A stretch of DNA of 64,000 bases. It comes from Candidatus Woesebacteria bacterium (GTDB taxonomy: Bacteria > Patescibacteriota > Microgenomatia > UBA1406 > GWC2-37-13). The stretch lies in assembly GCA_020429045.1 (NCBI GenBank), contig JAGQLS010000002.1, positions 62,001 to 126,000 on the forward strand, read 5' to 3'. Positions 1 to 64,000 of this stretch are shown here, one piece after another (within the stretch, counting starts at the first letter, position 1; the number at the start of each line of letters is the position of its first letter). A model generated the notes under the pieces. The model did not search any database, had not been told where the DNA came from, and was given only the letters and a program-made list of their open reading frames with translations. Position numbers and translations under genes: made by a program.

Positions 1-1
1 G

Positions 2-472
2 ATAGGGGCAATCAATATGGTGCTTGAACTTTCACAATCATTTCTTCCCAATGATGTTTATTGGCTCAACATCTGCGATGAATCATATCCGTTCCTCGCT
101 CTTGTCGAACACACGCATTTCATAGACAAGAAATATTACAACCACCACCATTTGCTATATATCGGCAATTATCTAGACCGCTCCCACCGATATTTTTCCA
201 TGTCAAAACAAGCCATTTTGAAGGAGTACCACCCCTATCTTGCAAAAATCAATCCACACTATGCTTCTTCAATCATTTCCTCGCACATCTTCAAGGTGCC
301 GTTTGCCCAACCCATCGTCACTACAAATTATTCACAAAAAGTGCTTCCGTTTAAAACGCCGATCAAGGGTCTTTTTATTTCAAATATGCAGCAGATTTAC
401 CCGTGGGATCGTGGCACGAATTACGCGGTGCAATGGGGGAGAAAGTTGGCGCGAGCCTGTATAAAACAGTAA
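2..472 (+). CDS. FAD-dependent amine-oxidase-like oxidoreductase, C-terminal part
   Basis: The reading frame is open from the left edge, so the N-terminus lies outside the window. The last 25 or so residues (FISNMQQIYPWDRGTNYAV and onward) match the C-terminal FAD-binding motif of the amine oxidase/protoporphyrinogen oxidase/UDP-galactopyranose mutase superfamily, in which an acidic-Arg-Gly turn contacts the flavin. In this group the enzyme is usually a soluble or peripheral flavoprotein that acts on isoprenoid or sugar substrates. The exact substrate cannot be told from this fragment. It converges with the photolyase gene, whose stop lies four bases away. Confidence 0.75.
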   Translation: MGAINMVLELSQSFLPNDVYWLNICDESYPFLALVEHTHFIDKKYYNHHHLLYIGNYLDRSHRYFSMSKQAILKEYHPYLAKINPHYASSIISSHIFKVPFAQPIVTTNYSQKVLPFKTPIKGLFISNMQQIYPWDRGTNYAVQWGRKLARACIKQ

Positions 473-475
473 ATA

Positions 476-1831
476 TTATGCGCTTGCTTGCCATGTATCA
501 GTATATTGCACAAGATTCATCTTGTTTTTGAGACCAGCAGTATTCATGTATCGTACCAACCCAAACACTGGGCGTTCAAACCAAGGTCGGTCGTGCACTC
601 CGCCAATGCTCCACATGATGCCGACATAACCATTGGGGTCGTATCCATCCAATTCGTACGTATCGTTTAAGGTGATTGCAGCTTGTATGGCGTCCTCCGG
701 CGTTTTTGTCCACTCCAATATCTTTTTTGCCCAATACATACGCATGTAGCCGTGCATCTTGCCTGTTTTTATCATTTGCATTTGGGCAGCGTTCCAGGCG
801 GCATCGTGTGTTTGTGCTCGTTCAAATTGTTCTAAAGAATAGACATAGGTTCGCTTGTCTTTACGGTGTTTGTTGAGTGTCTTTTGAGCCCAAGATCGTA
901 ATCCCGTAAACGAATCGTAGTGTTTGTTATACAAGCAAAAATTATCAGCAAGCTCTTTGCGTACGATGATTTCTTCGCAGAAACTATCGACACTTTTTCT
1001 ATTTTTTACAGTTTTATGTTTTTGTACTTCAAGCGCAGCACGAATACTTGCAATTTGGCCAAAGTGCAGATATGGACTCAAATCAGAAAGTATATTGGCA
1101 TTTGGGTCGTTTCTTTTTTTGGCGTAACCAGAGAGACGTTTTTGTATAAAGGCATTGAGTGTTTTTTGCGCTTGCATTTCTCCTGGTAAAAAAGGCGGTG
1201 CATAAAAGACTGGGCGTTTGGCATGTATTGATCGTTTCAATTCCTCCCAATCGTTTTTGGGGATCGTGTCGGAAAAGGGGAAGGGGTGTTTAACAACTTG
1301 TTTTGGTTCAAGAAGCCACTCGTGCATCACCTTGTCGAGTTTCCGGCGCAACGTGTGTGCAGCCCATTCTTCTTTTTGTGAAGCGATCCATGCGGGTACA
1401 ATATTGTGCGTATCAACTTCAAAACACGGACATGTGGCACGTGCAGTTATGGTTTTTTTCAAGGCTCGTGCTTCGCGAAGTGGCGAGAAATCGAAAAAGA
1501 GAGCACTCGGATTAAACGTTTTCTTTACTGTGCGAAAATTGTTTTCTGCGTCACCCTGCATGACAATCATGCCGATGTGATGCTTTCCAAGTTCTTGTTC
1601 AACTTCTTTCAGCCCTTCGATCATAAACGCGAATTGCTGATACAACCGAGGCCCGAGTGCTCTGTAGAGATTAAAAAACACAAGCAATGGGAGTTTGCGT
1701 TTTTTTGCATATTCCTGTGCGGCAACGAGTGCATGATTGTCTCGCACGCGTTGATCCCGTGACATCCAGTACACTACGCTTTCGCCTGCGTGTTCATCTC
1801 GTTTTTGAAGTATTCTGACTCGGCTATGCAT
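476..1831 (-). CDS. phr: class II CPD photolyase
   Basis: Deoxyribodipyrimidine photolyase, 451 residues, which uses blue light and FADH to split cyclobutane pyrimidine dimers. The N-terminus has YWMSRDQRVRDNHAL, the class II signature at the start of the antenna domain. The C-terminal FAD domain ends with DGYDPNGYVGIMWSIGG and HDRPWFERPVFG, also typical of class II. The length is normal for the family. It starts five bases after the stop of the prenyl synthase gene on the same strand, so the two are probably co-transcribed. Confidence 0.93.
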   Translation of the reverse strand: MHSRVRILQKRDEHAGESVVYWMSRDQRVRDNHALVAAQEYAKKRKLPLLVFFNLYRALGPRLYQQFAFMIEGLKEVEQELGKHHIGMIVMQGDAENNFRTVKKTFNPSALFFDFSPLREARALKKTITARATCPCFEVDTHNIVPAWIASQKEEWAAHTLRRKLDKVMHEWLLEPKQVVKHPFPFSDTIPKNDWEELKRSIHAKRPVFYAPPFLPGEMQAQKTLNAFIQKRLSGYAKKRNDPNANILSDLSPYLHFGQIASIRAALEVQKHKTVKNRKSVDSFCEEIIVRKELADNFCLYNKHYDSFTGLRSWAQKTLNKHRKDKRTYVYSLEQFERAQTHDAAWNAAQMQMIKTGKMHGYMRMYWAKKILEWTKTPEDAIQAAITLNDTYELDGYDPNGYVGIMWSIGGVHDRPWFERPVFGLVRYMNTAGLKNKMNLVQYTDTWQASA

Positions 1832-1836
1832 AGGTG

Positions 1837-2907
1837 TTACAATGTTCTATCAAGATTGTAGGTTATGAGTTCGCGCAATAGTGTTTTGTGTTGTTTTGCG
1901 ATGTTCATCTGTTCAATCATTGTTTCTGCTTCTTGGGCGTGTTTTTGCATGATGTGATTTCCTTCTTCGACAACACCATATTCGGTTAACCGTTCCTTTA
2001 CAAAGTCAAAATCATCTTCGGAAATATGATCGTTTCCAAAAATATTTTGTAACCTTTTCCGCTCCTTATCGGTTACTCTGTCAAAAAGGAGCTTGCGCAA
2101 AATCGTCTTTTTATTCTCTGTAATGTCGGCGCCAATAGGTTTGCCAAGGCGCGTATCGCCGAAGAGCCCAAGTACATCGTCGCGTAGCTGGAACATAAGG
2201 CCCATTGAGGTGCCGAGCTTTTCGCAATCACGCATTGTTTTTTGAGAAGCGTTGTTGAGTATAGCACCAACCACAAGGGGCATGGCAAAGGTGTAGCGCG
2301 CAGTTTTGTATGTGTATACTTGTATGATTTCTTTCATTGATGGTTCTTTGGTGGTCAAGCCGAATTGCACATCGTCCATTTGGGCAAAACATACGGCAAT
2401 ATATTCATTACTCATAAACGTTTGCACTGTTTTGGCGAGAATGGTATTTGTACACGCGTGTGAGAGTATGTGTTGGGCGAGAAATATATACACATCACCC
2501 AGAATCACCGCCTGACTCAAACCGTACCACGTCGGGTCAGACGCCTTTTCACGCTGACCTTTTTTGGTATAACGGACGAAATAGGAAGGAGCGCCTCTTC
2601 TTGTTGCGCTGCGATCCATGATGTCGTCGTGGATAAGGAGCGCTGCGTGATACAGTTCGATTGCTGCGGCAATGTTCGTTATATCAACATCAGCTTGGTG
2701 TTTGTTCTCTCCACCAAACAATTCATAAGACAATATTGTCAACACTCCGCGTAGCGATTTGCCGCGCGTTGCAAAAGCCATCAGTTCGTGCAAAATCGTC
2801 GTGTCTACACATATAGGGCGTTTACCTTCTTCAAAGTCTTTTGGAAGAGACAATAGTATGGTATCTATGTGCTGTTTGTATTTTCGTAAATAATGTTGAA
2901 TATCCAT
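1837..2907 (-). CDS. polyprenyl diphosphate synthase (trans, GGPP/FPP type)
   Basis: Isoprenyl chain elongation enzyme, about 356 residues. The first Asp-rich motif is LLIHDDIMDRSATRRG and the second is FQLRDDVLGLFGD; both bind Mg-diphosphate. I use the ATG at 2907. The frame stays open upstream to a TTG at 2952, but that would overlap the divergent promoter. The product would feed prenyl lipid, undecaprenyl or quinone synthesis. The neighbouring divergent gene encodes two quinone-linked domains, which makes a quinone side-chain role possible but unproven. Chain length cannot be read from the sequence. Confidence 0.88.
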   Translation of the reverse strand: MDIQHYLRKYKQHIDTILLSLPKDFEEGKRPICVDTTILHELMAFATRGKSLRGVLTILSYELFGGENKHQADVDITNIAAAIELYHAALLIHDDIMDRSATRRGAPSYFVRYTKKGQREKASDPTWYGLSQAVILGDVYIFLAQHILSHACTNTILAKTVQTFMSNEYIAVCFAQMDDVQFGLTTKEPSMKEIIQVYTYKTARYTFAMPLVVGAILNNASQKTMRDCEKLGTSMGLMFQLRDDVLGLFGDTRLGKPIGADITENKKTILRKLLFDRVTDKERKRLQNIFGNDHISEDDFDFVKERLTEYGVVEEGNHIMQKHAQEAETMIEQMNIAKQHKTLLRELITYNLDRTL

Positions 2908-2955
2908 ATTTTTGTTCAATGGGCTTTTTCTATTTATCAAAACAGTATACAATGA

Positions 2956-2961
2956 TACAAT
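2956..2961 (+). promoter_or_regulatory. -10 box for a leaderless VKOR-DHODH transcript
   Basis: The hexamer TACAAT ends five bases before the ATG at 2967. With the usual 6-7 base distance from the -10 box to the transcription start, the mRNA would begin at or next to the start codon. No Shine-Dalgarno sequence is present. Confidence 0.55.
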
Positions 2962-2966
2962 AGCCT

Positions 2967-4529
2967 ATGTCTCAAAAACGCCAGCGATTGCTCATTGGAT
3001 TCATTTTAACTCTCATCATTGTCGGCATCTTGGACACTGCATATCTTACGCTTCATTATCTTGATGGTTCTATTTCCTCCTTGTCCTGCAGCGTGGGAAT
3101 CTTTTCAGATTGCGGCAGAGTGCTCACGAGTGTTTACTCGCGCATCTTTGGCATCCCACTTGCTGTCATCGGCCTTGTCTATTATACAATTTTGCTGCAG
3201 TTGTTTATTTTTTCCCACCGTACAAAAAAAACCGTTTTTATATACGGCTTATTCCTTGTTTCGACCATCGGACTTTTGGCTTCGATATATTTTATGTATC
3301 TACAACTGTTTGTTTTAAAAACACTATGTCTCATGTGTTCAATCTCTGCCTTGACCAGCTTTTTGCTGTATCTTTGTATCCGTATCGGATACTGGCGGGC
3401 GTACCAAGCACTTGTTCTTAAGAAAATCGAGTTGCTCTATCGCTACATTGTGAAACCGATTTTTTTCACGATCAACCCCGAGTTTCTGCACGAGCGTTTT
3501 TTACACCTTGGTGCTACACTTGGTGCAAGTCGTTTTCTCACATCACTTACTGCACCAGTGTTTCGTTACAAAAACAAAACACTCGCACAAAAGCTCCACG
3601 GCGTATCCTTTCCCAATCCTATTGGGTTGTCAGCAGGCTACGACTATGAAGCGCGCTGGGCACGTTTCTCCGGATCAGTAGGGTTTGGGTTCACCACTGT
3701 GGGTACAATCTCCAACCTACCTTTTGCAGGCAACAAGAAGCCACGACTGGGGAGGTTGCCACGATCCAAAGCGCTTCTGGCAAACAAAGGTTTCCGCAAC
3801 CCAGGGGCAAAAGAAGTCATCAAACGTCTGCAGGGAAAAGCATTTGATATTCCAGTTGGCATAAGCATCGGGAGGACGAATCGGGCAGACATAGACACAC
3901 AAAAGCTTGCGATTGCAGATATCGTTGCTGCGTTTGAGCAATTTGAGTCATCAAGAGTGCAAAACGCTTATTATGAACTCAACATTAGCTGTCCAAATTT
4001 GAAAAAAGGAGTCGATTTTTACGCACTCAAAGACTTAGCCCCGCTTCTGAAAGCTGTGCAGGCGTTGAAGATCAAACAACCGATTTTTGTCAAAATGCCA
4101 ATCGACAAAACCGACAAACACAGCCTGAACATGGTCGAAGCTATTCACAAACACCACTTTGCAGGAGTTATTTTTGGCAACTTGCAAAAAGACAGGAATC
4201 ATCCTTCGCTAGTTCCCCAAGAGGTGGCGCGCATGGGTAAAGGGAACTTCAGCGGCAAACCGACGTATGAGCGATCCAATGAGCTTATCCTCGCAACCTA
4301 CCGCGCGTTCAAGAAAGACATAACGATCGTCGGCTGCGGCGGTATTTTTTCGGCACAGGATGCGTATGAAAAAATTATCCGCGGGGCATCTTTGCTACAA
4401 CTTATCACGGGTATGATCTATGAGGGCCCGCAATGCATGACGCAGATCAATCGTGGACTCGTCGATTTACTCAAAAAGAATGGGTTTTCTTATATTTCAC
4501 AAGCAGTAGGGAGCATGGTTCAAAAATAA
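2967..4529 (+). CDS. VKOR domain fused to class 2-like dihydroorotate dehydrogenase
   Basis: One 520-residue frame encodes two enzymes. Residues 1-150 form a membrane VKOR/DsbB-like thiol oxidase with four or five helices: Cys41 and Cys49 form the loop pair and Cys121-Leu-Met-Cys124 the quinone-side CxxC. Residues about 165-515 form a dihydroorotate dehydrogenase with class 2 features (PNPIGLSAGYD, TVGTISNLPFAGNKKPRLGR, GVIFGNLQ, VGCGGIFSAQDA). The catalytic base falls in NISCPN at Cys342, where class 2 enzymes normally have Ser; Cys is the class 1 choice. Both domains normally pass electrons to quinone. DHODH makes orotate for pyrimidines, and VKOR drives disulfide formation. The start follows a leaderless-type -10 box. 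Confidence 0.85.
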   Translation: MSQKRQRLLIGFILTLIIVGILDTAYLTLHYLDGSISSLSCSVGIFSDCGRVLTSVYSRIFGIPLAVIGLVYYTILLQLFIFSHRTKKTVFIYGLFLVSTIGLLASIYFMYLQLFVLKTLCLMCSISALTSFLLYLCIRIGYWRAYQALVLKKIELLYRYIVKPIFFTINPEFLHERFLHLGATLGASRFLTSLTAPVFRYKNKTLAQKLHGVSFPNPIGLSAGYDYEARWARFSGSVGFGFTTVGTISNLPFAGNKKPRLGRLPRSKALLANKGFRNPGAKEVIKRLQGKAFDIPVGISIGRTNRADIDTQKLAIADIVAAFEQFESSRVQNAYYELNISCPNLKKGVDFYALKDLAPLLKAVQALKIKQPIFVKMPIDKTDKHSLNMVEAIHKHHFAGVIFGNLQKDRNHPSLVPQEVARMGKGNFSGKPTYERSNELILATYRAFKKDITIVGCGGIFSAQDAYEKIIRGASLLQLITGMIYEGPQCMTQINRGLVDLLKKNGFSYISQAVGSMVQK

Positions 4530-5108
4530 TCATTTCGTGCATGTACCCCACAGCCCCCGTTGTTCTTTTTGAGCTTTTTGCAGAGCATTTTGGAATACTT
4601 CGTGATATTTGACGTCTGGAGGGTAGGTGAGTATTTTTGCATATCCTTGTTCGACGAGATATTCGTTAACAAAGAGCGCTTCGGTCTGGTCTTCGGGGTT
4701 GGGAAGATAAATATATCGCAACAATCTGTCGTACCGATCAGTTTCCGACACATCTTTTTCAAGGTAAATCGTTTTTCCTTCAACAAGCTCTTTGTTTTTT
4801 TGCGATGCCTCTTTGCCGTAGCATTGGACCGGTTTGCTTGGATGCTTGGTTTCTGGCGTGTCGATGCCGATGTAGCGGACAGATTTGCCGTTGGCGAGCT
4901 TTATGGTGTCGCCGTCGACCACTTCTTCGACATAGGCTTGCTCAAGTGTTGTCGGATCGATTTCAACAAGCGCCGTCGTATGTTCAGCGATTTTGTCAAA
5001 GGGTTGGTTACTATTGTAGAAAAAACCTATTTGGTCGCCGATAAGAAGAATCCCAACCACAAGAAGCGGCAAAATGTAGAGTTGCCAGAGTTTGGTGATT
5101 TTGGGCAT
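4530..5108 (-). CDS. thermonuclease family protein (SNase-like), membrane anchored
   Basis: Staphylococcal-nuclease-like OB-fold protein of 192 residues. An N-terminal hydrophobic helix (about residues 10-27) suggests export with a membrane anchor. The nuclease domain runs from about residue 60: VVDGDTIKLANG, YIGIDTPE (calcium-binding Asp) and ETDRYDRLLRYI with the catalytic Glu/Arg region, ending with QRGLWGTC. It would degrade extracellular or periplasmic nucleic acid, possibly for nucleotide scavenging. The ATG at 5108 follows TACAAT by six bases. The stop abuts the stop of the convergent VKOR-DHODH gene. Confidence 0.87.
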   Translation of the reverse strand: MPKITKLWQLYILPLLVVGILLIGDQIGFFYNSNQPFDKIAEHTTALVEIDPTTLEQAYVEEVVDGDTIKLANGKSVRYIGIDTPETKHPSKPVQCYGKEASQKNKELVEGKTIYLEKDVSETDRYDRLLRYIYLPNPEDQTEALFVNEYLVEQGYAKILTYPPDVKYHEVFQNALQKAQKEQRGLWGTCTK

Positions 5109-5195
5109 ATGCGCATTGTAAAAGATTGCTAGCTGATGGGCAAGATGATAAAATATGTTTGATAAAGAGAGAATATATATGAAAGAAATGAAAGG

Positions 5196-5222
5196 ATCTC
5201 AATTATTGTTCGAGTAAATTGA
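5196..5222. other. small inverted repeat between nuclease gene and tRNA-Pro
   Basis: CTCAATT and AATTGAG can pair over an 11-12 base loop. No T-tract follows on either side, so a classic terminator is not evident. The surrounding 5109-5344 stretch holds no convincing gene. Confidence 0.3.
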
Positions 5223-5344
5223 GAACGAGTTAGGGCAAAAGATGTTTCTATCAGTTTCTTTTTACTATTTCATATTTATTTTGTTTACGGGGCGTATCAG
5301 TAAGAGACTGAGCGTCATTAAGAAACGTTTTGGATGGTAGTATT

Positions 5345-5419
5345 CGGGGCGTAGTTCAGATGGCTTAGAACGTACGCTTTGGGAGCGTAAGGTCGCTGGT
5401 TCGAGTCCAGTCGCCCCGA
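5345..5419 (+). tRNA. tRNA-Pro (TGG)
   Basis: Acceptor arms CGGGGCG and CGCCCCG pair perfectly. The anticodon arm TACGC-TTTGGGA-GCGTA gives anticodon TGG, and the T arm is CTGG-TTCGAGT-CCAG. The discriminator base is A and the CCA end is not encoded. A C1-G72 pair is usual for bacterial tRNA-Pro. Confidence 0.96.
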
Positions 5420-5544
5420 CAAAGTGGAAAACGTATAGCATACGAAATGAATGTATTAGACATAAAATTATGAAGATAAAAGTGATGGATGGATGAGCGA
5501 AAAAGAATCGAAATAATGTATATGCATGCACTACAATAGATACT

Positions 5545-6288
5545 ATGTTCGCATTTCTATCCCGTCTTTTGCATCCGCCGACAGACTTTCGACACCTTGC
5601 AGAAAGTATTGTTGACAACATGCAAAAAGGTCATACCCCTTCTCGCTCATTTTGGCCCAAAGAATTTTATCTGCCCACCAATGTCATGGACAATGTCAAA
5701 AAAATGCGCCAGTGGACCAAAGAAGATGGTTTTGAATACGAAATTTCCGTGATAGATGCAGCGGGGGACATCGTCAGTTCGCCCCTGTTTCGCGGTGAGC
5801 GGACAAAAGTGCGAGCGACTCACAGTACGCGCGTACAATACAACAAAATCGATAGCGCAAAATTTCAAAAAGTCGTTGAAGTAGATGGGGTTACTGTGCT
5901 CAAGCGACCCATGAAATACGAAGAATACGACAAAACAAGAAAAATTCAAACCATCGCAAGTATTCATACCCATCCGTCGCACGAGATTGAGCACGAAGGA
6001 GGGCAAAAGCGTACGTATGGATTTTTCTCTGTGCGGGATATCCTGACGCTTTTGCAATCACCAAATTTTTTGCTAGGGCTTGTGACCGATCGCTTGTGGT
6101 TTGCCTGCAAAACCAGCAGCACTATCCGCACCATCGGCCAAAACGGTGAACAGATGCTCCAGCGGGTTTCAAATGCTTCCTACAGCGGCGTCGACGATAT
6201 TCGCCACATCGTTAATGAGGAAATGAAAAATTGGGGACTTGTTTTTTATACCGGCACACTCAACGATTACCTTAAGCGTATAAATTGA
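5545..6288 (+). CDS. JAMM/JAB-fold metalloprotease-like protein
   Basis: A 247-residue soluble protein. The segment from His141 reads HTHP, followed by Ser162-x-x-Asp165 (FFSVRDI). This is the HxH...SxxD zinc signature of JAMM/Mov34/RadC-fold proteins, preceded by a strand (KIQTIASI). JAMM enzymes hydrolyse isopeptide or peptide bonds; some relatives are non-peptidase. The glutamate usually found upstream is not obvious, so activity is uncertain. TACAAT lies seven bases before the ATG, consistent with a leaderless transcript. It stands alone between tRNA-Pro and the SGNH-like gene. Confidence 0.6.
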   Translation: MFAFLSRLLHPPTDFRHLAESIVDNMQKGHTPSRSFWPKEFYLPTNVMDNVKKMRQWTKEDGFEYEISVIDAAGDIVSSPLFRGERTKVRATHSTRVQYNKIDSAKFQKVVEVDGVTVLKRPMKYEEYDKTRKIQTIASIHTHPSHEIEHEGGQKRTYGFFSVRDILTLLQSPNFLLGLVTDRLWFACKTSSTIRTIGQNGEQMLQRVSNASYSGVDDIRHIVNEEMKNWGLVFYTGTLNDYLKRIN

Positions 6289-6357
6289 TCAATGGATATG
6301 TATTTTTGTTGACCCGCGTTATATTTAGCCAAGATTATGGGTTACAATCTGAACATT

Positions 6358-7083
6358 ATGTCAGCTTCGCCCAAAAAAGTATTATTCATCCACCACTCAA
6401 CGGGAGCCAATCTCATTCGGCAAGGACACATCCGCGCGCTCCTTAAAGAACAAGCGCCCGATATAGCGTTCTGGGACCATAGTTACAATCTCTACCCACA
6501 TTTTCCCCGCGTTTTGTCGTATTTGACTTATCACTACGGCCTAAAAGATGATCGGGGCAAACGACTATTTTACGACTATGACATTGTCCTCAGCAATAAT
6601 TCGCCAAAAGAATACCAAGAGATTTTTTCCCGAGACCCAGCAGATCTTACCCTTTCTGAGATCCTTTCATATGATCTTGTCGCAACAAAAAACTGTTTTC
6701 CCACATCGGGCATTACATCTGAAAAAGAATTGGAAGAGAAGAAGATGTTTTATCGACTCATTCGCGACGATATGAGACGGTACAAAGATACGCAGTTTAT
6801 TATATTTACTCCGCCACCATTGCGTAGAGAAACGACCACACCTGCAAGCGCTCATCGCGCTCATAAGCTCGCAACATTTATGAGTGCGCCAACCTTTGTA
6901 AAACATACACCTAATGTTGCAGCGTTTGATTTTTTTGACCTGCTTTCAGACAGCACAGGAGGAAATAGTCACATGCTCAAGCGCGCGTATTGCCCCCTCC
7001 TGCCAATCGATTCTCATCCAAACGGAAGAGCAAACAGAGAAATCGCCCCGCAATTTGTGAAATTGCTCATCTCTCTTGTATGA
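6358..7083 (+). CDS. SGNH-hydrolase-like protein
   Basis: About 241 residues. The N-terminal VLFIHHSTGANL resembles the nucleophile block of SGNH/GDSL-like hydrolases that carry HHSTG. The C-terminal DSHPNGRANREIAP supplies a D-x-H dyad as in block V. In this family the enzymes are esterases or acyl/sugar hydrolases. No signal peptide is present, so it is probably cytoplasmic. An in-frame ATG at 6337 lies inside the promoter-like region; I prefer 6358, nine bases after TACAAT. Its stop overlaps the radC start in an ATGA, so the two are translationally coupled. Confidence 0.6.
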   Translation: MSASPKKVLFIHHSTGANLIRQGHIRALLKEQAPDIAFWDHSYNLYPHFPRVLSYLTYHYGLKDDRGKRLFYDYDIVLSNNSPKEYQEIFSRDPADLTLSEILSYDLVATKNCFPTSGITSEKELEEKKMFYRLIRDDMRRYKDTQFIIFTPPPLRRETTTPASAHRAHKLATFMSAPTFVKHTPNVAAFDFFDLLSDSTGGNSHMLKRAYCPLLPIDSHPNGRANREIAPQFVKLLISLV

Positions 7084-7748
7084 ATATCAAACTCCTCCCC
7101 AAACACAAGCGCCCGAGGGAAAAGCTCATCGCTCAAGGCGCACAAAACCTTAAAAGTAAGGAGCTCCTCGCCATTTTGTTTCGCACGGGTAAGAAAGGTA
7201 AAAATGCCATCGAACTTTCGGCAGATATTTTAAAGAAGCACCCCATTTCTTCGCTGCTTGATTTGAGTTACGAAGAACTTTTGAAAATAGATGGCATCGA
7301 TGCCGGCAAGGCGTGTGGTCTGCTTGCAGCGTTTGAGCTTGCACGGCGGGCTATGAATCTATACGATGGCTCGCGGCCGCTCATCCTTTCCCAGCAGGAC
7401 GCACTCGACCAGATCGGCGACATCCGCACTCTCAAAAAAGAACATTTTGTGGCGCTCTATCTCAATGCGCGCAACGAACTCATCTACAAAGAAACGATCT
7501 CAGTCGGGACTTTGAATATTTCAATCGTGCACCCGCGCGAGGTGTTTGAACCGGCGCTGCGCCACCAGGCGATCGGCCTTATTCTCGTCCATAACCACCC
7601 GTCAGGCGATACACAACCTTCCACTCCTGATCTTGAAATAACCAAACGCCTTGTTGCGGCAGGAAACTTGCTTGGCATAGAAATCATGGATCACATCATC
7701 GTCGGACGCGACGCGCATTTCAGCTTTAAAGAAGCAGAGTTACTATGA
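7080..7748 (+). CDS. radC: RadC family JAB-domain protein
   Basis: A 222-residue RadC: helix-hairpin-helix region in the first 90 residues (YEELLKIDGIDAGKACGLLA) and C-terminal JAMM/JAB domain with HNHPSG near residue 171 and the SxxD Asp in STPDLEIT. RadC is classed as a DNA-repair or recombination-associated protein, but its biochemical role is unsettled. The ATG at 7080 overlaps the preceding stop by four bases (ATGA), which decides the start. The last six bases overlap the convergent membrane-protein gene. Confidence 0.93.
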   Translation: MNIKLLPKHKRPREKLIAQGAQNLKSKELLAILFRTGKKGKNAIELSADILKKHPISSLLDLSYEELLKIDGIDAGKACGLLAAFELARRAMNLYDGSRPLILSQQDALDQIGDIRTLKKEHFVALYLNARNELIYKETISVGTLNISIVHPREVFEPALRHQAIGLILVHNHPSGDTQPSTPDLEITKRLVAAGNLLGIEIMDHIIVGRDAHFSFKEAELL

Positions 7749-8423
7749 AGGTCGGGTGGCAAACCAAAGTTTAGTTCTCAGGACTATCACAATAGCACCA
7801 AACAGAAAGACGATCAAGCCCATCGAGGGTGTAGTATATTTTCCTTGTCCCATAAACCACCTCCACCAATAGGGCAAGCCTTTGATACCAAAATGAAAAA
7901 TACCAAGGGCGTAAGCAATAAATCCAGTACGCATGAGTATGCGCCAACGTTGCCCACCAATTTCACGGATAGCGTATTTGTTTGAAATTGCCGCCATAAA
8001 AATGAAAATAAGGAGGGAAACAAGCGCAGCAATAAAAGGAATGAGTTGTTTTTCGCTCGTGTAATATGTTGGAAACGGGAAGAGGTCGCTCATGAAAAAA
8101 AGCGACACAACGCCGTGAGTCAGAATGTACGCAAACCCGACCAGCCCGAGGTGTTTGCGATAGATGATATATTTGTCGGCAAAATCCCAGAAGTAACAGA
8201 TGCTACTCATGGCAAGCGAGAACCCGATGATGACCAGTCCGGTGTCAGCAAACACGCGGTTGAACGTGCGCAACTCAAGCGATTGAGACTGGATGAAATA
8301 ATAGGTAAGAATGACGATAAAAACGATCAGACTATAGACAGTTGTGTTGATCCACAATTGTGCCTCGGTGAGCACGCCTGGGTGTTTGTCGAGTTTTTCT
8401 TGAAACCGTTTTTCTGCGGGCAT
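7743..8423 (-). CDS. ferric-reductase-like transmembrane protein
   Basis: A 226-residue integral membrane protein with about six helices. Conserved histidines lie in helices (YRKHLGLVGFAYILTHG; ALGIFHFGIKG), as in the ferric reductase/YedZ (MsrQ) haem-binding fold. The family carries electrons across the membrane through b haems. No partner molybdopterin or flavodomain gene is nearby. The promoter overlaps that of the divergent DUF192 gene. Confidence 0.65.
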   Translation of the reverse strand: MPAEKRFQEKLDKHPGVLTEAQLWINTTVYSLIVFIVILTYYFIQSQSLELRTFNRVFADTGLVIIGFSLAMSSICYFWDFADKYIIYRKHLGLVGFAYILTHGVVSLFFMSDLFPFPTYYTSEKQLIPFIAALVSLLIFIFMAAISNKYAIREIGGQRWRILMRTGFIAYALGIFHFGIKGLPYWWRWFMGQGKYTTPSMGLIVFLFGAIVIVLRTKLWFATRPS

Positions 8424-8432
8424 ATGAAATTA

Positions 8433-8440
8433 AGTATAAT
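8433..8440. promoter_or_regulatory. overlapping divergent -10 boxes
   Basis: The 8-base segment AGTATAAT contains TATAAT for the rightward gene (six bases before its ATG at 8447) and, on the other strand, TATACT for the leftward gene (nine bases before its ATG at 8423). The two promoters therefore share the same bases and cannot easily fire together. Confidence 0.5.
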
Positions 8441-8446
8441 GAATCT

Positions 8447-8875
8447 ATGAACCGTAGACCACTTATTTTAATGAGTATCGGCATGGGCATATTGCTTTTG
8501 ATAGGTATCAGCGCTTTGTATTTCCAGCAAAAATCAAGTAATAACCAGCCGCTTTGGCCGGATTATACCATCGAAGAGCGCATGATAGAAGGCAAAAACT
8601 ACAAACTTATAAAAGCTCAGACACCGCAACAGTGGGAAAAGGGCCTCATGTTTGTCCGCGGCAAACAAAACGAGTACGATGGCATGATTTTTTCCTTCCC
8701 AAAAAAAGAACAACGTACTTTTTGGAACAAAAATACCTTTGTCGATTTACACATTTATTGGATGGATGGCGAAGCGGTAGTAGGGAAAGATGTGCTGCCG
8801 TCAATTGTGTCGTCTGGTACTATCGTCACCGTGGCTTCTCCACAGCCAGTGAATGGGGTTATAGAATTATTTTGA
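8447..8875 (+). CDS. DUF192 family protein, membrane anchored
   Basis: 142 residues with one N-terminal helix (about residues 6-24) and a DUF192 domain: QWEKGLMFVRGK, then DGMIFSFPKKEQRTFWNKNT and the C-terminal VNGVIELF. The family is small, exported and of unknown function. The ATG follows TATAAT by six bases, so the mRNA is probably leaderless. Confidence 0.85.
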   Translation: MNRRPLILMSIGMGILLLIGISALYFQQKSSNNQPLWPDYTIEERMIEGKNYKLIKAQTPQQWEKGLMFVRGKQNEYDGMIFSFPKKEQRTFWNKNTFVDLHIYWMDGEAVVGKDVLPSIVSSGTIVTVASPQPVNGVIELF

Positions 8876-8906
8876 AAAATAATACTACAAGATGTATTTG
8901 TTCTTC

Positions 8907-8963
8907 TTGCAATAAAAAATACAACTTATTATACTATTAGCAGTTATATTTTATATCTGCTAA
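8907..8963 (+). promoter_or_regulatory. clpB promoter with CIRCE-like operator
   Basis: TTGCAA (8907-8912), a 17-base spacer and TATACT (8930-8935) form a promoter. Directly downstream, TTAGCAGTT (8937-8945), nine bases, then ATCTGCTAA (8955-8963) form a near-perfect inverted repeat of 9-9-9 geometry. The HrcA operator CIRCE is TTAGCACTC-N9-GAGTGCTAA: same outer TTAGCA, same spacer, different inner bases. It sits before a heat-shock gene. A second -10 (TAAAAT, 8961-8966) overlaps the right arm six bases before the ATG. Confidence 0.6.
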
Positions 8964-8972
8964 AATAATAGT

Positions 8973-11114
8973 ATGCAAATGAATTATCAACCGCCACAGC
9001 AACAAGGCGAGCCACTTGAGCTTTACACCATCAACTTTACCGAGCGTGCAAAAGAAGGGAAAATTGATCCCGTCATCGGACGCGACAACGAGATCCGGAG
9101 AGTCATGCAAATTTTGTCGCGGCGAACCAAAAACAATCCTGTGCTTTTGGGCGACCCGGGAGTGGGGAAAACGGCCATCATCGAAGGACTTGCCCAACGC
9201 ATAATAGCAGGCGACGTGCCGGATACTCTCAAAAACAAGCAAATCCTTTCCCTTGATTTAGCGGCACTGCTTGCCGGTGCAGCCTATCGAGGCGAATTTG
9301 AACAGCGCCTCAAGATGCTTATCAAAAAAATAACTGAATCAAGCGGCAAATACGTGCTGTTTATCGACGAGCTTCATACGCTTGTTGGCGCAGGAGGAGC
9401 ACAGGGTGCCGTGGACGCCAGCAACATGCTCAAACCCGCACTGGCACGAGGCGAACTGCGCGCAATAGGAGCAACAACGCTTCGTGAGTACCGTCAGTAC
9501 ATAGAAAAAGATCAAGCGCTCGAGCGACGTTTCCAGCCGGTCTTTGTTGATGAGCCGACCAAAGAAGATACCCTCGCCATCTTGCGCGGAATAAAGGAAA
9601 AATATGAAGTCCACCACGGGATAAAAATTTCCGATGACGCGCTCATTGCCGCGGTACAACTTTCCACCCGCTATATTGCCGATCGATTTTTACCTGACAA
9701 AGCAATCGATCTCATTGACGAAGCGGCAGCAGCAGCCAAAATCGAAGTCGGTTCCATGCCGGTAGAACTTGATAAAATGCAGCGCAGGATTATGCAGCTT
9801 GAGATTGAGCTTGCGGCACTCAAAAAGGAAAAAGGCGTTGAGGAACGCAAGAAAAAACTTGAGAAAGAACGCGACGAACTCAAAACATCGCTTGATGCGC
9901 AGAAAAAGAAATGGAACGAACAAAAAGACCTCCTTTCCAAATTGCAAACCAAGCGGGTCGAACTCGACAAACTCAAAGCAGACCTTGAAATTGCCGAACG
10001 TGAGGTAGACCTCAACAAAGCAGCAGAAATAAAATACGGCAAACTCCCCAAAATTGAAGAGGAAATCCAGACTCTTGAAAAAGAATGGAATACGATACCC
10101 GACGAAGAGCGCCTGTTGCAAGAGCAAGTCTCTGAGGAAGACATCGCCCGCATTATCGCGCGTTGGACAGGCATACCGGTTACGCGTCTCATAGCTAGCG
10201 AATCGGAAAAGCTACTCCATCTTGAGAAGCAGCTCAACGAGCGGGTCGTGGGTCAGGATCATGCTTTGACCAAAATCGCGCGGGCAATCCGTCGTTCACG
10301 ATCGGGGCTTGCCGATACTGCCCGACCCATTGGCTCGTTTTTGTTCCTTGGCCCAACCGGCGTGGGAAAAACGGAAACCGCACGAGCGCTTGCTTATGCA
10401 CTTTTTGACGACCAGAATGCCATGATCCGTATAGACATGAGCGAATATCAGGAGCAACACTCGGTTGCCCGACTGTTGGGTGCACCCCCGGGCTATGTAG
10501 GGTACGAAGAAGGTGGTCAACTCACCGAGGCAGTACGACGTCGACCGTACTCTGTCATTCTCTTTGACGAAGTTGAGAAGGCACACCCGCAGGTTTTCAA
10601 TACGTTTTTGCAGATACTTGATGATGGTCGACTCACCGACGGACGCGGCAGGGTAGTAAGTTTTACGAATACAATCCTCATTCTCACCTCAAATTTAGGA
10701 AGCGAAGTATATGCCAAAAAATCTGAGAAAAAAGCACGCGATGCGCAGATTATGGAGCGCGTCAAGTCGTTTTTTAAACCAGAATTTATAAACCGTCTCG
10801 ATTCTATCGTTATTTTTAACGACCTTGATCCTGCAATGACCAAAAAAATCGTCGATATTCAACTTGAACAGGTCAAGGCGCGGCTCCACGAGCAAAATTT
10901 GACACTTGAAGTGACCGACAAATTCAAAACGCATCTGTTGCAGGTTGGGTTTGACTCAGTCTACGGTGCACGCCCCTTGAAGCGCGTGATCAACGAGCTT
11001 ATTATCGACGAGGTTGCACTTCAACTTATTGAGGAGAAAATCAAATCAGGCGACACCATTGTCGTAGACATGAAAGGTGGCAACGTAATCTTAGACGTTA
11101 AAAAACCACATTAA
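8973..11114 (+). CDS. clpB: ClpB-type AAA+ disaggregase lacking the N-domain
   Basis: 713 residues against about 860 for full ClpB; the N-terminal substrate domain is absent and the protein begins just before NBD1. NBD1 has GDPGVGKT near residue 60 and Walker [11 protein letters not shown] long coiled-coil middle domain follows (roughly residues 290-410), which marks it as ClpB rather than ClpA. NBD2 has GPTGVGKT near residue 460 and [10 protein letters not shown], and the D2 C-terminus is complete. ClpB hexamers extract proteins from aggregates with DnaK. The upstream CIRCE-like repeat suggests HrcA-type heat-shock control. Confidence 0.92.
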
Positions 11115-11195
11115 ATTGCGAACTTACATATTATATAAGTACATAAGTATGCTTATTTTGTTATTCTACTCTCTTCTTTAGTATAATCTTGCATA

Positions 11196-11549
11196 ATGCA
11201 ATTGAAAAAATATATACTTGATTTTAAAGATGAAGAAGGGAAAAGATACACTTGGTTACGAAAGAATTATAATCGGAAAAGGAATAAACACCCAGAATTA
11301 GAGGACGAAAACATAGCAGTTAAGCGCATTAAAGAAACAATCCTAAATTATGATTATATTTACAGATCATACCAACAAAAGTATCGATTTTGTTATTATA
11401 AAAAAGAGTATGAACTGGCTGGCAGACCTAGATATACAAAGGTAGTCGTTCAGAAAAATAAAGGTGAATATATTATCATAACAGCATTTATGCCGGATAC
11501 TATTCACGAAAAAAAATATAATTACCAACCACTATGCAAAAGACCATAA
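11196..11549 (+). CDS. probable BECR-fold (PBECR/ColE5-RelE-like) toxin
   Basis: 117 residues, basic. The segment HPELEDENIAVKRIKETILN, then YIYRS, FCYYKKE and VVVQKNKGEYIIITAFMP resembles barnase/EndoU/colicin/RelE-type nuclease domains found in phage and toxin proteins (an I-x-x-T helix, then an RYxxVVV...IITA strand pair). Such proteins cleave RNA, often tRNA or mRNA. The next gene overlaps its 3' end by 16 bases and looks like a DUF2283-type antitoxin. TATAAT lies eight bases before the ATG. The base composition is more AT-rich than its neighbours, consistent with transfer. Confidence 0.5.
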   Translation: MQLKKYILDFKDEEGKRYTWLRKNYNRKRNKHPELEDENIAVKRIKETILNYDYIYRSYQQKYRFCYYKKEYELAGRPRYTKVVVQKNKGEYIIITAFMPDTIHEKKYNYQPLCKRP

Positions 11550-11962
11550 AGCTTAATTACAATAAGCTTCAGAAACAATTAGCCAAAATGGATAAAATCG
11601 CAAAGGAAAACAATTGGATTTTTTCCTATGAGGAAGATACTGATAGTCTCTATTTTTCACCTAAAAAGATAGAAAGAAGATTTAAGTTACACTCCTTGAA
11701 TGATGAAATGTCTATATATATTGATAATAACACGAATCTCGGTGGTGTCTTTATAGAATATTATAAGGCAAATTTAGCAACTCATGAAGAGGTCTTTAAA
11801 GATTTTAAGAACGTATTTACTAAACACGAAGAAGGTTTTTTAGTGATAGCTAAGAAAAACAAAAAAAAAGAAGCGATTTTACTCAAGCTCTTGAAAGAGA
11901 ATTTAATGACGACTGTTTCATTAGAACCTTCGCATAACGCCACTCATTTCATCCCAGCTTAA
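11534..11962 (+). CDS. DUF2283-like protein, probable antitoxin
   Basis: 142 residues. The core FSYEEDTDSLYFSPKKIE followed by SIYIDNNTNLGGVFIEYYK matches the DUF2283 pattern (Y-D-x-x-x-D-x-L-Y-x-x and I-x-I-D-x-x-G-x-I-x-G). DUF2283 proteins often sit next to small nuclease-fold toxins and are taken as antitoxins. Overlap with the upstream gene suggests coupled translation. Function is inferred from context. Confidence 0.5.
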   Translation: MQKTIKLNYNKLQKQLAKMDKIAKENNWIFSYEEDTDSLYFSPKKIERRFKLHSLNDEMSIYIDNNTNLGGVFIEYYKANLATHEEVFKDFKNVFTKHEEGFLVIAKKNKKKEAILLKLLKENLMTTVSLEPSHNATHFIPA

Positions 11963-11977
11963 ATTTAATGCATCAAA

Positions 11978-12700
11978 TTATTTTTTGAGAAACGCGTAGA
12001 TTTCCTCAAACAATGTTTCTGTTGTTCCTATTTCGTAAAAACAGTGGCCTGCTCCGGGCACCGTCACCTGTTCCATGCCTTTGATGTGGGGTATCCACCG
12101 CTTTGAAAGTTCGGAATTCCCAGCAAAGATAAATTTGCAAGGCTGCTTGATTTTGTCAACATACGGTTGTAAGTTCGCAGCTTCCATCCATTCGTCGATC
12201 ATTGCCTGACCCATAAGGATTTCTATCCCCCGATTATACACATATTGTTTTTTTTCTTTATCATAAGTTATATTTTTCTCTTCGAGATTGTCCATACCGC
12301 GTGATGGATCAACAAGCACTGTTTTTGCGATTCTCTTTAGATCAGATTTGAGAACAACCAAAGCTCCCAAACTGTGTCCGACTAAATGAATCGTTTCGTA
12401 CTCGTCCGAGAAATGTTTCACTACTTCGTTGAGATCTTGTGCATGGATAGAAATCGAGCATTCAGTTAATCTCCGTGCCTTTTTTTCACGTGAATATTGA
12501 TCAAAACGAAATACATTAAATCCCTTGGGACAAAAATAGTAAGGCGCACGGATATAGTGCTGTTCATATTGCGAGCCGGTTATGCCGTGGACAAAGATAA
12601 TAAGGGGATTGTTTTTTGTTGCCGAAGTTATCAATGTACCGTAAATGAGGTGGTCGTCTAGAGTCGGGATCGTTATGATTTCTTCACGCATATTTTTCAT
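11978..12700 (-). CDS. alpha/beta hydrolase
   Basis: 240 residues with the alpha/beta hydrolase core: IIFVHGITGSQYEQ (oxyanion region), nucleophile elbow GHSLGA, acid in the FAGNSEL region, and catalytic His in VPGAGHCFYE. It is probably a cytoplasmic esterase or lipase-like enzyme; the substrate is unknown. The ATG at 12700 overlaps the HIT gene by 17 bases; a second ATG at 12691 is possible. The pair would be one transcript. Confidence 0.85.
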   Translation of the reverse strand: MKNMREEIITIPTLDDHLIYGTLITSATKNNPLIIFVHGITGSQYEQHYIRAPYYFCPKGFNVFRFDQYSREKKARRLTECSISIHAQDLNEVVKHFSDEYETIHLVGHSLGALVVLKSDLKRIAKTVLVDPSRGMDNLEEKNITYDKEKKQYVYNRGIEILMGQAMIDEWMEAANLQPYVDKIKQPCKFIFAGNSELSKRWIPHIKGMEQVTVPGAGHCFYEIGTTETLFEEIYAFLKK

Positions 12701-13109
12701 TCAACACTATTTTTAATTTTTTTGCAGTTGCTGCAAAATCTTTTGAGGTAGGTTTCTTTCCAGGCAACGATTGCATGATGCCGCCGCCATCGTTTTCAAA
12801 GCGGGGCATGATATGGACGTGTAAATGATGTACTCCCGCAGGTTCTCCGTGATTTATACCGATTGATAGGATTTTAGTATTATATGTCGTTTCAATAGCT
12901 TTTACTATTTTCTTTACGGACGAAAAAAGCTCCATCAATTCATGCTCAGTGTAATCAAGGATGGTGTCACCGTGTTTTTTGTGAATGACGACCACGTGGC
13001 CATCTGTTGCGGGAAAGATATCTAAAAATGCGCACGTTGTCTCATCATCATAGACCGTATGCGAAGGAATGTCACCTTTGACCAGTTTACAAAAAATACA
13101 ATCATCCAT
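12684..13109 (-). CDS. HIT family nucleotide hydrolase
   Basis: 141 residues with FCKLVKGDIP at the N-terminus and the histidine triad HHLHVHIMPRF. HIT proteins hydrolyse or transfer nucleotides from substrates such as adenosine phosphoramidate or Ap4A. I start at the ATG giving MDDCIFCK; in-frame ATGs upstream at 13127 and 13115 lie in the promoter region. It is the first gene of a two-gene unit with the hydrolase. Confidence 0.88.
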   Translation of the reverse strand: MDDCIFCKLVKGDIPSHTVYDDETTCAFLDIFPATDGHVVVIHKKHGDTILDYTEHELMELFSSVKKIVKAIETTYNTKILSIGINHGEPAGVHHLHVHIMPRFENDGGGIMQSLPGKKPTSKDFAATAKKLKIVLNEKYA

Positions 13110-13143
13110 ACGCATACATGATACCATGTATGATAGAAATATA

Positions 13144-13172
13144 TTGACAATATATCGATATGAAAGTATGAT
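13144..13172 (+). promoter_or_regulatory. promoter of the aldolase gene
   Basis: TTGACA (13144-13149), an exact 17-base spacer and TATGAT (13167-13172) form a strong sigma-70-type promoter. The transcript would start near 13179 and carry a leader of about 29 bases without a Shine-Dalgarno sequence. Confidence 0.7.
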
Positions 13173-13207
13173 AGGATATGAGAAATTAACAAATTATCAT
13201 TCTCACT

Positions 13208-14113
13208 ATGAAAATACTCGTTCCCGCAGATGTCCCAAACGATATGTCTTCAGTTTACGAGGAGCATTATAAAAAGGTAACGCACGATTCTGGTCGCCTC
13301 TTGCTTTTTGCGGGAGATCAGAAGATTGAGCACCTCAACGATGATTTTTATGGCGAAGGTATACCCAAAGACGACGCCGACCCCGAACATTTGTTTAAGA
13401 TCGCGTCAAAAGCAAACATCGGCGTGTTCGCAGCACAACTGGGTCTCGTTACTCGTTACGGCAAAGATTACCCCGATATTCCCTATCTCATCAAGCTTAA
13501 TTCAAAAACCCATTTGGTCAAAACTGCTCAACGCGATCCGTTGAGCAAACAATTGATGGGCGTAAGCCAGGTTGTTGAAGTAAAGAAAAATAGTGGTATA
13601 AACATTGTGGCAGTAGGTTTCACCATCTATTATGGTAGTGAATTTGAGCACATCATGATGTCGGAAGCTGCTGCAACTATTTACGAAGCTCACAAAAATG
13701 GGCTCTTGGCAGTTATATGGGCCTATCCACGCGGTGCTGCCGTGAAAAATGAGAAAGACTCACACTTAATCGCGGGCGCAGCAGGTGCAACCGCCTGTCT
13801 GGGTGCAGACTTTGTCAAAGTCAATGCGCCAAAAGACGAAAGCGGTTCAAAAGCAGAACTGCTCAAGGAAGCGGTTGTTGCCGCTGGGAGAACAAAACTT
13901 GTCTGTGCCGGTGGTTCTTCAAAGGAGCCAAAAGCATTTTTACAGGAACTCCACGACCAGATCCACATCGGAGGAGCAAGCGGCAACGCAACAGGGAGAA
14001 ATATTCACCAGAAGCCTCTTGATGAGGCAGTACGGTTCACGAATGCAATTTATGCAATAACGGTCGAAGGTAAAACCGCTGAAGAAGCAGTAAAGATTTA
14101 TGAAGGAAAATAA
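13208..14113 (+). CDS. class I (archaeal-type) fructose-bisphosphate aldolase
   Basis: 301 residues, DhnA/DeoC-like TIM barrel. GRLLLFAGDQKIEHL carries the N-terminal active-site strand. GADFVKVNAPK contains the likely Schiff-base lysine (Lys204). GGASGNATGRNIHQKPLDEA is the phosphate-binding loop. It interconverts fructose-1,6-bisphosphate with the two triose phosphates in the cytoplasm. It begins a same-strand set with GAPDH and PGK, with GlpX further on, so a gluconeogenic or pentose-supplying role fits. Confidence 0.88.
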   Translation: MKILVPADVPNDMSSVYEEHYKKVTHDSGRLLLFAGDQKIEHLNDDFYGEGIPKDDADPEHLFKIASKANIGVFAAQLGLVTRYGKDYPDIPYLIKLNSKTHLVKTAQRDPLSKQLMGVSQVVEVKKNSGINIVAVGFTIYYGSEFEHIMMSEAAATIYEAHKNGLLAVIWAYPRGAAVKNEKDSHLIAGAAGATACLGADFVKVNAPKDESGSKAELLKEAVVAAGRTKLVCAGGSSKEPKAFLQELHDQIHIGGASGNATGRNIHQKPLDEAVRFTNAIYAITVEGKTAEEAVKIYEGK

Positions 14114-14192
14114 TAACAAGTATAAAAAGAGAAGACAATCGGTAGTGTAGAAAATGAATCGATAAACAACTTTATCAGTTTAATTTGTTTCT

Positions 14193-15200
14193 ATGAAAAA
14201 GGTAACAATTGGACTCAACGGCTTTGGTCGCATTGGCCGTATCCTCACTCGTATAGCATTTCGCCGCGACACATATCAAATCGCACACATAAACACGCGC
14301 AAGACGAAAAACGACATGATGGCATATCTACTCAAATACGATTCTGTCTATCGCACCTTTGAAAGAGAAGTTAAAGAAACCAAAGAAGGCTTGGAAGTAG
14401 ACGGACAAAACATAACTACTTCGATGATTGCCGAACCACAGGATATCCCCTGGGGTGAGGTGAACGCCGACATTGTGGTTGACGCAACCGGCGCATTCGT
14501 GACCAAAGAAGCCCTCGCCAAACACCTGCACGATACCGTAAAAAAAGTCATTGTCACGGCACCAGCCAAGGATAAAGAAACAAGCCATGTGGTGCTTGGC
14601 GTAAACGAACTCGATTGGAAGAACGAACAGATCATATCCAACGCGTCGTGCACGACCAACTGTTCCGCGCCGATTTTTTCCGTTTTGCACAAAGCGTTTG
14701 GGGTTGAAAAGGGATTTCTCAACACCATTCATTCTTATACTTCTTCTCAAAGCTTACTTGATAATGCCAACAAGAAACCAGATCGGTCGCGCGCTGCCGC
14801 ACTCAACATGATCCCTTCAACAACGGGCGCAGCCAATGCAGTAGTCAAAGTCGTCCCCGAGCTTGCTGGCAAGCTCGATGGTATTTCGGTTCGCGTACCC
14901 ACGCCAACGGGTTCCTTTACCGACGTTACGGCCATAGTCAAAAAATATGTGACGGTAGAAGAGGTAAACGCTGCGTTTAAAAAAGCAGCGGAAGGTTCAA
15001 TGAAAGGGATCCTTGGATACACCGAGGAGCCGATTGTTTCATCCGATATTTTGGGATCTCACTTTTCCTCGATTTTTGCTGCCAATCACACGAGAGTCAT
15101 TGGCGGTAATTTGGTCAAAGTTTTTGCTTGGTATGATAATGAATGGGGCTACACCGAACGCGTTGCAGACCTTATTGAAACTGTTAGTACTTTTATATAA
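14193..15200 (+). CDS. gap: glyceraldehyde-3-phosphate dehydrogenase
   Basis: 335 residues. The N-terminal GLNGFGRIGRI binds the dinucleotide, and the catalytic Cys153 lies in SNASCTTNC. WYDNEWGYTERV is the C-terminal signature. The position that is usually Asp in NAD-specific enzymes is replaced (HINTRKTK), and the following Arg suggests NADP may be accepted; this is an inference. It lies between the aldolase and PGK genes, three bases before the latter. Confidence 0.95.
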   Translation: MKKVTIGLNGFGRIGRILTRIAFRRDTYQIAHINTRKTKNDMMAYLLKYDSVYRTFEREVKETKEGLEVDGQNITTSMIAEPQDIPWGEVNADIVVDATGAFVTKEALAKHLHDTVKKVIVTAPAKDKETSHVVLGVNELDWKNEQIISNASCTTNCSAPIFSVLHKAFGVEKGFLNTIHSYTSSQSLLDNANKKPDRSRAAALNMIPSTTGAANAVVKVVPELAGKLDGISVRVPTPTGSFTDVTAIVKKYVTVEEVNAAFKKAAEGSMKGILGYTEEPIVSSDILGSHFSSIFAANHTRVIGGNLVKVFAWYDNEWGYTERVADLIETVSTFI

Positions 15201-15203
15201 ATC

Positions 15204-16409
15204 ATGGATCAAAAAACCATAAAATATATCGACGAGGTTGAAATAAAAAACAAAACCATATTGTTGAGAGTTGATTTCAATGTTTCTCTCAATCCCAACC
15301 ATTTAACTATTGCCGACGACGCACGTATCCGCCAGTCGATGCCGACGATTCAGTATTTGCTTCAGTCTGAAAACCATAACAAGCTCGTGCTGGTTTCCCA
15401 CCTTGGCCGACCAAAAGGAGAACGCTTGAGTAAATTTTCTCTGCATGTAGTGTGCGACAGGTTGGAATCATACCTAAACAGCAATTTCAAAGTTCGCCTT
15501 ATTGACAATTTTCTCACAGAATCCGACAACACATTTATAGATCAAAAAGAACACGAGGTATTTTTGCTCGAAAATATTCGCTTTTACCCACAAGAAGAAA
15601 AAAATGATGCAACGTTTTCCAAACAGCTTGCTGCAATAGCCGACGTTTATGTCAATGATGGATTTGCGGTTTCGCACCGCAATCACGCATCGGTAGTTGG
15701 CGTAACGGAATATTTGCCAAGCTATGGCGGTTTGCTGCTCAAACGGGAAATTCAGATGATAGAGAAAGCCATGCACAAGCCCGAAAAACCGCTTGTTGCG
15801 ATCATCGGCGGTGCAAAAATAAGCACGAAAATCGATGTGTTAAGCAAATTGGTAAATGTTGCCAATTATCTCATTGTCGGCGGTGGCGTTGCCAATACCC
15901 TTTTGCACGCTCAGGGGATTAATATCGGTGACAGTTTGGCAGAGCGCGATGCTCTCAAACTGGGTCAGAAGCTTCTTTTCCAAGCAGCACAACACGATAC
16001 GACAGTCATCCTACCTTCAGATGTGGTTATCGGCGACCCGGACGAACTCGAACACGGCGGTATGGTCATAAAACTTGAAGATATGCCACCCTACGGACGC
16101 ATATTGGACATCGGTCCTGAGACAAAAGCTCGCATCGGAAACATTATAGCCAAAGCCAAAACTATCGTATGGAACGGGCCGCTCGGCTATTTTGAAAACA
16201 TTCACTATCGGCAGGGCACGGACTTCATGTACTATGCAATCACCAATAATACCGACGCGACTTCGATTGTCGGCGGCGGTGATACGCTTGCTGCTATTTC
16301 CAAAAAAGAATATTTGGACAAAATCACACACATTTCAACCGGCGGTGGGGCGATGCTCGAGTTTATCGAAAAAGGGTCATTGCCAGGCATAGACGCGCTC
16401 AAGAGGTAG
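15204..16409 (+). CDS. pgk: phosphoglycerate kinase
   Basis: 401 residues, full length. RVDFNVSLN at the N-terminus, SHLGRPKGE substrate loop, IIGGAKISTKIDVL hinge and C-terminal GGGDTLAAI with STGGGAMLEF at the nucleotide site. It transfers phosphate between 1,3-bisphosphoglycerate and ADP. The start is three bases after the GAPDH stop, so the two are one operon. Confidence 0.96.
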   Translation: MDQKTIKYIDEVEIKNKTILLRVDFNVSLNPNHLTIADDARIRQSMPTIQYLLQSENHNKLVLVSHLGRPKGERLSKFSLHVVCDRLESYLNSNFKVRLIDNFLTESDNTFIDQKEHEVFLLENIRFYPQEEKNDATFSKQLAAIADVYVNDGFAVSHRNHASVVGVTEYLPSYGGLLLKREIQMIEKAMHKPEKPLVAIIGGAKISTKIDVLSKLVNVANYLIVGGGVANTLLHAQGINIGDSLAERDALKLGQKLLFQAAQHDTTVILPSDVVIGDPDELEHGGMVIKLEDMPPYGRILDIGPETKARIGNIIAKAKTIVWNGPLGYFENIHYRQGTDFMYYAITNNTDATSIVGGGDTLAAISKKEYLDKITHISTGGGAMLEFIEKGSLPGIDALKR

Positions 16410-16414
16410 ATTGA

Positions 16415-16888
16415 TCAAGAAACAAGGTCTTGTATTTTTTCAAACGCGTCCGCATTATTTAAGTAGTGGATAGTAGCCAGTCCGGCTTGTTTTGCAGCTT
16501 CGATATTATGTTCACGATCATCAATAAAAAGAATGTCGGCAGGTTGCAGGTTGAGCTTCCCGGCAAGCAGGAGATATGATTCTTTTTCGGATTTTGAAGA
16601 TGCGAAGTCGAGCGCAGAAAATTGATCATCAAATAGTGATTTTGTTATGCTGAGGATTTCGTCGTCAAGGTGCATCTTGCCAGAGGTAAAGATGTATAGC
16701 GCGATATCGTGTTGTTTTTTGAGATTGTGGAGAAAACGAAGGTACTCGTGGTTGAGGGTATAATGATTAAATACGGACACATCTTTTCCCCGCAAAGAAT
16801 CATATAAATCGCTGAGTTTGCCGCGATATGATGTGTCTTTCAAAAAACAGATGACGCGGGCAAAGTCGGAAAAGATTGCTTTGATCAT
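16415..16888 (-). CDS. HAD-superfamily hydrolase-like protein
   Basis: 157 residues. Motif I is IFSDFARVI: the nucleophile Asp is present but the second Asp two residues on is Ala, so it departs from the DxD form. Motif II is YIFTSGK and motif III/IV ILFIDDREHNIEAAKQAG. The second Asp usually acts as acid/base for phosphatases, so activity may be changed. I use the ATG at 16888; an in-frame TTG lies at 16897. It converges on pgk. Confidence 0.7.
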   Translation of the reverse strand: MIKAIFSDFARVICFLKDTSYRGKLSDLYDSLRGKDVSVFNHYTLNHEYLRFLHNLKKQHDIALYIFTSGKMHLDDEILSITKSLFDDQFSALDFASSKSEKESYLLLAGKLNLQPADILFIDDREHNIEAAKQAGLATIHYLNNADAFEKIQDLVS

Positions 16889-16932
16889 AGAAATCAAGAC
16901 CAGTATACTATATTTACATTATCTATTTTGAT

Positions 16933-17751
16933 ATGAAATTTGCACTTGTAGGAGATCTCCATTACGGTCCACCATATTCGGGAAAAAAGAACGGTATTCA
17001 AAGAAAACTTGTTCAGCAGGCGCTTCCTTTAGTTCAACAGTTCGTTAAACACATAAATAATCTTCCGGATATAGATTTCGTTGTAGAGCTTGGTGACACG
17101 ATTGAAGATGTAAATGACGAAGCTATAGATATTCAATATTATAAAGAGATATATTCCGTTTTGTTAGAACTACGTAAACCACTACATGTGCTCATTGGCA
17201 ATCATGATCAACGCACATTATCGCACGATACGCTCAGAAAAATATTAGGGTACGATCAGCTATATTATAGCTTCAAATTAGACGGCTTCAAACTGATTGC
17301 GCTTCACGCGACAATGCTTGGCGACCACACCAAAGATATTGCAGACATCAAAGCCGGCATTGATGAAAAACAACTTATTTGGTTGGAAAGGGAGCTAGCC
17401 ACACAGCAACCGGTTATTATTTTTTCTCACTACAGCTCAGCAGAAATGAACTTAAAGGATAATTTTTGGTTTGATAACGATCCAGTGAACGCACTGCTTG
17501 CAAACAGAAAAGAACTGCGTGCGATTATAGAAAAAAATAATAATGTTATCGCGTTTATCAATGGTCACGTGCACTGGAATAATATTACGATTCACAACAA
17601 GATTCCTTATATCACTCAACAGTCGCTTGTTGAAAATTTTTGCAATACCGATACGCCTGCAGCAACATTTAGTATCGTTACTGTTGCCGATGGCGTGTTT
17701 GATATGACGATGTTTGGTAATGATCGGACACACGTTAAATTTGGTTATTAG
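16933..17751 (+). CDS. calcineurin-like metallophosphoesterase
   Basis: 272 residues with the full set of metallophosphoesterase motifs: VGDLHYG, ELGDTIED, GNHDQ, FSHYSS and NGHVHW. These bind two metal ions and hydrolyse phosphomono- or diesters. The substrate is unknown. There is no signal peptide. It lies between pgk and glpX on the same strand. Confidence 0.85.
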   Translation: MKFALVGDLHYGPPYSGKKNGIQRKLVQQALPLVQQFVKHINNLPDIDFVVELGDTIEDVNDEAIDIQYYKEIYSVLLELRKPLHVLIGNHDQRTLSHDTLRKILGYDQLYYSFKLDGFKLIALHATMLGDHTKDIADIKAGIDEKQLIWLERELATQQPVIIFSHYSSAEMNLKDNFWFDNDPVNALLANRKELRAIIEKNNNVIAFINGHVHWNNITIHNKIPYITQQSLVENFCNTDTPAATFSIVTVADGVFDMTMFGNDRTHVKFGY

Positions 17752-17778
17752 TATTATCAATTATTTATTTTTTTACTT

Positions 17779-18720
17779 ATGGACAGAAATTTAGCACTCG
17801 AATTCGTACGCGTTACCGAAGCTGCAGCAATTGCCGCAGCCAAATGGATCGGTAAGGGCGATAAAAAAGCGGCCGATCGTGCGGCAGTCGACGCCATGCG
17901 TACGCGATTCAACCAAATCGATTTTTCCGGCACCGTCGTGATTGGCGAGGGCAAGAAAGACGAAGCGCCAGAGCTTTATGTTGGCGAAGAAGTAGGCACC
18001 GGCAAAGGTCCAAAAATGGATATTGCCGTTGATCCTTTAGAATGTACCGATAGTGTTGCCTATGGTCGCTACAACGCCATGGCGGTGATTACCACCGGCA
18101 TGCATGGTACGTTGTTGAGCGCGCCTGATACGTACATGGAGAAAATAGCAGTTGGTCCAGAAGCAAAAGGCGTCATCGATCTTGATGCGTCGGTTGGGGA
18201 AAATATCACCAACGTTGCCAAGGCCCTTGGAAAAGATGTAGGCGAAGTGACGGTCAGCCTGTTGGATCGGGAACGTCACCAGAAACTTATCGAAGAAATT
18301 AGACGAGCTGGTGCGCGGGTGCGGCTCATAACCGATGGCGACGTGGCATCGGCAATGGCAACATGTATGCCGGAGAGCCCAATTGATCTTCTTCTGGGAC
18401 TGGGAGGGAGCGCAGAAGCCGTACTTGCAGCAGGCGCGATGAAGATTTTGGGCGGTGAAATTCTATGTCGCTTCAGACCGCGCAACGACAACGACAAAAA
18501 AGAAATGGACAAGATGGGTCTTGATGAGAAGACGATATATACTGCAAATGATATGGCTCAGGGAGACGACGTGTCCTTTACCGCAACAGGAGTGATCGAA
18601 GGGCCAGTTCTTGAAGGTGTGGTGTTTGAAGCTGAGCACATCATCACGCATTCTATCGCGATGCGCGGCAAGTCAAAGACAATCCGACATATTAAAGCCA
18701 TGCACCACGAACACAATTGA
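17779..18720 (+). CDS. glpX: class II fructose-1,6-bisphosphatase (GlpX)
   Basis: 313 residues. VVIGEGKKDEAPEL and VDPLECTDSVAYGRYNAMAV correspond to the metal and substrate motifs of GlpX; the usual DPxxGT is DPLECT here. LGGSAEAVLAAGAMKILGGE and the C-terminal RF pattern also fit. It removes the C1 phosphate in gluconeogenesis, and with the aldolase just upstream it completes the path from triose phosphate to fructose-6-phosphate. A sedoheptulose-bisphosphatase activity is possible. Confidence 0.9.
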   Translation: MDRNLALEFVRVTEAAAIAAAKWIGKGDKKAADRAAVDAMRTRFNQIDFSGTVVIGEGKKDEAPELYVGEEVGTGKGPKMDIAVDPLECTDSVAYGRYNAMAVITTGMHGTLLSAPDTYMEKIAVGPEAKGVIDLDASVGENITNVAKALGKDVGEVTVSLLDRERHQKLIEEIRRAGARVRLITDGDVASAMATCMPESPIDLLLGLGGSAEAVLAAGAMKILGGEILCRFRPRNDNDKKEMDKMGLDEKTIYTANDMAQGDDVSFTATGVIEGPVLEGVVFEAEHIITHSIAMRGKSKTIRHIKAMHHEHN

Positions 18721-18751
18721 GCTTGTATGTTTTTTACGATATACTATAGTT

Positions 18752-18988
18752 GTGGAATCATGTTTAAGAAAACCTTCACAGGTTAGCAGGGTAACACGAC
18801 AAAGAGATCGCGCACTTCATTATGGTGATAAAACTAAGGGTTACTATTGGCCAGATGGAAGAGGCAGGGATGATGAATGGTTGGGAGAAGAAAGGATGAA
18901 TGAGATTCTAATAGCACTCCAAAGAGATACAGGCTTTGTTCCTCCACCTCTTCCTTCACAATCTTCTCTCGATGAGAGCACAGAATAA
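18752..18988 (+). CDS. small hypothetical protein with GTG start
   Basis: 78 residues, soluble, rich in charged residues (RQRDRALHYGDKTKGYYW, then DEWLGEERMNEILIALQRDTG). TATACT at 18740-18745 is followed by exactly six bases and then GTG, the same spacing seen at the ATG starts of other leaderless genes here; that is why I choose GTG. No family recognised. Confidence 0.45.
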   Translation: MESCLRKPSQVSRVTRQRDRALHYGDKTKGYYWPDGRGRDDEWLGEERMNEILIALQRDTGFVPPPLPSQSSLDESTE

Positions 18989-19088
18989 AAACATATTGAA
19001 TATGTAATGATATAACTTACATATTTTATACTCAATTACATAGCAATTTTGCTTGATGTATACCTTGGCATATATTAAGGTATACGAT

Positions 19089-21572
19089 ATGCGAAGGTAT
19101 ATTTTCTTCACTATTCTTCTTTTCTTTTTTATTCCCTTGAAAAACGTGCATGCAGGCATTACTCCACGAGTGGTAAAAATCACCGATGGGTTTTCGATGG
19201 TTCCTGGCGATATAGGTATCTGGAGAAATGGCAGAACGTATTATGAAATTAATAGAATTTATGTCGATGGACACTATTTCGGCGGTAAGGCAATTATCAG
19301 CTCAACGCCTGACGGAACAGGCACAATACATGCAGAAGATTTGCTTTCTTTTGCTCTAGGTGTTCCTTTTCGCAAAGGACCATACGATGTCATAACAACT
19401 ACCACGTGCGGACATGCTATCGAAATGCCGCCAATAGATGTGACCCATATGATGGCTATTAGCGATGAATATTCGTTTGATGTGTATTTTTACAGTCTGT
19501 GTCATACTGATCAGGAAAGAACGGTTGGCTCGTTGTATTTGACCATTTTTGAACCCGAGCAGGAACCGATGTTTTTTTTGGATTTGCCCTGGGATTATGA
19601 GGCTAAGGGTTTGAAGTTTTTGGAGGCTTCGACTGCTATATCGTCTTATTTTGACCATGAGTATCCATTGTTGAGTAATACGGCTCTGGCAAATCAGTAC
19701 GATGTTAAAGATTCACTAATCACATACGAAAATATAAGGAGCGATAAGCTTTATTACACTGCTCATGATGGATACGACTATGCTGCAATCAGCAAGGCTT
19801 TCCTCGGCGATCCGGTACTTGCGGCTGCTCCCGGGTGGGCAACCTATGTCAATTCCTGTGGCGCGTGTGGAAACGCCATATACATAGATCACGATAACGG
19901 CTATCAAACGCGCTACTATCATTTACAACCCGATGGCCTGGTTGTTTCAACACCAGGGGAACCGGTATGGGTCGAGGACCGTCAGCAAATAGGGAAGGTT
20001 GGCGCAACAGGCAACGTGACAGGAGCACACATCCACTTTATGGTCGTGCAGGACAAAAATGGAGACGGCAACTTTTCAGACAATATCCCAGATGGCATCA
20101 CCGATCCATATGGGTGGCAATCAGATGACCTTGACCCATGGGAAACGTTTACCTTTATGCAAAATGGTCAGGAAAAGACCGGGAATGCCAGCTATCGGCT
20201 GTGGAAATCTGGGGCTGCCGATCCACCGTCATTTACCCTTTCCAAAGGGGGTGGAAAATATCTGAGCGGACGGTACACATTCACTTTTCCGAAAAATTCG
20301 ACTGATAAAGATCTTGTTTTGCAAACTAAATTTTTGCCACAAACGTTTCAAAACGAACAACGCCGTTCTGTGGGTTTCTCAATCGAAGCAATAGCAATAG
20401 ATGCATTTCATACGGTTTATGAGAATTTTAGGAAATATTTCACCATACATCTTGATGCCAGTAGATTCGGCGTATCGAGGTTCAAACCAGACTCGTTGAG
20501 CATCTATTCCAGTTCCGACGGAGGCGAAACTTGGCAGCAAGAAGACACAGAATTCAATGAAAACAAAGATAACGCAGAAATAAGCGTAAATCATCTCACG
20601 ATTTTCTCGCTCATGGGAGAGCCGCTCGACAGCATTGCGCCGGTCACGACCGCAACCATGTCTGGCACACTGCGGGAAGATTTGTCAGAATATTATGATA
20701 CACCGTATGTTTACGAAACGCCGGTTATTGTATGGATGAATCCGACGGATGAGCCTGCAGCAGATTCGCTGGGCGTTGCCTATTCGATGTACAAAGTGGT
20801 TCAAGAAGGTGAGGAAGATGCAGAGTGGCAGGAATATGACGAGCCATTTGCGCTTTCTGAGGAAGGAACATACACGATATCGTTTTTTTCTGAGGACGGC
20901 GATGGTAATATCGAAGATCCACAAAGCCTGACTCTTGTCCTAAATAATGGTCCAGTGCCGACGAGTACGCCTACATCGACACCTACACCGACTATGAGTC
21001 CTACGGTATCTGGCACAATTTCGCCAACTTCAATCCCGAGTCAATCTCCTTCTCCTACTGTTGAACCATCAGCGTCATCGAATACCGGTGGCGGAGAAAA
21101 TCCTACTGGAGACAAGATTAAAGCTCTTATCGGTACTATTTTGGGAGCAGCGACAAGCAAGGCGACGGACATCATAGAACACGGAAGCGAAATCGCACAA
21201 AACGTGATTGAAAATGGCGTGAAAGAGACCGAAGCGATAGCTATAGCACATACTCCAACAGGACAATCTCCGGAAGACGCAGGGGTAGACGAGGAACCTT
21301 TTGAACAAGGGGTTGTACTCGGCGTTTCTTGCCAAAACAATACATTTTTAGGAAATATTTTTTTCTTTATCGCATGCGTTGATGTTGCTTTGTTTTTTGC
21401 CAAACAATACATGATGAAGGAGGTGTGGTATGTGACGGTTATTGGTTTGACTTCGTGCGCTGTCTTTTTTGTTACTCAGTCTGCGTGCAGAGTATACCTT
21501 TGGAGCGCGCTGCTTTTGATATTACAGTTTGTATATGTATTTGCTATGCGAAAGGTATTTGCAAATGGTTAA
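19089..21572 (+). CDS. secreted, membrane-anchored M23 family peptidase
   Basis: 827 residues. Signal peptide MRRYIFFTILLFFFIPLK with cleavage near HA-G. The M23/LytM core carries His226-x3-Asp230 (HDGYD) and His314-x-His316 (AHIHF), plus YYHLQPDG; together these bind zinc, so an active endopeptidase is likely. Beta-rich domains follow. A Pro/Thr/Ser linker (PTSTPTSTPTPTMSPT and beyond) comes before a helical region and three C-terminal membrane helices. The usual role is cutting peptidoglycan cross-links. An in-frame ATG at 19053 would precede the signal peptide and is less likely. Confidence 0.85.
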   Translation: MRRYIFFTILLFFFIPLKNVHAGITPRVVKITDGFSMVPGDIGIWRNGRTYYEINRIYVDGHYFGGKAIISSTPDGTGTIHAEDLLSFALGVPFRKGPYDVITTTTCGHAIEMPPIDVTHMMAISDEYSFDVYFYSLCHTDQERTVGSLYLTIFEPEQEPMFFLDLPWDYEAKGLKFLEASTAISSYFDHEYPLLSNTALANQYDVKDSLITYENIRSDKLYYTAHDGYDYAAISKAFLGDPVLAAAPGWATYVNSCGACGNAIYIDHDNGYQTRYYHLQPDGLVVSTPGEPVWVEDRQQIGKVGATGNVTGAHIHFMVVQDKNGDGNFSDNIPDGITDPYGWQSDDLDPWETFTFMQNGQEKTGNASYRLWKSGAADPPSFTLSKGGGKYLSGRYTFTFPKNSTDKDLVLQTKFLPQTFQNEQRRSVGFSIEAIAIDAFHTVYENFRKYFTIHLDASRFGVSRFKPDSLSIYSSSDGGETWQQEDTEFNENKDNAEISVNHLTIFSLMGEPLDSIAPVTTATMSGTLREDLSEYYDTPYVYETPVIVWMNPTDEPAADSLGVAYSMYKVVQEGEEDAEWQEYDEPFALSEEGTYTISFFSEDGDGNIEDPQSLTLVLNNGPVPTSTPTSTPTPTMSPTVSGTISPTSIPSQSPSPTVEPSASSNTGGGENPTGDKIKALIGTILGAATSKATDIIEHGSEIAQNVIENGVKETEAIAIAHTPTGQSPEDAGVDEEPFEQGVVLGVSCQNNTFLGNIFFFIACVDVALFFAKQYMMKEVWYVTVIGLTSCAVFFVTQSACRVYLWSALLLILQFVYVFAMRKVFANG

Positions 21573-21593
21573 ATTTTTATGCATATTTAAGAT

Positions 21594-22112
21594 ATGGCAT
21601 CAAAAGGTCAAGAAAAATATTCAGCAATACTAATAATTATTCTTATTGTTCTTGGTCTTTTTGTAGTTTTTACATCTTTTTCCAAGGGTGGTATTTTTTC
21701 AGACGCCTTACCAAATGAAAATAGAAAGCAGAATGAATTTACTTCAGAATTGTTAGCTTTTTCGATAATAGTACCACAAAATTTCGTAACAGAATCAAAG
21801 GATATTGGTGTCATGATAAAAAATGATAAAGGTGCTATTACGATTTTTAGATCGGGTAGTTTATATAATAATATTGACGACCATGTAAACGGACTTAAAG
21901 AAAAAAATCATCTTCAGTTCGTTAAATCATCAAAGCAAATAATTAACGGTGAAGAATATTTAATTACAGAGTCAGTAAAAGAAGATGTAACAGAAAAGTC
22001 CTATTTTAGGATGATTGATAATGCAGTTTATATATTTTCCACAACAAGCCCGGAACTTTATGACACACTCGAAGAAGTCGTACAATCCTTCAAATATTTG
22101 GGAGAACAATAA
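21594..22112 (+). CDS. hypothetical protein with N-terminal membrane anchor
   Basis: 172 residues; helix at about 10-28 (YSAILIIILIVLGLFVVFT), then an extracytoplasmic domain of about 130 residues with alternating strands (FSIIVPQNFVTES, ITIFRSGSL, EYLITESVKED, AVYIFSTTSPE). The layout resembles small PsbP-like or anti-sigma-type surface domains, but I do not assign a family. It starts 21 bases after the M23 gene, so they may be co-transcribed. Confidence 0.55.
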   Translation: MASKGQEKYSAILIIILIVLGLFVVFTSFSKGGIFSDALPNENRKQNEFTSELLAFSIIVPQNFVTESKDIGVMIKNDKGAITIFRSGSLYNNIDDHVNGLKEKNHLQFVKSSKQIINGEEYLITESVKEDVTEKSYFRMIDNAVYIFSTTSPELYDTLEEVVQSFKYLGEQ

Positions 22113-22442
22113 TCACTTCGTCGTCATATAGGCTACGGGGATAAGCCCAAACAATCCTCCTCCGAGGAAGGCAAGTACGCCGGCAAGAAGCCCGAGGAGA
22201 ATATATTTGAAATCACCTAGTAAATTTCGTTTTTGTAATACTGCAAACGAGAGAGCAAGCGATCCAATAACCGCCACATTTGTTCCGATTTTCACCCCGA
22301 CATCAAAGCTTGCATCTGCACCTCCAAACAAAATACTTGCTATCATGGCGACCAGGATCATTACAACGAGATAGGCGATATAGAATCCAATAGCTTGGTT
22401 TGTCGTACGTTTGTAACCAAAATCCGTCAGTTTATTAAACAT
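22113..22442 (-). CDS. hypothetical small membrane protein
   Basis: 109 residues with three or four hydrophobic helices (FYIAYLVVMILVAMIASIL; NVAVIGSLALSFAVL; LLGLLAGVLAFLGGGLFGLI). No family recognised. Its stop abuts the stop of the convergent anchored protein. Confidence 0.55.
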   Translation of the reverse strand: MFNKLTDFGYKRTTNQAIGFYIAYLVVMILVAMIASILFGGADASFDVGVKIGTNVAVIGSLALSFAVLQKRNLLGDFKYILLGLLAGVLAFLGGGLFGLIPVAYMTTK

Positions 22443-22508
22443 ACATAAAATGAGAAAGTAATAATACTTTTAAGTCTAGGGGAAACTTCTTTTCACGTCA
22501 ACACTTTT

Positions 22509-22748
22509 TTACTGAATCGGATCCTCACCGCCTTCACTCCATGGGTGGCACCGTACAATTCTGTTTATTCCAAGCCAAAGACCCTTCAATACGCCATATT
22601 TCTCAACCGCCTGATACGTATATTCCGAACATGTAGGGTGAAACCTGCACGCGGCATCGGAGATAAACAATTGTTTGAAAATGGCACGATGAAAAAAAGA
22701 CGTTTTTTGATACAAACGAATGCTTACAAGTACGACTCGTTTCACCAT
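22509..22748 (-). CDS. yidD: YidD membrane protein insertion efficiency factor
   Basis: 79 residues: [35 protein letters not shown] and the C-terminal [12 protein letters not shown] are the YidD hallmarks, including the three conserved cysteines. YidD aids membrane protein insertion with YidC at the inner membrane. I choose the ATG giving MVKRVVLV because TATAAT lies seven bases before it; an ATG at 22784 would add 12 residues. It is divergent from trmD. Confidence 0.92.
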
Positions 22749-22833
22749 ATGCACCATTATAGCCCATATGTTGATTTTGCGCACATTACCTTCTTGAGGG
22801 GGGCGAAATCACACTCGTCTGCTACAATATGCT

Positions 22834-23598
22834 ATGCGTATCTCCATTATCACTCTCTTCCCGGATATGATCAAAGGCTTTGTCGAAGACAGTATCGTCA
22901 AGATCGCACAGCAAAAGAAAGCGGTTACCATCGAAATCGTTAACCTACGCGATTTTGCCATTGACGACCACGGGACTGTCGACGACCGACCCTACGGCGG
23001 CGGGGCGGGTATGGTGTTGCGTGTGGATTGTCTCCAGAAAGCTATAGCATCGGCAAACCCTAAAACAAACACAAAGTCAGCCAAACACAAAGTCGTCCTC
23101 ACTTCGGCAAAGGGCAAAACCTATTCACAAAAAAAAGCGCAACAGTTGTCGGAACTCGATCACCTTGTCATCGTTTCCGGTCACTATGAAGGAGTGGACG
23201 AACGCGTAAGTAAATATATCGATGAAGAAATCTCAATCGGCGATTATATTCTAACCGGTGGGGAAATAGCTGCCTCCGCGATTGTCGATTCAATTGTTCG
23301 CCTTCTGCCTGGCGTACTCAAAAAAGAAGAAGCAACTGCAGAAGAAAGTTTTTTTGAAGTGTCGGTAAAAGAGCTCGCGGCGATTATAGGATCTCATTAC
23401 ATACTCAACTCGCTCGTTGAGAATGGCGTCACCAAGGTACGTTTACTCGAGTATCCGCACTACACGCGGCCGGAAAACTTTGAAAATACCAAGGTCCCGC
23501 AGGTGCTACTTTCCGGCAACCACAAAGAAGTCCGCAAATGGCGGTTGCAAAAGGCGTTTGAAAAAACTGTCGAATGCCGTCCCGATTTGTTGTATTAA
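22834..23598 (+). CDS. trmD: tRNA (guanine37-N1)-methyltransferase
   Basis: 254 residues, full-length SPOUT methyltransferase: ISIITLFPDMIKGF, DDRPYGGGAGMVL, VSGHYEGVDERV, and the trefoil-knot SAM loop ISIGDYILTGGEIAA. It methylates G37 next to the anticodon and prevents frameshifts. TACAAT ends five bases before the ATG, so it is probably leaderless. It is separated here from the rpsP/rimM/rplS genes it often accompanies. Confidence 0.95.
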   Translation: MRISIITLFPDMIKGFVEDSIVKIAQQKKAVTIEIVNLRDFAIDDHGTVDDRPYGGGAGMVLRVDCLQKAIASANPKTNTKSAKHKVVLTSAKGKTYSQKKAQQLSELDHLVIVSGHYEGVDERVSKYIDEEISIGDYILTGGEIAASAIVDSIVRLLPGVLKKEEATAEESFFEVSVKELAAIIGSHYILNSLVENGVTKVRLLEYPHYTRPENFENTKVPQVLLSGNHKEVRKWRLQKAFEKTVECRPDLLY

Positions 23599-23613
23599 TT
23601 TTTCCTTTTTTTT

Positions 23614-24156
23614 ATGAATATCTTACTTATAAATGGCAGTGTAGCAAAAAAGTCTCACACCGAAGCTCTGTTACAGTATATTGCCTCGCTCTTTGAAAAA
23701 AAAGACGTAACGACAAAGTGGTGGAATCTAAAAGAGAAACCCATGCTTGTTGTACTGCCCGAATACCATCATAATCCTATGGATCACCCCGACAGAATGG
23801 TGCACGAGTTTGTGCGCGCAGTTGAACAGGTAGATGGTATCGTGCTCGGAAGCCCGCTGTACCATGGTTCATATGCCGGCGTGCTCAAAAATGCGTTGGA
23901 CAATCTTCATTTTGATACATTTCGTGGAAAATGGATTGGTTTGGTCGGAAACGGTGGAAGCATTCGTGCCGATCATGTTCAGCTCGTTCATTTACGACAA
24001 GTAGTAAAAACGTTGTATGGCTACACACTTCAAACACAGGTAGGGACATGTGCTCAGGATTACGAAGAACAAGAATCAGGATTTACTCTCAACAATAAAG
24101 AAATAATTAAACGTTGCCAACGACTTGTTGACGAAATGATTAAGTTATTAACCTAG
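23614..24156 (+). CDS. NADPH-dependent FMN reductase family protein
   Basis: 180 residues with a flavodoxin-like fold: ILLINGSVAKKSHTEALL is the FMN phosphate loop, and VLGSPLYHGSYAGVLKNALDNL is the family's flavin-contact and dimer motif. It probably reduces flavin, quinones or azo compounds in the cytoplasm. It lies 15 bases after trmD and six before the next gene, so the three may be one transcript. Confidence 0.85.
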   Translation: MNILLINGSVAKKSHTEALLQYIASLFEKKDVTTKWWNLKEKPMLVVLPEYHHNPMDHPDRMVHEFVRAVEQVDGIVLGSPLYHGSYAGVLKNALDNLHFDTFRGKWIGLVGNGGSIRADHVQLVHLRQVVKTLYGYTLQTQVGTCAQDYEEQESGFTLNNKEIIKRCQRLVDEMIKLLT

Positions 24157-24162
24157 TTTTTT

Positions 24163-24774
24163 ATGGTTACCACAAGAGTTAACGATATTGTCGAGCGGTT
24201 CGATAGCCAATGGTTTTATGCTGAAGAAGTTGGTGTATATCTCATAAACCTTCCTAAAACAATTGTGCTTTTTGACCTCCCAACATATTCAACAAAAATT
24301 GAAGAATATTTACAAAATAAAGGAAAACCGATAATTGCGTTCCTAAGCCATGGTTCGTGTGGTATAGAAGACGGGGCAAAGTGGCAAAAAAAACTTGGTA
24401 TGAAAATATATTTGCATAAAGCAGATGCAAACCATTCGTGGTTAAAGATAAAACCAGACATTTTATTTACAGAAGTGCCCGATATTCATCCTTCTCTTAA
24501 CATTATTCATACGCCAGGACACAGTCCGGGAAGCATCTGTCTTTTTGAAAAAACAACAAAGTCGATGTTTACCGGAGATACTCTCGGAGGAGAACACAGA
24601 AGAGTGCATAATTTTCGAAATGAGATAAATGATGATGTTCATGAAAGGTTTAAAAGTGCAAAAAAACTTTTGCAATATGATTTTAGACATATTCTTCCGT
24701 TTCATTATGATATGTTGCTTTACAAAGGAAAGGAAGCGTTACAACGATTTGTAAAAAATAACATTTTGAGTTAA
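24163..24774 (+). CDS. metallo-beta-lactamase-fold protein with degenerate metal motif
   Basis: 203 residues. The second half keeps MBL motifs: HTPGHSPGSICL and FTGDTLGG. However, the HxHxDH block is replaced by LSHGSCGIEDG, which retains only one of the metal-binding residues. The final His is present in LPFHYD. It may be inactive or bind one metal. It follows the FMN reductase gene closely. Confidence 0.65.
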   Translation: MVTTRVNDIVERFDSQWFYAEEVGVYLINLPKTIVLFDLPTYSTKIEEYLQNKGKPIIAFLSHGSCGIEDGAKWQKKLGMKIYLHKADANHSWLKIKPDILFTEVPDIHPSLNIIHTPGHSPGSICLFEKTTKSMFTGDTLGGEHRRVHNFRNEINDDVHERFKSAKKLLQYDFRHILPFHYDMLLYKGKEALQRFVKNNILS

Positions 24775-24801
24775 AATCCATCTCTAAATTAAGTAAAGAA
24801 T

Positions 24802-24833
24802 CTGGACGCTCCCGATTGCATCGGGGTTGCCAG
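24802..24833. repeat. GC-rich palindromic hairpin
   Basis: CTGG...CCAG outer arms enclose CCCGAT-TGC-ATCGGG, a strong nested hairpin in an otherwise AT-rich intergenic stretch between two convergent genes. It could act as a two-way terminator, but no T-tract follows. It resembles the GC palindromes found in tRNA copies at 53.3-53.8 and 60.2 kb in design, not in sequence. Confidence 0.5.
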
Positions 24834-24876
24834 AATGACCTAGAATAATAGATTTCGAGATAACTTCTAAGCAATA

Positions 24877-26211
24877 TTAAACACCATTTTGTATACGCGA
24901 TCTTCGAGATCGCAGTTTATCTATGTAAGATTGTTTAAATCGTACTTCACCTGTAGTGCGTTCTGTCAGTTCTTTTGCAATGAGGTGTTGTATCGAAACT
25001 ACTCCGTGAGTATGAAAACCAACACTATCTGAGTTTCCCTCACTAAAGACAAGAGAAACATGGAGAGCATTTTCAGGTATTTGTTGATTTATTTTTTTTG
25101 CACTTTTAGCAACTGAATTATCATCATTCAATGCTCCATCTCCATAGGATATGACAATATCAGCCCCTTGAAGAGTTTGCGTAATTTGACTTCCAAAAGC
25201 CATATTAAGAGCTTTTTTTTCGTCGCCTTCTCCTCCATTTAAGAATATGGTCAATGGTTTATTCCCAAATTGGTCAACTCTTTGTCCCACTGTATCTATT
25301 CTTTGCTGTTGTATGTCTCCCTTGAAGTGACCTTGAGAAAAGGTAGTTACGCTTAATGTACGTTCATCCAAGTCGTCGGAAGTAAGTCCGATTATTACTT
25401 CAGCAAGCTCAGCATACGGATTTATAGGTGCTTCAGTTATTTGTACCACCTCATTCAAACCAATATCAAAGACGCTATAAGGCTTAAAATGTTGAGGATG
25501 AGTAGCAATCGGAATAATCCTTACTGGTTGACCTTCATGCTTATTTCCTTTATAAACCGTAAGAGCAACCTGTTCAAGTGTTTCTCTGTCATTTCCAGAG
25601 AGAATGACGGTTTGTGCTGAGAGTGCTCCTGCATTGCGAAGAATATCAGTATTTGCTGCGTCCATCGAAAGATCAACAATTTGAGTATAATGTCTTTTAT
25701 TGAAGCCTTCGGGTCGAGGAGGTTGAGATTGTTCTTGTCCATAAAGTGCTGAAAAATAGAGGTTGCTAATTTCTCCTTTGTTTTGAGATATTTGTCGACC
25801 GTATGAATTTGCAATAGGCATAGCATCACCAATAGATAAAAAGATTATGCCATTATGATCATCAATGGGTAATTCTCCTCTGAGGGCACTCTCATAGTGT
25901 TTCCAAATGGCTGCGCCTACGGTGACTCCAGTAAGTAATCCTACAGTTTTCAATTCACCAAGCTCAAGAGTAAACATGAGTTGACGTAGATTTTCGGGAT
26001 TACTAAACATAGCGTCAGCTCCTCCAGCCCACGTTGTTATGGGGTGGGTTATCGCACTCCACCAAGGCATACCTTCTGCGATACCTCTTCGTACAAAGTC
26101 GGCATAAATAAATGGCTGTGCTCCGAGTACGAACTGAACAGCCCTTGAATCGCCGACTTTTGCCGCTGTTTCAAGTAATCGAGTTTGAAATGTTCTAGTC
26201 TGTTCTGTCAT
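24877..26211 (-). CDS. hypothetical membrane-associated protein (divergent locus, gene 2)
   Basis: 444 residues, no family recognised. One hydrophobic stretch lies near residues 88-108 (LGELKTVGLLTGVTVGAAIW). The remainder is soluble with Rossmann-like strand patterns (HYTQIVDLSMDAANTDIL, AQTVILSGNDRETLEQ, ADIVISYGDGALNDDN). This loosely resembles nucleotide-binding RCK/TrkA-N domains, but I would not assign it. It starts four bases after the gene upstream, so they form an operon, divergent from a regulator pair. Confidence 0.6.
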   Translation of the reverse strand: MTEQTRTFQTRLLETAAKVGDSRAVQFVLGAQPFIYADFVRRGIAEGMPWWSAITHPITTWAGGADAMFSNPENLRQLMFTLELGELKTVGLLTGVTVGAAIWKHYESALRGELPIDDHNGIIFLSIGDAMPIANSYGRQISQNKGEISNLYFSALYGQEQSQPPRPEGFNKRHYTQIVDLSMDAANTDILRNAGALSAQTVILSGNDRETLEQVALTVYKGNKHEGQPVRIIPIATHPQHFKPYSVFDIGLNEVVQITEAPINPYAELAEVIIGLTSDDLDERTLSVTTFSQGHFKGDIQQQRIDTVGQRVDQFGNKPLTIFLNGGEGDEKKALNMAFGSQITQTLQGADIVISYGDGALNDDNSVAKSAKKINQQIPENALHVSLVFSEGNSDSVGFHTHGVVSIQHLIAKELTERTTGEVRFKQSYIDKLRSRRSRIQNGV

Positions 26212-26215
26212 ATAG

Positions 26216-27742
26216 TTAATTATGTAAATATTTATTAAATTGATTATCTAAGATATATTGAATTTGTTCTTTTGACTGACCATTGAGGACCAATTGACGG
26301 ACAATTCTAAACCATTTATCGTAAACTACCGAACTACAGACTGACGGAATAGTTTCTCCAGTTTCTTGTTCAATGGCTTTAAGATCTTCAAGGCCTTGCG
26401 AGCGATCAAGAAGTGCGCAACATAATTGAGGTGAAACAAGTTGACTTTCGATAAGACTTATGACTGTTTGAGCTGTGTCTGCAGTAGTATCTTGATATAC
26501 AAGTCTGGGTATTTTATTTGAAGCAGCTTTATCAAGTTTGTCTAGCACAGTATACCCAAGTCTTTCAAGCACGGATTTTATAGTAGCGAAATATTCTCGA
26601 TTTGTTGTATCAAAGATAACGTTTTTTTCTTTTTCTGGATCATCACTCAGAGAAGTTTTAAGCCATGAGCATATTGCTTCAACAAGTGGTGCTTGAGAGT
26701 CGATTATTATATCTGCTTCATGTTGTTGTTCGATTTGTTGTCTCAGTGTCCATATATTGCCACCACCAGTTACCAGTTTTTGTTGTGTGCTGGCTAATAA
26801 AACTCTCATACTTTGGTCAAAATCAGCACCCCCATCTTGAGCTATTTGTTTAATTTTTCTAAATCCTTGTGCAGTTTCTTGTATAGATAAATCGTTCGCA
26901 TTTTCTGGTCCAAGAGCAAGCGCTTGTTCTCCAGTTGAAGCATCTGCTTCCATATAGAGAATTTTATTTCCTTTTTTATCCTTCAATAACCAAGAAGGAT
27001 AAAAACTAAACCCTTTCCATGATTCATTTTTACCATATTTATTTGGTTCCACACACCAAGCAACGGGTGTATTATTGACTGAAAACCGATCAACTAATTG
27101 CCCCATAGAGCCTGCGTCTTCATAAACTGGTAGCAAATGAGCGCCGTCAATATCTGGAGAAAGTGAATAATCTGTAACATCACTTTGTTTTCCAGCCAAT
27201 CTGATCACTTTCCCATTGGGTTCTTTTGGAAATGGTGCCTTACCTTTTGAAACTCTGTCTTTAATGGATTGTTTTACTTCATTAAGCGCTGTTGCAGCGC
27301 GAACTACATATCCTACGCCAATAAATCCTGCAAGAATGGATCGAGCGTAGACTAGATCATTAATAAGAAGTTGAACATTTGCATCACGCACACTTGATCC
27401 AAATGTTCTTAAAATTGTTTCAGGATTGAGTCCCATTGTTTCGGCTATAAGTTTTGGATTCTGTGTAAGCCAAATGATGCTTGGAGCTATATTTTCTAAT
27501 GCATAGCGTGCTGAAAATTCAACCGCATGAGGACCTTTACTTATCAGAAGGCCTTCTGCAAGACCAATTAATCCTACAGCAGTAAGACTGAGTAAAGCAG
27601 GATAATAAAATTCTTTTGCTCCAAAAGTACCTCTTAATTCCTTTAGAGCTGTTTTGGCTCTATAGCAAAAACTCGAAGTGAAAGTAGCATTATCATTCCA
27701 TTCTTGCGGTAATAGTTGATCAGGATTTGAATCATGTTCCAT
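26216..27742 (-). CDS. hypothetical membrane protein (divergent locus, gene 1)
   Basis: 508 residues with two hydrophobic helices in the first 160 residues (ALLSLTAVGLIGLAEGLLI; ARSILAGFIGVGYVV) and a large cytoplasmic C-terminal part of alternating strands and helices (IWTLRQQIEQQHEADIIIDS, VIFDTTNREYF). The domain order, two helices then a Rossmann-like region, is similar to that of its operon partner. No known family identified. It is divergently transcribed from the winged-helix gene across a 226-base AT-rich spacer. Confidence 0.6.
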   Translation of the reverse strand: MEHDSNPDQLLPQEWNDNATFTSSFCYRAKTALKELRGTFGAKEFYYPALLSLTAVGLIGLAEGLLISKGPHAVEFSARYALENIAPSIIWLTQNPKLIAETMGLNPETILRTFGSSVRDANVQLLINDLVYARSILAGFIGVGYVVRAATALNEVKQSIKDRVSKGKAPFPKEPNGKVIRLAGKQSDVTDYSLSPDIDGAHLLPVYEDAGSMGQLVDRFSVNNTPVAWCVEPNKYGKNESWKGFSFYPSWLLKDKKGNKILYMEADASTGEQALALGPENANDLSIQETAQGFRKIKQIAQDGGADFDQSMRVLLASTQQKLVTGGGNIWTLRQQIEQQHEADIIIDSQAPLVEAICSWLKTSLSDDPEKEKNVIFDTTNREYFATIKSVLERLGYTVLDKLDKAASNKIPRLVYQDTTADTAQTVISLIESQLVSPQLCCALLDRSQGLEDLKAIEQETGETIPSVCSSVVYDKWFRIVRQLVLNGQSKEQIQYILDNQFNKYLHN

Positions 27743-27856
27743 AGTAAATATATTTGAAAATAATAATCTTATAGTAATTTATATTAGTACTTATAATACA
27801 GTTGTAAATTGTTTTCATACGTGCTAAATTTTACTTAGTGCCTTTATAAAAACACT

Positions 27857-27872
27857 GTTTAATCGTTTAATC
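27857..27872. promoter_or_regulatory. tandem direct repeat, candidate regulator site
   Basis: GTTTAATC occurs twice head to tail (27857-27864 and 27865-27872) in the spacer between the two divergent gene pairs. A further GGTTTA-ATTAA-TAAACC inverted repeat lies at 27935-27951. OmpR-type winged helices often bind tandem direct repeats, and the adjacent gene encodes such a domain, so autoregulation is plausible. Confidence 0.4.
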
Positions 27873-27968
27873 ACTGTTGATAGAAAATATTTTTTAACTT
27901 TCTGTTATAATCTAATTAGCATAATTATATTATAGGTTTAATTAATAAACCTGATTCTTATCTGATCT

Positions 27969-29090
27969 ATGCATGGAACAAAACAATACCAAGAATTGCT
28001 AGAGAAAAGCGAACAAGCGGTAAAAAGTGGCTTTCCTATATCCTTTATTGGGATGTATGAGTGCGGTGTAGATTATTTGTACGGCGTAATGATACACTAT
28101 TTGAAAAAGAAGGATAGACACATTATTCCTGTAGGTTTCATTAAAACGGAAGGGAAACTCGAGAATACGCTAGCATGCCTTTCATCAAGCTTGAGCCTTG
28201 TTACGCATACACAGCACAACTTTCAATCCTTGGCAGAAGTGTGGACCGTCATTTGTTCCTTAGCTGAAAACAGATCAATCATTTTTTTACTTTATTTTGA
28301 CGAAAAAGAAAGCGTAGATCTTACGTTCTTAGAACAATTTTTACAATGGAGATTTTTGTTATCTGTAAAACTTAATTGGATCGTATGTACTACGTATTCT
28401 ATTTTTCATCATCCTTTTGTAAAATCACAAGCCTTTGAAAAGATGATCAAGACGAACATAACACCCATGTTGCCACTTGAGAAAGCAAATGCCGAACTCG
28501 TATTTAAAGATTTCCATTCTTATTTTGGTCCTATTTCAAAAAAAGATCAGGAGGAAATATTTACCTTATCTGGAGGAAATGCAGGGATTATGAAAGCCTT
28601 GTACCTCCTTGCTAGAAAGAAAAATCTAGATCAATGGAAAACTGATGAAAATCTTACTGCAAGAGTTGATGGTATTATTAATGAATTGGATAAAAATGAA
28701 TTATCAATGCTTTACAAAAAGGTTTTCACTAGTAATTACAAAGAAGAAGACCAGCTAGAAAATCTTATTAGATATGGGTATATAAAGGGCAATTCAATTT
28801 TTAGTCCTTTGGTTAAGGAATATCTAAAATTTCATTACGATCAAGCTGTGCCAGAGCTTTCAACTTTACAAAGAAAAGTATTCCAGGCATTGAAAAAAGT
28901 ATCACCTGAGGTTGTTACGCGCGACGAGATAGCAAAACTCATGTGGGGGAAAAAGTGGCAACAAGAGTACTCCGATTGGGCAATTGATAGATTGATCTAC
29001 ACGATGCGAGGAAAGTTAAAAAAGTCAGGAAGCAAAGCGATATTGAAAACAAAACGTAATAAAGGATATTATATTGAAATATATGATTGA
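27969..29090 (+). CDS. STAND/AAA-like protein with C-terminal OmpR-type winged helix
   Basis: 373 residues. Residues about 15-240 follow an ATPase-like pattern, but the P-loop position reads GMYECGVDYLYG with no GKT/S, so nucleotide binding is doubtful. LSGGNAGIMKAL resembles the sensor region of STAND ATPases. Residues about 290-373 form a transcriptional regulator domain: LSTLQRKVFQALKK, TRDEIAKLMWG, AIDRLIYTMRGKLKK and KTKRNKGYYIEI, the classic OmpR/PhoB winged-helix layout. It probably binds DNA in the divergent spacer. The next gene overlaps it by eight bases. Confidence 0.6.
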   Translation: MHGTKQYQELLEKSEQAVKSGFPISFIGMYECGVDYLYGVMIHYLKKKDRHIIPVGFIKTEGKLENTLACLSSSLSLVTHTQHNFQSLAEVWTVICSLAENRSIIFLLYFDEKESVDLTFLEQFLQWRFLLSVKLNWIVCTTYSIFHHPFVKSQAFEKMIKTNITPMLPLEKANAELVFKDFHSYFGPISKKDQEEIFTLSGGNAGIMKALYLLARKKNLDQWKTDENLTARVDGIINELDKNELSMLYKKVFTSNYKEEDQLENLIRYGYIKGNSIFSPLVKEYLKFHYDQAVPELSTLQRKVFQALKKVSPEVVTRDEIAKLMWGKKWQQEYSDWAIDRLIYTMRGKLKKSGSKAILKTKRNKGYYIEIYD

Positions 29091-30543
29091 TGCAGTCGAT
29101 TGGCAATTAAGTCAAAGTCAAGTATCCCCCCAAGAAAAACTTCAGAATTCACACGACTTTCCTTTTTTTCATCCTGTCTCGGAATCAATTGATGGCATTG
29201 TTAATGATTCTCCAACAGCAGTTCGATATGTAAATGAACATAAAGAAGATGCTCAAAGACTCATGCAAGCTACACAAATGTTCGGAAGAGGTGGAGAAGG
29301 ATACGAAAGCTTAAAGGTTGCACTTGCCATGTCGATCCCTGAACCTGGAGACAGCCAAGTTATTCAAGACTTTAGTTTAAGAAATACTGCTCAAAGATAT
29401 AGAGAAGCTTTTGGCTTGCTCAGTAAGTTTCAGGAAGAACCGCCAATAGTCGTGACTCCACAACTACTCAAAAAGATACCAACAGAAGCAATGCTTTCTT
29501 TTGCATTGCAAGAAATTGCTCGCGTTTCGACTGTTGACCCTAGTAAAGATTCCGAGCAAGTCCGAAATGAAGCGGCTAAGCTGGGAAACCTTGCCATGAT
29601 ATTAAAAGCGATGTCTCTTGTTGCGTATGAAAACCAAGAAAATAGTGTGTCTGTGGTTGGAAATGTTAATGATACGATCAGTGCGCTTCGCGACATTGCA
29701 CTTTATATGAGGCACCCAACATTTTTTTTAAAAACTTCTAAAATGGCGGAACTTTTCCAAGGAATACATCTGCACAATCTCTATAATACCGAAAAAGCTA
29801 CGAGTGTATTAACATCAGCCCTAGCAGATGGCATGAGCCCAAGGCAATTAAGAGTGCTTAACCGTTCACAAATAATTGGAGGGTTTAAATCGATCTCATC
29901 ACAGTTATATGAAGCTTTATATGATCAGCAGCAAAAGGATACTGGCAAAGGACAACTAACCACAGATATTATAGAAAAGGCTGCAACATCGTGGCAAGAT
30001 TTAAAAATCAGAAAAGAAATCGAGTTAAAACTAATGAGTGCTTTGCCAAATCTTAATGACCGGTTTAGAGCTCGAGTTTTCTGTCAAAGCGTTGCAGATT
30101 ATAATTGTTTAGCAAGAAGATTGTCAACAATAACAAAGATGGGAAAAATTTGGTTTGGAAATAGGACATGGGACACTTCTATTTGGTCGTATCATATGCC
30201 CGCTAACGAAGAGCCAAGATTTACAAAACTAGATCTAGGCAAAAATCCTGGGTCGCGAGTTCTTAATATTCTTGAAGATGCTATGAAAAAGAGAACTGTT
30301 TGTTATACTGCAGTTCACAGCTATATTCCGCTACCAGTGCTTACTAATACAGACAGAAGTAGAATGTTGTCGGAGATACAACTAAGATTTAAAGGTAGAG
30401 GGTTGCCAATTATGTGCCGACTTGGGGCATGGACGTCAAGAACTAAAGGATTGGAGAAACCCATCGATTTTTCAACAATTATTCAAGGATATGAGGATAT
30501 TTTTAATGTATGTTTAGATGAAATTGAGGCTCTAAAAAAGTAG
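29083..30543 (+). CDS. hypothetical protein partnered with the winged-helix regulator
   Basis: 486 residues, soluble, mostly helical by composition, no recognised family. Features visible: a helical N-terminal half (VRYVNEHKEDAQRLMQATQM; EQVRNEAAKLGNLAMILKAM) and a C-terminal half with VCYTAVHSYIPLPVL and RLGAWTSRTKGLEKP. I use the ATG at 29083; a TTG at 29074 is in frame. The eight-base overlap with the regulator suggests coupled translation and a shared task. Confidence 0.6.
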   Translation: MIDAVDWQLSQSQVSPQEKLQNSHDFPFFHPVSESIDGIVNDSPTAVRYVNEHKEDAQRLMQATQMFGRGGEGYESLKVALAMSIPEPGDSQVIQDFSLRNTAQRYREAFGLLSKFQEEPPIVVTPQLLKKIPTEAMLSFALQEIARVSTVDPSKDSEQVRNEAAKLGNLAMILKAMSLVAYENQENSVSVVGNVNDTISALRDIALYMRHPTFFLKTSKMAELFQGIHLHNLYNTEKATSVLTSALADGMSPRQLRVLNRSQIIGGFKSISSQLYEALYDQQQKDTGKGQLTTDIIEKAATSWQDLKIRKEIELKLMSALPNLNDRFRARVFCQSVADYNCLARRLSTITKMGKIWFGNRTWDTSIWSYHMPANEEPRFTKLDLGKNPGSRVLNILEDAMKKRTVCYTAVHSYIPLPVLTNTDRSRMLSEIQLRFKGRGLPIMCRLGAWTSRTKGLEKPIDFSTIIQGYEDIFNVCLDEIEALKK

Positions 30544-30640
30544 GAATAATTTTCTCATATAAGAGTTAATCGTATTTATGGAACAGAACGAGATAAAGAG
30601 TTATAATGATTATTAATTAATAAATTTAGTTACTTAATCT

Positions 30641-30898
30641 ATGTCAGATACCTATAAAATCGTTAACACTGGAGATGGTTATTCTCCACATGTTTTGGAA
30701 AACACCGAAACTGGAAAAAAAGTATCACTTTGCAGTTGTGGATGTACAAAAAATCCCGAACATTATTGCGACGGTTCGCACCATAAAAAAAAGAAAGGCT
30801 CGTGCGGAAACTGTTTTGTCTGCGGAGGAGACGACGCAACATCATGTTGTTGCAGTAAAGACGAATGTGCATGCGATTGCTGTAAAAAAGAAGATTGA
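30641..30898 (+). CDS. CDGSH iron-sulfur protein with Cys-rich tail
   Basis: 85 residues, 14 of them cysteine. LCSCGCTKNPEHYCDGSH matches the CDGSH 2Fe-2S motif (C-x-C-x2-T-x3-P-x-x-CDGSH; three Cys and one His as ligands). After a KKKK linker, the last 35 residues hold ten Cys (CGNCFVC, CCCSKDECACDCC), resembling a metallothionein. CDGSH proteins act in redox and iron handling; the tail could bind Zn, Cu or further clusters. I have not seen this combination before. Confidence 0.8.
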   Translation: MSDTYKIVNTGDGYSPHVLENTETGKKVSLCSCGCTKNPEHYCDGSHHKKKKGSCGNCFVCGGDDATSCCCSKDECACDCCKKED

Positions 30899-30943
30899 CC
30901 CCTTGACTTTTTATCCTTCAGGCATAAACTATATGCATATCGT

Positions 30944-31675
30944 ATGATTACTCTCTCTCATGTATCAAAAAAATTCGGGTTCCATGAAGCGCTCCGCGAC
31001 GTTTCTTTCTCGACAAAGCGTGGGGAAATCATCGGTTTTTTGGGTCCAAATGGGGCAGGTAAAACAACCACTATGCGTATCATCTTGGGCATTCTTGCTC
31101 CTACTTCAGGCAGCATTACTATAGAGCACATGAGTCCGATCGCTCAGCGGATGAAGCTCCTCAAGAACGTCGGCTATTTGGCAGAGAACAATCCACTATA
31201 CCCCGAGATGACGGTTGAGGAATATTTGCTCTTTATCGCCTCGGTCAAAAACGCAGAGCTATATTACGATCTTCTCTACGAAGTGGGGCTTGAAGACTAC
31301 ATGCACAGTACGATTTCGACCTTATCGCGTGGATACAAACAACGCGTTGGTCTGGCAGCCGCCATCATCGGCGATCCCGACATTCTTGTCCTCGACGAGC
31401 CGACATCGGGACTTGATCCGATTGAACAAAAGCACATTCGTGATTTTATTTCACGTTTGGGAAAAGAGAAAACAATCATTTTTTCAACACACATCCTTTC
31501 CGAGGTTGAAGATATCGCAAAACGACTCATCATCATCAACAAAGGCGAAATCGTTTTTGACGGTAACAAACCAAAGGGGAAAGGAAAAGTAGAATCGCTT
31601 TTCACCAAAATTATAATGGCAGAAGAACATGCAAAAAAGAAAAAAAGAGGAGTGAGAAAGAAGATAAAAAAATGA
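30944..31675 (+). CDS. ABC transporter ATP-binding protein (GldA/ABC-2 type)
   Basis: 243 residues: Walker A GPNGAGKTTT, Q-loop in AENNPLYPEM, signature TLSRGYKQR (L-S-R-G-Y variant), Walker B ILVLDEPTSGLDP and switch His in FSTHILSE. It powers the membrane partner encoded next, whose ATG overlaps its stop by four bases. The Gld-type system of three genes resembles the gliding-associated GldA/F/G set, which is common in CPR genomes without implying gliding. Confidence 0.92.
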   Translation: MITLSHVSKKFGFHEALRDVSFSTKRGEIIGFLGPNGAGKTTTMRIILGILAPTSGSITIEHMSPIAQRMKLLKNVGYLAENNPLYPEMTVEEYLLFIASVKNAELYYDLLYEVGLEDYMHSTISTLSRGYKQRVGLAAAIIGDPDILVLDEPTSGLDPIEQKHIRDFISRLGKEKTIIFSTHILSEVEDIAKRLIIINKGEIVFDGNKPKGKGKVESLFTKIIMAEEHAKKKKRGVRKKIKK

Positions 31676-32442
31676 ATGATTTTTCGACCGTTATGGAACG
31701 TTATGCTCATTTTAAAAACAATATGTTAAAAAGATTGTATAAAAAAGAACTAACCTATTATCTCAATAACGCGGTAGGGTATATTGTTATTGTTTTGTTT
31801 GCCGTTTTTGCCAATTTTCTCTTTGTCAAAGATATATTCGTCGTCGGAGAAGCTTCGATGCGGCCTTTTTTTGGCATCGTGCCGTGGCTTCTTATCATTT
31901 TTGTTCCCGCGCTTTGCATGCGTATGTTTGCCGAAGAGCGTCGTCAAAACACTCTCGAGCTGTTATTAAGTTTACCCGTTTCTGAAATTCAGATTCTGCT
32001 TGCGAAGTTTTTTGCGGTTTTAACCCTTATTGCTATTGCTCTCGTGCTTACGCTTGGATTACCGGTTTCGCTTTCTATCCTTTCTTCCTCTGCAGGGTCT
32101 TCTGTGTATTTTCCCGAAATTATAACGGGATACGTGGGGGTAATTTTCATGTCGGCTATGTTTACTGCTGTTTCTTTGTTCCTTTCCCTGAAAACACACA
32201 ACCAGATCGTTGCCTTTCTTTCCTATGTTTTGGTGCTTTTTTTCCTTATCATTTTTTCAACAGATTTTGTCGCTGGTTTTTTGCCTCGTGTTGTGCAAAC
32301 TGGGCTTAATTACGTCAGTCCGGTCACACAACTTGACGGATTCATAAAAGGTGTGGTCGACTTACGATCGTTTTTTTACTTTGTAAGTGTGACAACGATC
32401 ATGCTTTTTTTGAGCGTTATCGAATTGGAGCGGAGATCATAA
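31672..32442 (+). CDS. ABC-2 type permease, GldF-like
   Basis: 256 residues with about six membrane helices after a cytoplasmic N-terminus (KRLYKKELTYYLNNAVGY). EERRQNTLELLLSLPVS is the conserved ABC-2 permease segment. It pairs with the ATPase upstream (ATGA overlap) and the GldG-like protein one base downstream. The exported substrate is unknown. Confidence 0.87.
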   Translation: MNDFSTVMERYAHFKNNMLKRLYKKELTYYLNNAVGYIVIVLFAVFANFLFVKDIFVVGEASMRPFFGIVPWLLIIFVPALCMRMFAEERRQNTLELLLSLPVSEIQILLAKFFAVLTLIAIALVLTLGLPVSLSILSSSAGSSVYFPEIITGYVGVIFMSAMFTAVSLFLSLKTHNQIVAFLSYVLVLFFLIIFSTDFVAGFLPRVVQTGLNYVSPVTQLDGFIKGVVDLRSFFYFVSVTTIMLFLSVIELERRS

Positions 32443-32443
32443 T

Positions 32444-33994
32444 ATGAAACGCATACGCGCACTATTTTCAACATTGAGATTGGGAAATGTCAATCTTTAT
32501 CGTCGATTGCAGCTGCACCGATTCCGCATGCCGGCAATTGTACTCGTAGTATGTATTGTTGCCGTGGTAAGCAACCTCATTGTTTCCAACCTTTCGTACC
32601 GTTTCGATTTTTCCCAAGGCCAGGCGTATACATTGTCTCCGGCATCACGCGACATCATTCATTCTTTGAAAAAAGATACAACCATTTCGTTTATCACTTC
32701 ATCAGAAATACCCACGCGCCTGAAACCGGTGGAGCGTGAAGTTGTTGATCTTCTGAACGAATTTGCTCGCGCAGGTGGCAAAGTACACGTCGAGACACTC
32801 GATGCCAGCAAAAACCAGGATGCAGCAACCAAAGCACAAACTGCAGGATTACAACAACTCCAGTTTTCTCAGCTCACGCAGGAAAATTATCAGGTCTCGC
32901 ATGCCTATTTTGGCATCGTTATTTCCTATGGTGACAAGACAGACGTGATCCAGCAAGTTGGCGACGTTAATAACCTCGAGTACAATATTGCGGCATCGCT
33001 TTACACCATGAGCAGCGAACAAGTACCTTCGGTTGCGTTTCTTGGCGTTGAACAGTCGATTCTTCCTCAGCAGGATCCTGTTGCTACAATCAAATCGTTG
33101 CTGGACAAGCAGTTTGATGTGACCTACATAAGCGCACCGGTTGTCGCAGGGGATGAGCCAAACGAACCGTTCACCATAGACAGCGCAACAAAAGCAGTAC
33201 TCATTTTTGACCTCAACAATCGCACTTATTCAGACGAGGAGATTGCAGAACTTGAAAAATATATCGCACAAGGTGGGCACGTCATAGCGTTCTTGAACGG
33301 CATCGGCGTGCAGAGCGATTTGTCTGCCTTGCCTGCAGAGCACAATCTGTTTGGCCTCACACGCAAATATGGTATCGATTTACAGAAAAATTTACTCCTT
33401 TCTGCAAACAGCGAAATCGTGAATTTTGGCGATGGGAGCGTTTCGTTTCTTACGGCATATCCATATTGGCTCAAAACCAACGTTATGAACCAGGATGCAC
33501 CGTATTTTTCCAATGCCGTACAATTTACCTTTCCGTGGGCTTCGTCGCTTGCTCTTACAGAAGGTAACAACCAGACCGTCACACCACTTATACAAACCAC
33601 CACTCGGTCGTGGGAAAAAAGCGATGTTGTTACTGTTTCCCCGGATGGCATCACCAACCCAAAACCCAGCGAATTCAAACAGTTTGTGGTTGCCGCAGAA
33701 TCCAAAGCCCGGGGGAGAGGCAACGTGATGGTTGTAGCGTCTTCGCGGTTTGTTGCAGACCAGTTTATTTCCAACAACTCGAGCAACGTCAATTTTGTAC
33801 TCAATACACTCAATAATTACGTGTCAGATGGTGTGCTTGGATCCATTCGACAACGGGCAGTCACAATCTATCCATTGCCTGACATTCCCGCAAGCGCTCA
33901 GGATGTATTCAAATATCTCAACATGTTCTTGTTGCCAGGGTTGTTTGGCATATACGGCTTTATTCGTTTGTGGAAACGATCCAGATCACAGTAG
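32444..33994 (+). CDS. GldG-like ABC system auxiliary protein
   Basis: 516 residues: N-terminal helix (about residues 29-50), large extracytoplasmic domain and a C-terminal helix (YLNMFLLPGLFGIYGFIRLW). The segment YRFDFSQGQAYTLSPASRDI with FARAGGKVHVETLDAS and an NLEYNIAASLYTM follow-up is typical of the GldG/ABC-type auxiliary domain. It starts one base after the permease stop. Together the three genes encode one transport complex. Confidence 0.82.
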   Translation: MKRIRALFSTLRLGNVNLYRRLQLHRFRMPAIVLVVCIVAVVSNLIVSNLSYRFDFSQGQAYTLSPASRDIIHSLKKDTTISFITSSEIPTRLKPVEREVVDLLNEFARAGGKVHVETLDASKNQDAATKAQTAGLQQLQFSQLTQENYQVSHAYFGIVISYGDKTDVIQQVGDVNNLEYNIAASLYTMSSEQVPSVAFLGVEQSILPQQDPVATIKSLLDKQFDVTYISAPVVAGDEPNEPFTIDSATKAVLIFDLNNRTYSDEEIAELEKYIAQGGHVIAFLNGIGVQSDLSALPAEHNLFGLTRKYGIDLQKNLLLSANSEIVNFGDGSVSFLTAYPYWLKTNVMNQDAPYFSNAVQFTFPWASSLALTEGNNQTVTPLIQTTTRSWEKSDVVTVSPDGITNPKPSEFKQFVVAAESKARGRGNVMVVASSRFVADQFISNNSSNVNFVLNTLNNYVSDGVLGSIRQRAVTIYPLPDIPASAQDVFKYLNMFLLPGLFGIYGFIRLWKRSRSQ

Positions 33995-34690
33995 TCTCGA
34001 GAGTTGGAAACGAAGCGAGATAAACATTATTTGTCTGCATTTTTCCCGTAAACTATAGTTTACGGCAATCCCAAACCCCATGATTAAATCCTGAAAAACA
34101 CCCTGCACAAACGATCGTTTTTCTGGTTTTGTCACTTGCCGGATCGGGAGGGGAACAATTTCGATCTTCATTTTGTTATCAAGCGCAAAGGTATTCATAC
34201 AGGTTTCCAATCCATACCCTTCGGGATGAAATGTTGCATACATACTTTTAAGTGTTTTGACAGCAAGACAGCGATCGCCATTGTACATGGGGTCGACAAA
34301 GTTTAAAAAATGTTGCTTGAAAGATCCCAGCTCTCGATAACTTATTGTCATATCTGCCTCACTTCGTACCACCGGCTCAATGAGTTTTATTATATGCCTC
34401 TCCGTAAGCCCTACAAGATCGCCGTCCAGAAGCAAAACATATTCTGTTGAAATGTGCGAAAGTCCGTAAAACACCGCGCTGCTTTTACCCTGAGGATGAG
34501 GATTGGAAAGGAACATAACATGAGGATACTCGTCAGCAATATATTCTCGTGTACCATCGGTTGAGTGATCGTCAACAACGATGATCGATTCAATCAACGG
34601 ATTTTTTAAGACCGGTTCTATCACCGCTTTGATTCGAGGCTTTTCGTTGTGCACCGGGATGAGGGCAGTAACCGTTGGTTTGTGCTTCAT
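33986..34690 (-). CDS. family 2 glycosyltransferase
   Basis: 234 residues, GT-A fold: TALIPVHNEKPRIKAVIE, VVDDHSTDGT and the DGDL metal motif (LLLDGDLVGL). It transfers a sugar from a nucleotide donor, probably to a lipid carrier or surface glycan. There is no clear membrane anchor. Its start overlaps the Nudix stop by four bases (ATGA), so the two are coupled. Confidence 0.85.
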   Translation of the reverse strand: MKHKPTVTALIPVHNEKPRIKAVIEPVLKNPLIESIIVVDDHSTDGTREYIADEYPHVMFLSNPHPQGKSSAVFYGLSHISTEYVLLLDGDLVGLTERHIIKLIEPVVRSEADMTISYRELGSFKQHFLNFVDPMYNGDRCLAVKTLKSMYATFHPEGYGLETCMNTFALDNKMKIEIVPLPIRQVTKPEKRSFVQGVFQDLIMGFGIAVNYSLREKCRQIMFISLRFQLSRLL

Positions 34691-35190
34691 AGCCAGTTTT
34701 TCAATCCGTCAACGACTCCTTTAAATGCGATGCGATCCCAAGGAATTTCATTCTCATCAAACCAAGCGACTTCAACAACATCATCGCCCGACTCTATTTC
34801 TTCTTCATTGTCAAGTGCGACCTCAAACCACATACACACGCTGTAGTAGTTGATCTCTCCAAACAAGTAACGACCGTTTGTCGAACCCACGTATCGCATC
34901 GACTCGACTTTTGCGCACAGTTCTTCGTGTATTTCCCGCTCTACAGATTGCTCAATGGTCTCTTTAATGTCGACAAAACCGCCCGGCACATCCCAGAATC
35001 CTTTTTTTGGATCGAGTTTGCGTTTGACGAGCAGTACTGCGCCTTCTTTGTTGCGGATGATTGCCGCATTGGTGGGTTTTGGGTTTACGAACATGCGCAG
35101 TCCACACGAGTTGCACGCGAGTGAGCGGTGCTCATCAGGGTGCAAACCTTCACCGCATTTGGGGCAGAAGAAAAAATCGTATTCGTCCAT
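34687..35190 (-). CDS. Nudix hydrolase with N-terminal zinc ribbon
   Basis: 167 residues. A zinc ribbon FCPKCGEG...CNSCGLRMF leads into a Nudix domain with the box GGFVDIKETIEQSVEREIHE followed by EL. The zinc ribbon plus Nudix order resembles NudC NADH pyrophosphatase but shorter. It hydrolyses nucleoside diphosphates linked to another moiety. The ATG at 35190 is chosen because TATACT lies six bases upstream; a TTG/ATG region further out overlaps the divergent promoter. Confidence 0.87.
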   Translation of the reverse strand: MDEYDFFFCPKCGEGLHPDEHRSLACNSCGLRMFVNPKPTNAAIIRNKEGAVLLVKRKLDPKKGFWDVPGGFVDIKETIEQSVEREIHEELCAKVESMRYVGSTNGRYLFGEINYYSVCMWFEVALDNEEEIESGDDVVEVAWFDENEIPWDRIAFKGVVDGLKNWL

Positions 35191-35196
35191 AGAGAT

Positions 35197-35206
35197 AGTA
35201 TATAAT
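35197..35206. promoter_or_regulatory. overlapping bidirectional -10 element
   Basis: TATAAT for the rightward gene occupies 35201-35206 and TATACT for the leftward gene occupies 35202-35197, sharing two bases. Each lies exactly six bases from its start codon (ATG at 35213 and at 35190). Both transcripts would be leaderless and mutually exclusive at any moment. Confidence 0.6.
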
Positions 35207-35212
35207 ATGCAC

Positions 35213-36100
35213 ATGGGTGTGATAAGCTTAGATCCAGCAGATCTGCAATCTCCCTCGGAACGAGCTCTTGAAGGAAGAAAACTAATTCAGGTAGGAGAAA
35301 AGGATGAGAGATATCGAGAACTTGTATTTACTGAACAGGCAATGCGCGACATGATGACATATGGCATGTCAAACAGAAACCTCGAATTAGGGGGCGCCTT
35401 GTTTGGATTTCATGATGACGAACGAACGATTGTACGTCGATTTTTCCCTGCAACAAAAGCTGTTTCTACCCCTGTAAGTATTACGTTTACCCAACAAGCG
35501 TGGGAAGAACTTAACGATCAAAACACAGCTGCAAATCAAGCGGCTGGCACTAACGATATTATGGTGGCTTGGTTCCACACACATCCTGTAGGTTATCCTC
35601 CAGAGCCCCAAACAGATATGGATAAAAATATCATGTCAAGGTTTTTTCCAGAAAGTGATAAAAAAGCGTCTAATGATGCAACTACCGTTATTATGTCGAC
35701 AAATCGAGCGCGCCAAGATCTACCTGTCTTAGGATTTTGGAAATGGGGCAAAGAGAATCAAGTTCCGGTCCGCGTGAACGGGATCACGTTAGCGATGTCC
35801 AAAGATAGCAACAATATTACCACAGATTTAGATTTATATGATGTAAATCGTTTCAAAACTCAATCAAAGGGAACTGCTGTTGATATTATCATCGAAGAGA
35901 GTGATTTAGGAAATCTTCCTCAGGATATAGTATTTCTTTCAGGGGTTCAAACTCCTACCACCGCACACGAGCCTCAAGAGGTTCCACTTGTTCTCACTGA
36001 TGAAAGGCAAGACGATGTAGCTGCTCAAATAAAAGTTGGTACACCAATAGATACCGGATCAGTGGATGAATTGCTTGAAGAGCGGATAAAGGTCGGCTAG
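35213..36100 (+). CDS. JAMM/MPN-fold protein
   Basis: 295 residues. His122-x-His124 in WFHTHPVG with Thr134-x-x-Asp137 forms a JAMM motif in which Ser is replaced by Thr. ELGGALFGFHDDE at the N-terminal side is where the catalytic Glu would sit. About 130 further residues of unknown fold follow. It may be an isopeptidase or a non-catalytic relative. The ATG is set by TATAAT six bases upstream, although the frame is open far upstream over the antisense Nudix gene. Confidence 0.62.
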   Translation: MGVISLDPADLQSPSERALEGRKLIQVGEKDERYRELVFTEQAMRDMMTYGMSNRNLELGGALFGFHDDERTIVRRFFPATKAVSTPVSITFTQQAWEELNDQNTAANQAAGTNDIMVAWFHTHPVGYPPEPQTDMDKNIMSRFFPESDKKASNDATTVIMSTNRARQDLPVLGFWKWGKENQVPVRVNGITLAMSKDSNNITTDLDLYDVNRFKTQSKGTAVDIIIEESDLGNLPQDIVFLSGVQTPTTAHEPQEVPLVLTDERQDDVAAQIKVGTPIDTGSVDELLEERIKVG

Positions 36101-36137
36101 AAAAACATTTCTTTCATTATTTTTCGCGTTCGTGGGT

Positions 36138-36143
36138 TATAAT
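36138..36143 (+). promoter_or_regulatory. -10 box for leaderless gltX mRNA
   Basis: TATAAT preceded by TGGGT; six bases (GTGCAC) separate it from the ATG at 36150. The family-conserved N-terminus MVRTRIAPSPTG begins exactly there, which validates the spacing rule independently. Confidence 0.65.
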
Positions 36144-36149
36144 GTGCAC

Positions 36150-37547
36150 ATGGTACGCACGCGCATAGCCCCCTCTCCAACAGGATTTCCGCACATAGGC
36201 ACCGTGTATCAGGCACTTTTTGATTTCGCATTTGCCCGACGCCACGATGGCCAGTTTATCGTGCGTATCGAAGACACCGACCAAGCACGTTTTGTCGAGC
36301 GGGCAGAAGAAAAGATATTGGAAGCGCTCGATTGGTTTGGATTGACTGAAGATGAAAGTCCGCGCAAAGAAGGTACATATGGTCCGTATCGCCAGTCCGA
36401 ACGCTTGGATATTTACAAAAAATATGTACATGAGCTTATCGAAAAAGGGCACGCGTATTATTGTTTTTGCACAAAAGAACGTCTAACAGAAATCCGCGCA
36501 CAGATGCAAAAGGAAAAGAAGATTCCGCGATACGACAGACATTGTAGAACGCTCGACCCGCAGCAAGTGCAACAACGCGTAGACGCAGGCGAGTCCTATG
36601 TTGTTCGCATGAAAATCCCAGACAACGAGACCATTGTCGTCCCCGACGGATTGCGTGGTGAAGTGAAATTCCAATCCGCTATCATCGACGATCAGGTCAT
36701 CCTCAAATCAGACGGATTTCCAACCTACCATTTGGCAGTTGTAGTCGACGATCATCTCATGCAAGTAACCCATGTGCTCCGTGGTGAGGAGTGGCTTTCT
36801 TCTGCCCCAAAACATATTCTTTTATATCGTTATTTTGGTTGGGAAGCGCCACAGTTTTTCCACACACCGCTTATCCGCAATCCTGACAAGTCCAAGTTTT
36901 CCAAGCGCCAAGGACACACAAATGTTTCGTGGTACCAGCAAGAAGGCTATGTACCCGAGGCGATTTTGAACTATCTTGCGCTCATGGGGTGGACACACCC
37001 GCAACAAAAGGAACTTTTTGATTTGCACGAATTCATCTCGTTATTCGATTTTAAAGACCTCAAACCTTTAGGGCCGATTTTCGACCTTAAAAAACTCCAG
37101 TGGATGAACGGGCAGTATATCATGCGCATGAAAGAAGAGGTGTTGAAAAAGAAGATTGTAGCATTTTATGCAGATAAACATCTTGATGAAACTATTGTTG
37201 AACAATCGGTACCGCTTATTAAAGAACGTATAAAAACACTCAAAGATTATTACGATATTGCAGGGTTTTTGTTTGAAGCGCCAACAACATACGAAAAAGA
37301 TCCTGCAGAACATCGTCAACTCGTGCAGGCCATGATTGATCGCATGCAATCGGTTCAGCCATGGCAGGCAGATGTAATCGGTGAGGCAATGCAGCGCCTT
37401 GCAACAGAAAAAGAAATAAAGTTCGGAATTTTTTTTATGGTGCTTCGTGTTGCGCTATCGGGCAAAAAGATAACCCCGCCGCTTAATGAATCCATGGAAC
37501 TTTTGGGGAAAGAGGAGTGTGTGAGACGTTTACAGAGCTTGGCTTAA
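36150..37547 (+). CDS. gltX: glutamyl-tRNA synthetase
   Basis: 465 residues, class I synthetase: RIAPSPTGFPHIGT (HIGH-like signature), RIEDTDQARF, GEEWLSSAPKH and KFSKRQGHTN (KMSKS-like loop as FSKR). The C-terminal anticodon domain is complete. It charges tRNA-Glu. In CPR bacteria it may be the non-discriminating form that also charges tRNA-Gln. Given the conserved start, the ATG at 36132 upstream is rejected. Confidence 0.95.
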   Translation: MVRTRIAPSPTGFPHIGTVYQALFDFAFARRHDGQFIVRIEDTDQARFVERAEEKILEALDWFGLTEDESPRKEGTYGPYRQSERLDIYKKYVHELIEKGHAYYCFCTKERLTEIRAQMQKEKKIPRYDRHCRTLDPQQVQQRVDAGESYVVRMKIPDNETIVVPDGLRGEVKFQSAIIDDQVILKSDGFPTYHLAVVVDDHLMQVTHVLRGEEWLSSAPKHILLYRYFGWEAPQFFHTPLIRNPDKSKFSKRQGHTNVSWYQQEGYVPEAILNYLALMGWTHPQQKELFDLHEFISLFDFKDLKPLGPIFDLKKLQWMNGQYIMRMKEEVLKKKIVAFYADKHLDETIVEQSVPLIKERIKTLKDYYDIAGFLFEAPTTYEKDPAEHRQLVQAMIDRMQSVQPWQADVIGEAMQRLATEKEIKFGIFFMVLRVALSGKKITPPLNESMELLGKEECVRRLQSLA

Positions 37548-37554
37548 CATCCTT

Positions 37555-37950
37555 TCACGTGTTTTTTGCAATACGTTTTAACTGTTTGTCAAATGTGAGT
37601 AATTGCAGCTTATTCTTACGCGCAAGCGCAACATACGATGCATCATAACTTGAAATATTTTTATTTAGTGAGATAGTAAGTACTTCAGACCATGTTGGTA
37701 TCTCCAGTGGTATTGATAACAGTAAAAAAGCCTGGCAACCAGTCTGCACATCTTCTTTTTTTAAGCGGTTACGTAGAAATGCTGACTTTAGTCCATTCAT
37801 GACTTCATATGGCAAAAGGGTCGTCGAAATAAACCTAACCTTTTGTTTTTGATGCTGATGCATCATCTGGTCGATTTTTTTATTACGCTCATCAGAAAAA
37901 AGGTACGAAAGGATATAGGATGCATCTACGACAAACGTGTTATTATTCAT
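37555..37950 (-). CDS. vapC: PIN-domain ribonuclease toxin (VapC type)
   Basis: 131 residues: VVDASYILSYLFSDE (first acidic residue), YEVMNGL (second), SSYDASYVALARKNKLQLLTFDKQL (third and fourth acidic residues). VapC toxins cleave tRNA or rRNA. The ATG at 37950 overlaps the antitoxin stop by eight bases, as in coupled toxin-antitoxin pairs; an upstream ATG at 37965 is also in frame. Confidence 0.88.
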   Translation of the reverse strand: MNNNTFVVDASYILSYLFSDERNKKIDQMMHQHQKQKVRFISTTLLPYEVMNGLKSAFLRNRLKKEDVQTGCQAFLLLSIPLEIPTWSEVLTISLNKNISSYDASYVALARKNKLQLLTFDKQLKRIAKNT

Positions 37951-38203
37951 ATTTTCTATCTTCATGAATGTATTCTAGTATTTCGTTAGTGGAAATATGC
38001 GAATCAATATTGCTGCGTAGTTGTTTTACAAGTTGGTGTGCTCTTTTCCGTTGCGACTGAACAGTTACTTCTTTATTAAGATATTGTTTTTTGACCGCTT
38101 GACGCACAAGTGTACCAACCGAGGTATGGTGATTGTTTGCAAGCTTTACTAAATACTCCCATGTTGTTTCATCAAAAAGTATATTGGTGCGTTTATTTAG
38201 CAT
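37943..38203 (-). CDS. vapB: ribbon-helix-helix antitoxin (VapB type)
   Basis: 86 residues: N-terminal RHH pattern (RTNILFDETTWEYLVKLANN, then SVGTLVRQAVKKQYL) and a flexible acidic C-terminus that would wrap the toxin. It would bind its own promoter, which contains two copies of CATATGTATA. The start at 38203 lies eight bases after a -10 box. Confidence 0.82.
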   Translation of the reverse strand: MLNKRTNILFDETTWEYLVKLANNHHTSVGTLVRQAVKKQYLNKEVTVQSQRKRAHQLVKQLRSNIDSHISTNEILEYIHEDRKYE

Positions 38204-38240
38204 ATGTATACATATTAACATATGTATATTTTACTGTCAA
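38204..38240 (-). promoter_or_regulatory. vapBC promoter with repeated operator sites
   Basis: Reading leftward: TTGACA (38240-38235), 17-base spacer, TAATAT (38217-38212), then eight bases to the ATG. The 10-mer CATATGTATA occurs at 38219-38228 and again at 38201-38210, on either side of the -10 box and 18 bases apart. This is a good site for two antitoxin dimers on nearly the same DNA face. Confidence 0.65.
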
Positions 38241-38302
38241 TATACTTCTTACATTGTCCACCTTCGTAGAATACTCTGTTACACAGAGCGGGGTATGGAG
38301 CT

Positions 38303-39016
38303 TCACTTTTTCCCTGTTTGGAGTTTTCTGGTTACTTCGCGCACGGCAATTTTTGGCAACAAATCTTTGTTCCTTTCCATATAGTCTACTACGCGTTTTC
38401 GATGCAGTTTCACCATCTCTCGTAAAATCCACGACACCGCTTTTGTGATAAGAATATCTTTCTCACCTTTCACTTGATCAACATTTGCAAGCGCACGATC
38501 AGCCAGTCGTTTATCATCACTTTTGCGCACCGACCGACACAGCAACACAAGGCTTGCACGGCGGAGCTGAATAAACGAACTTTTTGAAAATTCCGTGAGT
38601 GCATCCTTCCAAGTGTTCCAATCACTGAGAAAAAAAATTGGTTCAAAAGTTGACTGACAGAGTGTATCGATCTCCGCCCACCCTTGGGATCGCTTCAACC
38701 ATTTTTCAAGATGCGTGGGCGTTACAAGGGGAATATAGTGTTTGTATTGCATAAGTAGTTCTGGAGCTAGGGTCTTTTCTTCATACACGGTACTTGTGTA
38801 CAGCTCGTCCATCAGCGAAATCAATTCCTTGAATGGTACCTGCGGGTGATTTTTTTTGAACAGTTTTGCTACGGCTCGCTTATCTTTTGTCGCAAGTCCG
38901 AGAAATGTCGTTTGTGAACCATGATAGCGGTTATTATCAAAATATTCGTAGTCTTTTTTTGGTGCTTTTTGCAGAGCTTTTTGTATCTCCTGCACATAGC
39001 CTTTGATAGGGTGCAT
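38303..39016 (-). CDS. AlkD-like DNA alkylation repair protein
   Basis: 237 residues, HEAT-like helical repeats. The sequence fits the AlkD/DNA_alkylation family: YFGSQ-like start replaced by RYHGSQTTFLGLATKDKR, ELYTSTVYEEKTLAPELL, WAEIDTLCQSTFEPI and RRASLVLLCRSVRKSDD. AlkD glycosylases remove bulky or cationic alkyl bases such as 3-methyladenine. It stands alone. Confidence 0.85.
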   Translation of the reverse strand: MHPIKGYVQEIQKALQKAPKKDYEYFDNNRYHGSQTTFLGLATKDKRAVAKLFKKNHPQVPFKELISLMDELYTSTVYEEKTLAPELLMQYKHYIPLVTPTHLEKWLKRSQGWAEIDTLCQSTFEPIFFLSDWNTWKDALTEFSKSSFIQLRRASLVLLCRSVRKSDDKRLADRALANVDQVKGEKDILITKAVSWILREMVKLHRKRVVDYMERNKDLLPKIAVREVTRKLQTGKK

Positions 39017-39273
39017 AATAAATACATTCTACCTTAAAAAAAATGAAAACCGAGATAGATACAAATTATCCTTTTCTGACAACGAAAAATACATACTCAT
39101 TCCGCATTGATAGATACATATCAAGTATATATTTAAACCACAATTTATTAGACACACATAGGCCATTTTGTATAGAATGATATATACCACCAGAAATAGT
39201 AAATTACCATTTTTTGATATATAAACCACAAAAAAATAAAATAACAATACATAATCAATAGTTTTTGACAAGA

Positions 39274-42200
39274 ATGTTGCATCACAATAAGCCGAAGAGG
39301 ACGATAGGGTCTATGATAACAATGGTTGTCCTTTTTGTGGTTTGCTTGCTTTTTAGCCCTCCTGTGTTTGCCACGCCTACATTTTCTTCAGGTATGAGCA
39401 AACGTACCGCTCCCGGCCCATACACCGCTGCCCCTATCCTCCAAGGCGATGCAACAGATACATACAGTCTCAATGACGATACGCTTACGACTTCACGCGG
39501 TACGCAGGTGAGCGGTAATTTCTATCAGGTTGCTGATATGAACCAAGGTTCAGTAGTTGTGTGGTGGACGCCAGAATACGGGTCGTCTGATTTATCGGGT
39601 TCGGGAAAACATTATCTTTGGACTTTAAGCTCAGCGTATGCTTTGAGCTACGATTACGTAAATAACAGATTCATCCTCACCATTGGTTCACAATCAATAC
39701 CAATTTCTACGACCATAACTGCAGGTACCACATACAGCGTTGTTGCAAGATGGGACGTTGACAATACGCTCGACGGCACGAACTATTTATCACTGTCAAT
39801 AGACGACTCCCACACGTTTGGATTATCCGCTCGAACTCCGACAGTTGGTGCTCCAGGGACAAACATATCAATTGGGAGCTTGGGAAATAATTACGCATCC
39901 TCAGGGATTATTGAAGGACTTACGATTTATCGAAGACCACTCTATGACGGCACCTACGGCATAAATGTCGGCAATGGTGACGAGATAAACAAAATATATA
40001 ACAGCGGAAGCGGTACCGACCCGGTAGAGATAACCGGTTCTTGGGATGTGACGTTTTCGTTGCCAACAAACGGTTCAACGGGCGCAATGTCAAGCGGCAC
40101 TGGAGAAGCGTGGAGTCATCCTCACACTTCAAACCTTACCTATGTTTCGACCACCAACACCGGAGGATTTATGATGAACGGAACCGCAACAAGCGATGGT
40201 TGGACAAGCACTTTAAGTATGAGCGCGCTTGCAACGACAGAAAAGATATTTTCTGGTGGGTATAAATATACAAGCACAGGCGCAAATCAATTTATGTACC
40301 ATGGCTTATCTGCAACAAGTGGCAACGACTATGTGCTTCGGGCAATCGGCAACAGCGACGGCACGTGCAATCCAAAAGTGCAAGTTACCCAATCGGATGG
40401 CAGTACGGTAATTGGCAGCCTTGTGGGAAGTACCAGTTCAACAAAAGCAGCACCAGATGTGTACATTTTTACCTGGGAAGCACCAGCAACCGAAACAGAG
40501 CAAATACAGTTACTCAACACCGCATCGTCAGGCACATGTTATTGGCATTATGTCGAAGTGTTATCAAATTTACTCAGCAACCCTTCGTATGAAACATTTG
40601 CAGGAACCGATCCTGACATTCCTAATGATTGGGAAAACTTAACGTTAACCAGTGGGGAAGGGATTGCAGAAACAACGCATGTACATAGCGGGAGCAAAGC
40701 AATGAACATAACCAGTACAAATTGGGCTGCGCGTATACGTCAACTCATTAACTCTATCACTTCAGGGAAATATTTCCACAGTGGTATTTTTTATAGACAC
40801 GACACAGGAGGTTCGTATATTGCACAGCAGTTTGATATATATAACCTAGTGCCTGAAGTAAGTAGTTCAGGTACAGTCGCACTTGCCAACACCGGAGAGG
40901 ACAGTTATGAACATTTGCAGACAGTAGGTCGATCCAGCGGCACGCAACTTGAAGTGTGGAATAGGCACGGATACACCAATAACACATCGTATTTTGACGA
41001 TGCGTATGTTTTTTTACTGGACGACATTTCTCTCACGGTTGGTCCCGCTTCTGAGGCAAATAGTACTGAAAACAGTGGTGAAGTGAGAGTCGATGGTAGA
41101 GATACGTATATACAATCCAGCGCGGTTTCAATAGCAGACGATGCTGGTTCAGTAGAGTTTGATTACAGACCAAGACATTCCGCTTCTATTGCAACAAATT
41201 TCGCAGAAAACAGCAATGCAGATGCATATATTCTTTCATTGTATGGCGATTCAGACGATTATATTAACGTATATTGGGACAGTAGTAACACTATTGCGAT
41301 GAACTATTCGATGGGTGGAAGTACGGGTAGCGACACATGGGATGCAACAGGGTCGATAGCGGCCAACACACAGTACACTTTAACGTTGCAATATACTGGA
41401 GGGAGCACCATGGTGTTGAGTGTCAATGGTACTGCAAAAATAACCCTTTCGTCAATACCATCGAGTTTTGGTACGGCGCCAGATACCGTATATTTTGGTT
41501 CAGATACCTCGTCTGGCAATCAAGGAGACGCGACGTTCAGCAGTTTTGTATTTGATGGTACCCCTCCTTCAATATCCATAACCCCACTTTCTCCCGATCC
41601 TAATAATGGTACCACCCCAAGTATCGACGGAACTGCAACCGATGCCATAGCAAACGTTTCAAATGTTTCCTTTCAAATGGATGGTACTGGAGGGGTTTGG
41701 ACTATTTGTACGGCGACGTATGGTAGTTCGTCTGTTAATTTTACCTGTACAGTTAGTTCTGCACTTTCTGACGGCGACCATACGATGTACCTGCGCGCAA
41801 CAGATAGTAATGGCAACACAACAGCAAGCGGAAGCGAAACAACCACGTCGTTTACCATAGATGCAACCGCACCAAGCGTTTCGGTTACTGCGCTTTCTCC
41901 TGATCCAACGAGTGATACAACACCCACTTTGACCGGTACAGCAACTGATGCAACAACAGTTTTGACGGCGATTGAGTATCAAGTAGACTCAACGTCTGGC
42001 AGCTGGACAACGTGTACAGCAGACGATGGAGCTATTGATGAAACATCTGAGGCGTTTTCGTGCACGACAAGTACGCTGTTAGAAGGAAGTCACACAATCT
42101 ACGTGCGCGCAACCGACAATGCCAGCAACACAACAGCATCGGGTGATTACGCAACCGATACGTTCACCATAGATGCATCGGCGCCAACAATTTCTCTTAC

Positions 42201-44202
42201 TGCCGTTACACCCGATCCAACGACAGACAGTACCCCTACACTCACCGGTTCGGCAAGCGACAATGCAAGCACGATAAGCTCGGTTCAGTATCAATCAGAC
42301 AGCACGAGTGGCAGCTGGACAGCGTGTACGGCAGACGATGGTACATTTGACGAAACAACAGAGGCTTTCACGTGTCAGATAGCAAGCCTTTCCGATGGTA
42401 GTCATACGATCTATGTACGCGCAACAGATAGTTCGTCGCAAACTACGACCACTTCAGATACATTCACGGTCGACACAACAGGCGTTACAGGTGGCAGCAT
42501 CGCCTCTCCTGCAGCAAATGCCTACATCTCAACTTCGCGACCGACATTCACCTGGAAAGGCTTTACCGATGACACAAGCGGGATTGCAAAGTATAGTTTA
42601 GCAGTACGTTTCTATGGTGGCGATGTCATTTTTAATATCGATAACATTCCTGTTCAATCCAATGGTACCTACAAAACAGATTTGTATACTGCAAAATACA
42701 GCAACTTCAACGATGGCGACTCAAGCAACGACACCATAGATCTTACGACAAAATCGTCAATTGGATGGGGAAACAGTAGCAATGACGGCAAGCTTAAGGA
42801 AGGAAAACTAACATGGAGAATAACCGTCGTTGACCATGCGGGCAATACCGTTTCAGAAGATCGTACATTCTATGTCGATTTTACAAAACCAACATTATCG
42901 CAAGCAGGACTCTCATCAAAAACGCAGCTAGGAGTGAAAGATGGTTATGCAGTAGTGACTTCTGTCAAGCCAGAGGTTATAGGGTTGGCAAAAGACAATC
43001 TTGCGCTTGACAATGTGCGTATCGAATTTTATCGTCAAAATTTGTTTTTGGGAGCGATAACGTCCGAAAGTATAGAGCTCATCCACACTATTGAAATTGA
43101 CTCAACAGAGCTTGTTACGTCAAAGAGTTTTACCTCAGCGCTATCAAAGAGTCTTCCACTAGGTAAATATAGCATTTATATCTTTGTTGTAGATAAAGCT
43201 GGCAATGAAACCAATCCTGTCACAATCAACATGCAGCTCGTAAACGAACGTGACGCGCAGAAACTGTTGAGCGACGAAGATCAAGATGCACTCAAAGAAA
43301 AGATCAAAGAAAATACGCACATTTCGATCCCACAGCTTGAAAAGTTAGCAAAACTCAATAAACAACAACAAGCAAACAACCTCCACATTTTTCTTAGTAA
43401 TTTACAAACTATAGCAGTCAATAGCGCAAAAGGCACCTCGTCAATTCTTGTCAAAGTAACAAATTCATTATTTGAAAATGTTGTGAGGACCTTGGCAAGG
43501 ATCCAGCGCGGGGTGAGAAATTCGGCACAGCAAGTAGATAAGAGAATTACAGAACAGGTAAAACCCCAAGAACCAATTATCGTTTTCAATCTCGAAGGAG
43601 TATTTACCGATTCATTGAAAAATACAACAAAGGAAATTAGTGGTGCATCTTTGCAGCTATCGAGCGAGCTGAAAAAAAATAGAGACGCATTTGTTGCCTG
43701 GAACAACACCCTAACAGTAGATGTTTCGCAAGGATTTGACAATGGTCAAAAAGAACTAGCTCAACAAATTGCTCAATCAAACAGCAACACCAGACAGGCG
43801 CTTGAAGTATTTGTCAAAGGCATACAACAAACATACATTGCATTTAGCGAGCCCCTTGTCGGGAGTAACAGTTTTTTGGCGCGTGTTCGAGCGGGGATAG
43901 GCGCCTTTAATAGCGTTGTCTTTGACAATAACCCGACGGTCATCACAGACGTCACAATCCAAGAACTTGGGGCTGATTATGCAGTGATTTCATGGAAGAC
44001 GAATCATTACGCAACAGGGAAAATAAACTATGGAACAGACTTAACGTATGGACACGAAATCCTGTTGGAAAAGTACGAAAAAGACCATACGGTCAAAATT
44101 GAAAATCTCGAACCGAATCAACGCTATTATTTTGAAGTCATGAATCACGGCAAGAATTATGTATATGACGCGTATTACTCATTCGAGACACCGTCGGAAT
44201 AG
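39274..44202 (+). CDS. giant secreted surface protein with LamG-like, Ig-like repeat and FN3-like domains
   Basis: 1642 residues. An N-terminal signal helix (MITMVVLFVVCLLFSPPVFA) is followed by a concanavalin/LamG-like domain (about residues 80-235), a second jelly-roll region (about 240-440), a third (about 445-590) and another LamG-like domain (about 610-765). Three tandem Ig-like repeats of roughly 100 residues (SPDPTSDTTPTLTGTATD style, each ending HTIYVRATD) follow. Then come a further beta domain, a helical segment of about 250 residues and an FN3-like C-terminus. No sortase motif or C-terminal helix is visible. Likely roles are adhesion to host cells or sugar binding. Ser/Thr content is very high. 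An ATG at 39274 is used rather than TTG at 39265. Confidence 0.85.
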   Translation: MLHHNKPKRTIGSMITMVVLFVVCLLFSPPVFATPTFSSGMSKRTAPGPYTAAPILQGDATDTYSLNDDTLTTSRGTQVSGNFYQVADMNQGSVVVWWTPEYGSSDLSGSGKHYLWTLSSAYALSYDYVNNRFILTIGSQSIPISTTITAGTTYSVVARWDVDNTLDGTNYLSLSIDDSHTFGLSARTPTVGAPGTNISIGSLGNNYASSGIIEGLTIYRRPLYDGTYGINVGNGDEINKIYNSGSGTDPVEITGSWDVTFSLPTNGSTGAMSSGTGEAWSHPHTSNLTYVSTTNTGGFMMNGTATSDGWTSTLSMSALATTEKIFSGGYKYTSTGANQFMYHGLSATSGNDYVLRAIGNSDGTCNPKVQVTQSDGSTVIGSLVGSTSSTKAAPDVYIFTWEAPATETEQIQLLNTASSGTCYWHYVEVLSNLLSNPSYETFAGTDPDIPNDWENLTLTSGEGIAETTHVHSGSKAMNITSTNWAARIRQLINSITSGKYFHSGIFYRHDTGGSYIAQQFDIYNLVPEVSSSGTVALANTGEDSYEHLQTVGRSSGTQLEVWNRHGYTNNTSYFDDAYVFLLDDISLTVGPASEANSTENSGEVRVDGRDTYIQSSAVSIADDAGSVEFDYRPRHSASIATNFAENSNADAYILSLYGDSDDYINVYWDSSNTIAMNYSMGGSTGSDTWDATGSIAANTQYTLTLQYTGGSTMVLSVNGTAKITLSSIPSSFGTAPDTVYFGSDTSSGNQGDATFSSFVFDGTPPSISITPLSPDPNNGTTPSIDGTATDAIANVSNVSFQMDGTGGVWTICTATYGSSSVNFTCTVSSALSDGDHTMYLRATDSNGNTTASGSETTTSFTIDATAPSVSVTALSPDPTSDTTPTLTGTATDATTVLTAIEYQVDSTSGSWTTCTADDGAIDETSEAFSCTTSTLLEGSHTIYVRATDNASNTTASGDYATDTFTIDASAPTISLTAVTPDPTTDSTPTLTGSASDNASTISSVQYQSDSTSGSWTACTADDGTFDETTEAFTCQIASLSDGSHTIYVRATDSSSQTTTTSDTFTVDTTGVTGGSIASPAANAYISTSRPTFTWKGFTDDTSGIAKYSLAVRFYGGDVIFNIDNIPVQSNGTYKTDLYTAKYSNFNDGDSSNDTIDLTTKSSIGWGNSSNDGKLKEGKLTWRITVVDHAGNTVSEDRTFYVDFTKPTLSQAGLSSKTQLGVKDGYAVVTSVKPEVIGLAKDNLALDNVRIEFYRQNLFLGAITSESIELIHTIEIDSTELVTSKSFTSALSKSLPLGKYSIYIFVVDKAGNETNPVTINMQLVNERDAQKLLSDEDQDALKEKIKENTHISIPQLEKLAKLNKQQQANNLHIFLSNLQTIAVNSAKGTSSILVKVTNSLFENVVRTLARIQRGVRNSAQQVDKRITEQVKPQEPIIVFNLEGVFTDSLKNTTKEISGASLQLSSELKKNRDAFVAWNNTLTVDVSQGFDNGQKELAQQIAQSNSNTRQALEVFVKGIQQTYIAFSEPLVGSNSFLARVRAGIGAFNSVVFDNNPTVITDVTIQELGADYAVISWKTNHYATGKINYGTDLTYGHEILLEKYEKDHTVKIENLEPNQRYYFEVMNHGKNYVYDAYYSFETPSE

Positions 44203-44213
44203 GAATTCTATTC

Positions 44214-44243
44214 TTGACACCTATTTAGGTATTGGTTTATCAT
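44214..44243 (+). promoter_or_regulatory. promoter of the kinase-like gene
   Basis: TTGACA (44214-44219), 18-base spacer and TATCAT (44238-44243), six bases before the ATG at 44250. A complete two-box promoter placed for leaderless transcription. Confidence 0.65.
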
Positions 44244-44249
44244 GAAATA

Positions 44250-45038
44250 ATGAAACAAATACGATCTTCGACAATTGGTATATCGCTTCTTACCTTTGTG
44301 GCGTATATATTTACGCGACTATCAATTACCAAACCCTACGCACTGCACTTCACGTTATTACTTCTCCTTGGGCTTATTATGCATCAATTTGCCAACAAAG
44401 AGAAAACGATTCAGGATAAAAAATTCATTTTTTTACTCACCCTGTTTATCATTATGCTTGTTGGCTCGACTGGGTGGTTCTTATCTCCGTTCTTTTTTGT
44501 ATTATATCTCGTAGGCATTTATCTGGCGTTTGTTATCGATTTACCGGCAAGCATTGCCTATGTCATCACCTTAGTGATTCTTTTTTCCTTTAACATAGGT
44601 GAAATCGATATTATCTACGACTTTCTTATTGTTCTTTCGCTGCTTACCGTTATTCCTCTTTCTATGTATTTGCGCAGTAAATATTTGGAACTTAAAGAAC
44701 AGACAAAAGAGATTCTTATCATAGAAGAAGGCTCAAAGAAAGAACTATCAAAAATCGAAAAGATATTGTCGAACAAAATCTCGCATTTTGTAATTGATAT
44801 CAAGGAACCGATAAACGATGTGAAACAGATCGCTTATCTGCTTGATAAAACAAATAGCAAAGAAGAAATAAAAAAGTATCAAACACGCATTATTGCCCTT
44901 GCTGAAAATGCCATCCGACAACTCAAGACGTTCGAAACAACCGTTACTGGGCGGAAAATTTTGGAGCGCTACGCAACACCACAAGGACAACGTGAAGATC
45001 AAAAAGAATCAGAATCCTCGGAAACAACGAAAGCATGA
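44250..45038 (+). CDS. membrane protein with degenerate HisKA-like domain
   Basis: 262 residues. Five or six membrane helices occupy about residues 8-145. A coiled segment then leads to FVIDIKEPINDVKQIAYLLD near residue 180, which aligns with the HisKA dimerisation helix (SHELRTPLNAI) but has Ile in place of the phosphorylated His. There is no HATPase domain. The C-terminus is charged. It may be a sensor that lost catalysis, or a dimer-forming scaffold. A lone receiver protein is encoded convergently 12 bases away. Confidence 0.6.
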   Translation: MKQIRSSTIGISLLTFVAYIFTRLSITKPYALHFTLLLLLGLIMHQFANKEKTIQDKKFIFLLTLFIIMLVGSTGWFLSPFFFVLYLVGIYLAFVIDLPASIAYVITLVILFSFNIGEIDIIYDFLIVLSLLTVIPLSMYLRSKYLELKEQTKEILIIEEGSKKELSKIEKILSNKISHFVIDIKEPINDVKQIAYLLDKTNSKEEIKKYQTRIIALAENAIRQLKTFETTVTGRKILERYATPQGQREDQKESESSETTKA

Positions 45039-45050
45039 AGAATAATATCG

Positions 45051-45428
45051 TTACTGAAGGTATTTTTTCGTCATCTCTTGCAATTCTCCTGGGTCAATAT
45101 CCGATTTTATGAGACAATCTTTCACGCCGAGTTTTTTTGCTTCGTTGAAGATAAGGTCATAATTCATATTGGAAAGAAGTATAACCGGACCATTTTTTGA
45201 CAATCCACCTGTATCTTTGAGTTTTTTCAAAAAACCCATGCCGTCAAGCCGTGGCATCATGGCATCAAGATAAATAAGATCGAATCCGCCCTTCTTTGCT
45301 TCTTCAAAACCTTCTTCGCCGTTTGTCGCGACTGTCACGTTGTAGCCTGCGTCCGTTAGTATTTTATTATATACGTCACGGATATATTCATCGTCTTCTA
45401 CGACAAGGATTTTTTTATTGTCTTTCAT
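45051..45428 (-). CDS. single-domain response regulator (CheY-like receiver)
   Basis: 125 residues: ILVVEDDEYIRD acidic pocket, phospho-acceptor Asp55 in IYLDAMMPRLDG, and CLIKSD with the conserved Lys. There is no output domain. A kinase partner must be elsewhere, because the neighbouring HisKA-like protein lacks its His. TACTAT lies six bases before the ATG. Confidence 0.9.
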   Translation of the reverse strand: MKDNKKILVVEDDEYIRDVYNKILTDAGYNVTVATNGEEGFEEAKKGGFDLIYLDAMMPRLDGMGFLKKLKDTGGLSKNGPVILLSNMNYDLIFNEAKKLGVKDCLIKSDIDPGELQEMTKKYLQ

Positions 45429-45512
45429 ATAACTATAGTACTGTTAGGTGAGTTTTCTGTCAAGAAGCTTATGTGATATCTACATATCAGAAGCGTTTTC
45501 TTAAATAACTGG

Positions 45513-46220
45513 CTAAATTTTATCAAATATAAAATATTCTTTCAAAAAAATTTCAGTTTTGAATTTGTCCAACATATAAAAAACATTGGACAAACGTAAA
45601 GGGAATTGTGAAGTATGAGCGCAGATTACATCATATTTTAATTTAATTTCACTTGGGGAAAACTGAAGATAATGGGTAGGCGGCAGTGGTTTTGCACCAA
45701 ATGCATCTGCCATCTTTTGCGCACCTTTTGAAAAAACGAACCTTTCGCCAATGGTGCAGAAAATAATGTGTTCTTTTGTACGACATGCAAGCACGGCTTT
45801 GGTTAATGCGATGTGGTCGGGGTGGCCGTACACGCCCGACGGTTCAAGGACAACGATGTGTGAGGGAGCGAAGGTTTTGATTTCTGATGCAACAAGATCG
45901 CGCACTTGCTCATACGAGGTTTCTATTTTTCCATCGGGGATGTCGCACAATCGATAGTTTTCGATACCCATGAGGCGCATGGCATTTTTCAGCTCTTTTG
46001 TGCGCACGGTTGTAAGATTGTCGTTCTTGGTCAGTCCGATGCGCCTCGTGCTTTTCTCGCCCTTGGTGAGTGTCACGACTCGGGTTGGTACGCCGGCTTT
46101 CACTATTCGAGCAAGAAGAACAGAACAAAACATAGCTTCGTCATCGGGGTGCGGCATGCATGCCAGCACTTTTGATTGGGTAGTGATTTTAAGATCTTGT
46201 ACTCCTTGTATTTTCATCAT
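45513..46220 (-). CDS. PIG-L family deacetylase
   Basis: 235 residues, LmbE-like: ACMPHPDDEAMF (zinc-binding HPDD) and GHPDHIALTKAV (second His). Family members remove N-acetyl groups from GlcNAc-containing conjugates such as GlcNAc-PI or bacillithiol precursors. No signal peptide. The partner substrate is unknown; a GT-C-like membrane protein is encoded divergently. Confidence 0.88.
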   Translation of the reverse strand: MMKIQGVQDLKITTQSKVLACMPHPDDEAMFCSVLLARIVKAGVPTRVVTLTKGEKSTRRIGLTKNDNLTTVRTKELKNAMRLMGIENYRLCDIPDGKIETSYEQVRDLVASEIKTFAPSHIVVLEPSGVYGHPDHIALTKAVLACRTKEHIIFCTIGERFVFSKGAQKMADAFGAKPLPPTHYLQFSPSEIKLKYDVICAHTSQFPLRLSNVFYMLDKFKTEIFLKEYFIFDKI

Positions 46221-46321
46221 GATAGGTCAATTGTAATAGATAAAATGAACATACACTCTGAGAATACACACGTGTTACTATATGATATTCGGGATTGTTA
46301 GCAAAAAAACATTTTTATTTT

Positions 46322-47986
46322 ATGATAAAAAAATATTGGTTTCTTTTGGCCGCACTCATTGTTCTATTTGGTGTTTATTTTACAGTCGTGGACGGAGGGA
46401 TTGCTCATCTTGGAAACGAGGTTGTAGGAAAATACGTGCCAGGTGATACAGAAACAAACTACCTTTCAGCGCTGAGTACCTATCGCGGAGAAGGATTATA
46501 TAAAGGTTTTAGCATCGTGTATCCTCCAGGGAGATTTCTCGCTTTAAGCACACTGTTCTATTTTTTGGGAGCATCTTTGCCGACATTTGGTTTTTACTTT
46601 AATTTTTTTGCACCGCTTTTGTTTCCAACCTTTCTTTTTATCTTAAGTTTTTTGATATTGAAGCGTTTTATATCTGAAAAGATTGCTTTTCTTCTTTCTT
46701 TTGTACCTCTTTTTTTTGACATGACTATTGTAAGAAGCGCACAGGAGGTGCATGTGTGTATTGCCCTATTTTTCATCGTGTCTTTACTCAAGTTCAAACG
46801 AGAAAAAATACAACGACTCTTACTCGGGATAGCACTTGGCCTTGTTTTTTTATTTCGGATAGAATCGGGCATTTTGTTAACCACGGCATTAGTCCTTACT
46901 AGTTATCAATTGATGAAGAAAAAAGAGTTTGTACGACAAATCATCATAGGTTTTGCACTTGTTTGGGTTCCAGTTTTACTCCTTGTTGTTTTTCAAGGGT
47001 CAATCGGCAATTTTTTTAATGATTTATTTATCCTTGGCTTTATCATTCACCCTAGAATTGGTGAAGAAGCTATTTCTCCAGATCACATACGGTTGTTTAT
47101 TGCGTTGGGGATCTATTTGGTCGCCTCCGCTGTGGCATTATTTCAAAATACAACTAATAAGTCGTTGAAAAGTTTTGCGATATTTTCCGCGTTGTCATTT
47201 ATTTCATCGCTGGGACGTTCTGATGAGGGACATTTATGGTACGGTCTCATGTGGATATCGATATACGTTGGGTTGGCATGTATTTTTGTTGTGCAATGTA
47301 AGCTTCCAAAAAAGAACAGAGTTTTCGTTGATGCGCTGTATGCTTTGGCAATAGCTTTTCTTGTAGGATTGGCAGTGTATATCAAAATAACAATACTTTT
47401 TTTGCTGTTGGTCTTGGTACTATTCGTGTTTTCAACCTATGTCTTTTCACCAAAAAATAAATCGCTCGTATTTGTGATTGGCGCGCTTGTATCTTTGGCG
47501 ATTTTTCATAGTGCTTCATATCTAAAATTACGCTTCTCTCCGTTGACGTTGAAATTTGATCCGGTACATTATGCTCCAGATTTTTTCCACGATGATGATG
47601 ACGAGATTGCGGGTATGATATTCCCCAAGGATGAAATGATGGTATTGCAGAAGATTGCACAGCATATTCCAACGAACGAACACTATATTTTTATTTTCCC
47701 TGATTATGAAATTCTGTATGAATATTTTGACCAACACAATCCAACGAGGTATTATAATCTTTCTGGTGAACGCACCGATAGCACCGAACGAGAAGTTATT
47801 AAGGAATTGGAGAATAAAAACGTATCGTATTTTTTGGTATTTCCACAAAGAGCAGAAGATCGAGGTGGTATGGTCTGGGATTGGATTATGAATCACACGA
47901 AGATGTATCAAGAGTATGAATTCAGTGGAGAACCCGTTGAATTACGAAAGATTAAAGAACCATTATCAATAAAAGGCGCTATTTGA
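46322..47986 (+). CDS. GT-C-like multi-spanning membrane protein
   Basis: 554 residues with about eleven membrane helices. The first periplasmic loop contains VPGDTETNYLSALSTYRGEG and SIVYPPGRFL, in the position of the catalytic Asp loop of GT-C (PMT/ArnT-like) glycosyltransferases. The C-terminal 120 residues are soluble. It probably moves a sugar from a polyprenyl-phosphate donor to a glycan or protein. I set the start at the ATG 46322; a TTG at 46295 is in frame. Confidence 0.7.
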   Translation: MIKKYWFLLAALIVLFGVYFTVVDGGIAHLGNEVVGKYVPGDTETNYLSALSTYRGEGLYKGFSIVYPPGRFLALSTLFYFLGASLPTFGFYFNFFAPLLFPTFLFILSFLILKRFISEKIAFLLSFVPLFFDMTIVRSAQEVHVCIALFFIVSLLKFKREKIQRLLLGIALGLVFLFRIESGILLTTALVLTSYQLMKKKEFVRQIIIGFALVWVPVLLLVVFQGSIGNFFNDLFILGFIIHPRIGEEAISPDHIRLFIALGIYLVASAVALFQNTTNKSLKSFAIFSALSFISSLGRSDEGHLWYGLMWISIYVGLACIFVVQCKLPKKNRVFVDALYALAIAFLVGLAVYIKITILFLLLVLVLFVFSTYVFSPKNKSLVFVIGALVSLAIFHSASYLKLRFSPLTLKFDPVHYAPDFFHDDDDEIAGMIFPKDEMMVLQKIAQHIPTNEHYIFIFPDYEILYEYFDQHNPTRYYNLSGERTDSTEREVIKELENKNVSYFLVFPQRAEDRGGMVWDWIMNHTKMYQEYEFSGEPVELRKIKEPLSIKGAI

Positions 47987-47999
47987 TATAATTTTTCAT

Positions 48000-48737
48000 A
48001 TGAAAAAAATCACTCAAGCAATAGGTGCACTTATATTCATATTATTGTTTTCACAGGCAGTTTATGCTGGAGGAGGGCCGGTGACCATCAAACCCATGTC
48101 CGGCACCAAAAGCACTCCGGTCGGAAATTACATACCTGTGCAAGTTTTGGTCATAGATAGCAACAAGACAGCCCAAATGGATCCTGAAGAATACTACAAC
48201 TTGGTAAAAGAAGACCGGTTGGGAGAAGTTGCCGGTTTGCCAAATGTGAAAGTAGTTATTCGAGTCAAAAATCCGCGTGAAGGAGATTATTGTCAAATGC
48301 CGGGCACGGAATTTACCAACGAACAGGGAAAAATAGTTGCTAATTGTTATGCAAGCGAACCTGGACAAGTCGAAGTCTACGCCGACATGGAGGATAAATC
48401 ACGATTCATAGGATATTATTACAATTTTATACATTTCAGCGCTGCACAAAGTACCTACCCTACATCAATCCCGCGGCCTACAAGCACGGCAGCACCGGTA
48501 TACGAACTCCCTATAGTAACGCCAACAACGATACCTTACGTAACCAGCCTACCAACTGCTCTACCAACCGAAGTTGATAGCACCGGATCCGCACAAGACC
48601 AACAGGAGATACAAGCGCTGCAAGACAAGGTCGCACAACTTGAGAAGAAGATAGACGAACAGGATCAAAAACTTGCTATGTTCCAAGACATTATTGACAG
48701 TGTCCAAAACTTCCTCAAAAGGATTTTTAATTTTTAG
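48000..48737 (+). CDS. secreted Ig-like/coiled-coil protein
   Basis: 245 residues: signal peptide (KKITQAIGALIFILLFS, cleavage after YA-G), an Ig-like beta domain to about residue 145, a Pro/Thr/Ser linker (YPTSIPRPTSTAAPV and on), a coiled coil (about 195-228, QALQDKVAQLEKKIDEQ) and an amphipathic C-terminal helix. TATAAT lies seven bases before the ATG. No family recognised; the architecture suggests an extracellular oligomer. Confidence 0.65.
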   Translation: MKKITQAIGALIFILLFSQAVYAGGGPVTIKPMSGTKSTPVGNYIPVQVLVIDSNKTAQMDPEEYYNLVKEDRLGEVAGLPNVKVVIRVKNPREGDYCQMPGTEFTNEQGKIVANCYASEPGQVEVYADMEDKSRFIGYYYNFIHFSAAQSTYPTSIPRPTSTAAPVYELPIVTPTTIPYVTSLPTALPTEVDSTGSAQDQQEIQALQDKVAQLEKKIDEQDQKLAMFQDIIDSVQNFLKRIFNF

Positions 48738-48775
48738 TGTGTAAGCGAAACGAACGTGGTTAAAATTCAATTTTT

Positions 48776-49028
48776 TCAGTTCCCATAAACATTTCGTCTG
48801 TGGAGAATTCTCAAAATAACATATTTGTATCCACGGTATCAAATATTACTCTGTACGACCCAACTCTTCATTTATAGGTTTCAAGCGATATATCCGTAAG
48901 CTTTTGAGAGTGGAGCAAAGGATCTTTGGTATACAGTAGAATTTTTTCCCTATACGTTTTTTTACCACAGGATCAAGTTTTTTGATGTCTTTAGCTGCAG
49001 ATTGAGTGTAAAGAAGTTTATAGTCCAT
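48776..49028 (-). pseudogene. RelE/ParE-type toxin, frameshifted
   Basis: The first 29 codons encode a normal RelE/ParE start (MDYKLLYTQSAAKDIKKLD). A missing base in an A-run at the GKK codons shifts the frame. The continuation ILLYTKDPLLHSQKLTD is found in the next frame, then an in-frame TGA, RVGSYRVIFD, and another frame change before VILRILHRRNVYGN with its own stop. The full path is about 84 codons, the usual toxin length, so this is a decayed toxin rather than a short gene. Confidence 0.8.
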
Positions 49029-49366
49029 TACAGTTCACCGAAAACCTGACGATGAGTAAAAACATCGCCTTCCTCGTACTCTTGGCGAGATTTTTTAATG
49101 CTTTCACGATATTTTGGGTCGGCTAAAGGTATAAGATCCTCGAAAAGATCAATATCGACAATTGCCGAGGTGATTCTGTCTTTTTTTGCAACAAGAAGAT
49201 AGTCCCTGTTTTTCAATATAGTTGGCAACTTTTTGGGCATCGTCTCTTTCCTTTTCAAGTAAGTAACAAATATAGTGTAATTTCTTTCACCAAAAAATCT
49301 CGCTGTGCCAGCGCCTATTCCACTCGAAGAGCCTGTAATTAAGATAACTTGATTATTGTTTTGCAT
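49028..49366 (-). CDS. chimeric ORF: short-chain dehydrogenase N-terminus joined to Phd/YefM-like antitoxin
   Basis: 112 residues. Residues 1-38 are the start of a short-chain dehydrogenase (VILITGSSSGIGAGTARFF, the TGxxxGIG NAD motif). From about residue 43 the sequence changes to an antitoxin (DYLLVAKKDRITSAIVDIDL, then the acidic C-terminal region), which belongs with the broken RelE/ParE toxin whose ATG overlaps the stop. It therefore looks like a recombination joint at about 49250. The SDR part begins the last integron cassette. Whether the fusion is made or works is unknown. Confidence 0.7.
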   Translation of the reverse strand: MQNNNQVILITGSSSGIGAGTARFFGERNYTIFVTYLKRKETMPKKLPTILKNRDYLLVAKKDRITSAIVDIDLFEDLIPLADPKYRESIKKSRQEYEEGDVFTHRQVFGEL

Positions 49367-49422
49367 ACTGTGTGTTTTGTCTAATTATATTTAGGTTTTT
49401 CAATTTTAAAAGCTTGAATTTC

Positions 49423-49616
49423 ATCTAACGTTCGCTTGTATGCGACGTTTTGCACCGGTTTTATCGGTACTTGTTTTGAGTTTAGCAGTTTCGTCTGATT
49501 ATTTAAAGACGTTCATTCAAGTACATTCGGAGGTGCAAAATGTGGGTGGAGTAAAAATGACATTCTACTAATATTAAAAGGGTCATTTTTACGGAACCGC
49601 ATACAAGCTGTTATCA
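49423..49616 (-). repeat. attC-like site after the ybaK cassette
   Basis: Read leftward: R'' box TGATAAC (49616-49610), arm CAGCTTGTATGCG, loop, arm CGCATACAAGCG and R' box GTTAGAT (49429-49423). TTGTATGCG and CGCATACAA pair perfectly. The loop is long (the site spans 194 bases) and includes a GTAAAAATGAC/GTCATTTTTAC hairpin. The R' box fits GTTRRRY. Confidence 0.72.
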
Positions 49617-49632
49617 GATGTTCTGTCACTCT

Positions 49633-50091
49633 TTACACTGAAAAGTTGAAAATGGTTGGCTTTGATAATTCAAGATAATCTTTAGTGTCCATTACAATCG
49701 AGTCAGTTAATGAACCAGCATTAAAGGCAATCTTCTCATTGCTTACTATTGAATTATCAACATAAAGTTCCAAATCAATTATTGGATTTCCAAATGGGGG
49801 AACTGAACCAGGCTCAAGACCTGTTAATTCTAAGAGTTCTTCACGAGATGCAAAGCGTGTTTTTTTAGTATTGAAACGAGCCTTGATTGCATTTGAATCC
49901 AGTTTTTTAGCGGCACTTAAAACAAAGATACGAAAGGTGTCACCAACTTTCAATATTAACGCTTTGCCACCAATAGATATATCTTCGCCACGAGCTTTTG
50001 CTGACTCTTCGGAAGTCTTAGTGACCTCGCGATGAACCTCCCTAAACTTAATTGATTTGGAATTTAGTCAACTTTTAATTTTCTCAAACAT
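49633..50091 (-). pseudogene. YbaK/EbsC-type aminoacyl-tRNA deacylase with TGA at codon 8
   Basis: From the ATG at 50091 the frame reads MFEKIKS, then TGA (50070-50068), then continues open for 144 codons: EVHREVTKTSEESAKARGE, ISIGGKALILKVGDTFRIF and GLEPGSVPPFGNPI, the YbaK/ProX editing-domain pattern. Such proteins hydrolyse mischarged tRNA. There is no good downstream ATG, so the gene is either disrupted by one mutation (TTA to TGA would do) or read through. It is the insert of the fourth cassette. Confidence 0.75.
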
Positions 50092-50139
50092 ATTAACGTC
50101 ATTAAATTGTAAAAGCCTCGATAAGAGTGACAGGATTTC

Positions 50140-50267
50140 CGATAACGTTCGCGTATAACTGAAGTTGCGCAGGTGTATAATATCCCGAAGGGGACACCTG
50201 TGCAATTTGGGTGAACCTGAGTGTGGCGGAGCGGAGTCGAAGGTGAACCAGTCATATGCTGTTAAGC
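50140..50267 (-). repeat. attC-like site after the third cassette
   Basis: Read leftward: R'' GCTTAAC (50267-50261), arm CAGCATATGACTGG, 128 bases overall, arm CAGTTATACGCG and R' GTTATCG (50146-50140). The R'' box exactly complements the core (TTAAGC) that opens this cassette at 50901-50895. The central part contains TCGACTCCGCTCCGCC and GCACAGGTGTCCCC segments able to fold. Confidence 0.72.
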
Positions 50268-50282
50268 GATGGCCAGCAGATA

Positions 50283-50861
50283 TTAGTTCTTAGAATTAAT
50301 TCTTAATTTTATTATTCGTTGAGCCAAATCGACACGACCCCATAATTCTTGGATGAAAAATTTATAATCATCAATTTTAATCCAATAATTTTCATCTATC
50401 TTTTCATTTTTGTTTTCTGGACAAAAAATTACTGCACCAACAAGCCCCCAGATAAATTTATTGCATAAAGTCAAATTACCCTTTTCATCAGACCCTATAA
50501 TTGTGTTATCGCTCCAAATAATTCTTTCATCAAGGCCTGTTGCATGTATTAATCCACATCGAATTATGTGGTACACAATATCCTCAACGCCACAATAACC
50601 TGTTGCATCTGGTTTTACATCTTTATGGTCAAATTTTATGCGAATTGTACCTGCCATTATTCCAGGTAAGCCCATATACGAAATAAGCCACATATAATTG
50701 GATACGAATTTTTTGTAATCTGATTTAGAAGAACGGCTTTTACCTGAAATTTTCTGTGCAGTAATATCGATGGCTATACAAACTTCTGTCAGGGCGTGTT
50801 CGATTTGGCCTTTTTCCATTTCATCTATCGCCTTCTTTATTCTGTCTCCAATTGTTAGCAT
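50283..50861 (-). CDS. cassette-borne hypothetical protein
   Basis: 192 residues from the ATG giving MLTIGDRIKK; the frame is open further upstream through the attC. No enzyme family recognised. Visible pattern: helical N-terminus (ALTEVCIAIDITAQKISG), GLPGIMAGTIRIKF, GVEDIVYHIIRCGLIHATGL and LCNKFIWGLVGAVIF. I recall similar sequences as orphan proteins in accessory islands, but cannot name one. It is flanked by attC sites on both sides. Confidence 0.65.
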   Translation of the reverse strand: MLTIGDRIKKAIDEMEKGQIEHALTEVCIAIDITAQKISGKSRSSKSDYKKFVSNYMWLISYMGLPGIMAGTIRIKFDHKDVKPDATGYCGVEDIVYHIIRCGLIHATGLDERIIWSDNTIIGSDEKGNLTLCNKFIWGLVGAVIFCPENKNEKIDENYWIKIDDYKFFIQELWGRVDLAQRIIKLRINSKN

Positions 50862-50894
50862 ATTATTAATATTTTTCTGAATCTGCTGGCTTTT

Positions 50895-50996
50895 GCTTAA
50901 TGTTTCGGCATATCTGATGTTTTGTGGAGCGTAGCGGAACAAAATATGGGTGGAGGCTTTTGTATAAAAGCCGTAACCAGATATGCCGTGTTAAGT
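50895..50996 (-). repeat. attC-like site after the protease cassette
   Basis: Read leftward: R'' ACTTAAC (50996-50990), arm ACGGCATATCTGG, loop with GGCTTTTATACAAAAGCC hairpin, arm CAGATATGCCGAA and box ATTAAGC (50901-50895). CGGCATATCTG and CAGATATGCCG pair over 11 bases. The R' box starts with A rather than the expected G, perhaps a mutation that disables recombination. Length 102 bases. Confidence 0.75.
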
Positions 50997-51120
50997 GATG
51001 TGTAATTTATTTCTTTTCTTTGCTGACCCGCTCCTCCAAAATTGATTCAAAATCATTGAGTTTCTCCGCTTTGATGACCAGTCCAAGATTGTTTGGAATT
51101 CTTGATATTGGTCGCACAGT

Positions 51121-51852
51121 TTAAGTGGTTGGTATATCTACAATTTTTAGCTCTCCTTCTGCTGTGTGTTGTGGCCCAGCATAAAGAATTCCTAGCAAAT
51201 AAATGCGTGTACCAACCACGGTTCCGCCTCCCTTTGCTTGGTACATGCCAGGATTATACAAAAGCACAGGCGAACCACTAGAACCAGGAAAGCAAGCCAT
51301 ATCAACCATAAATTCTTTTTTGCCGTTGTAATCATTATAAGCTGCGGTTGCGGTGATGCCTCGTCGAACAAGAGGAAGATTGTTCGTATGATCCCAAATA
51401 CCGTTTGGATAGCCAACCATAATCACATCTTCAATCGCCGTTAGATCGTTTAGTTGATCATGGCTTGCGATTAAGTCTTTTGTGAAGCTTCGGCGAAATA
51501 ACTTTGTTTCTTCGGTATCAAATTGCAAATGCAATTGTTGAGTTGGCATTATTGCCAGATCAACATCATCGTCAGGATGTTGGATCCAGGCTTTTTCAAA
51601 ATCAGTGATATTAATGTCATGAAATTTGTTGGGTATAATTTGCCAATCTTTATCGCACATCGTGAATCGCAATTTACCCTGAATTGCATTTGCAATTACA
51701 TGTTTGTTCGTAACTATAGTTGGAACATTATATTCGCCGATTTTAAAATTGAAAAAGAAGCCGGAGCCTGTGCTTTTGTGGTTGCCGGGTAAGACGCACT
51801 CAATTCGAGTGGTGCAGTGGAGGAGCTGGTCAGCAAAGCTTTGTTCAGTCAT
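51121..51852 (-). CDS. trypsin-like serine protease, cassette-borne, possibly cut short
   Basis: 243 residues. Triad: His51 in IVTNKHVIANA, Asp98 in DDDVDLAIMP, Ser in CFPGSSGSPVLLYN. No signal peptide, so intracellular. After the TAA at 51121-51123 the same frame continues for 37 more codons (RPISRIPNNLGLVIKAEKLN and on) to a TAA at 51007-51009, so the stop is probably a late nonsense mutation that removes a conserved tail. The ATG lies 20 bases after the cassette core site, as is usual for integron genes. Possible roles include defence or stress, as for other short trypsin-like accessory proteins. Confidence 0.8.
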   Translation of the reverse strand: MTEQSFADQLLHCTTRIECVLPGNHKSTGSGFFFNFKIGEYNVPTIVTNKHVIANAIQGKLRFTMCDKDWQIIPNKFHDINITDFEKAWIQHPDDDVDLAIMPTQQLHLQFDTEETKLFRRSFTKDLIASHDQLNDLTAIEDVIMVGYPNGIWDHTNNLPLVRRGITATAAYNDYNGKKEFMVDMACFPGSSGSPVLLYNPGMYQAKGGGTVVGTRIYLLGILYAGPQHTAEGELKIVDIPTT

Positions 51853-51872
51853 AAAGAAATAAATTACATTTC

Positions 51873-51986
51873 ACTTAACGCTTCGGTATATGCGAACTTG
51901 CTTGATTTTACAATGATATTTTACCACAAAATCATGCAAGTTGGGTGAGAGCCTGCAAGGCTCGAACCGCATATACTGTGTTATAC
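51873..51986 (-). repeat. attC-like site after the first cassette
   Basis: Read leftward: R'' GTATAAC (51986-51980), arm AGTATATGCGGTTCG, hairpins GAGCC-TTGCA-GGCTC and AACTTGC...GCAAGTT in the loop, arm CGCATATACCG and R' GTTAAGT (51879-51873). The R'' box is the exact complement of GTTATAC, which opens this cassette at 52819-52813. Length 114 bases. Confidence 0.75.
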
Positions 51987-52087
51987 GTCCCAAAGAGCGC
52001 AGCGTGGTCGGAGCGCCAGCGAAGACGTAATAAAAACCAATTTTCTCTTTATTCTTAATAATTTTGGCAATTATTAATCTATGAAAT

Positions 52088-52750
52088 TTATGTAGTTTGA
52101 ACCTCGTTTCTATAATTAACCCACTCGCTGTAATCTTCAGATATTTTATGCAATGGTGATACTTCAATAAACTTTGGACTATAATCTAGGGGACTTTTAG
52201 AAATTTTATCAATTATTGTGTTAACTCTTGCAGCCGATCTGCGGAATAATGGATTGGATGAAGCTCTCAACTGTACTCCATTTTCAAGTAATACTACTCT
52301 ATCTAAGACTTGTTTCACAATAATATCAAATAGTTGCGGAGATGCATTTAGCCGTTCACGTCCGTGTTGTGTACCGTCTAAATACCCTGTTTGTTCACTA
52401 TGAAAAATTGCGGTATCGTAAGACTCTTGTCCATCAAGAAAATTTGCCTGGGATAAGCCCACTAGAACGTCTTCAAGTGCAATGCTATCATTATCACCTA
52501 ACTCATGTTGTTCTGATAATTCTTGTGCTAGCGATCTACAACCTTCTTTTAAATCTTTAATTTCTTCAAGCCTTGCTTCATCTGTCAAATTTTCGCCGGA
52601 AGCCATCAATTCTAATTCTCTGGGTAAATCATCTAGTGATAGTTCCTGAGAATTTGCAGAATCGCCCAAAAGAAATTGATAAAATTCCCTAGAACCTGGC
52701 TTGATACGTTCAACTACTCCTGTTTTTATATCAGGGCTACTAATAGTCAT
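52088..52750 (-). CDS. first cassette gene, hypothetical protein
   Basis: 220 residues, soluble, acidic, no recognised family (helical segments LSLDDLPRELELMASGENLT and KDLKEGCRSLAQELSEQ). AAAGGAGGT lies six bases before the ATG, a strong Shine-Dalgarno sequence. This contrasts with the host-type leaderless starts in the rest of the window and suggests an outside origin. It is the cassette nearest the recombinase gene, hence probably the last one acquired. Confidence 0.65.
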   Translation of the reverse strand: MTISSPDIKTGVVERIKPGSREFYQFLLGDSANSQELSLDDLPRELELMASGENLTDEARLEEIKDLKEGCRSLAQELSEQHELGDNDSIALEDVLVGLSQANFLDGQESYDTAIFHSEQTGYLDGTQHGRERLNASPQLFDIIVKQVLDRVVLLENGVQLRASSNPLFRRSAARVNTIIDKISKSPLDYSPKFIEVSPLHKISEDYSEWVNYRNEVQTT

Positions 52751-52812
52751 AGTATTACCTCCTTTAAAATATTAATTGCCAAAATTATATCAAATTGGCT
52801 TTTTATTATGGC

Positions 52813-52819
52813 GTATAAC
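52813..52819 (-). other. attI/first-cassette junction (core site GTTATAC)
   Basis: Read leftward, GTTATAC marks the start of the first cassette. It is the exact complement of the R'' box at the far end of that cassette. The DNA between here and the recombinase gene (52820-52892) would be attI plus any cassette promoter. AT-rich TATATA and TTTAAC-like elements are present, but no clear two-box promoter can be set. Confidence 0.6.
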
Positions 52820-52892
52820 TGGTTTATATACGATATGTTTTTTTAATAAATGTTAAAATATGTATCATATACAAACTATTTCTCCTAATCTT

Positions 52893-53145
52893 ATGGCAAA
52901 TTTGATACATATTATAAATAAAGAACTCACACTGCGCAACTATAGCAAAAAAACAATAAATGCATATACATATGTTGCAAAAAATCTGTATACATACTAC
53001 AAAAAGCCTCTCAGAAAAATTACTACTCAAGAAATTAGGGAATATCTTTTCGACAAACAAAAATAGGCTTATCTAGTCAAACCATCTCGCTTTACGTAAA
53101 CGCAATCAATTTAAGATATTTTAAAAATACTTGTATTATATTCAC
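52893..53145 (+). pseudogene. tyrosine recombinase N-terminal fragment (probable integron integrase remnant)
   Basis: The frame from 52893 (also open from 52860) gives a SAM-like core-binding domain: KELTLRNYSKKTINAYTYV, then LYTYYKKPLRKITTQEIREY, ending LFDKQK at a TAG. One base later the next frame continues GLSSQTISLYVNAINLRYF, the expected sequel, so there is a frameshift at the A-run near 53060. The catalytic R...HxxR...Y domain is missing. It points away from the cassette array with the core site between, as intI does. XerC/D-like origin cannot be excluded from the N-domain alone. Confidence 0.65.
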
Positions 53146-53306
53146 CAGGGTTCATAAGAATGTTTGCTGATTGTTTATACCTATTTCAAGGAGAAGAAAC
53201 GGAAGTTAACGAATTAGGAAGATATTTTAGTTATCCACGATTAATGGAAAAGTATAGCTAAGAATAGTCACAGATGTTCTTCAAATAAACATAAATTTGA
53301 AGCGTG

Positions 53307-53399
53307 AGTGATCGACGGGGATCGAACCCGCGAGGTGCCGACTCGGTACCCTCTACAGCCCGCCGAATCGGCGGGTCTACCAACTGAGCTACGACCACC
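53307..53399 (-). pseudogene. tRNA-like sequence with palindromic insertion
   Basis: Begins and ends like the neighbouring tRNA-His (GGTGGTCGTAGCTCAGTTGG at the 5' end; GCGGGTTCGATCCCCGT T arm), but the D/anticodon region contains the 17-base palindrome CCCGCCGATTCGGCGGG (53359-53375). This is followed by CTGTAGA and a GGTACC-GAGTC-GGCACC hairpin. The CTGTAGA loop would read as Tyr GTA, but its flanks do not pair into an anticodon stem. Possibly a damaged tRNA-Tyr/His hybrid. Confidence 0.5.
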
Positions 53400-53405
53400 A
53401 ATTTG

Positions 53406-53479
53406 GGTGATCGACGGGGATCGAACCCGCGACAACCTGCTCCACAGGCAGGTGCTCTACCAACTGAGCTACGACCACC
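53406..53479 (-). tRNA. tRNA-His (GTG)
   Basis: Acceptor GTGGTCG pairs with CGATCAC, with an encoded G at -1 opposite C73, the histidine identity pair. The D arm is GCTC...GAGC, the anticodon arm CCTGC-CTGTGGA-GCAGG (anticodon GTG), and the T arm GCGGG-TTCGATC-CCCGT. CCA is not encoded. Confidence 0.95.
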
Positions 53480-53482
53480 AAG

Positions 53483-53731
53483 TTATGTTTTCAACGTATG
53501 TTCAATTTGTTTCTTTATAACTTCTCTTCCTGATTTTAAGAACCGCTCTCTTCGCCTTGCATCAAGTTCAGAGGTATATGCTTCGTAATATATAAGTTTT
53601 AACGGCCTTCTTGATCGAGTCGATGTGTTCATGCCATCATTATGAAAGGCGATTCTTTTTTTCACGTCGGTTGTATACCCAGTATAGAGTTTATGATCTT
53701 TTTCTGACCTAAGAATATAAACGTAATACAT
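53483..53731 (-). CDS. GIY-YIG nuclease-domain protein (UPF0213-like)
   Basis: 82 residues: YYVYILRSEKDHKLYTGYT (the GIY-YIG variant YVYIL...LYTGYT), KKRIAFHNDG with the catalytic Arg region, and LIYYEAYTSELDARRRERFLKSG. Stand-alone GIY-YIG proteins of this size are frequent in CPR genomes; their role is unknown. It lies between a truncated tRNA copy and tRNA-His, four bases before the tRNA. Confidence 0.88.
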   Translation of the reverse strand: MYYVYILRSEKDHKLYTGYTTDVKKRIAFHNDGMNTSTRSRRPLKLIYYEAYTSELDARRRERFLKSGREVIKKQIEHTLKT

Positions 53732-53737
53732 GTTATT

Positions 53738-53785
53738 TCCACAGCCCGCCGAATCGGCGGGTCTACCAACTGAGCTACGACCACC
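53738..53785 (-). pseudogene. 5' half of tRNA-His-like gene with palindromic insertion
   Basis: Read leftward: GGTGGTCGTAGCTCAGTTGG, TAGA, the palindrome CCCGCCGATTCGGCGGG (53761-53745) and CTGTGGA, the tRNA-His anticodon loop, then it ends abruptly just before the GIY-YIG start. The first 45 or so bases are identical to the tRNA-like copy at 53307-53399. Confidence 0.65.
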
Positions 53786-53885
53786 AATATAGGTATTATA
53801 TCAAAGGAACAACCTGAATTTACTTGAATACAATAAATATTGACTTCTTAGTATAGCTATTTTATAGTATATATATTTTCATACT

Positions 53886-53899
53886 CTATCATATGATAG
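53886..53899. repeat. perfect 14-base palindrome
   Basis: CTATCATATGATAG is fully self-complementary and lies about 38 bases before the small ORF at 53937. It could be an operator for a dimeric repressor. No regulator gene is adjacent. Confidence 0.35.
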
Positions 53900-53936
53900 G
53901 ATTCGCATAGTTATTTATGATTTAGACTTGGTGGCT

Positions 53937-54266
53937 ATGTTCGAAACTTTTTTACATCTTTCAAGGACCTATAAACACTTAGAACTAAGTGATGGAAAGG
54001 ATTTTAAGCTTCTTCTTAGATGTTTAATGGTTCCTTTTCTCTTCTTTTGTTCTACCTGCAGCGGCGACGATCAGAATGAGGGAATAATACGTCGTTTTAT
54101 AGCAAAACGACAAAGACGTGATAGCCCAAAACCATTAAACGAGCCTCGTGCCTGGAGTATTCTTAATGATCATAGTGGTGCAGAAAAAAACGGTCAATTT
54201 GGTAAGCCTTCTCAAGGATGGCGGACTATTATCGACGTCGACGAAGGTACGTGGAATGGGCAATAA
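53937..54266 (+). CDS. small hypothetical protein, possible lipoprotein
   Basis: 109 residues. A hydrophobic stretch LLLRCLMVPFLFFC runs into STCSGDD, which resembles a lipobox-like Cys, though the N-terminus before it is long. The rest is basic and polar (RRFIAKRQRRDSPKPLNEPR). Its 3' end overlaps the transposase remnant on the other strand. No family recognised; the call is weak. Confidence 0.35.
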   Translation: MFETFLHLSRTYKHLELSDGKDFKLLLRCLMVPFLFFCSTCSGDDQNEGIIRRFIAKRQRRDSPKPLNEPRAWSILNDHSGAEKNGQFGKPSQGWRTIIDVDEGTWNGQ

Positions 54267-55542
54267 TGAAAACCAAATCAAGATGGTGCTGAGCCAGGAC
54301 ATGGTATCCACTCCAGGGACCTAGATCAACAGAGACTTTATCCAGAAATATGGGAGGGACATATTTAATTGTATCATTAATATTTGTTGTTACTTTTTTC
54401 AAGTAGGTGCAAGGTGGTATTCTTCCCAAGATTGAGTGTTTTCTTACATAGTTGTAATAGTAGAGATAGTTCATAGCCTCTTTGTAAAACTCATCATTCG
54501 TTGTGATAGTATGAATACGAGGCATATAAAATTCTTCATCATCTGTACGGTGTGACCTTTCAAGATGTGCATTTTCCTCAGGATGTCTTTTCCTGTTTTG
54601 AATAAGAAAACATCCAAACCCTTTGAGTAGTTTCCTAAGCTCTACAATCTTGTACCAACAATCTCCTCCAAATTCTTGTCCATGATCCATGGTATATACA
54701 ATACGAGTGGTTACTCCATGTGATCTAAGCCATGAGGTAACCCATAAAAACCAGGTTAATCCATTAGTCCAGGTCTTCTCTTTGGAATAGCCAATCATCT
54801 TAAAACGTGAATTGACATCAAGTGCTCCCCATTGGTAGAGAGGAAGATCGTGTTTGATGATATGAGTAATCTGTGTAGCAGATAATGCCTTTTGATCAAT
54901 AATGTATTTTAAATCAATCTGTACGACTTCAAAAGCTTTGGATGTATACCAATCTATAAATTGTCGATCAGATTTTCGTATGCGTTTTACTCGTTTCCCC
55001 TTTATGCGTTTCTTGTTGCGTCTTACGATATTTCTGATAGTATGATGAGATAGTTCTATCTGATACACTGCCAAGCTCCTCTTTAAGTCGTATTGGTCCA
55101 TAATTTGTCTTAAGCTTTCAACGTTACTACCTTTTCTTCAATGGTGATTGTTGTCTTGTTTGCCACGTGAGAAGGTGCGGTTGATGCATCATCCAAACAT
55201 TGTTCTTTTTGTTTTTTAAGTGCTTTGTAGATTGTTTTTCGGGTGGTGTGAAGAATCCTTGAAGTTACAGCTATATTCCCTTTGTTTGCCCGTAGTATTT
55301 GAAGCATTGCACAACGTGCTGCTTTGGGGGATATGTTTCTTAGCTTATTGTATTCTAAATGGATGCCAGTATATATTCGGTTGGGTAACTGATAATAGTC
55401 CTGTCCGAATAATTCTAAACATCTCTGTCTGTATTTTACATACCGACTTTTATCTGAAAGGTGTATACCATGTGCTAACCTCCCTACAATCTCACACGAA
55501 CATCTTGTTGCATTTACCGTTGTTTTTGGTTATAGTTTTCAT
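54229..55542 (-). pseudogene. DDE transposase (IS481-like) with several frameshifts
   Basis: Leftward from the ATG at 55542. Segments in different frames join into one protein: VGRLAHGIHLSDKSRYVKYR, LQILRANKGNIAVTSRILHT (HTH), KTNYGPIRLKEEL, then AVYQIELSHHTIRNIVRRNK and the integrase core with VVQIDLKYI, YTMDHGQEFGG and HPEENAHLERSHR as the D, D, E residues. At least three single-base shifts are needed (near 55495, 55116 and 55085). Terminal inverted repeats were not found with confidence. Confidence 0.78.
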
Positions 55543-55635
55543 ATGAATCCTCGCGTGAATGTACACAATAACTATTCTCCCCAGCACTAAAACACCTCTT
55601 TTTCTAACCTTTTTTGTTATTCTTTTTTTTATTTT

Positions 55636-57141
55636 ATGAAATCCGTCACCAATCGGTATTTACCAGAAAAATACAGTATCATCCAGGGAAAACAAAGCAA
55701 CGTCGCGCTCTGCACGTGTTGGTCTGATCCCGAGCTACTGCTTAAAACACACCCGCGCCTCACCGACGTATTTAGCATAATCGGTACGCTCTATAGCACC
55801 GAAGGCGTTTCGATATTGCTGCGCAATTTGTGTCTCAACCCACACATCGATACAGTTTTTGTTTGGACCAATAGTCGTTTGTCAAATACAGCTATTGGAA
55901 AAGCGGGGAAAGAACTACTCCAATCGCTGTGGGAGCAGGGAATTGCGCGCGTTGCAAAAGAGAACGAGAACCTTTTGCACCAAGAATTACAAATTGCAGT
56001 TATCAAAAAAGTAGTCCAGCATGTTACACTCCTTACTCCTGAGTCCAACGATATAGAGCGTGTTATGAAGCAAGCGCAATCACGACACTCATCATCACTG
56101 CAAGCATATATGGAGCCGGTTTCGTTTCCTGAACCATCGCGAGATACATATGAAACCATGCCTTCTGAAAATGTGGGGTGGAGCCTGCGAGGGAAGACAA
56201 CAATCAATGCATGGCTTGCGGTGGTTGACCGCATCATGCGCTATGGAAGTACAAAAAAAACTGAGTATGGCAACAACCAAAAAGAGCTGCAAAGCGTTGT
56301 ATGGACCATTACCGAAGATGATACAACAACGTTTTCTCATCCTCATTGGCCACGCGAGGTGAAAACCAGAATCGGCCTTGAAAAGAACATGCTTGAGCAA
56401 TACAAATCAATTTTTACTACTGCCGAAAAAGAAGCAGAATCCGCCTATACTTATGGCAGCAGATTATTTACTTTTCCTCAAAACATCGATCAAATTGCAT
56501 TTATTATCGATAAGTTACGCGCCTGCAGGTATTCGCGCCGTGCCTTTGCTACAACCTATTGCCCTGCAGTCGACACGCATCATACATCGCCTCCATGTTT
56601 GACCAGCATACAATTTTTATCACATGGCGATCGTCTCAATCTGTTTGCTACATTTCGCTCGCACGACATATGCAAAGCAGCACTTCCCAACGTGTACGGT
56701 TTGCTCGCCCTCCAGGAACACGTTGCGCACGAGTCGGGCTTTCACGTTGGGAGTCTTACGATCCATTCTATTTCAGCACATATGTATGAAGAGGATTGGC
56801 TCATGGCTCACGATTTACTTTCGTGCGCGAAATGGGGAAGAGTAAAGCTCTATTTTGACGAAACAACAGACATAGAGCCTCGAGGAAATGTGCGTATTTC
56901 TTTACGAAACAAGAAAATCCACGCAGAACTTATTGATGCAAAAGGTACGGCATTGTTCACCTATGCCGATACATCGGCCCGTCGTATCGCTATGAAGTTT
57001 GCACGACTCGATTTATTTTCTCTTACAACACACTATGTAGATATTTCTATAGAACTGACCAAAGCCGAGATAGCGCTCCACCGCGAACAATCATACATTC
57101 AAGACAAGCCACTTATTTTTGACGGCGTGGTGATCAAATGA
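55636..57141 (+). CDS. MtrA-like (DUF4346) domain fused to thymidylate-synthase-fold domain
   Basis: 501 residues. The first 120 residues (YSIIQGKQSNVALCT; IIGTLYSTEGVSILLRNLC; DTVFVWTNS) resemble the MtrA-like DUF4346 domain. From about residue 175 a thymidylate-synthase-type domain runs to the end: the PPCLTSIQF block holds the likely catalytic Cys321, and FRSHDICKAALPNVYGL and SISAHMYEEDW match the RS-D and H-Y folate/dUMP blocks. It probably makes dTMP or a hydroxymethyl-pyrimidine nucleotide. The role of the N-domain, C1-carrier binding perhaps, is a guess. Confidence 0.72.
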   Translation: MKSVTNRYLPEKYSIIQGKQSNVALCTCWSDPELLLKTHPRLTDVFSIIGTLYSTEGVSILLRNLCLNPHIDTVFVWTNSRLSNTAIGKAGKELLQSLWEQGIARVAKENENLLHQELQIAVIKKVVQHVTLLTPESNDIERVMKQAQSRHSSSLQAYMEPVSFPEPSRDTYETMPSENVGWSLRGKTTINAWLAVVDRIMRYGSTKKTEYGNNQKELQSVVWTITEDDTTTFSHPHWPREVKTRIGLEKNMLEQYKSIFTTAEKEAESAYTYGSRLFTFPQNIDQIAFIIDKLRACRYSRRAFATTYCPAVDTHHTSPPCLTSIQFLSHGDRLNLFATFRSHDICKAALPNVYGLLALQEHVAHESGFHVGSLTIHSISAHMYEEDWLMAHDLLSCAKWGRVKLYFDETTDIEPRGNVRISLRNKKIHAELIDAKGTALFTYADTSARRIAMKFARLDLFSLTTHYVDISIELTKAEIALHREQSYIQDKPLIFDGVVIK

Positions 57142-57178
57142 TATAATTGGAGCGTTATGACTTGTTGCCAACTCCGCC

Positions 57179-57961
57179 ATGTACAAGCATCGGCGGAGAA
57201 TACTATCCCAGAACTTCTTCTACGATCGCATGCTTGTTGCCAAGCTGGTGCGCAACTCTTTAATTGACACAAACGATACAGTTTTAGAAATCGGTGCAGG
57301 TACTGGCATCATCACGCGGGAGCTTGTTCGACGTGCAAAACACGTTATCGCGGTTGAAATCGACCCCAATCTTGTTACTCTGCTCAGACGAGAATTTCGT
57401 CACGTCTCAAATCTTTCGATTATCCATCACGACATTCTTACGTATCGTCTGCCCGAGGGGCAGTATAAAGTATTTGCCAATATTCCGTTTTCCATTGAAG
57501 GTAAAATCATCCGTAAACTTGTGAGAGCAAAATATCCTCCCATAGATAGTTATTTGGTTATGCGTCGAGATCTTGCAATGCGTTTAGGCGGATTGTCACA
57601 CGAGTCTATGTTTTCGATTATGTACAAACCATGGTATGCTTTTTGCCCCTTTCACCGGTTTAATGGTACCGATTTTGTTCCGCACGTAAAAATACAGGCA
57701 GTTCTTTTTCGCGCGCTGCAAAGAAAACATCCATTACTACCACTGGTTGAGCAAAAACTTTATCACCGATTTGTTCGCCAAGGATTTACTGGCGGAAAGA
57801 AAATTGATTACAATCTCAAAAAAGTGTTTACCCATACACAACTGAAGTTGCTCGCACAAAAGTATGGATTTGATAGAAAGAGTAAGCCAAGCGTATTGAC
57901 CCTCAATCAATGGTTGAAGATATATGACTTTAGCAAAAAAACATTAAGCAAAAAGCCTTAA
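57179..57961 (+). CDS. Erm-like rRNA adenine N6-methyltransferase
   Basis: 260 residues of the KsgA/Erm family: SQNFFYDRMLVAKLV, SAM motif LEIGAGTGIITREL, AVEIDPNL and the catalytic FANIPFSIEGKIIRKL. The NIPFS form with the following IIRKL is closer to Erm (23S rRNA A2058) than to KsgA, which usually has NLPY. It might give macrolide tolerance or modify rRNA as housekeeping. TATAAT lies about 31 bases upstream, giving a leader of about 25 bases without a Shine-Dalgarno. Confidence 0.78.
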   Translation: MYKHRRRILSQNFFYDRMLVAKLVRNSLIDTNDTVLEIGAGTGIITRELVRRAKHVIAVEIDPNLVTLLRREFRHVSNLSIIHHDILTYRLPEGQYKVFANIPFSIEGKIIRKLVRAKYPPIDSYLVMRRDLAMRLGGLSHESMFSIMYKPWYAFCPFHRFNGTDFVPHVKIQAVLFRALQRKHPLLPLVEQKLYHRFVRQGFTGGKKIDYNLKKVFTHTQLKLLAQKYGFDRKSKPSVLTLNQWLKIYDFSKKTLSKKP

Positions 57962-58335
57962 TCCATTCCTTTTGTAGACGGTAGCAAATGAGAGAATATA
58001 TTCAATTCCTCTATCTTTTGCAATAGCGATATTCATGCAGTCAGTATAAGACACTCTATTATTTTTTTTGAAAATAAGGAAGGTTTTTTGCGCGAGTTTT
58101 GCCGTCGGATATATTATGTTGACGCGCTCTTGTTGAAGTGTTTTGTAAAATTTCTGAGCTGTTTTGTTTTTTCCAAAATAGGTAGTTTTGTTATTACATC
58201 ATCAACAACATCGTGGGTAGTAATAACAATCTCCTTTTTGATATCGATTTTTTTAATCAAATCTACGCATCGCTGGTGGTGAGCATCATTTTTAAGATAA
58301 AGGCCTATAAAGAAGTCTGCGTCGGCAAGTATCAT
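57944..58335 (-). pseudogene. PIN-domain toxin, frameshifted
   Basis: The first 61 or so codons give a PIN start: ADADFFIGLYLKNDAHHQR and THDVVDDVITKL. After NFTK the frame goes astray to a stop at 58114. In the next frame the toxin continues LQQERVNIIYPTAKLAQKTF and YTDCMNIAIAKDRGIEYILS to a TAA at 57944, which supplies the missing acidic residues (TDC). A net one-base change near 58145 thus broke the gene. Its antitoxin gene is intact and overlaps it. Confidence 0.78.
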
Positions 58336-58574
58336 AGCGCACTTTTACCATATAAATATTCATCGTTTGTGCTTGCATCAGACGGGATAGATTTATCGTA
58401 TACTGCATCTTTTGCCATATCCATAAGGATGTCTGTATTTGTCTTTTTCTTTTTATACATGAGTTTTTCTAGCGCTTTTCGGACAAGGGCAGAAAGAGAA
58501 AGGCCTTCTTTTTCAGCTTGCATTTTGACAAGTTCGTACAGTTCTGGAGTTAATAGTGTTTGTGTTCTTATCAT
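58332..58574 (-). CDS. ribbon-helix-helix (CopG-like) antitoxin
   Basis: 80 residues: RTQTLLTPELYELVKMQAEK and GLSLSALVRKALEKLMYKK form an RHH domain; the acidic tail would bind the PIN toxin. It overlaps the toxin start by four bases. TATAAT lies seven bases before the ATG. With the toxin broken, the antitoxin may persist as an orphan repressor. Confidence 0.82.
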   Translation of the reverse strand: MIRTQTLLTPELYELVKMQAEKEGLSLSALVRKALEKLMYKKKKTNTDILMDMAKDAVYDKSIPSDASTNDEYLYGKSAL

Positions 58575-58607
58575 GCGTTAAATTATACACATTGTGTAAT
58601 ATGTATG

Positions 58608-59474
58608 TCAGGAATACAATGTAGCCTGCCAGTGGGGATCTTGCTCAACTTTCAAGTCCAAAAAAACCTTTTTGTTTGTCGCAAGAGCGATTTCTTTTCG
58701 TGCATAACTGCCGATTTCTTTAATTTTTCTTCCTGCTTTGCCGATGAGCATGCCTTTGTGTCGCTCGTTGGTCGTCAAAATTCGCGCTTTGATATACAAT
58801 GTTTTATCTTTGCGCTCTTCGATTGCGTCGACAATCGCGGTTGTTGAATAGGGAATCTCTTCGCCCATCATGAGAAACACTTTTTCGCGGATCAGCTCGG
58901 CAATAAATGTCTTGCTATCGATGTTGAGTACGGGATGCACCACATCAATTGGCGTTTGATTAGGTTCCTGTTCGGGTAATAGTTCAAAAATACGATCTAA
59001 GAGTGGTTTAACATGCTGTTGTTTGAGTGCAGAAATGGTAAAAACGTCGCTAAATTCATCTTTAAGGAATGCGTATTGTGGCATAAAATAAGGCTTTTCC
59101 TTTTCTTTTGTGTTGAAAACGAGAATCACTGGGCACTCTAACTTACGCACGATACCCAAAACATTTGCCTCCTCAAAGTCTCGTTTGCGCGTGGGGTCAA
59201 TCATGTAGATGGCAATATCGACATGGTCGTGTATGGCTTGCACAGTCTGTTCGTTGATTTTTTTGACCATCGGATCATTGACTCCTTCAAATATGCCTGG
59301 GGTGTCGGTGAAAATAATGGTGCCTCGCTCGTCTTCGTACAATCCTTGGATGGGGAAGCGGGTGGTTTGCGGTTTGGGTGAAGTGATAGCTACTTTTTGC
59401 CCCACAACATTATTGACAAAGGTAGATTTGCCAACATTGGGTCTGCCCAAAAGCAGTACGGTGCCTTTTTTCAT
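58608..59474 (-). CDS. era: GTPase Era
   Basis: 288 residues: G1 GRPNVGKST, G2 in SPKPQTTRFPI, G3 DTPGI, and a C-terminal KH domain (GKAGRKIKEIGSYARKEI) that binds the 3' end of 16S rRNA. The G4 position reads FNTKEKEK where NKxD is expected, so base specificity may be relaxed. Era assists 30S ribosome assembly. TACAAT precedes the ATG by six bases. Confidence 0.92.
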   Translation of the reverse strand: MKKGTVLLLGRPNVGKSTFVNNVVGQKVAITSPKPQTTRFPIQGLYEDERGTIIFTDTPGIFEGVNDPMVKKINEQTVQAIHDHVDIAIYMIDPTRKRDFEEANVLGIVRKLECPVILVFNTKEKEKPYFMPQYAFLKDEFSDVFTISALKQQHVKPLLDRIFELLPEQEPNQTPIDVVHPVLNIDSKTFIAELIREKVFLMMGEEIPYSTTAIVDAIEERKDKTLYIKARILTTNERHKGMLIGKAGRKIKEIGSYARKEIALATNKKVFLDLKVEQDPHWQATLYS

Positions 59475-59509
59475 GCGGTTATTGTATCACAAATGGCTTG
59501 ATTTGGCGA

Positions 59510-60031
59510 TCATTCTACGATTAGCGTACCGACCATACCCATGGCGCGATGGTTGCCTACAGCACAATAGTATTCGAATGTACCGACGCGATCTGCGACA
59601 AATTCGATGGTTTCCGATTCGCCTGCACCGAGAATATCAGTTTTGGCATTGTCAAATTCGTCAAGCACAAAATTGTGGTTTCCTTCGACGCTTTTGAATA
59701 CAATTTTTACGGTATCGCCCTTATTTACGGTAATTTCTGCCGGATCAAAGGAAAAGTTTTGTCCAGTGATTTCAAAAGTTTTTACTTGTTTATCGTCCAT
59801 CATGGCGCCTTCCTCACCCTCCATCATGGTGTCTCCATCTTCTTTCATCATTGCATCGCTTGTTTCTTCTCCTTCCATCATAGTATCTTGTGTACCCGTT
59901 TCCTTCATCATTGTTTCTTCGCTTTCTGTCGTGGCTTGATCGTGTATCGTCCCATTTTGTTTAATATAGAGATAACTGCCTATTCCGACGACGGCAATTA
60001 TGATTACCGCGACGAGCATATTTTTGTTCAT
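59510..60031 (-). CDS. membrane-anchored cupredoxin with Met-rich linker
   Basis: 173 residues: an N-terminal helix (residues 5-23), a linker of about 60 residues containing six MM pairs in acidic repeats (TMMKE, TMMEGEE, AMMKEDG), and a plastocyanin-like domain with type 1 copper ligands His in GNHNF, Cys in YYCAVGNH, His and Met in HRAMGM. It faces outward and could carry electrons or buffer copper; Met-rich stretches bind Cu(I). Confidence 0.85.
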   Translation of the reverse strand: MNKNMLVAVIIIAVVGIGSYLYIKQNGTIHDQATTESEETMMKETGTQDTMMEGEETSDAMMKEDGDTMMEGEEGAMMDDKQVKTFEITGQNFSFDPAEITVNKGDTVKIVFKSVEGNHNFVLDEFDNAKTDILGAGESETIEFVADRVGTFEYYCAVGNHRAMGMVGTLIVE

Positions 60032-60185
60032 AATAGTTTGGAAATTGGTAATTAGGGTAAGTATAGCATATGGTGGCGCAGCAATTTTTCGTCATTATAA
60101 AAATGAATAATTCTAGCCGATTGTGTCCATAAATTGGTCTTGTTTTGGTACAATAAGCACTACAAAGCGAATGGTGTGAATATTT

Positions 60186-60227
60186 TGCCCGGTCGTCCCT
60201 GCCTCGCTATGCGAGGTAATGGTGGAC
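60186..60227 (+). pseudogene. truncated tRNA-Gln copy with hairpin insertion
   Basis: TGCCCGGTCGTC (60186-60197) and TAATGGTGGAC (60217-60227) match the first 24 bases of the tRNA-Gln that follows at 60251, with one base missing. Between them is an insertion of 19 bases carrying CCTCGC-TAT-GCGAGG. The copy stops within the D arm. Confidence 0.65.
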
Positions 60228-60250
60228 ATAAGTATTGGCGCTTTTTGGTT

Positions 60251-60324
60251 TGCCCGGTCGTCTAATGGTAGGACAACGGACTTTGGATCCGTTTATCTAG
60301 GTTCGAATCCTAGCTGGGCAGCCA
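60251..60324 (+). tRNA. tRNA-Gln (TTG)
   Basis: Acceptor TGCCCGG pairs with CTGGGCA, anticodon arm ACGGA-CTTTGGA-TCCGT (anticodon TTG), T arm CTAGG-TTCGAAT-CCTAG. Discriminator G and an encoded CCA end, unlike the other two tRNAs in this window. Confidence 0.95.
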
Positions 60325-60808
60325 AGTTGCTTTAACCTCTCACAAATACAATAAATCTTGGAAGCCTGTTAGGACATCGGAACTTTATATATAATCATTA
60401 CTAATGAATCTCGATGACTTCTATAAAATTTATCCTATTCAAAGAATCAATGTAAAGAAAAAAGAAGGTAATTGCTAAAAAACATTAATGTTAATAGGTT
60501 TGTTTAATTGACCTCTAATAATTGGTAATAAGTCATACTTTCGGTTATTGAATCTAAATTGAATCCCAGTTAAGTATAAATGAAAATATTGTTTTGGTAC
60601 ACCTCGCAACCTTTCCTTTCCAATATGGCGACATTCCTGTTGTTTGCCAGAAGGTTATTTGTTTCATAACATATCTTATAGCTGTATCGTATCGTCATTG
60701 CTACTGCAACCTATCTCTACAATACAACGTTTAGACTAATCAAACAACCTATTGCTAATCTGATATACTAATTATGTTTGGCAATTACCTTTAATTAAGT
60801 AATTTATT
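60325..60808. other. gene-free AT-rich stretch
   Basis: 484 bases after tRNA-Gln with no convincing reading frame, RNA fold or repeat. GTTAT-TTGTTTC-ATAAC near 60655 is a weak inverted repeat. It could be the remains of a lost gene. Confidence 0.4.
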
Positions 60809-61660
60809 ATGTCCTGGATATATTTAACAATGGGGTCAGTATTTTTCTTTACGTCATTGAACTTGCTTCAAAGAGTTCTTGCAGTAGATAGTAAAAATCC
60901 AAGAGCAATGGCGATTGTATTTAATGCCATCGCTGCCTTGATAGCATTATTAATTTTTACTGTGTCGGGTTCATTTAAAGATTTTGCTCTTCCAACAGCA
61001 CCCAAAGCCTGGATTGCTCTACTTATAGCTTCCTTTTGTTATGCAATGTTTGAAAGGGGTCGTTTTACTGCTGCAAAATTATTAGACGCATTAGTTTTAA
61101 CAACAATAGTAAACATTAGTGTTTTAATTGCATTTATTGGTTCGGTGTTTTTATACACAGAACCACTATCTTCAGACAAACTATTGGGAGGCGCACTAAT
61201 AATCGGTGCATTATTTCTTGTTTCGTTTAACAATAAAACGAAAAAATCATCAAGAGAAGGCATTATTATCGCAACAGTCATTAGCATTATGTTGGGATTG
61301 GCTTGGTTGCTGGATAAATTAGGAGCGCAATACTTTAACGCAAGTACATACAATATTTTCGTCTGGACTATTCCAATTGTTTTTATTTACTTTCCCCATA
61401 TAAAAATCCAAGAGATTATATCTGAATTAAAGCTTGCTTCTTGGAAAGTTTTTGTTCTAGCAGGATTAAATGTTATTGGGTACCTAATGCAATTAAAAGC
61501 ATTTGAAATTACCGAAGCTACCAGAGTAATTCCAATTGTTCAGACATCAACTCTTTTTACAGTGTTAATGGGTATAGTTTTGTTAAAAGAAAGAGAACAT
61601 ATACCTAAAAAAATTATTGCCGGACTAATGGCTGTGGCTGGAGCGTACTTTTTGATTTAA
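60809..61660 (+). CDS. EamA/DMT-family transporter
   Basis: 283 residues with ten membrane helices in two five-helix halves, each an EamA unit. Typical segments are the first-half end (LYTEPLSSDKLLGGALIIGA) and second-half end (RVIPIVQTSTLFTVLMGIVLL, KEREHIPKKIIAGLMAVAGA). Family members export metabolites or amino acids. The substrate is unknown. Confidence 0.87.
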   Translation: MSWIYLTMGSVFFFTSLNLLQRVLAVDSKNPRAMAIVFNAIAALIALLIFTVSGSFKDFALPTAPKAWIALLIASFCYAMFERGRFTAAKLLDALVLTTIVNISVLIAFIGSVFLYTEPLSSDKLLGGALIIGALFLVSFNNKTKKSSREGIIIATVISIMLGLAWLLDKLGAQYFNASTYNIFVWTIPIVFIYFPHIKIQEIISELKLASWKVFVLAGLNVIGYLMQLKAFEITEATRVIPIVQTSTLFTVLMGIVLLKEREHIPKKIIAGLMAVAGAYFLI

Positions 61661-61827
61661 TTGAATGCTGGTATAAAAGTAGGTTCGTCCAGACTTGTTA
61701 TTAAGGTTCTAACTCTGTCCACGGTTTGCAGCACATTCGGATTTGAAGCATACAAATGCTCTAGTTGGCTTGTTATATCGGCATTTTCTTTTGGTTCGAA
61801 CCTCAGAGGAATAATATTACAAATCAA
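61657..61827 (-). pseudogene. possible C-terminal fragment of a lost gene
   Basis: A leftward frame of 56 codons (PLRFEPKENADITSQLEHLY, then NPNVLQTVDRVRTLITSLDE) has protein-like composition but lacks an ATG; a TTG at 61827 is the best start. It ends overlapping the EamA stop. Either a small gene or a remnant. Confidence 0.25.
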
Positions 61828-61839
61828 CACAAATAAATC

Positions 61840-62451
61840 ATGGATACAGAATTTAACTCTCCAACAACTCAGTCTGAACCGAACACCCTGCCAGTGAGTG
61901 AAAAGCAACAGAATGTAAGTGCTCTCAGAGATTTGGCTAGTAGTATAAAGGCAAATAAAGAGAAAGGAGTAGTTGTTTTAGTCGTGGGTGCCTGGGGGGT
62001 AGGAAAAACTACTTTGGGAAAAACATTGTCTAGTTTTTCAGATGGAGTTTATTTAGATGGAGACAAGCAAGGAGACTTTGAAATGATAAAAGAAAGACTG
62101 CATGGCAATATTTCTCCAGGGAGCTACACAGTTGTTGGTAAAAGTTTTGCAGAAAAATGGGCTCCAGAGGAAACTATTCGTCAACTACAACAAGATGGCA
62201 AATTGGTTATTGTAAATCTGACCGCAAATGAAGATACTAGAATGGAAAATATGTATATGAGGGCGGAGGGATATAAGCCACACAGTAATTATGATGTTGA
62301 AAGAACAAGGAAACGCATTCAAGAAAGTCCAGATTATCGAACACCTCTTGCAGATTTTGTACTAAATTTTAATAAAGAAGCTAGACCAACTATGGAGGAA
62401 GTTTCAGAATTATTGAGATCTGAATTATCAGTACCACCTCCTGAAGTATAA
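61840..62451 (+). CDS. P-loop kinase-like NTPase
   Basis: 203 residues. Walker A is GAWGVGKTT at about residue 49 (with VVLVV strand before). YLDGDKQGDFEMIKERL resembles the acceptor-binding Asp of small-molecule kinases, and VIVNLTANEDTRMENMYMRA with the Arg-rich ERTRKRIQE helix looks like a lid. It is probably a nucleoside or sugar kinase of unknown substrate. Confidence 0.65.
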   Translation: MDTEFNSPTTQSEPNTLPVSEKQQNVSALRDLASSIKANKEKGVVVLVVGAWGVGKTTLGKTLSSFSDGVYLDGDKQGDFEMIKERLHGNISPGSYTVVGKSFAEKWAPEETIRQLQQDGKLVIVNLTANEDTRMENMYMRAEGYKPHSNYDVERTRKRIQESPDYRTPLADFVLNFNKEARPTMEEVSELLRSELSVPPPEV

Positions 62452-62783
62452 TATCACCCATGATGATACAAATACAAAGCTCTAATCTGTTTCAGTTCTG
62501 GCAGCATGGAAGCACTAGATAGTCTTCTCGGTTATTTTACCAATGAGCGTTGCACTTCGTTTTAGAACTCGCGATATTTCAATATTCATTTTGAGTCTTT
62601 GTTTGTGTTAAATGACCGCGACTCTATCATATTTCTTATTACTTCAAGTCTTTAATAGGTTTCAGTTTTCAAGGGTGCACAAAAATAGTAAGAAATAAAT
62701 TTTTTAATATTGAAATCTTTATTATTGATGATTATTTAAAAGGTCGCTATTGATAAACAATATAAAAACAGTATAGTTATTTT
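62452..62783. other. gene-free stretch before the VOC gene
   Basis: 332 bases without a believable gene. The right end holds the promoter of the VOC gene (TATAGT at 62772-62777, six bases before the ATG). Nothing else was recognised. Confidence 0.4.
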
Positions 62784-63173
62784 ATGAATCTCAACGCAGT
62801 CGGTGTCACTTCAAGCAACATCAAAAAAACCGTACAATTTTATACACTTCTCGGGTTGCAGTTCCCGGCGTTTGCTGACGATGAAGGTCATGCGGAAACC
62901 ACGGTTTCCGACACTTCTGCCAAACTCATGATCGACACGAAAGAAATCGTCAAGCAGATTATCGGCGAAGATCCTGTTCCGGGAAATCATTCTTCCTTTG
63001 CTATAGAATACGATACGCCAGCCGAAGTGGATGCTGTAGCGGAAAAAGTCCGTGCGGCAGACTTTACTGTTGTTAAGGAACCGTGGGATGCACTTTGGGG
63101 GCAGCGCTATTGCCTAGTTAGAGACCCAGATGGTTATATGGTCGATCTATACGCAGCATTGAAGAAGGCATAG
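62784..63173 (+). CDS. VOC (glyoxalase/bleomycin resistance) family protein
   Basis: 129 residues with two beta-alpha-beta-beta-beta units: AVGVTSSNIKKTVQFYTLLG and the C-terminal VKEPWDALWGQRYCLVRDPDGYMVDLYA. The DPDGYMVDLY motif carries the metal-binding Glu/Asp position. Members are metal-dependent lyases, dioxygenases or drug-binding proteins. TATAGT six bases before the ATG suggests a leaderless mRNA. Confidence 0.88.
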   Translation: MNLNAVGVTSSNIKKTVQFYTLLGLQFPAFADDEGHAETTVSDTSAKLMIDTKEIVKQIIGEDPVPGNHSSFAIEYDTPAEVDAVAEKVRAADFTVVKEPWDALWGQRYCLVRDPDGYMVDLYAALKKA

Positions 63174-63195
63174 CTTCCTTGGTACACTACGTATC

Positions 63196-63339
63196 ATGAC
63201 GAAACGACAAGCGTTTTTTGTATTGTTTTTTCTGGCTGTTGGTATGATATTTTGTCTCCAGAGGAAGAAAAAAGTTCGATCTCTTCCGCCTGCCGATTCA
63301 GTTTCCGGCGCAGAAAGTGATTATTGCAATATCCTATAG
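63196..63339 (+). CDS. 47-residue single-helix membrane peptide
   Basis: MTKRQAFFVLFFLAVGMIF forms a basic start and one membrane helix, followed by a basic stretch (QRKKKVRS) and a polar C-terminus with one Cys near the end. TACACT lies seven bases before the ATG, the usual leaderless spacing. No family recognised; its short length makes the call moderate. Confidence 0.5.
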   Translation: MTKRQAFFVLFFLAVGMIFCLQRKKKVRSLPPADSVSGAESDYCNIL

Positions 63340-63400
63340 GTTTACATGGTATAATGGGAGATTGTCCTAACAATCTTTTTTAATCTAACGAATAGTTACC

Positions 63401-64000
63401 ATGGAAAACTCAGAATTTAATTTCTTTCATTATTTTTTAGCAGCCAGAAAATACGTTCTCGATGTTTCTGAGCTTGAGAGGAGGAGTCTTAATACAAGAG
63501 GAAAACCATATCCTCATTTCAATACTTCGCTTGAAGACTATAATCGTTCCTTCATTCAAGTATTTGATGGGCCATTATCATCGTTTTTAAACGAAAGGAA
63601 ACAAAGATTTGGTTTTGTTTCAACGTTGGACGTCATGGGTCAAGGGGCTTTTGACGACGACCACGCATTAGATTTGCAAACCGCAATAACATTAAATGAA
63701 TTTCGACCTAAAGAACAAATTAATGATGACACTACAAGAAATTGTCATGTTATTGCTGGCAATATTTTCTCTGGGGCAACGTGGAGAAGAGCAACAAATT
63801 TACTTCATGCACATAACAATTCACCTTTGGGTTACGATCTTATTATATTGCGCCCAGCCGATGCGGGTTGGCGAGATATCAATATTGGGTCAAGTGACGA
63901 CGAAGATGGTTACGCAAAACATATGGAATGTTTGATAGTGAGGAAAGCGTTAAAATTATTGCACCCAGCAGGTGGTATGGCATTGATTCAATACATTTAT
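63401..64000 (+). CDS. hypothetical protein, possibly methyltransferase-like, incomplete
   Basis: The frame from the ATG at 63401 is open to the window edge (200 codons). Features resembling a class I SAM-methyltransferase fold: STLDVMGQGAFDDD in the place of motif I, GYDLIILRPADAGW as the motif IV strand and ALKLLHPAGGMALIQ as the motif VI loop. The match is loose. TATAAT at 63350-63355 could serve as its -10 box, leaving a leader of about 40 bases. Confidence 0.55.
   Translation, partial: MENSEFNFFHYFLAARKYVLDVSELERRSLNTRGKPYPHFNTSLEDYNRSFIQVFDGPLSSFLNERKQRFGFVSTLDVMGQGAFDDDHALDLQTAITLNEFRPKEQINDDTTRNCHVIAGNIFSGATWRRATNLLHAHNNSPLGYDLIILRPADAGWRDINIGSSDDEDGYAKHMECLIVRKALKLLHPAGGMALIQYIY

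Follow-up and report, generated by a model that had tools for sequence, protein, structure and literature searches.

A conserved fusion of VKOR to a dihydroorotate dehydrogenase-like flavoprotein in Patescibacteria, with a possible role in disulfide formation without respiration

Many small, uncultured bacteria that apparently live without respiration carry a single protein in which VKOR, a membrane enzyme that forms disulfides, is joined to a relative of an enzyme of pyrimidine synthesis, dihydroorotate dehydrogenase (DHODH). We analyze this protein here starting from 64,000 nucleotides of a Candidatus Woesebacteria contig (JAGQLS010000002.1, positions 62,001 to 126,000), referred to as the window. 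The fusion is conserved, it joins a class 2 DHODH fold to VKOR, and both the VKOR cysteines and the motifs of the FMN barrel are intact. Our preferred explanation, which we put forward tentatively, is a membrane redox enzyme of two domains by which cells that have no respiratory chain make disulfide bonds. No paper naming a VKOR-DHODH fusion was found in the open-access literature, to which the search was confined.

Results

The gene occupies positions 2967 to 4529 of the window (plus strand, as for all parts of the gene) and is a single open frame with an ATG start encoding 520 amino acids. Pfam matches to VKOR and DHO_dh confirm the earlier reading that one frame joins the two. The VKOR domain (residues 13 to 135, four TM helices; 3003 to 3371) matches PF07884 (E 1.5e-24; 87.1 bits against a gathering score of 27.5) and SynVKOR (3kp9/4nv2). 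It is followed by a lid of class 2 type at the N-terminus of the DHODH-like domain (residues ~149 to 203; 3411 to 3575), which superposes on class 2 structures from residue 149 and matches pyrD_sub2 from residue 161, and by the DHO_dh FMN barrel itself (residues 206 to 502; 3582 to 4472; PF01180, E 5.6e-52; fold match 8ofw). Both NCBIfam models exceed their curated cut-offs, at 227.7 bits against 200 for pyrD_sub2 (TIGR01036) and 273 against 267 for NF003652 (PRK05286.2-5). The residues singled out in the earlier note, Cys41, Cys49, Cys121, Cys124 and Cys342 of an NISCPN motif, all lie where it had placed them.

A search for the same domain order across CPR genomes, the check proposed in the earlier note, found it widespread in Patescibacteria. 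Among 37 genomes searched, the full-length fusion occurs in 11 other genera at 44 to 55% identity, and 12 of the 37 relatives' genomes, the source genome counted among them, carry it in full; among 372 genomes of the class, our own count from search matches and loci is 43 with the fusion. A scan of GTDB genomes returned 217 relatives, of which 80 were kept, all from Patescibacteria where a group is named. Fused members of this set belong chiefly to Roizmanbacteria, Woesebacteria, Gottesmanbacteria and Pacebacteria, and unfused members of the clade to Levybacteria, Magasanikbacteria, Vogelbacteria, Brennerbacteria and others. The 59 non-redundant fused proteins in Patescibacteria, mostly from the same four groups, have Cys342 without exception. 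Recurrence at full length in other genera and many genomes excludes an assembly error or a chance origin, and the fusion is not peculiar to this contig; an assembly error or a fusion confined to the contig would have undone the earlier proposal. The tree, a quick one in which many forks are open, requires at least five changes (gains or losses) between the two forms, so that joined and separate forms alternate.

Neighborhood clustering around the clade genes gave no constant partner. In the window the fusion is flanked, as context only, by a divergent polyprenyl synthetase (1837 to 2952, minus strand; PF00348) and a convergent SNase-like nuclease (4530 to 5108, minus strand; PF00565), the latter recurring beside the fusion gene in Roizmanbacteria. 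A ferric-reductase-like membrane protein is encoded nearby (7743 to 8423, minus strand; PF01794, weak MamZ match), with similar proteins near the fusion in locus L075 and in the pyr region of a relative (G014, L129:8497-9333), and represents a possible quinol or heme link. A PNPOx-like split-barrel protein recurs beside the fused or unfused gene (L093, L094, L111, L169 and 7 other loci), at a distance of 0 to 22 bp in four distant lineages, and could be a flavin partner.

An AlphaFold2 model of the fusion, built with 61 family members, reached a pLDDT of 95.4 and a pTM of 0.91. From residue 149 onwards its DHODH half superposes on the class 2 DHODH of M. tuberculosis (8ofw; 1.5 Å over 348 residues, Z 48.5), and a comparable match is obtained with the human class 2 enzyme (3u2o; 1.7 Å over 351 residues, Z 48.8). 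Since the fit to full-length class 2 enzymes begins at residue 149, the helical N-terminal lid, which in class 2 enzymes forms the quinone tunnel and whose loss would have spoken against a quinone-linked enzyme, is present (residues 149 to 203). Within the DHODH-like half His175 (61/61) and Arg263 are invariant, and we take them to be human His56 and Arg136. Four asparagines are kept (N273, N339, N344 and N405), which correspond by motif to those contacting the pyrimidine ring, with a Leu after the last of them, unlike class 2 DHODH. At the quinone site, the class 2 Tyr, presumably human Tyr356, is replaced by Ile480 (4404 to 4406; Ile in 60/61).

The description of this half as a class-2-like DHODH with Cys as catalytic base is supported by the fold match and by Cys342 (3990 to 3992), which stands in 61 of 61 sequences where class 2 enzymes have Ser and is found clade-wide, in fused and unfused members alike. 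A Cys base is also a trait of class 1A, but the enzymes of that class are soluble and lid-free, and the lid is present here. Anaerobic fungi already offer class II enzymes with a Cys base, and these are genuine DHODHs (PMC8520639). The more telling active-site change, as judged from the alignment, is Tyr227 (3645 to 3647; 61/61 in the aligned set A2), which aligns to the Lys of 8ofw and of L028 and thus replaces the class 2 residue that contacts both FMN and the orotate carboxylate. In T. cruzi DHODH the residue is Lys43, which binds the 6-carboxylate of orotate (PMC4427443), and in T. brucei it is Lys44, near N5/O4 of FMN (PMC5881531). Among the unfused relatives, a basal set still has Lys at this site. 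A regular expression had returned Phe or Cys there in a few fused proteins, which looks artefactual, the aligned set A2 having Tyr throughout.

The earlier note also tied the fusion to pyrimidine synthesis. The corresponding explanation, a genuine quinone-linked dihydroorotate dehydrogenase of that pathway that is tethered to VKOR so that both feed one quinone pool, is favored by the scores above both curated cut-offs, by retention of the class 2 lid, the four asparagines and the base position, and by the occurrence of PyrB, PyrC, PyrE and PyrF in the source genome. Nevertheless, we consider it unlikely. Besides the exchange of Lys for an invariant Tyr, no homologue of PyrB, PyrC, PyrE, PyrF or CarAB was found within ~4 to 5 kb of ~100 clade loci, in a search whose queries came from few genomes and could miss distant homologues. 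PyrF is present in 24 of the 43 fused genomes and is not enriched among them (Fisher p 0.10), and the fusion is kept in the other 19, all of which are at least 92% complete. In a class sample, 13/16 Lys-form genomes have PyrF, compared with 35/69 Tyr-form genomes (Fisher p 0.048); as genomes were assigned by hand and relatedness is uncorrected, the greater frequency of PyrF with the Lys form is suggestive only.

Other DHODHs, moreover, occupy the pyr clusters. An additional DHO_dh protein is found in 7 of 8 relatives that have both the fusion and PyrF, including the source genome, for which a first protein search had suggested the fusion as sole DHODH before this protein was found. The additional protein is of class 1 in G002 and G010 and of a divergent form in G000, G001, G014, G018 and G027. 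In G001, G018 and G027 this divergent protein is encoded together with PyrE and PyrF. Its neighbor in G014 is a dihydroorotase-like gene, and the copy of the source genome (G000:C11) is found near CTP synthase, both of these neighbors having been identified by eye from their sequences. The divergent form retains NLSCPN and a Lys of class 1 type and is probably the true PyrD in this lineage. Members of this family are ~360 amino acids long and score far below every NCBIfam DHODH cut-off (L143:5889-6959, the copy of the source genome; L138:6465-7556; L146:3740-4879; L149:6628-7710).

The eighth relative, G020, favors a role in the pathway, in that the fusion is its only DHO_dh match, and a pyrimidine role is possible there. 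In the pyr cluster of G020 (L131:13041-15366, L152:1730-3022) PyrD is absent, and FrdA- and FrdB-like genes occur together with a lyase of the fumarase/aspartase family, perhaps reflecting fumarate-linked oxidation of dihydroorotate. A different combination is seen in G012 (L153:883-4013, G012:C60), which is without PyrB and PyrF and has, apart from the fusion, a canonical Ser-base class 2 DHODH and a class 1 DHODH accompanied by a PyrK-like reductase. Taken across the genomes, the FMN half of the fusion is probably not the DHODH of the pathway.

All four cysteines of the VKOR half, the loop pair Cys41 and Cys49 (3087 to 3113) and the CXXC motif Cys121-Cys124 (3327 to 3338), are present in 44 of 44 fused proteins aligned in full, in agreement with its description as a four-cysteine VKOR, and further VKOR residues are invariant as well. 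Its helices span residues 3 to 33, 65 to 86, 89 to 117 and 122 to 141 in the model; when the complete model was used to search for similar folds, only DHODH chains were returned, and the VKOR fold rests on the sequence matches (Pfam, 3kp9/4nv2). Positive residues, read from sequence, mark the N-terminus, the segment joining TM2 to TM3, and the stretch that follows TM4. The predicted topology implied here has both VKOR ends inside and places the loop with Cys41 and Cys49, like the CXXC, outside, from which it follows that the DHODH half would lie in the cytosol, at the inner membrane face. A single quinone site shared by both halves, as first proposed, does not fit such an arrangement: with active sites on opposite faces, the membrane quinone pool is the most that they could share.

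The fused VKOR is the single VKOR match in 36 of 43 fused genomes, and Thioredoxin_4 (DsbA-like) proteins are found in 12/12 fused relatives, with three matches in the source genome. In a Woesebacteria genome (G354, locus L077), DsbA, VKOR and the DHODH-like protein are encoded by three consecutive unfused genes on one strand, and in L081 VKOR directly precedes an unfused DHODH-like gene. That the two proteins are linked repeatedly, whether fused or as separate genes, speaks for a common function. Characterized bacterial VKORs oxidize DsbA (PMC12453122), and we would expect with good confidence that the VKOR half acts likewise as a DsbA oxidase. Unfused Tyr-type relatives also occur in genomes without a VKOR match, such as G011, which argues for an independent function of the FMN half.

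Within the families surveyed (COX1, cytochrome bd and UbiA), the suggestion that the cell may be without a recognizable respiratory chain is supported. Neither a heme-copper oxidase (COX1) nor cytochrome bd was found in any of 37 genomes, where control searches gave matches. No quinone-type UbiA was found either: the only UbiA of the source genome, which is 95% complete, is a decaprenyl-phosphate phosphoribosyltransferase (8j8j, E 4.6e-31), so that de novo quinone synthesis by way of this UbiA was rejected. With no quinone prenyltransferase found in that genome, quinone would have to be scavenged. Clostridial VKOR poses the same puzzle of electron exit, and scavenged quinone has been proposed there (PMC12453122). 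The window also encodes a plastocyanin/azurin-like cupredoxin (59510 to 60031, minus strand), in a genome without recognized oxidases.

Discussion

When these results are combined, the respiration-independent disulfide module named at the outset could work as follows. The VKOR half, with its active cysteines outside, would re-oxidize DsbA-like proteins and deliver their electrons to a membrane quinone, and the cytosolic FMN half would no longer be an enzyme of the pyrimidine pathway. Something has to accept electrons from the quinol, and an FMN domain that is fused to VKOR, keeps the quinone lid and has a changed substrate site suggests itself for the task. Conceivably, the retained class 2 lid allows the FMN half to bind this same quinone and to take electrons off the quinol. 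These electrons might then pass to a two-electron acceptor of the cytosol that occupies the pocket once used by orotate; one guess is a compound resembling fumarate. We lean towards use of quinone by the FMN half, even though Ile480 in place of the quinone-site Tyr counts against it; oxidation of quinol as its direction is more doubtful. Potentials of DHODH-bound FMN lie between -242 and -330 mV (PMC8520639), which makes the step from quinol to FMN uphill, barring a shift in potential or a pull from the acceptor, and which makes the opposite direction, or simple quinone reduction by another donor, a plausible alternative. The complete proposal, an undescribed transmembrane enzyme that couples disulfide formation outside to reduction of a cytosolic compound through quinone and FMN within one polypeptide, is, taken as a whole, rather unlikely.

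Electrons could also flow outward, from a cytosolic donor to FMN and quinone and then backward through VKOR, so that disulfides outside are reduced as by DsbD/CcdA. The step from FMN to quinone is downhill at the known potentials (PMC8520639), and no quinol oxidase was found (COX1, cytochrome bd; 37 genomes). This direction runs counter to the DsbA oxidation established for characterized bacterial VKORs (PMC12453122), and the fused VKOR is usually the only one in the genome; we judge it improbable, to the same degree as the pyrimidine-pathway explanation. Least probable is a VKOR half that serves mainly as a membrane anchor while the DHODH-like half works alone on another substrate, since an anchor would lose the four cysteines and further VKOR residues that are invariant here, although unfused Tyr-type members do occur without VKOR.

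VKOR and DsbA-like proteins occur in bacteria seemingly without quinone synthesis or a quinol oxidase, and how their electrons leave is an open question, already raised for Clostridia (PMC12453122). A flavoenzyme of quinone-binding fold that is fused to VKOR and probably lies outside pyrimidine synthesis is a concrete candidate for the missing electron step, and transmembrane coupling of this kind would let cells without respiration make disulfides. It may also follow that annotations as "quinone-dependent dihydroorotate dehydrogenase" in these genomes do not mark the pyrimidine pathway.

Several known systems can be compared with the fusion. Synechococcus VKOR-thioredoxin (3kp9) likewise joins a redox partner by natural fusion to a four-TM VKOR that has a CXXC and a pair of loop cysteines; its partner is a thioredoxin domain outside, whereas here it is a cytosolic FMN barrel. 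Class 2 DHODHs (PyrD; 8ofw, 1f76, human DHODH) share the whole fold, the N-terminal quinone lid, the invariant His and Arg and the FMN motifs, but differ in the base (Cys here), the carboxylate Lys (Tyr), the residue after the last Asn (Leu), the quinone-site Tyr (Ile) and the link to pyr genes, which is absent here. The class II DHODHs with a Cys base that anaerobic fungi possess (PMC8520639) resemble the fusion in class 2 fold, Cys base and respiration-independent setting; they are true DHODHs by complementation and are not fused to VKOR. The DsbA-VKOR pairs of CPR bacteria (PMC6744442) involve the same kinds of VKOR and DsbA-like protein, but no DHODH-like partner is described for them and dihydroorotate is unmentioned. 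Finally, Ero1 with the soluble fumarate reductase Osm1 (PMC6242907) offers a flavin route by which electrons from disulfide formation reach an acceptor other than oxygen, a functional analogy only, between unrelated proteins.

Follow-up and report, generated by a model that had tools for sequence, protein, structure and literature searches.

The window, meaning the whole 64,000-nucleotide stretch that was analysed, carries a series of four minus-strand genes, each followed by an attC-like site, with an attI-like site and the remnant of a recombinase gene at its upstream end (Table 1). The gene of cassette 2 starts 27 nt from the R′ box, and that of cassette 3 has an alternative 219-aa reading frame with a TTG start that would begin within attC2. 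In cassette 4, the PF04073 match spans only profile positions 31-122 of 123, and the gene is probably 5′-truncated. An Rfam scan of the window returned tRNAs only. A single covariance model is matched from end to end by each of the four sites (E from 3e-20 to 1.5e-12). A covariance-model search of the same genome also returned two solo copies of the site outside the array.

Table 1. Features of the cassette array in the window, listed from the attI-like end.
Feature	Position	Strand	Description
Recombinase gene remnant	52893..53130	+	N-terminal core-binding domain; stop and frameshift; catalytic domain absent
attI-like site	52810..52837	-	Sense ..TCGTATATAAACCA GTTATACGCC; its GTTATAC opens cassette 1
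Cassette 1 gene, 220 aa	52088..52750	-	Matches no known family
attC-like site 1	51873..51986	-	R″ GTATAAC ... R′ GTTAAGT; model R1 94.8 bits, E=3e-20
Cassette 2 gene, 243 aa	51121..51852	-	Trypsin-like peptidase domain (PF13365)
attC-like site 2	50895..50996	-	R″ ACTTAAC ... R′ ATTAAGC; model R1 79.6 bits, E=2e-16
Cassette 3 gene, 192 aa from ATG	50283..50861	-	No family above cut-off
attC-like site 3	50140..50267	-	R″ GCTTAAC ... R′ GTTATCG; model R1 70.6 bits, E=4e-14
Cassette 4 gene	49633..49953	-	YbaK-like aminoacyl-tRNA editing domain (PF04073), E=3.5e-19
attC-like site 4, last of the array	49423..49616	-	R″ TGATAAC ... R′ GTTAGAT; long arms; model R1 64.5 bits, E=1.5e-12

Read from the right on the minus strand, the cassettes open with GTTATAC (at the attI junction), GTTAAGT, ATTAAGC and GTTATCG, and in the same order, 1 to 4, they close with GTATAAC, ACTTAAC, GCTTAAC and TGATAAC. 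In all four, the opening and closing boxes of a cassette are reverse complements of each other, with 15 of the 16 variable bases matching. This is the pattern that a first-pass annotation of the sequence had described, and the boxes lie where it placed them, including the start box it predicted for cassette 1, the GTTATAC of attI, which pairs with the first R″ box, GTATAAC. The third opening box was correctly located and needs a small correction in sequence to ATTAAGC, the conserved first position having changed from G to A. Among the 24 possible orders of the boxes, the actual one scores best (15/16; the runner-up scores 13), and the probability of at least 15 matches out of 16 is 2.4e-4 when the boxes are independent draws from a pool of 55 sites in other genomes. 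The two boxes of a single site are unalike, again as annotated, being complementary at a mean of 1.85 of 4 bases over 13 arrays, window included. Over 36 pairs of adjacent sites in these 13 arrays (the window and 12 others), the chain rule linking one site to the next gives a mean of 3.25 of 4, compared with 1.87 of 4 for permuted pairs (P≤1e-5). Complementarity within cassettes is by itself an already known mark of cassette insertion.

Each site folds on the bottom strand, which is the plus strand of the window, into a hairpin with paired R and L boxes, a check that the annotation had proposed, but none of the four has the extrahelical L″ base used by IntI. The spacers measure 1 nt between R″ and L″ and 4 nt between L′ and R′, so that the R′-L′ side is 3 nt longer and the unpaired central spacer is asymmetric. 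This 1/4 geometry without a bulge recurs in 37 of 53 matches near recombinases and in none of the matches of a reversed-sequence control; alongside these 37 ungapped sites, an L″ bulge in the same register occurs in two. An IntI-array control showed the extra L″ base in seven of eight chained sites. Two further loci, L085 and L108, hold perfect palindromes without a spacer (0/0 class).

In sites of the 1/4 geometry, the L stem leads up to a three-way junction that is conserved and covaries. Within the structure, 89.8% of cells are paired, versus 65.9% after shuffling, and the covariation score is 0.589 versus 0.153 (0/500 shuffles), with slid controls at about 0.1. The AAC and GTT boxes are invariant. 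The L boxes are free to vary in sequence yet stay paired, and a pair-by-pair count over 50 sites shows compensatory changes in 10 of the 11 pairs, which argues for selection on the folded strand. The bottom strand folds more stably in 45 of 50 sites (P=6e-9), and the sites keep one polarity relative to the genes.

The attI-like site fits a consensus, TTCGnATAAAAACGAGTTA, that is conserved at 18 loci, 55-140 nt upstream of a recombinase. The window's recombinase remnant aligns with an intact relative, the G043 recombinase, at 31% over 49 aa (tblastn, E=6e-7), and a search of the window's genome, which is 95% complete, found no intact recombinase of the same family elsewhere. Four sites lie in the window, and two attC sites with no working integrase in their vicinity are enough to define a CALIN. 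As only an N-terminal piece of the recombinase is left, the array resembles a fossil: it looks like a decayed cassette array of the CALIN type, and it can move only if a recombinase is supplied in trans. The array is probably (about 0.8) what remains of an integron-like system that occurs across Patescibacteria.

In intact relatives (e.g. L033, L077 and L091), attI and the array adjoin the gene of an IntI/XerA-like tyrosine recombinase of about 270 aa. This partner lacks the IntI-specific insertion of about 42 residues that bears the I2 helix, an absence read from the intact relatives because too little is left of the window's remnant to tell whether it had I2. The distance from KGxxR to LRH is 66 aa in the partner recombinases versus 108 in IntI, and an alignment of 22 members is gap-free across this region. 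The partner falls below the profile cut-offs for integron integrase (TIGR02249, 216.3 of 265 bits), XerA (NF040815, 213.5 of 220), XerC (191 of 335) and XerD (191 of 330), and a TIGR02249 search in the family matched chiefly Xer. An AlphaFold model (pLDDT 86.6) has as its top PDB match the integron integrase 2A3V. The idea that the relatives' integrases are broken by stop codons was rejected: the stops in G008 and G043 are natural ends, and among these and G064 only the G064 recombinase has a genuine in-frame stop.

Genome-wide scanning of 380 genomes of the phylum, with a site model trained mainly on loci picked beside the recombinase, found sites in 65, the recombinase in 50 and both in 41 (odds 58, Fisher 3e-29). 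Nine of the 50 recombinase genomes yielded no site under strict filters with few candidates scored per genome, some of their recombinases lying at contig ends, and 24 genomes had sites with the recombinase undetected. Homologous HNH cassette genes occur in three genomes of different families and in differing contexts. Similar arrays stand beside recombinases lacking I2 in Bacteroidota and Paenibacillaceae, where 37 of 40 pairs are perfect; no array was seen on a Chryseobacterium plasmid encoding a 40%-identical recombinase. The open PMC literature, to which the search was confined (subscription papers and preprints lay outside its scope), yielded no description of Patescibacteria integrons or of the present system.

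The layout of the intact relatives, in which attI and a divergent recombinase are followed by single-gene cassettes each ending in an attC-like site, suggests how such arrays may form. In a circular cassette, the site's bottom strand would fold into a hairpin, with its R and L boxes serving as the recombinase arms, and the recombinase would join this folded site to double-stranded attI at G^TT. Joining at that point would split the cassette's R pair, one half ending up at each end of the linear cassette. Two features could set the polarity: the fixed 1/4-nt spacer asymmetry, with its 3-nt bulge close to where cleavage would occur, and the conserved three-way junction over the L stem. For the IntI proteins that have been tested, the literature shows a role for both the L″ base and I2; the missing parts would therefore need a replacement, and the one offered here is a proposal.

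Insertion of circular cassettes, as the first-pass annotation had supposed, is well supported by the within-cassette rule, the attI site, the polarity, the single-gene cassettes and the chains of adjacent sites in many genomes. The classical integron that it implied does not hold up, because the expected extrahelical bases are absent, the recombinase that accompanies the sites is without the IntI-specific domain and the recombinase gene here is a truncated remnant. A decayed classical integron, with an I2-bearing IntI and extrahelical bases in attC and with the relatives misread, would suit the general anatomy and a remnant too short to reveal its I2 status; it is nonetheless very improbable, as the insertion is missing from every intact relative that adjoins this kind of site, the window sites have the 1/4 geometry and no L″ base, and the IntI clade (100/100) is separate from that of the Patescibacteria recombinases (92/80).

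Somewhat less improbable are Xer/dif-like modules (as pdif), in which a Xer-type enzyme would recombine the sites as ordinary double-stranded DNA and the hairpins would be incidental. By the profile scores above, the recombinase stands almost as near to archaeal XerA as to IntI, and it is without I2, but pairing kept by compensatory change in variable L boxes, a single fixed site polarity, asymmetric spacing and a consistently stabler bottom strand all speak for the folded form. Dispersed hairpin repeats (terminators, REP-like or transposon-end elements) merely resembling attC are scarcely credible: the sites are indeed intergenic hairpins with two solo copies elsewhere in the genome, yet such repeats would leave unexplained the chain rule between neighbouring copies, which the permutation tests set against them, as well as the invariant AAC/GTT boxes, the attI-like site and the co-occurrence with one recombinase family.

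I2 has been described as necessary for cassette capture, as conferring single-strand recombination and as having no known intermediates (PMC7790495), and the extra domain serves as the identifier of IntI (PMC9024848, PMC9668308). Arrays that follow the cassette rules beside recombinases without this domain challenge this view. The balance tips slightly towards a second, unrecognised branch of integrons in Patescibacteria, Bacteroidota, Bacillota and probably Spirochaetota, with recombinases lacking I2 and attC sites lacking extrahelical bases. If so, cassette capture through a folded single strand needs neither, and both would be later additions of the IntI lineage and not the innovation that founded integrons. 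Such arrays also open the origin of integrons to experiment in hosts that can be cultured, Flavobacterium and Paenibacillus among them. Software that insists on the domain for calling an integron does not recognise such systems as complete, and the traffic of cassettes in Patescibacteria, Bacteroidota and Bacillota has therefore probably been underestimated.

Among known systems, integrons (IntI/attI/attC; 2A3V is VchIntIA with VCR) share the single-gene cassettes, an attI adjoining the recombinase, hairpin sites with R″ boxes ending in AAC and R′ boxes starting with GTT, complementarity within cassettes, and the C-terminal SPL motif of the recombinase. They differ in possessing the insertion and the L″ base, in their near-symmetric spacers as opposed to 1/4 nt, and in a variable terminal structure in place of the conserved three-way junction. 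As in a CALIN, a working recombinase is missing beside the sites of the window array, but its site geometry is new and the intact partner in relatives is not a canonical IntI. That partner resembles XerA, XerC and XerD in size, domain make-up and want of I2, yet it is extra to the genome's own Xer genes and ends in SPL, and an array of structured sites contrasts with the single dif of Xer-exploiting modules. Archaeal integrons likewise extend cassette arrays beyond the usual bacterial hosts, but their IntIs are reported to have kept the IntI-specific domain (PMC9668308).

The array in the window, part of a 1.19-Mb metagenome-assembled genome (MAG) that is 95% complete, consists of an attI and four cassettes with four attC-like sites (see table). 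On the minus strand, read from 52819 to 49423, the cassettes open with GTTATAC, GTTAAGT, ATTAAGC, and GTTATCG and close, in the same direction, with GTATAAC, ACTTAAC, GCTTAAC, and TGATAAC. The first-pass annotation had claimed that these boxes are complementary within each cassette, and this holds at 15 of 16 variable positions; the within-cassette pairing is the best of 24 possible permutations, with P=2.4e-4 when boxes are drawn independently from 55 sites elsewhere. An array scan for AAC-spacer-stem...stem-spacer-GTTA, with every spacer length allowed, recovered the same four sites as four matches, with one spacer of 1 nt and the other of 4 nt. Because this rule is established for integron cassettes in the 59-base-element literature, the box observation by itself is ordinary; its surroundings are not.

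Coordinates of features at the window locus
Feature	Position	Remarks
attI	52810-52837	
attC-like site	51873-51986	
attC-like site	50895-50996	
attC-like site	50140-50267	
attC-like site	49423-49616	
Tyrosine recombinase remnant	52893-53130	Divergent to array; N-terminal part, stop and frameshift, catalytic domain absent
Short-chain dehydrogenase fragment	49028-49366	First 39 of 195 profile positions
Region of the tRNA-Arg and tRNA-His genes	53306-53786	
GIY-YIG endonuclease gene	53483-53731	Minus strand

The cassettes encode a trypsin-like peptidase, a YbaK-like editing domain that is probably truncated, and two proteins without a family. The recombinase remnant shares 31% identity (E=6e-7) with the recombinase of a relative, and a search of the 95%-complete MAG turned up no intact recombinase of this family. 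The same genome holds two solo attC-like sites, each beside a single gene (one at G000:C58:42607-42723, the other at G000:C3:35671-35783); one lies 3′ of a 151-aa ORF, the other adjoins a kinase-like ORF, and both are possibly relics of off-target insertion. The dehydrogenase fragment just beyond the last site is a truncated gene at the end of the array. Near the tRNA genes, the endonuclease gene sits between two copies of 'cagcccgccgaatcggcgggtctaccaactgagctacgaccacc', one in the tRNA-Arg gene and the other near 53742-53786.

Recombinases of this family are carried by 50 of the 380 genomes drawn from the phylum. Three genomes from the same family as the window's genome have them, with two intact copies (G008), one intact copy (G043), and one copy with an in-frame stop (G064). 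The 22 members aligned are ∼270 aa long with a C-terminal SPL, and their alignment is gap-free at the position of the IntI-specific insertion, which holds the I2 helix. KGxxR and LRH lie 66 residues apart in nearly all members, versus 108 in the four IntIs that gave a clean reading. The solved proteins closest by sequence are IntI4 (2A3V), to which the alignment is interrupted at the insertion, and archaeal Xer proteins, and an AlphaFold model (pLDDT 86.6) also has 2A3V as its best match, in an alignment of 317-318 columns (query length, 270 aa). In a small tree with a weakly supported root and long branches joining at the outgroup, IntI (100/100) and the Patescibacteria recombinases (92/80) form separate clades, neither nested in the other. 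The frame of the Gracilibacteria recombinase at L109 has many stop codons under table 11, as would follow if TGA encodes an amino acid in this group (code 25). One integron-like subgroup is described as not fully conserving the insertion, which the same paper calls essential for integron function (PMC8138268). No report linking insertion-less recombinases to cassette arrays was found in the open-licence literature, and earlier publication elsewhere is possible.

Near these recombinases, 37 of 53 matches combine 1- and 4-nt spacers with an 11-bp L stem free of gaps, and a further four share the register but carry one bulge, two of them on each arm; this 1/4 geometry never occurred in the reversed-sequence control. 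The same search of IntI arrays found the extra L'' base in 7/8 chained sites. The base following AAC is A in all of 50 sites, and covariation extends from the L stem to the base of arm 1 and of arm 2 (CCCA-T...A-TC becoming CCCA-A...T-TC or CCCA-C...G-TC), scoring 0.589 for the defined structure in a 23-site alignment, versus 0.153 shuffled and ∼0.1 with slid partners. In 46/50 sites the sense strand has a conserved A/C mismatch that corresponds to a T-G wobble in the bottom strand, and the bottom strand is the more stable in 45/50. A covariance model places such sites in 65/380 genomes, including 41 of the 50 with the recombinase (Fisher 2.8e-29), with counts per genome being lower bounds because few candidates were scored in each. 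Patescibacteria loci are mostly MAG contigs with several recombinases at contig ends, so arrays are hidden.

One attC-like site of ∼310 nt (L033:11060-11370) carries a 57-aa ORF (MRKILKMIF...) inside one hairpin arm. Near-perfect palindromes with AAC/GTT end boxes and no R-L spacer occur twice per array in L085 (sense 3946, 9634) and L108 (sense 231, 1894), possibly representing a nested element or a further type of site. A Thiodictyon array that is otherwise a canonical IntI array includes one chained site (L189, sense 3449-3534) that resembles those of systems without the insertion, having spacers of 3 and 7 and no L'' bulge; cassette exchange between the two types is possible.

Across 36 adjacent pairs in 13 arrays, a closing box matches the preceding opening box at a mean of 3.25 of 4 variable positions; the mean drops to 1.87 on permutation (P<=1e-5) and is 1.85 for the two boxes of a single site. 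The attI fully matches the first closing box in 9/15 loci. In many cassettes examined, the gene starts no more than 40 nt from the opening box; encoded domains include NUDIX, methyltransferase, HNH, Bro-N, RibD, and peptidase S51, and one HNH cassette type is shared among three genomes of different families.

The best supported mechanism is recombination of a bottom-strand hairpin, the folded cassette site, with double-stranded attI, putatively catalyzed by the insertion-less recombinase; the enzyme activity, cut position, and role of a three-way junction are all putative. In published work, strand choice in IntI1 is set by the L'' base, yet a VCR site lacking extrahelical bases can keep its strand selectivity through the spacer, so it is plausible that the 1/4 asymmetry would stand in for the missing base.

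Similar arrays adjoin insertion-less homologues beyond Patescibacteria. Covariance-model matches occur in one Spirochaetes MAG and cultured Paenibacillaceae (L119, L122, L123, L126, L134, L137); most Paenibacillus and Saccharibacillus sites are ∼96 nt long and lie downstream of the recombinase, and those of Saccharibacillus kuerlensis form perfect chains. A general scan detected arrays in Bacteroidota, in Flavobacterium and others (L133:11442-20510, L121:11509-19316, L130, L145, L152, L163), the largest having 10 to 12 sites with perfect adjacent-site complementarity. Chain matches are perfect in Flavobacterium difficile (11/11, 12 sites) and F. enshiense (9/9), and nine Bacteroidota and Paenibacillaceae loci together give 37/40 perfect pairs (mean 3.75/4 vs 1.66 permuted). 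Here array and recombinase share a strand, the array being downstream, and the stems again mostly lack an L'' bulge (30 with no bulge, 11 with an L' bulge, 4 with an L'' bulge). Since IntegronFinder 2.0 reports complete integrons only for Salinibacter in Bacteroidetes and Limnochorda in Firmicutes, these arrays seem to have been overlooked as such.

Cassette insertion, as first proposed for the window, is thus upheld by the box rule and the chains, while a classical IntI-type integron is not, as the IntI insertion and the L'' base are missing. The system works like an integron but failed two tested defining features of one, and is best filed as a variant of the integron distinct from the classical IntI type.
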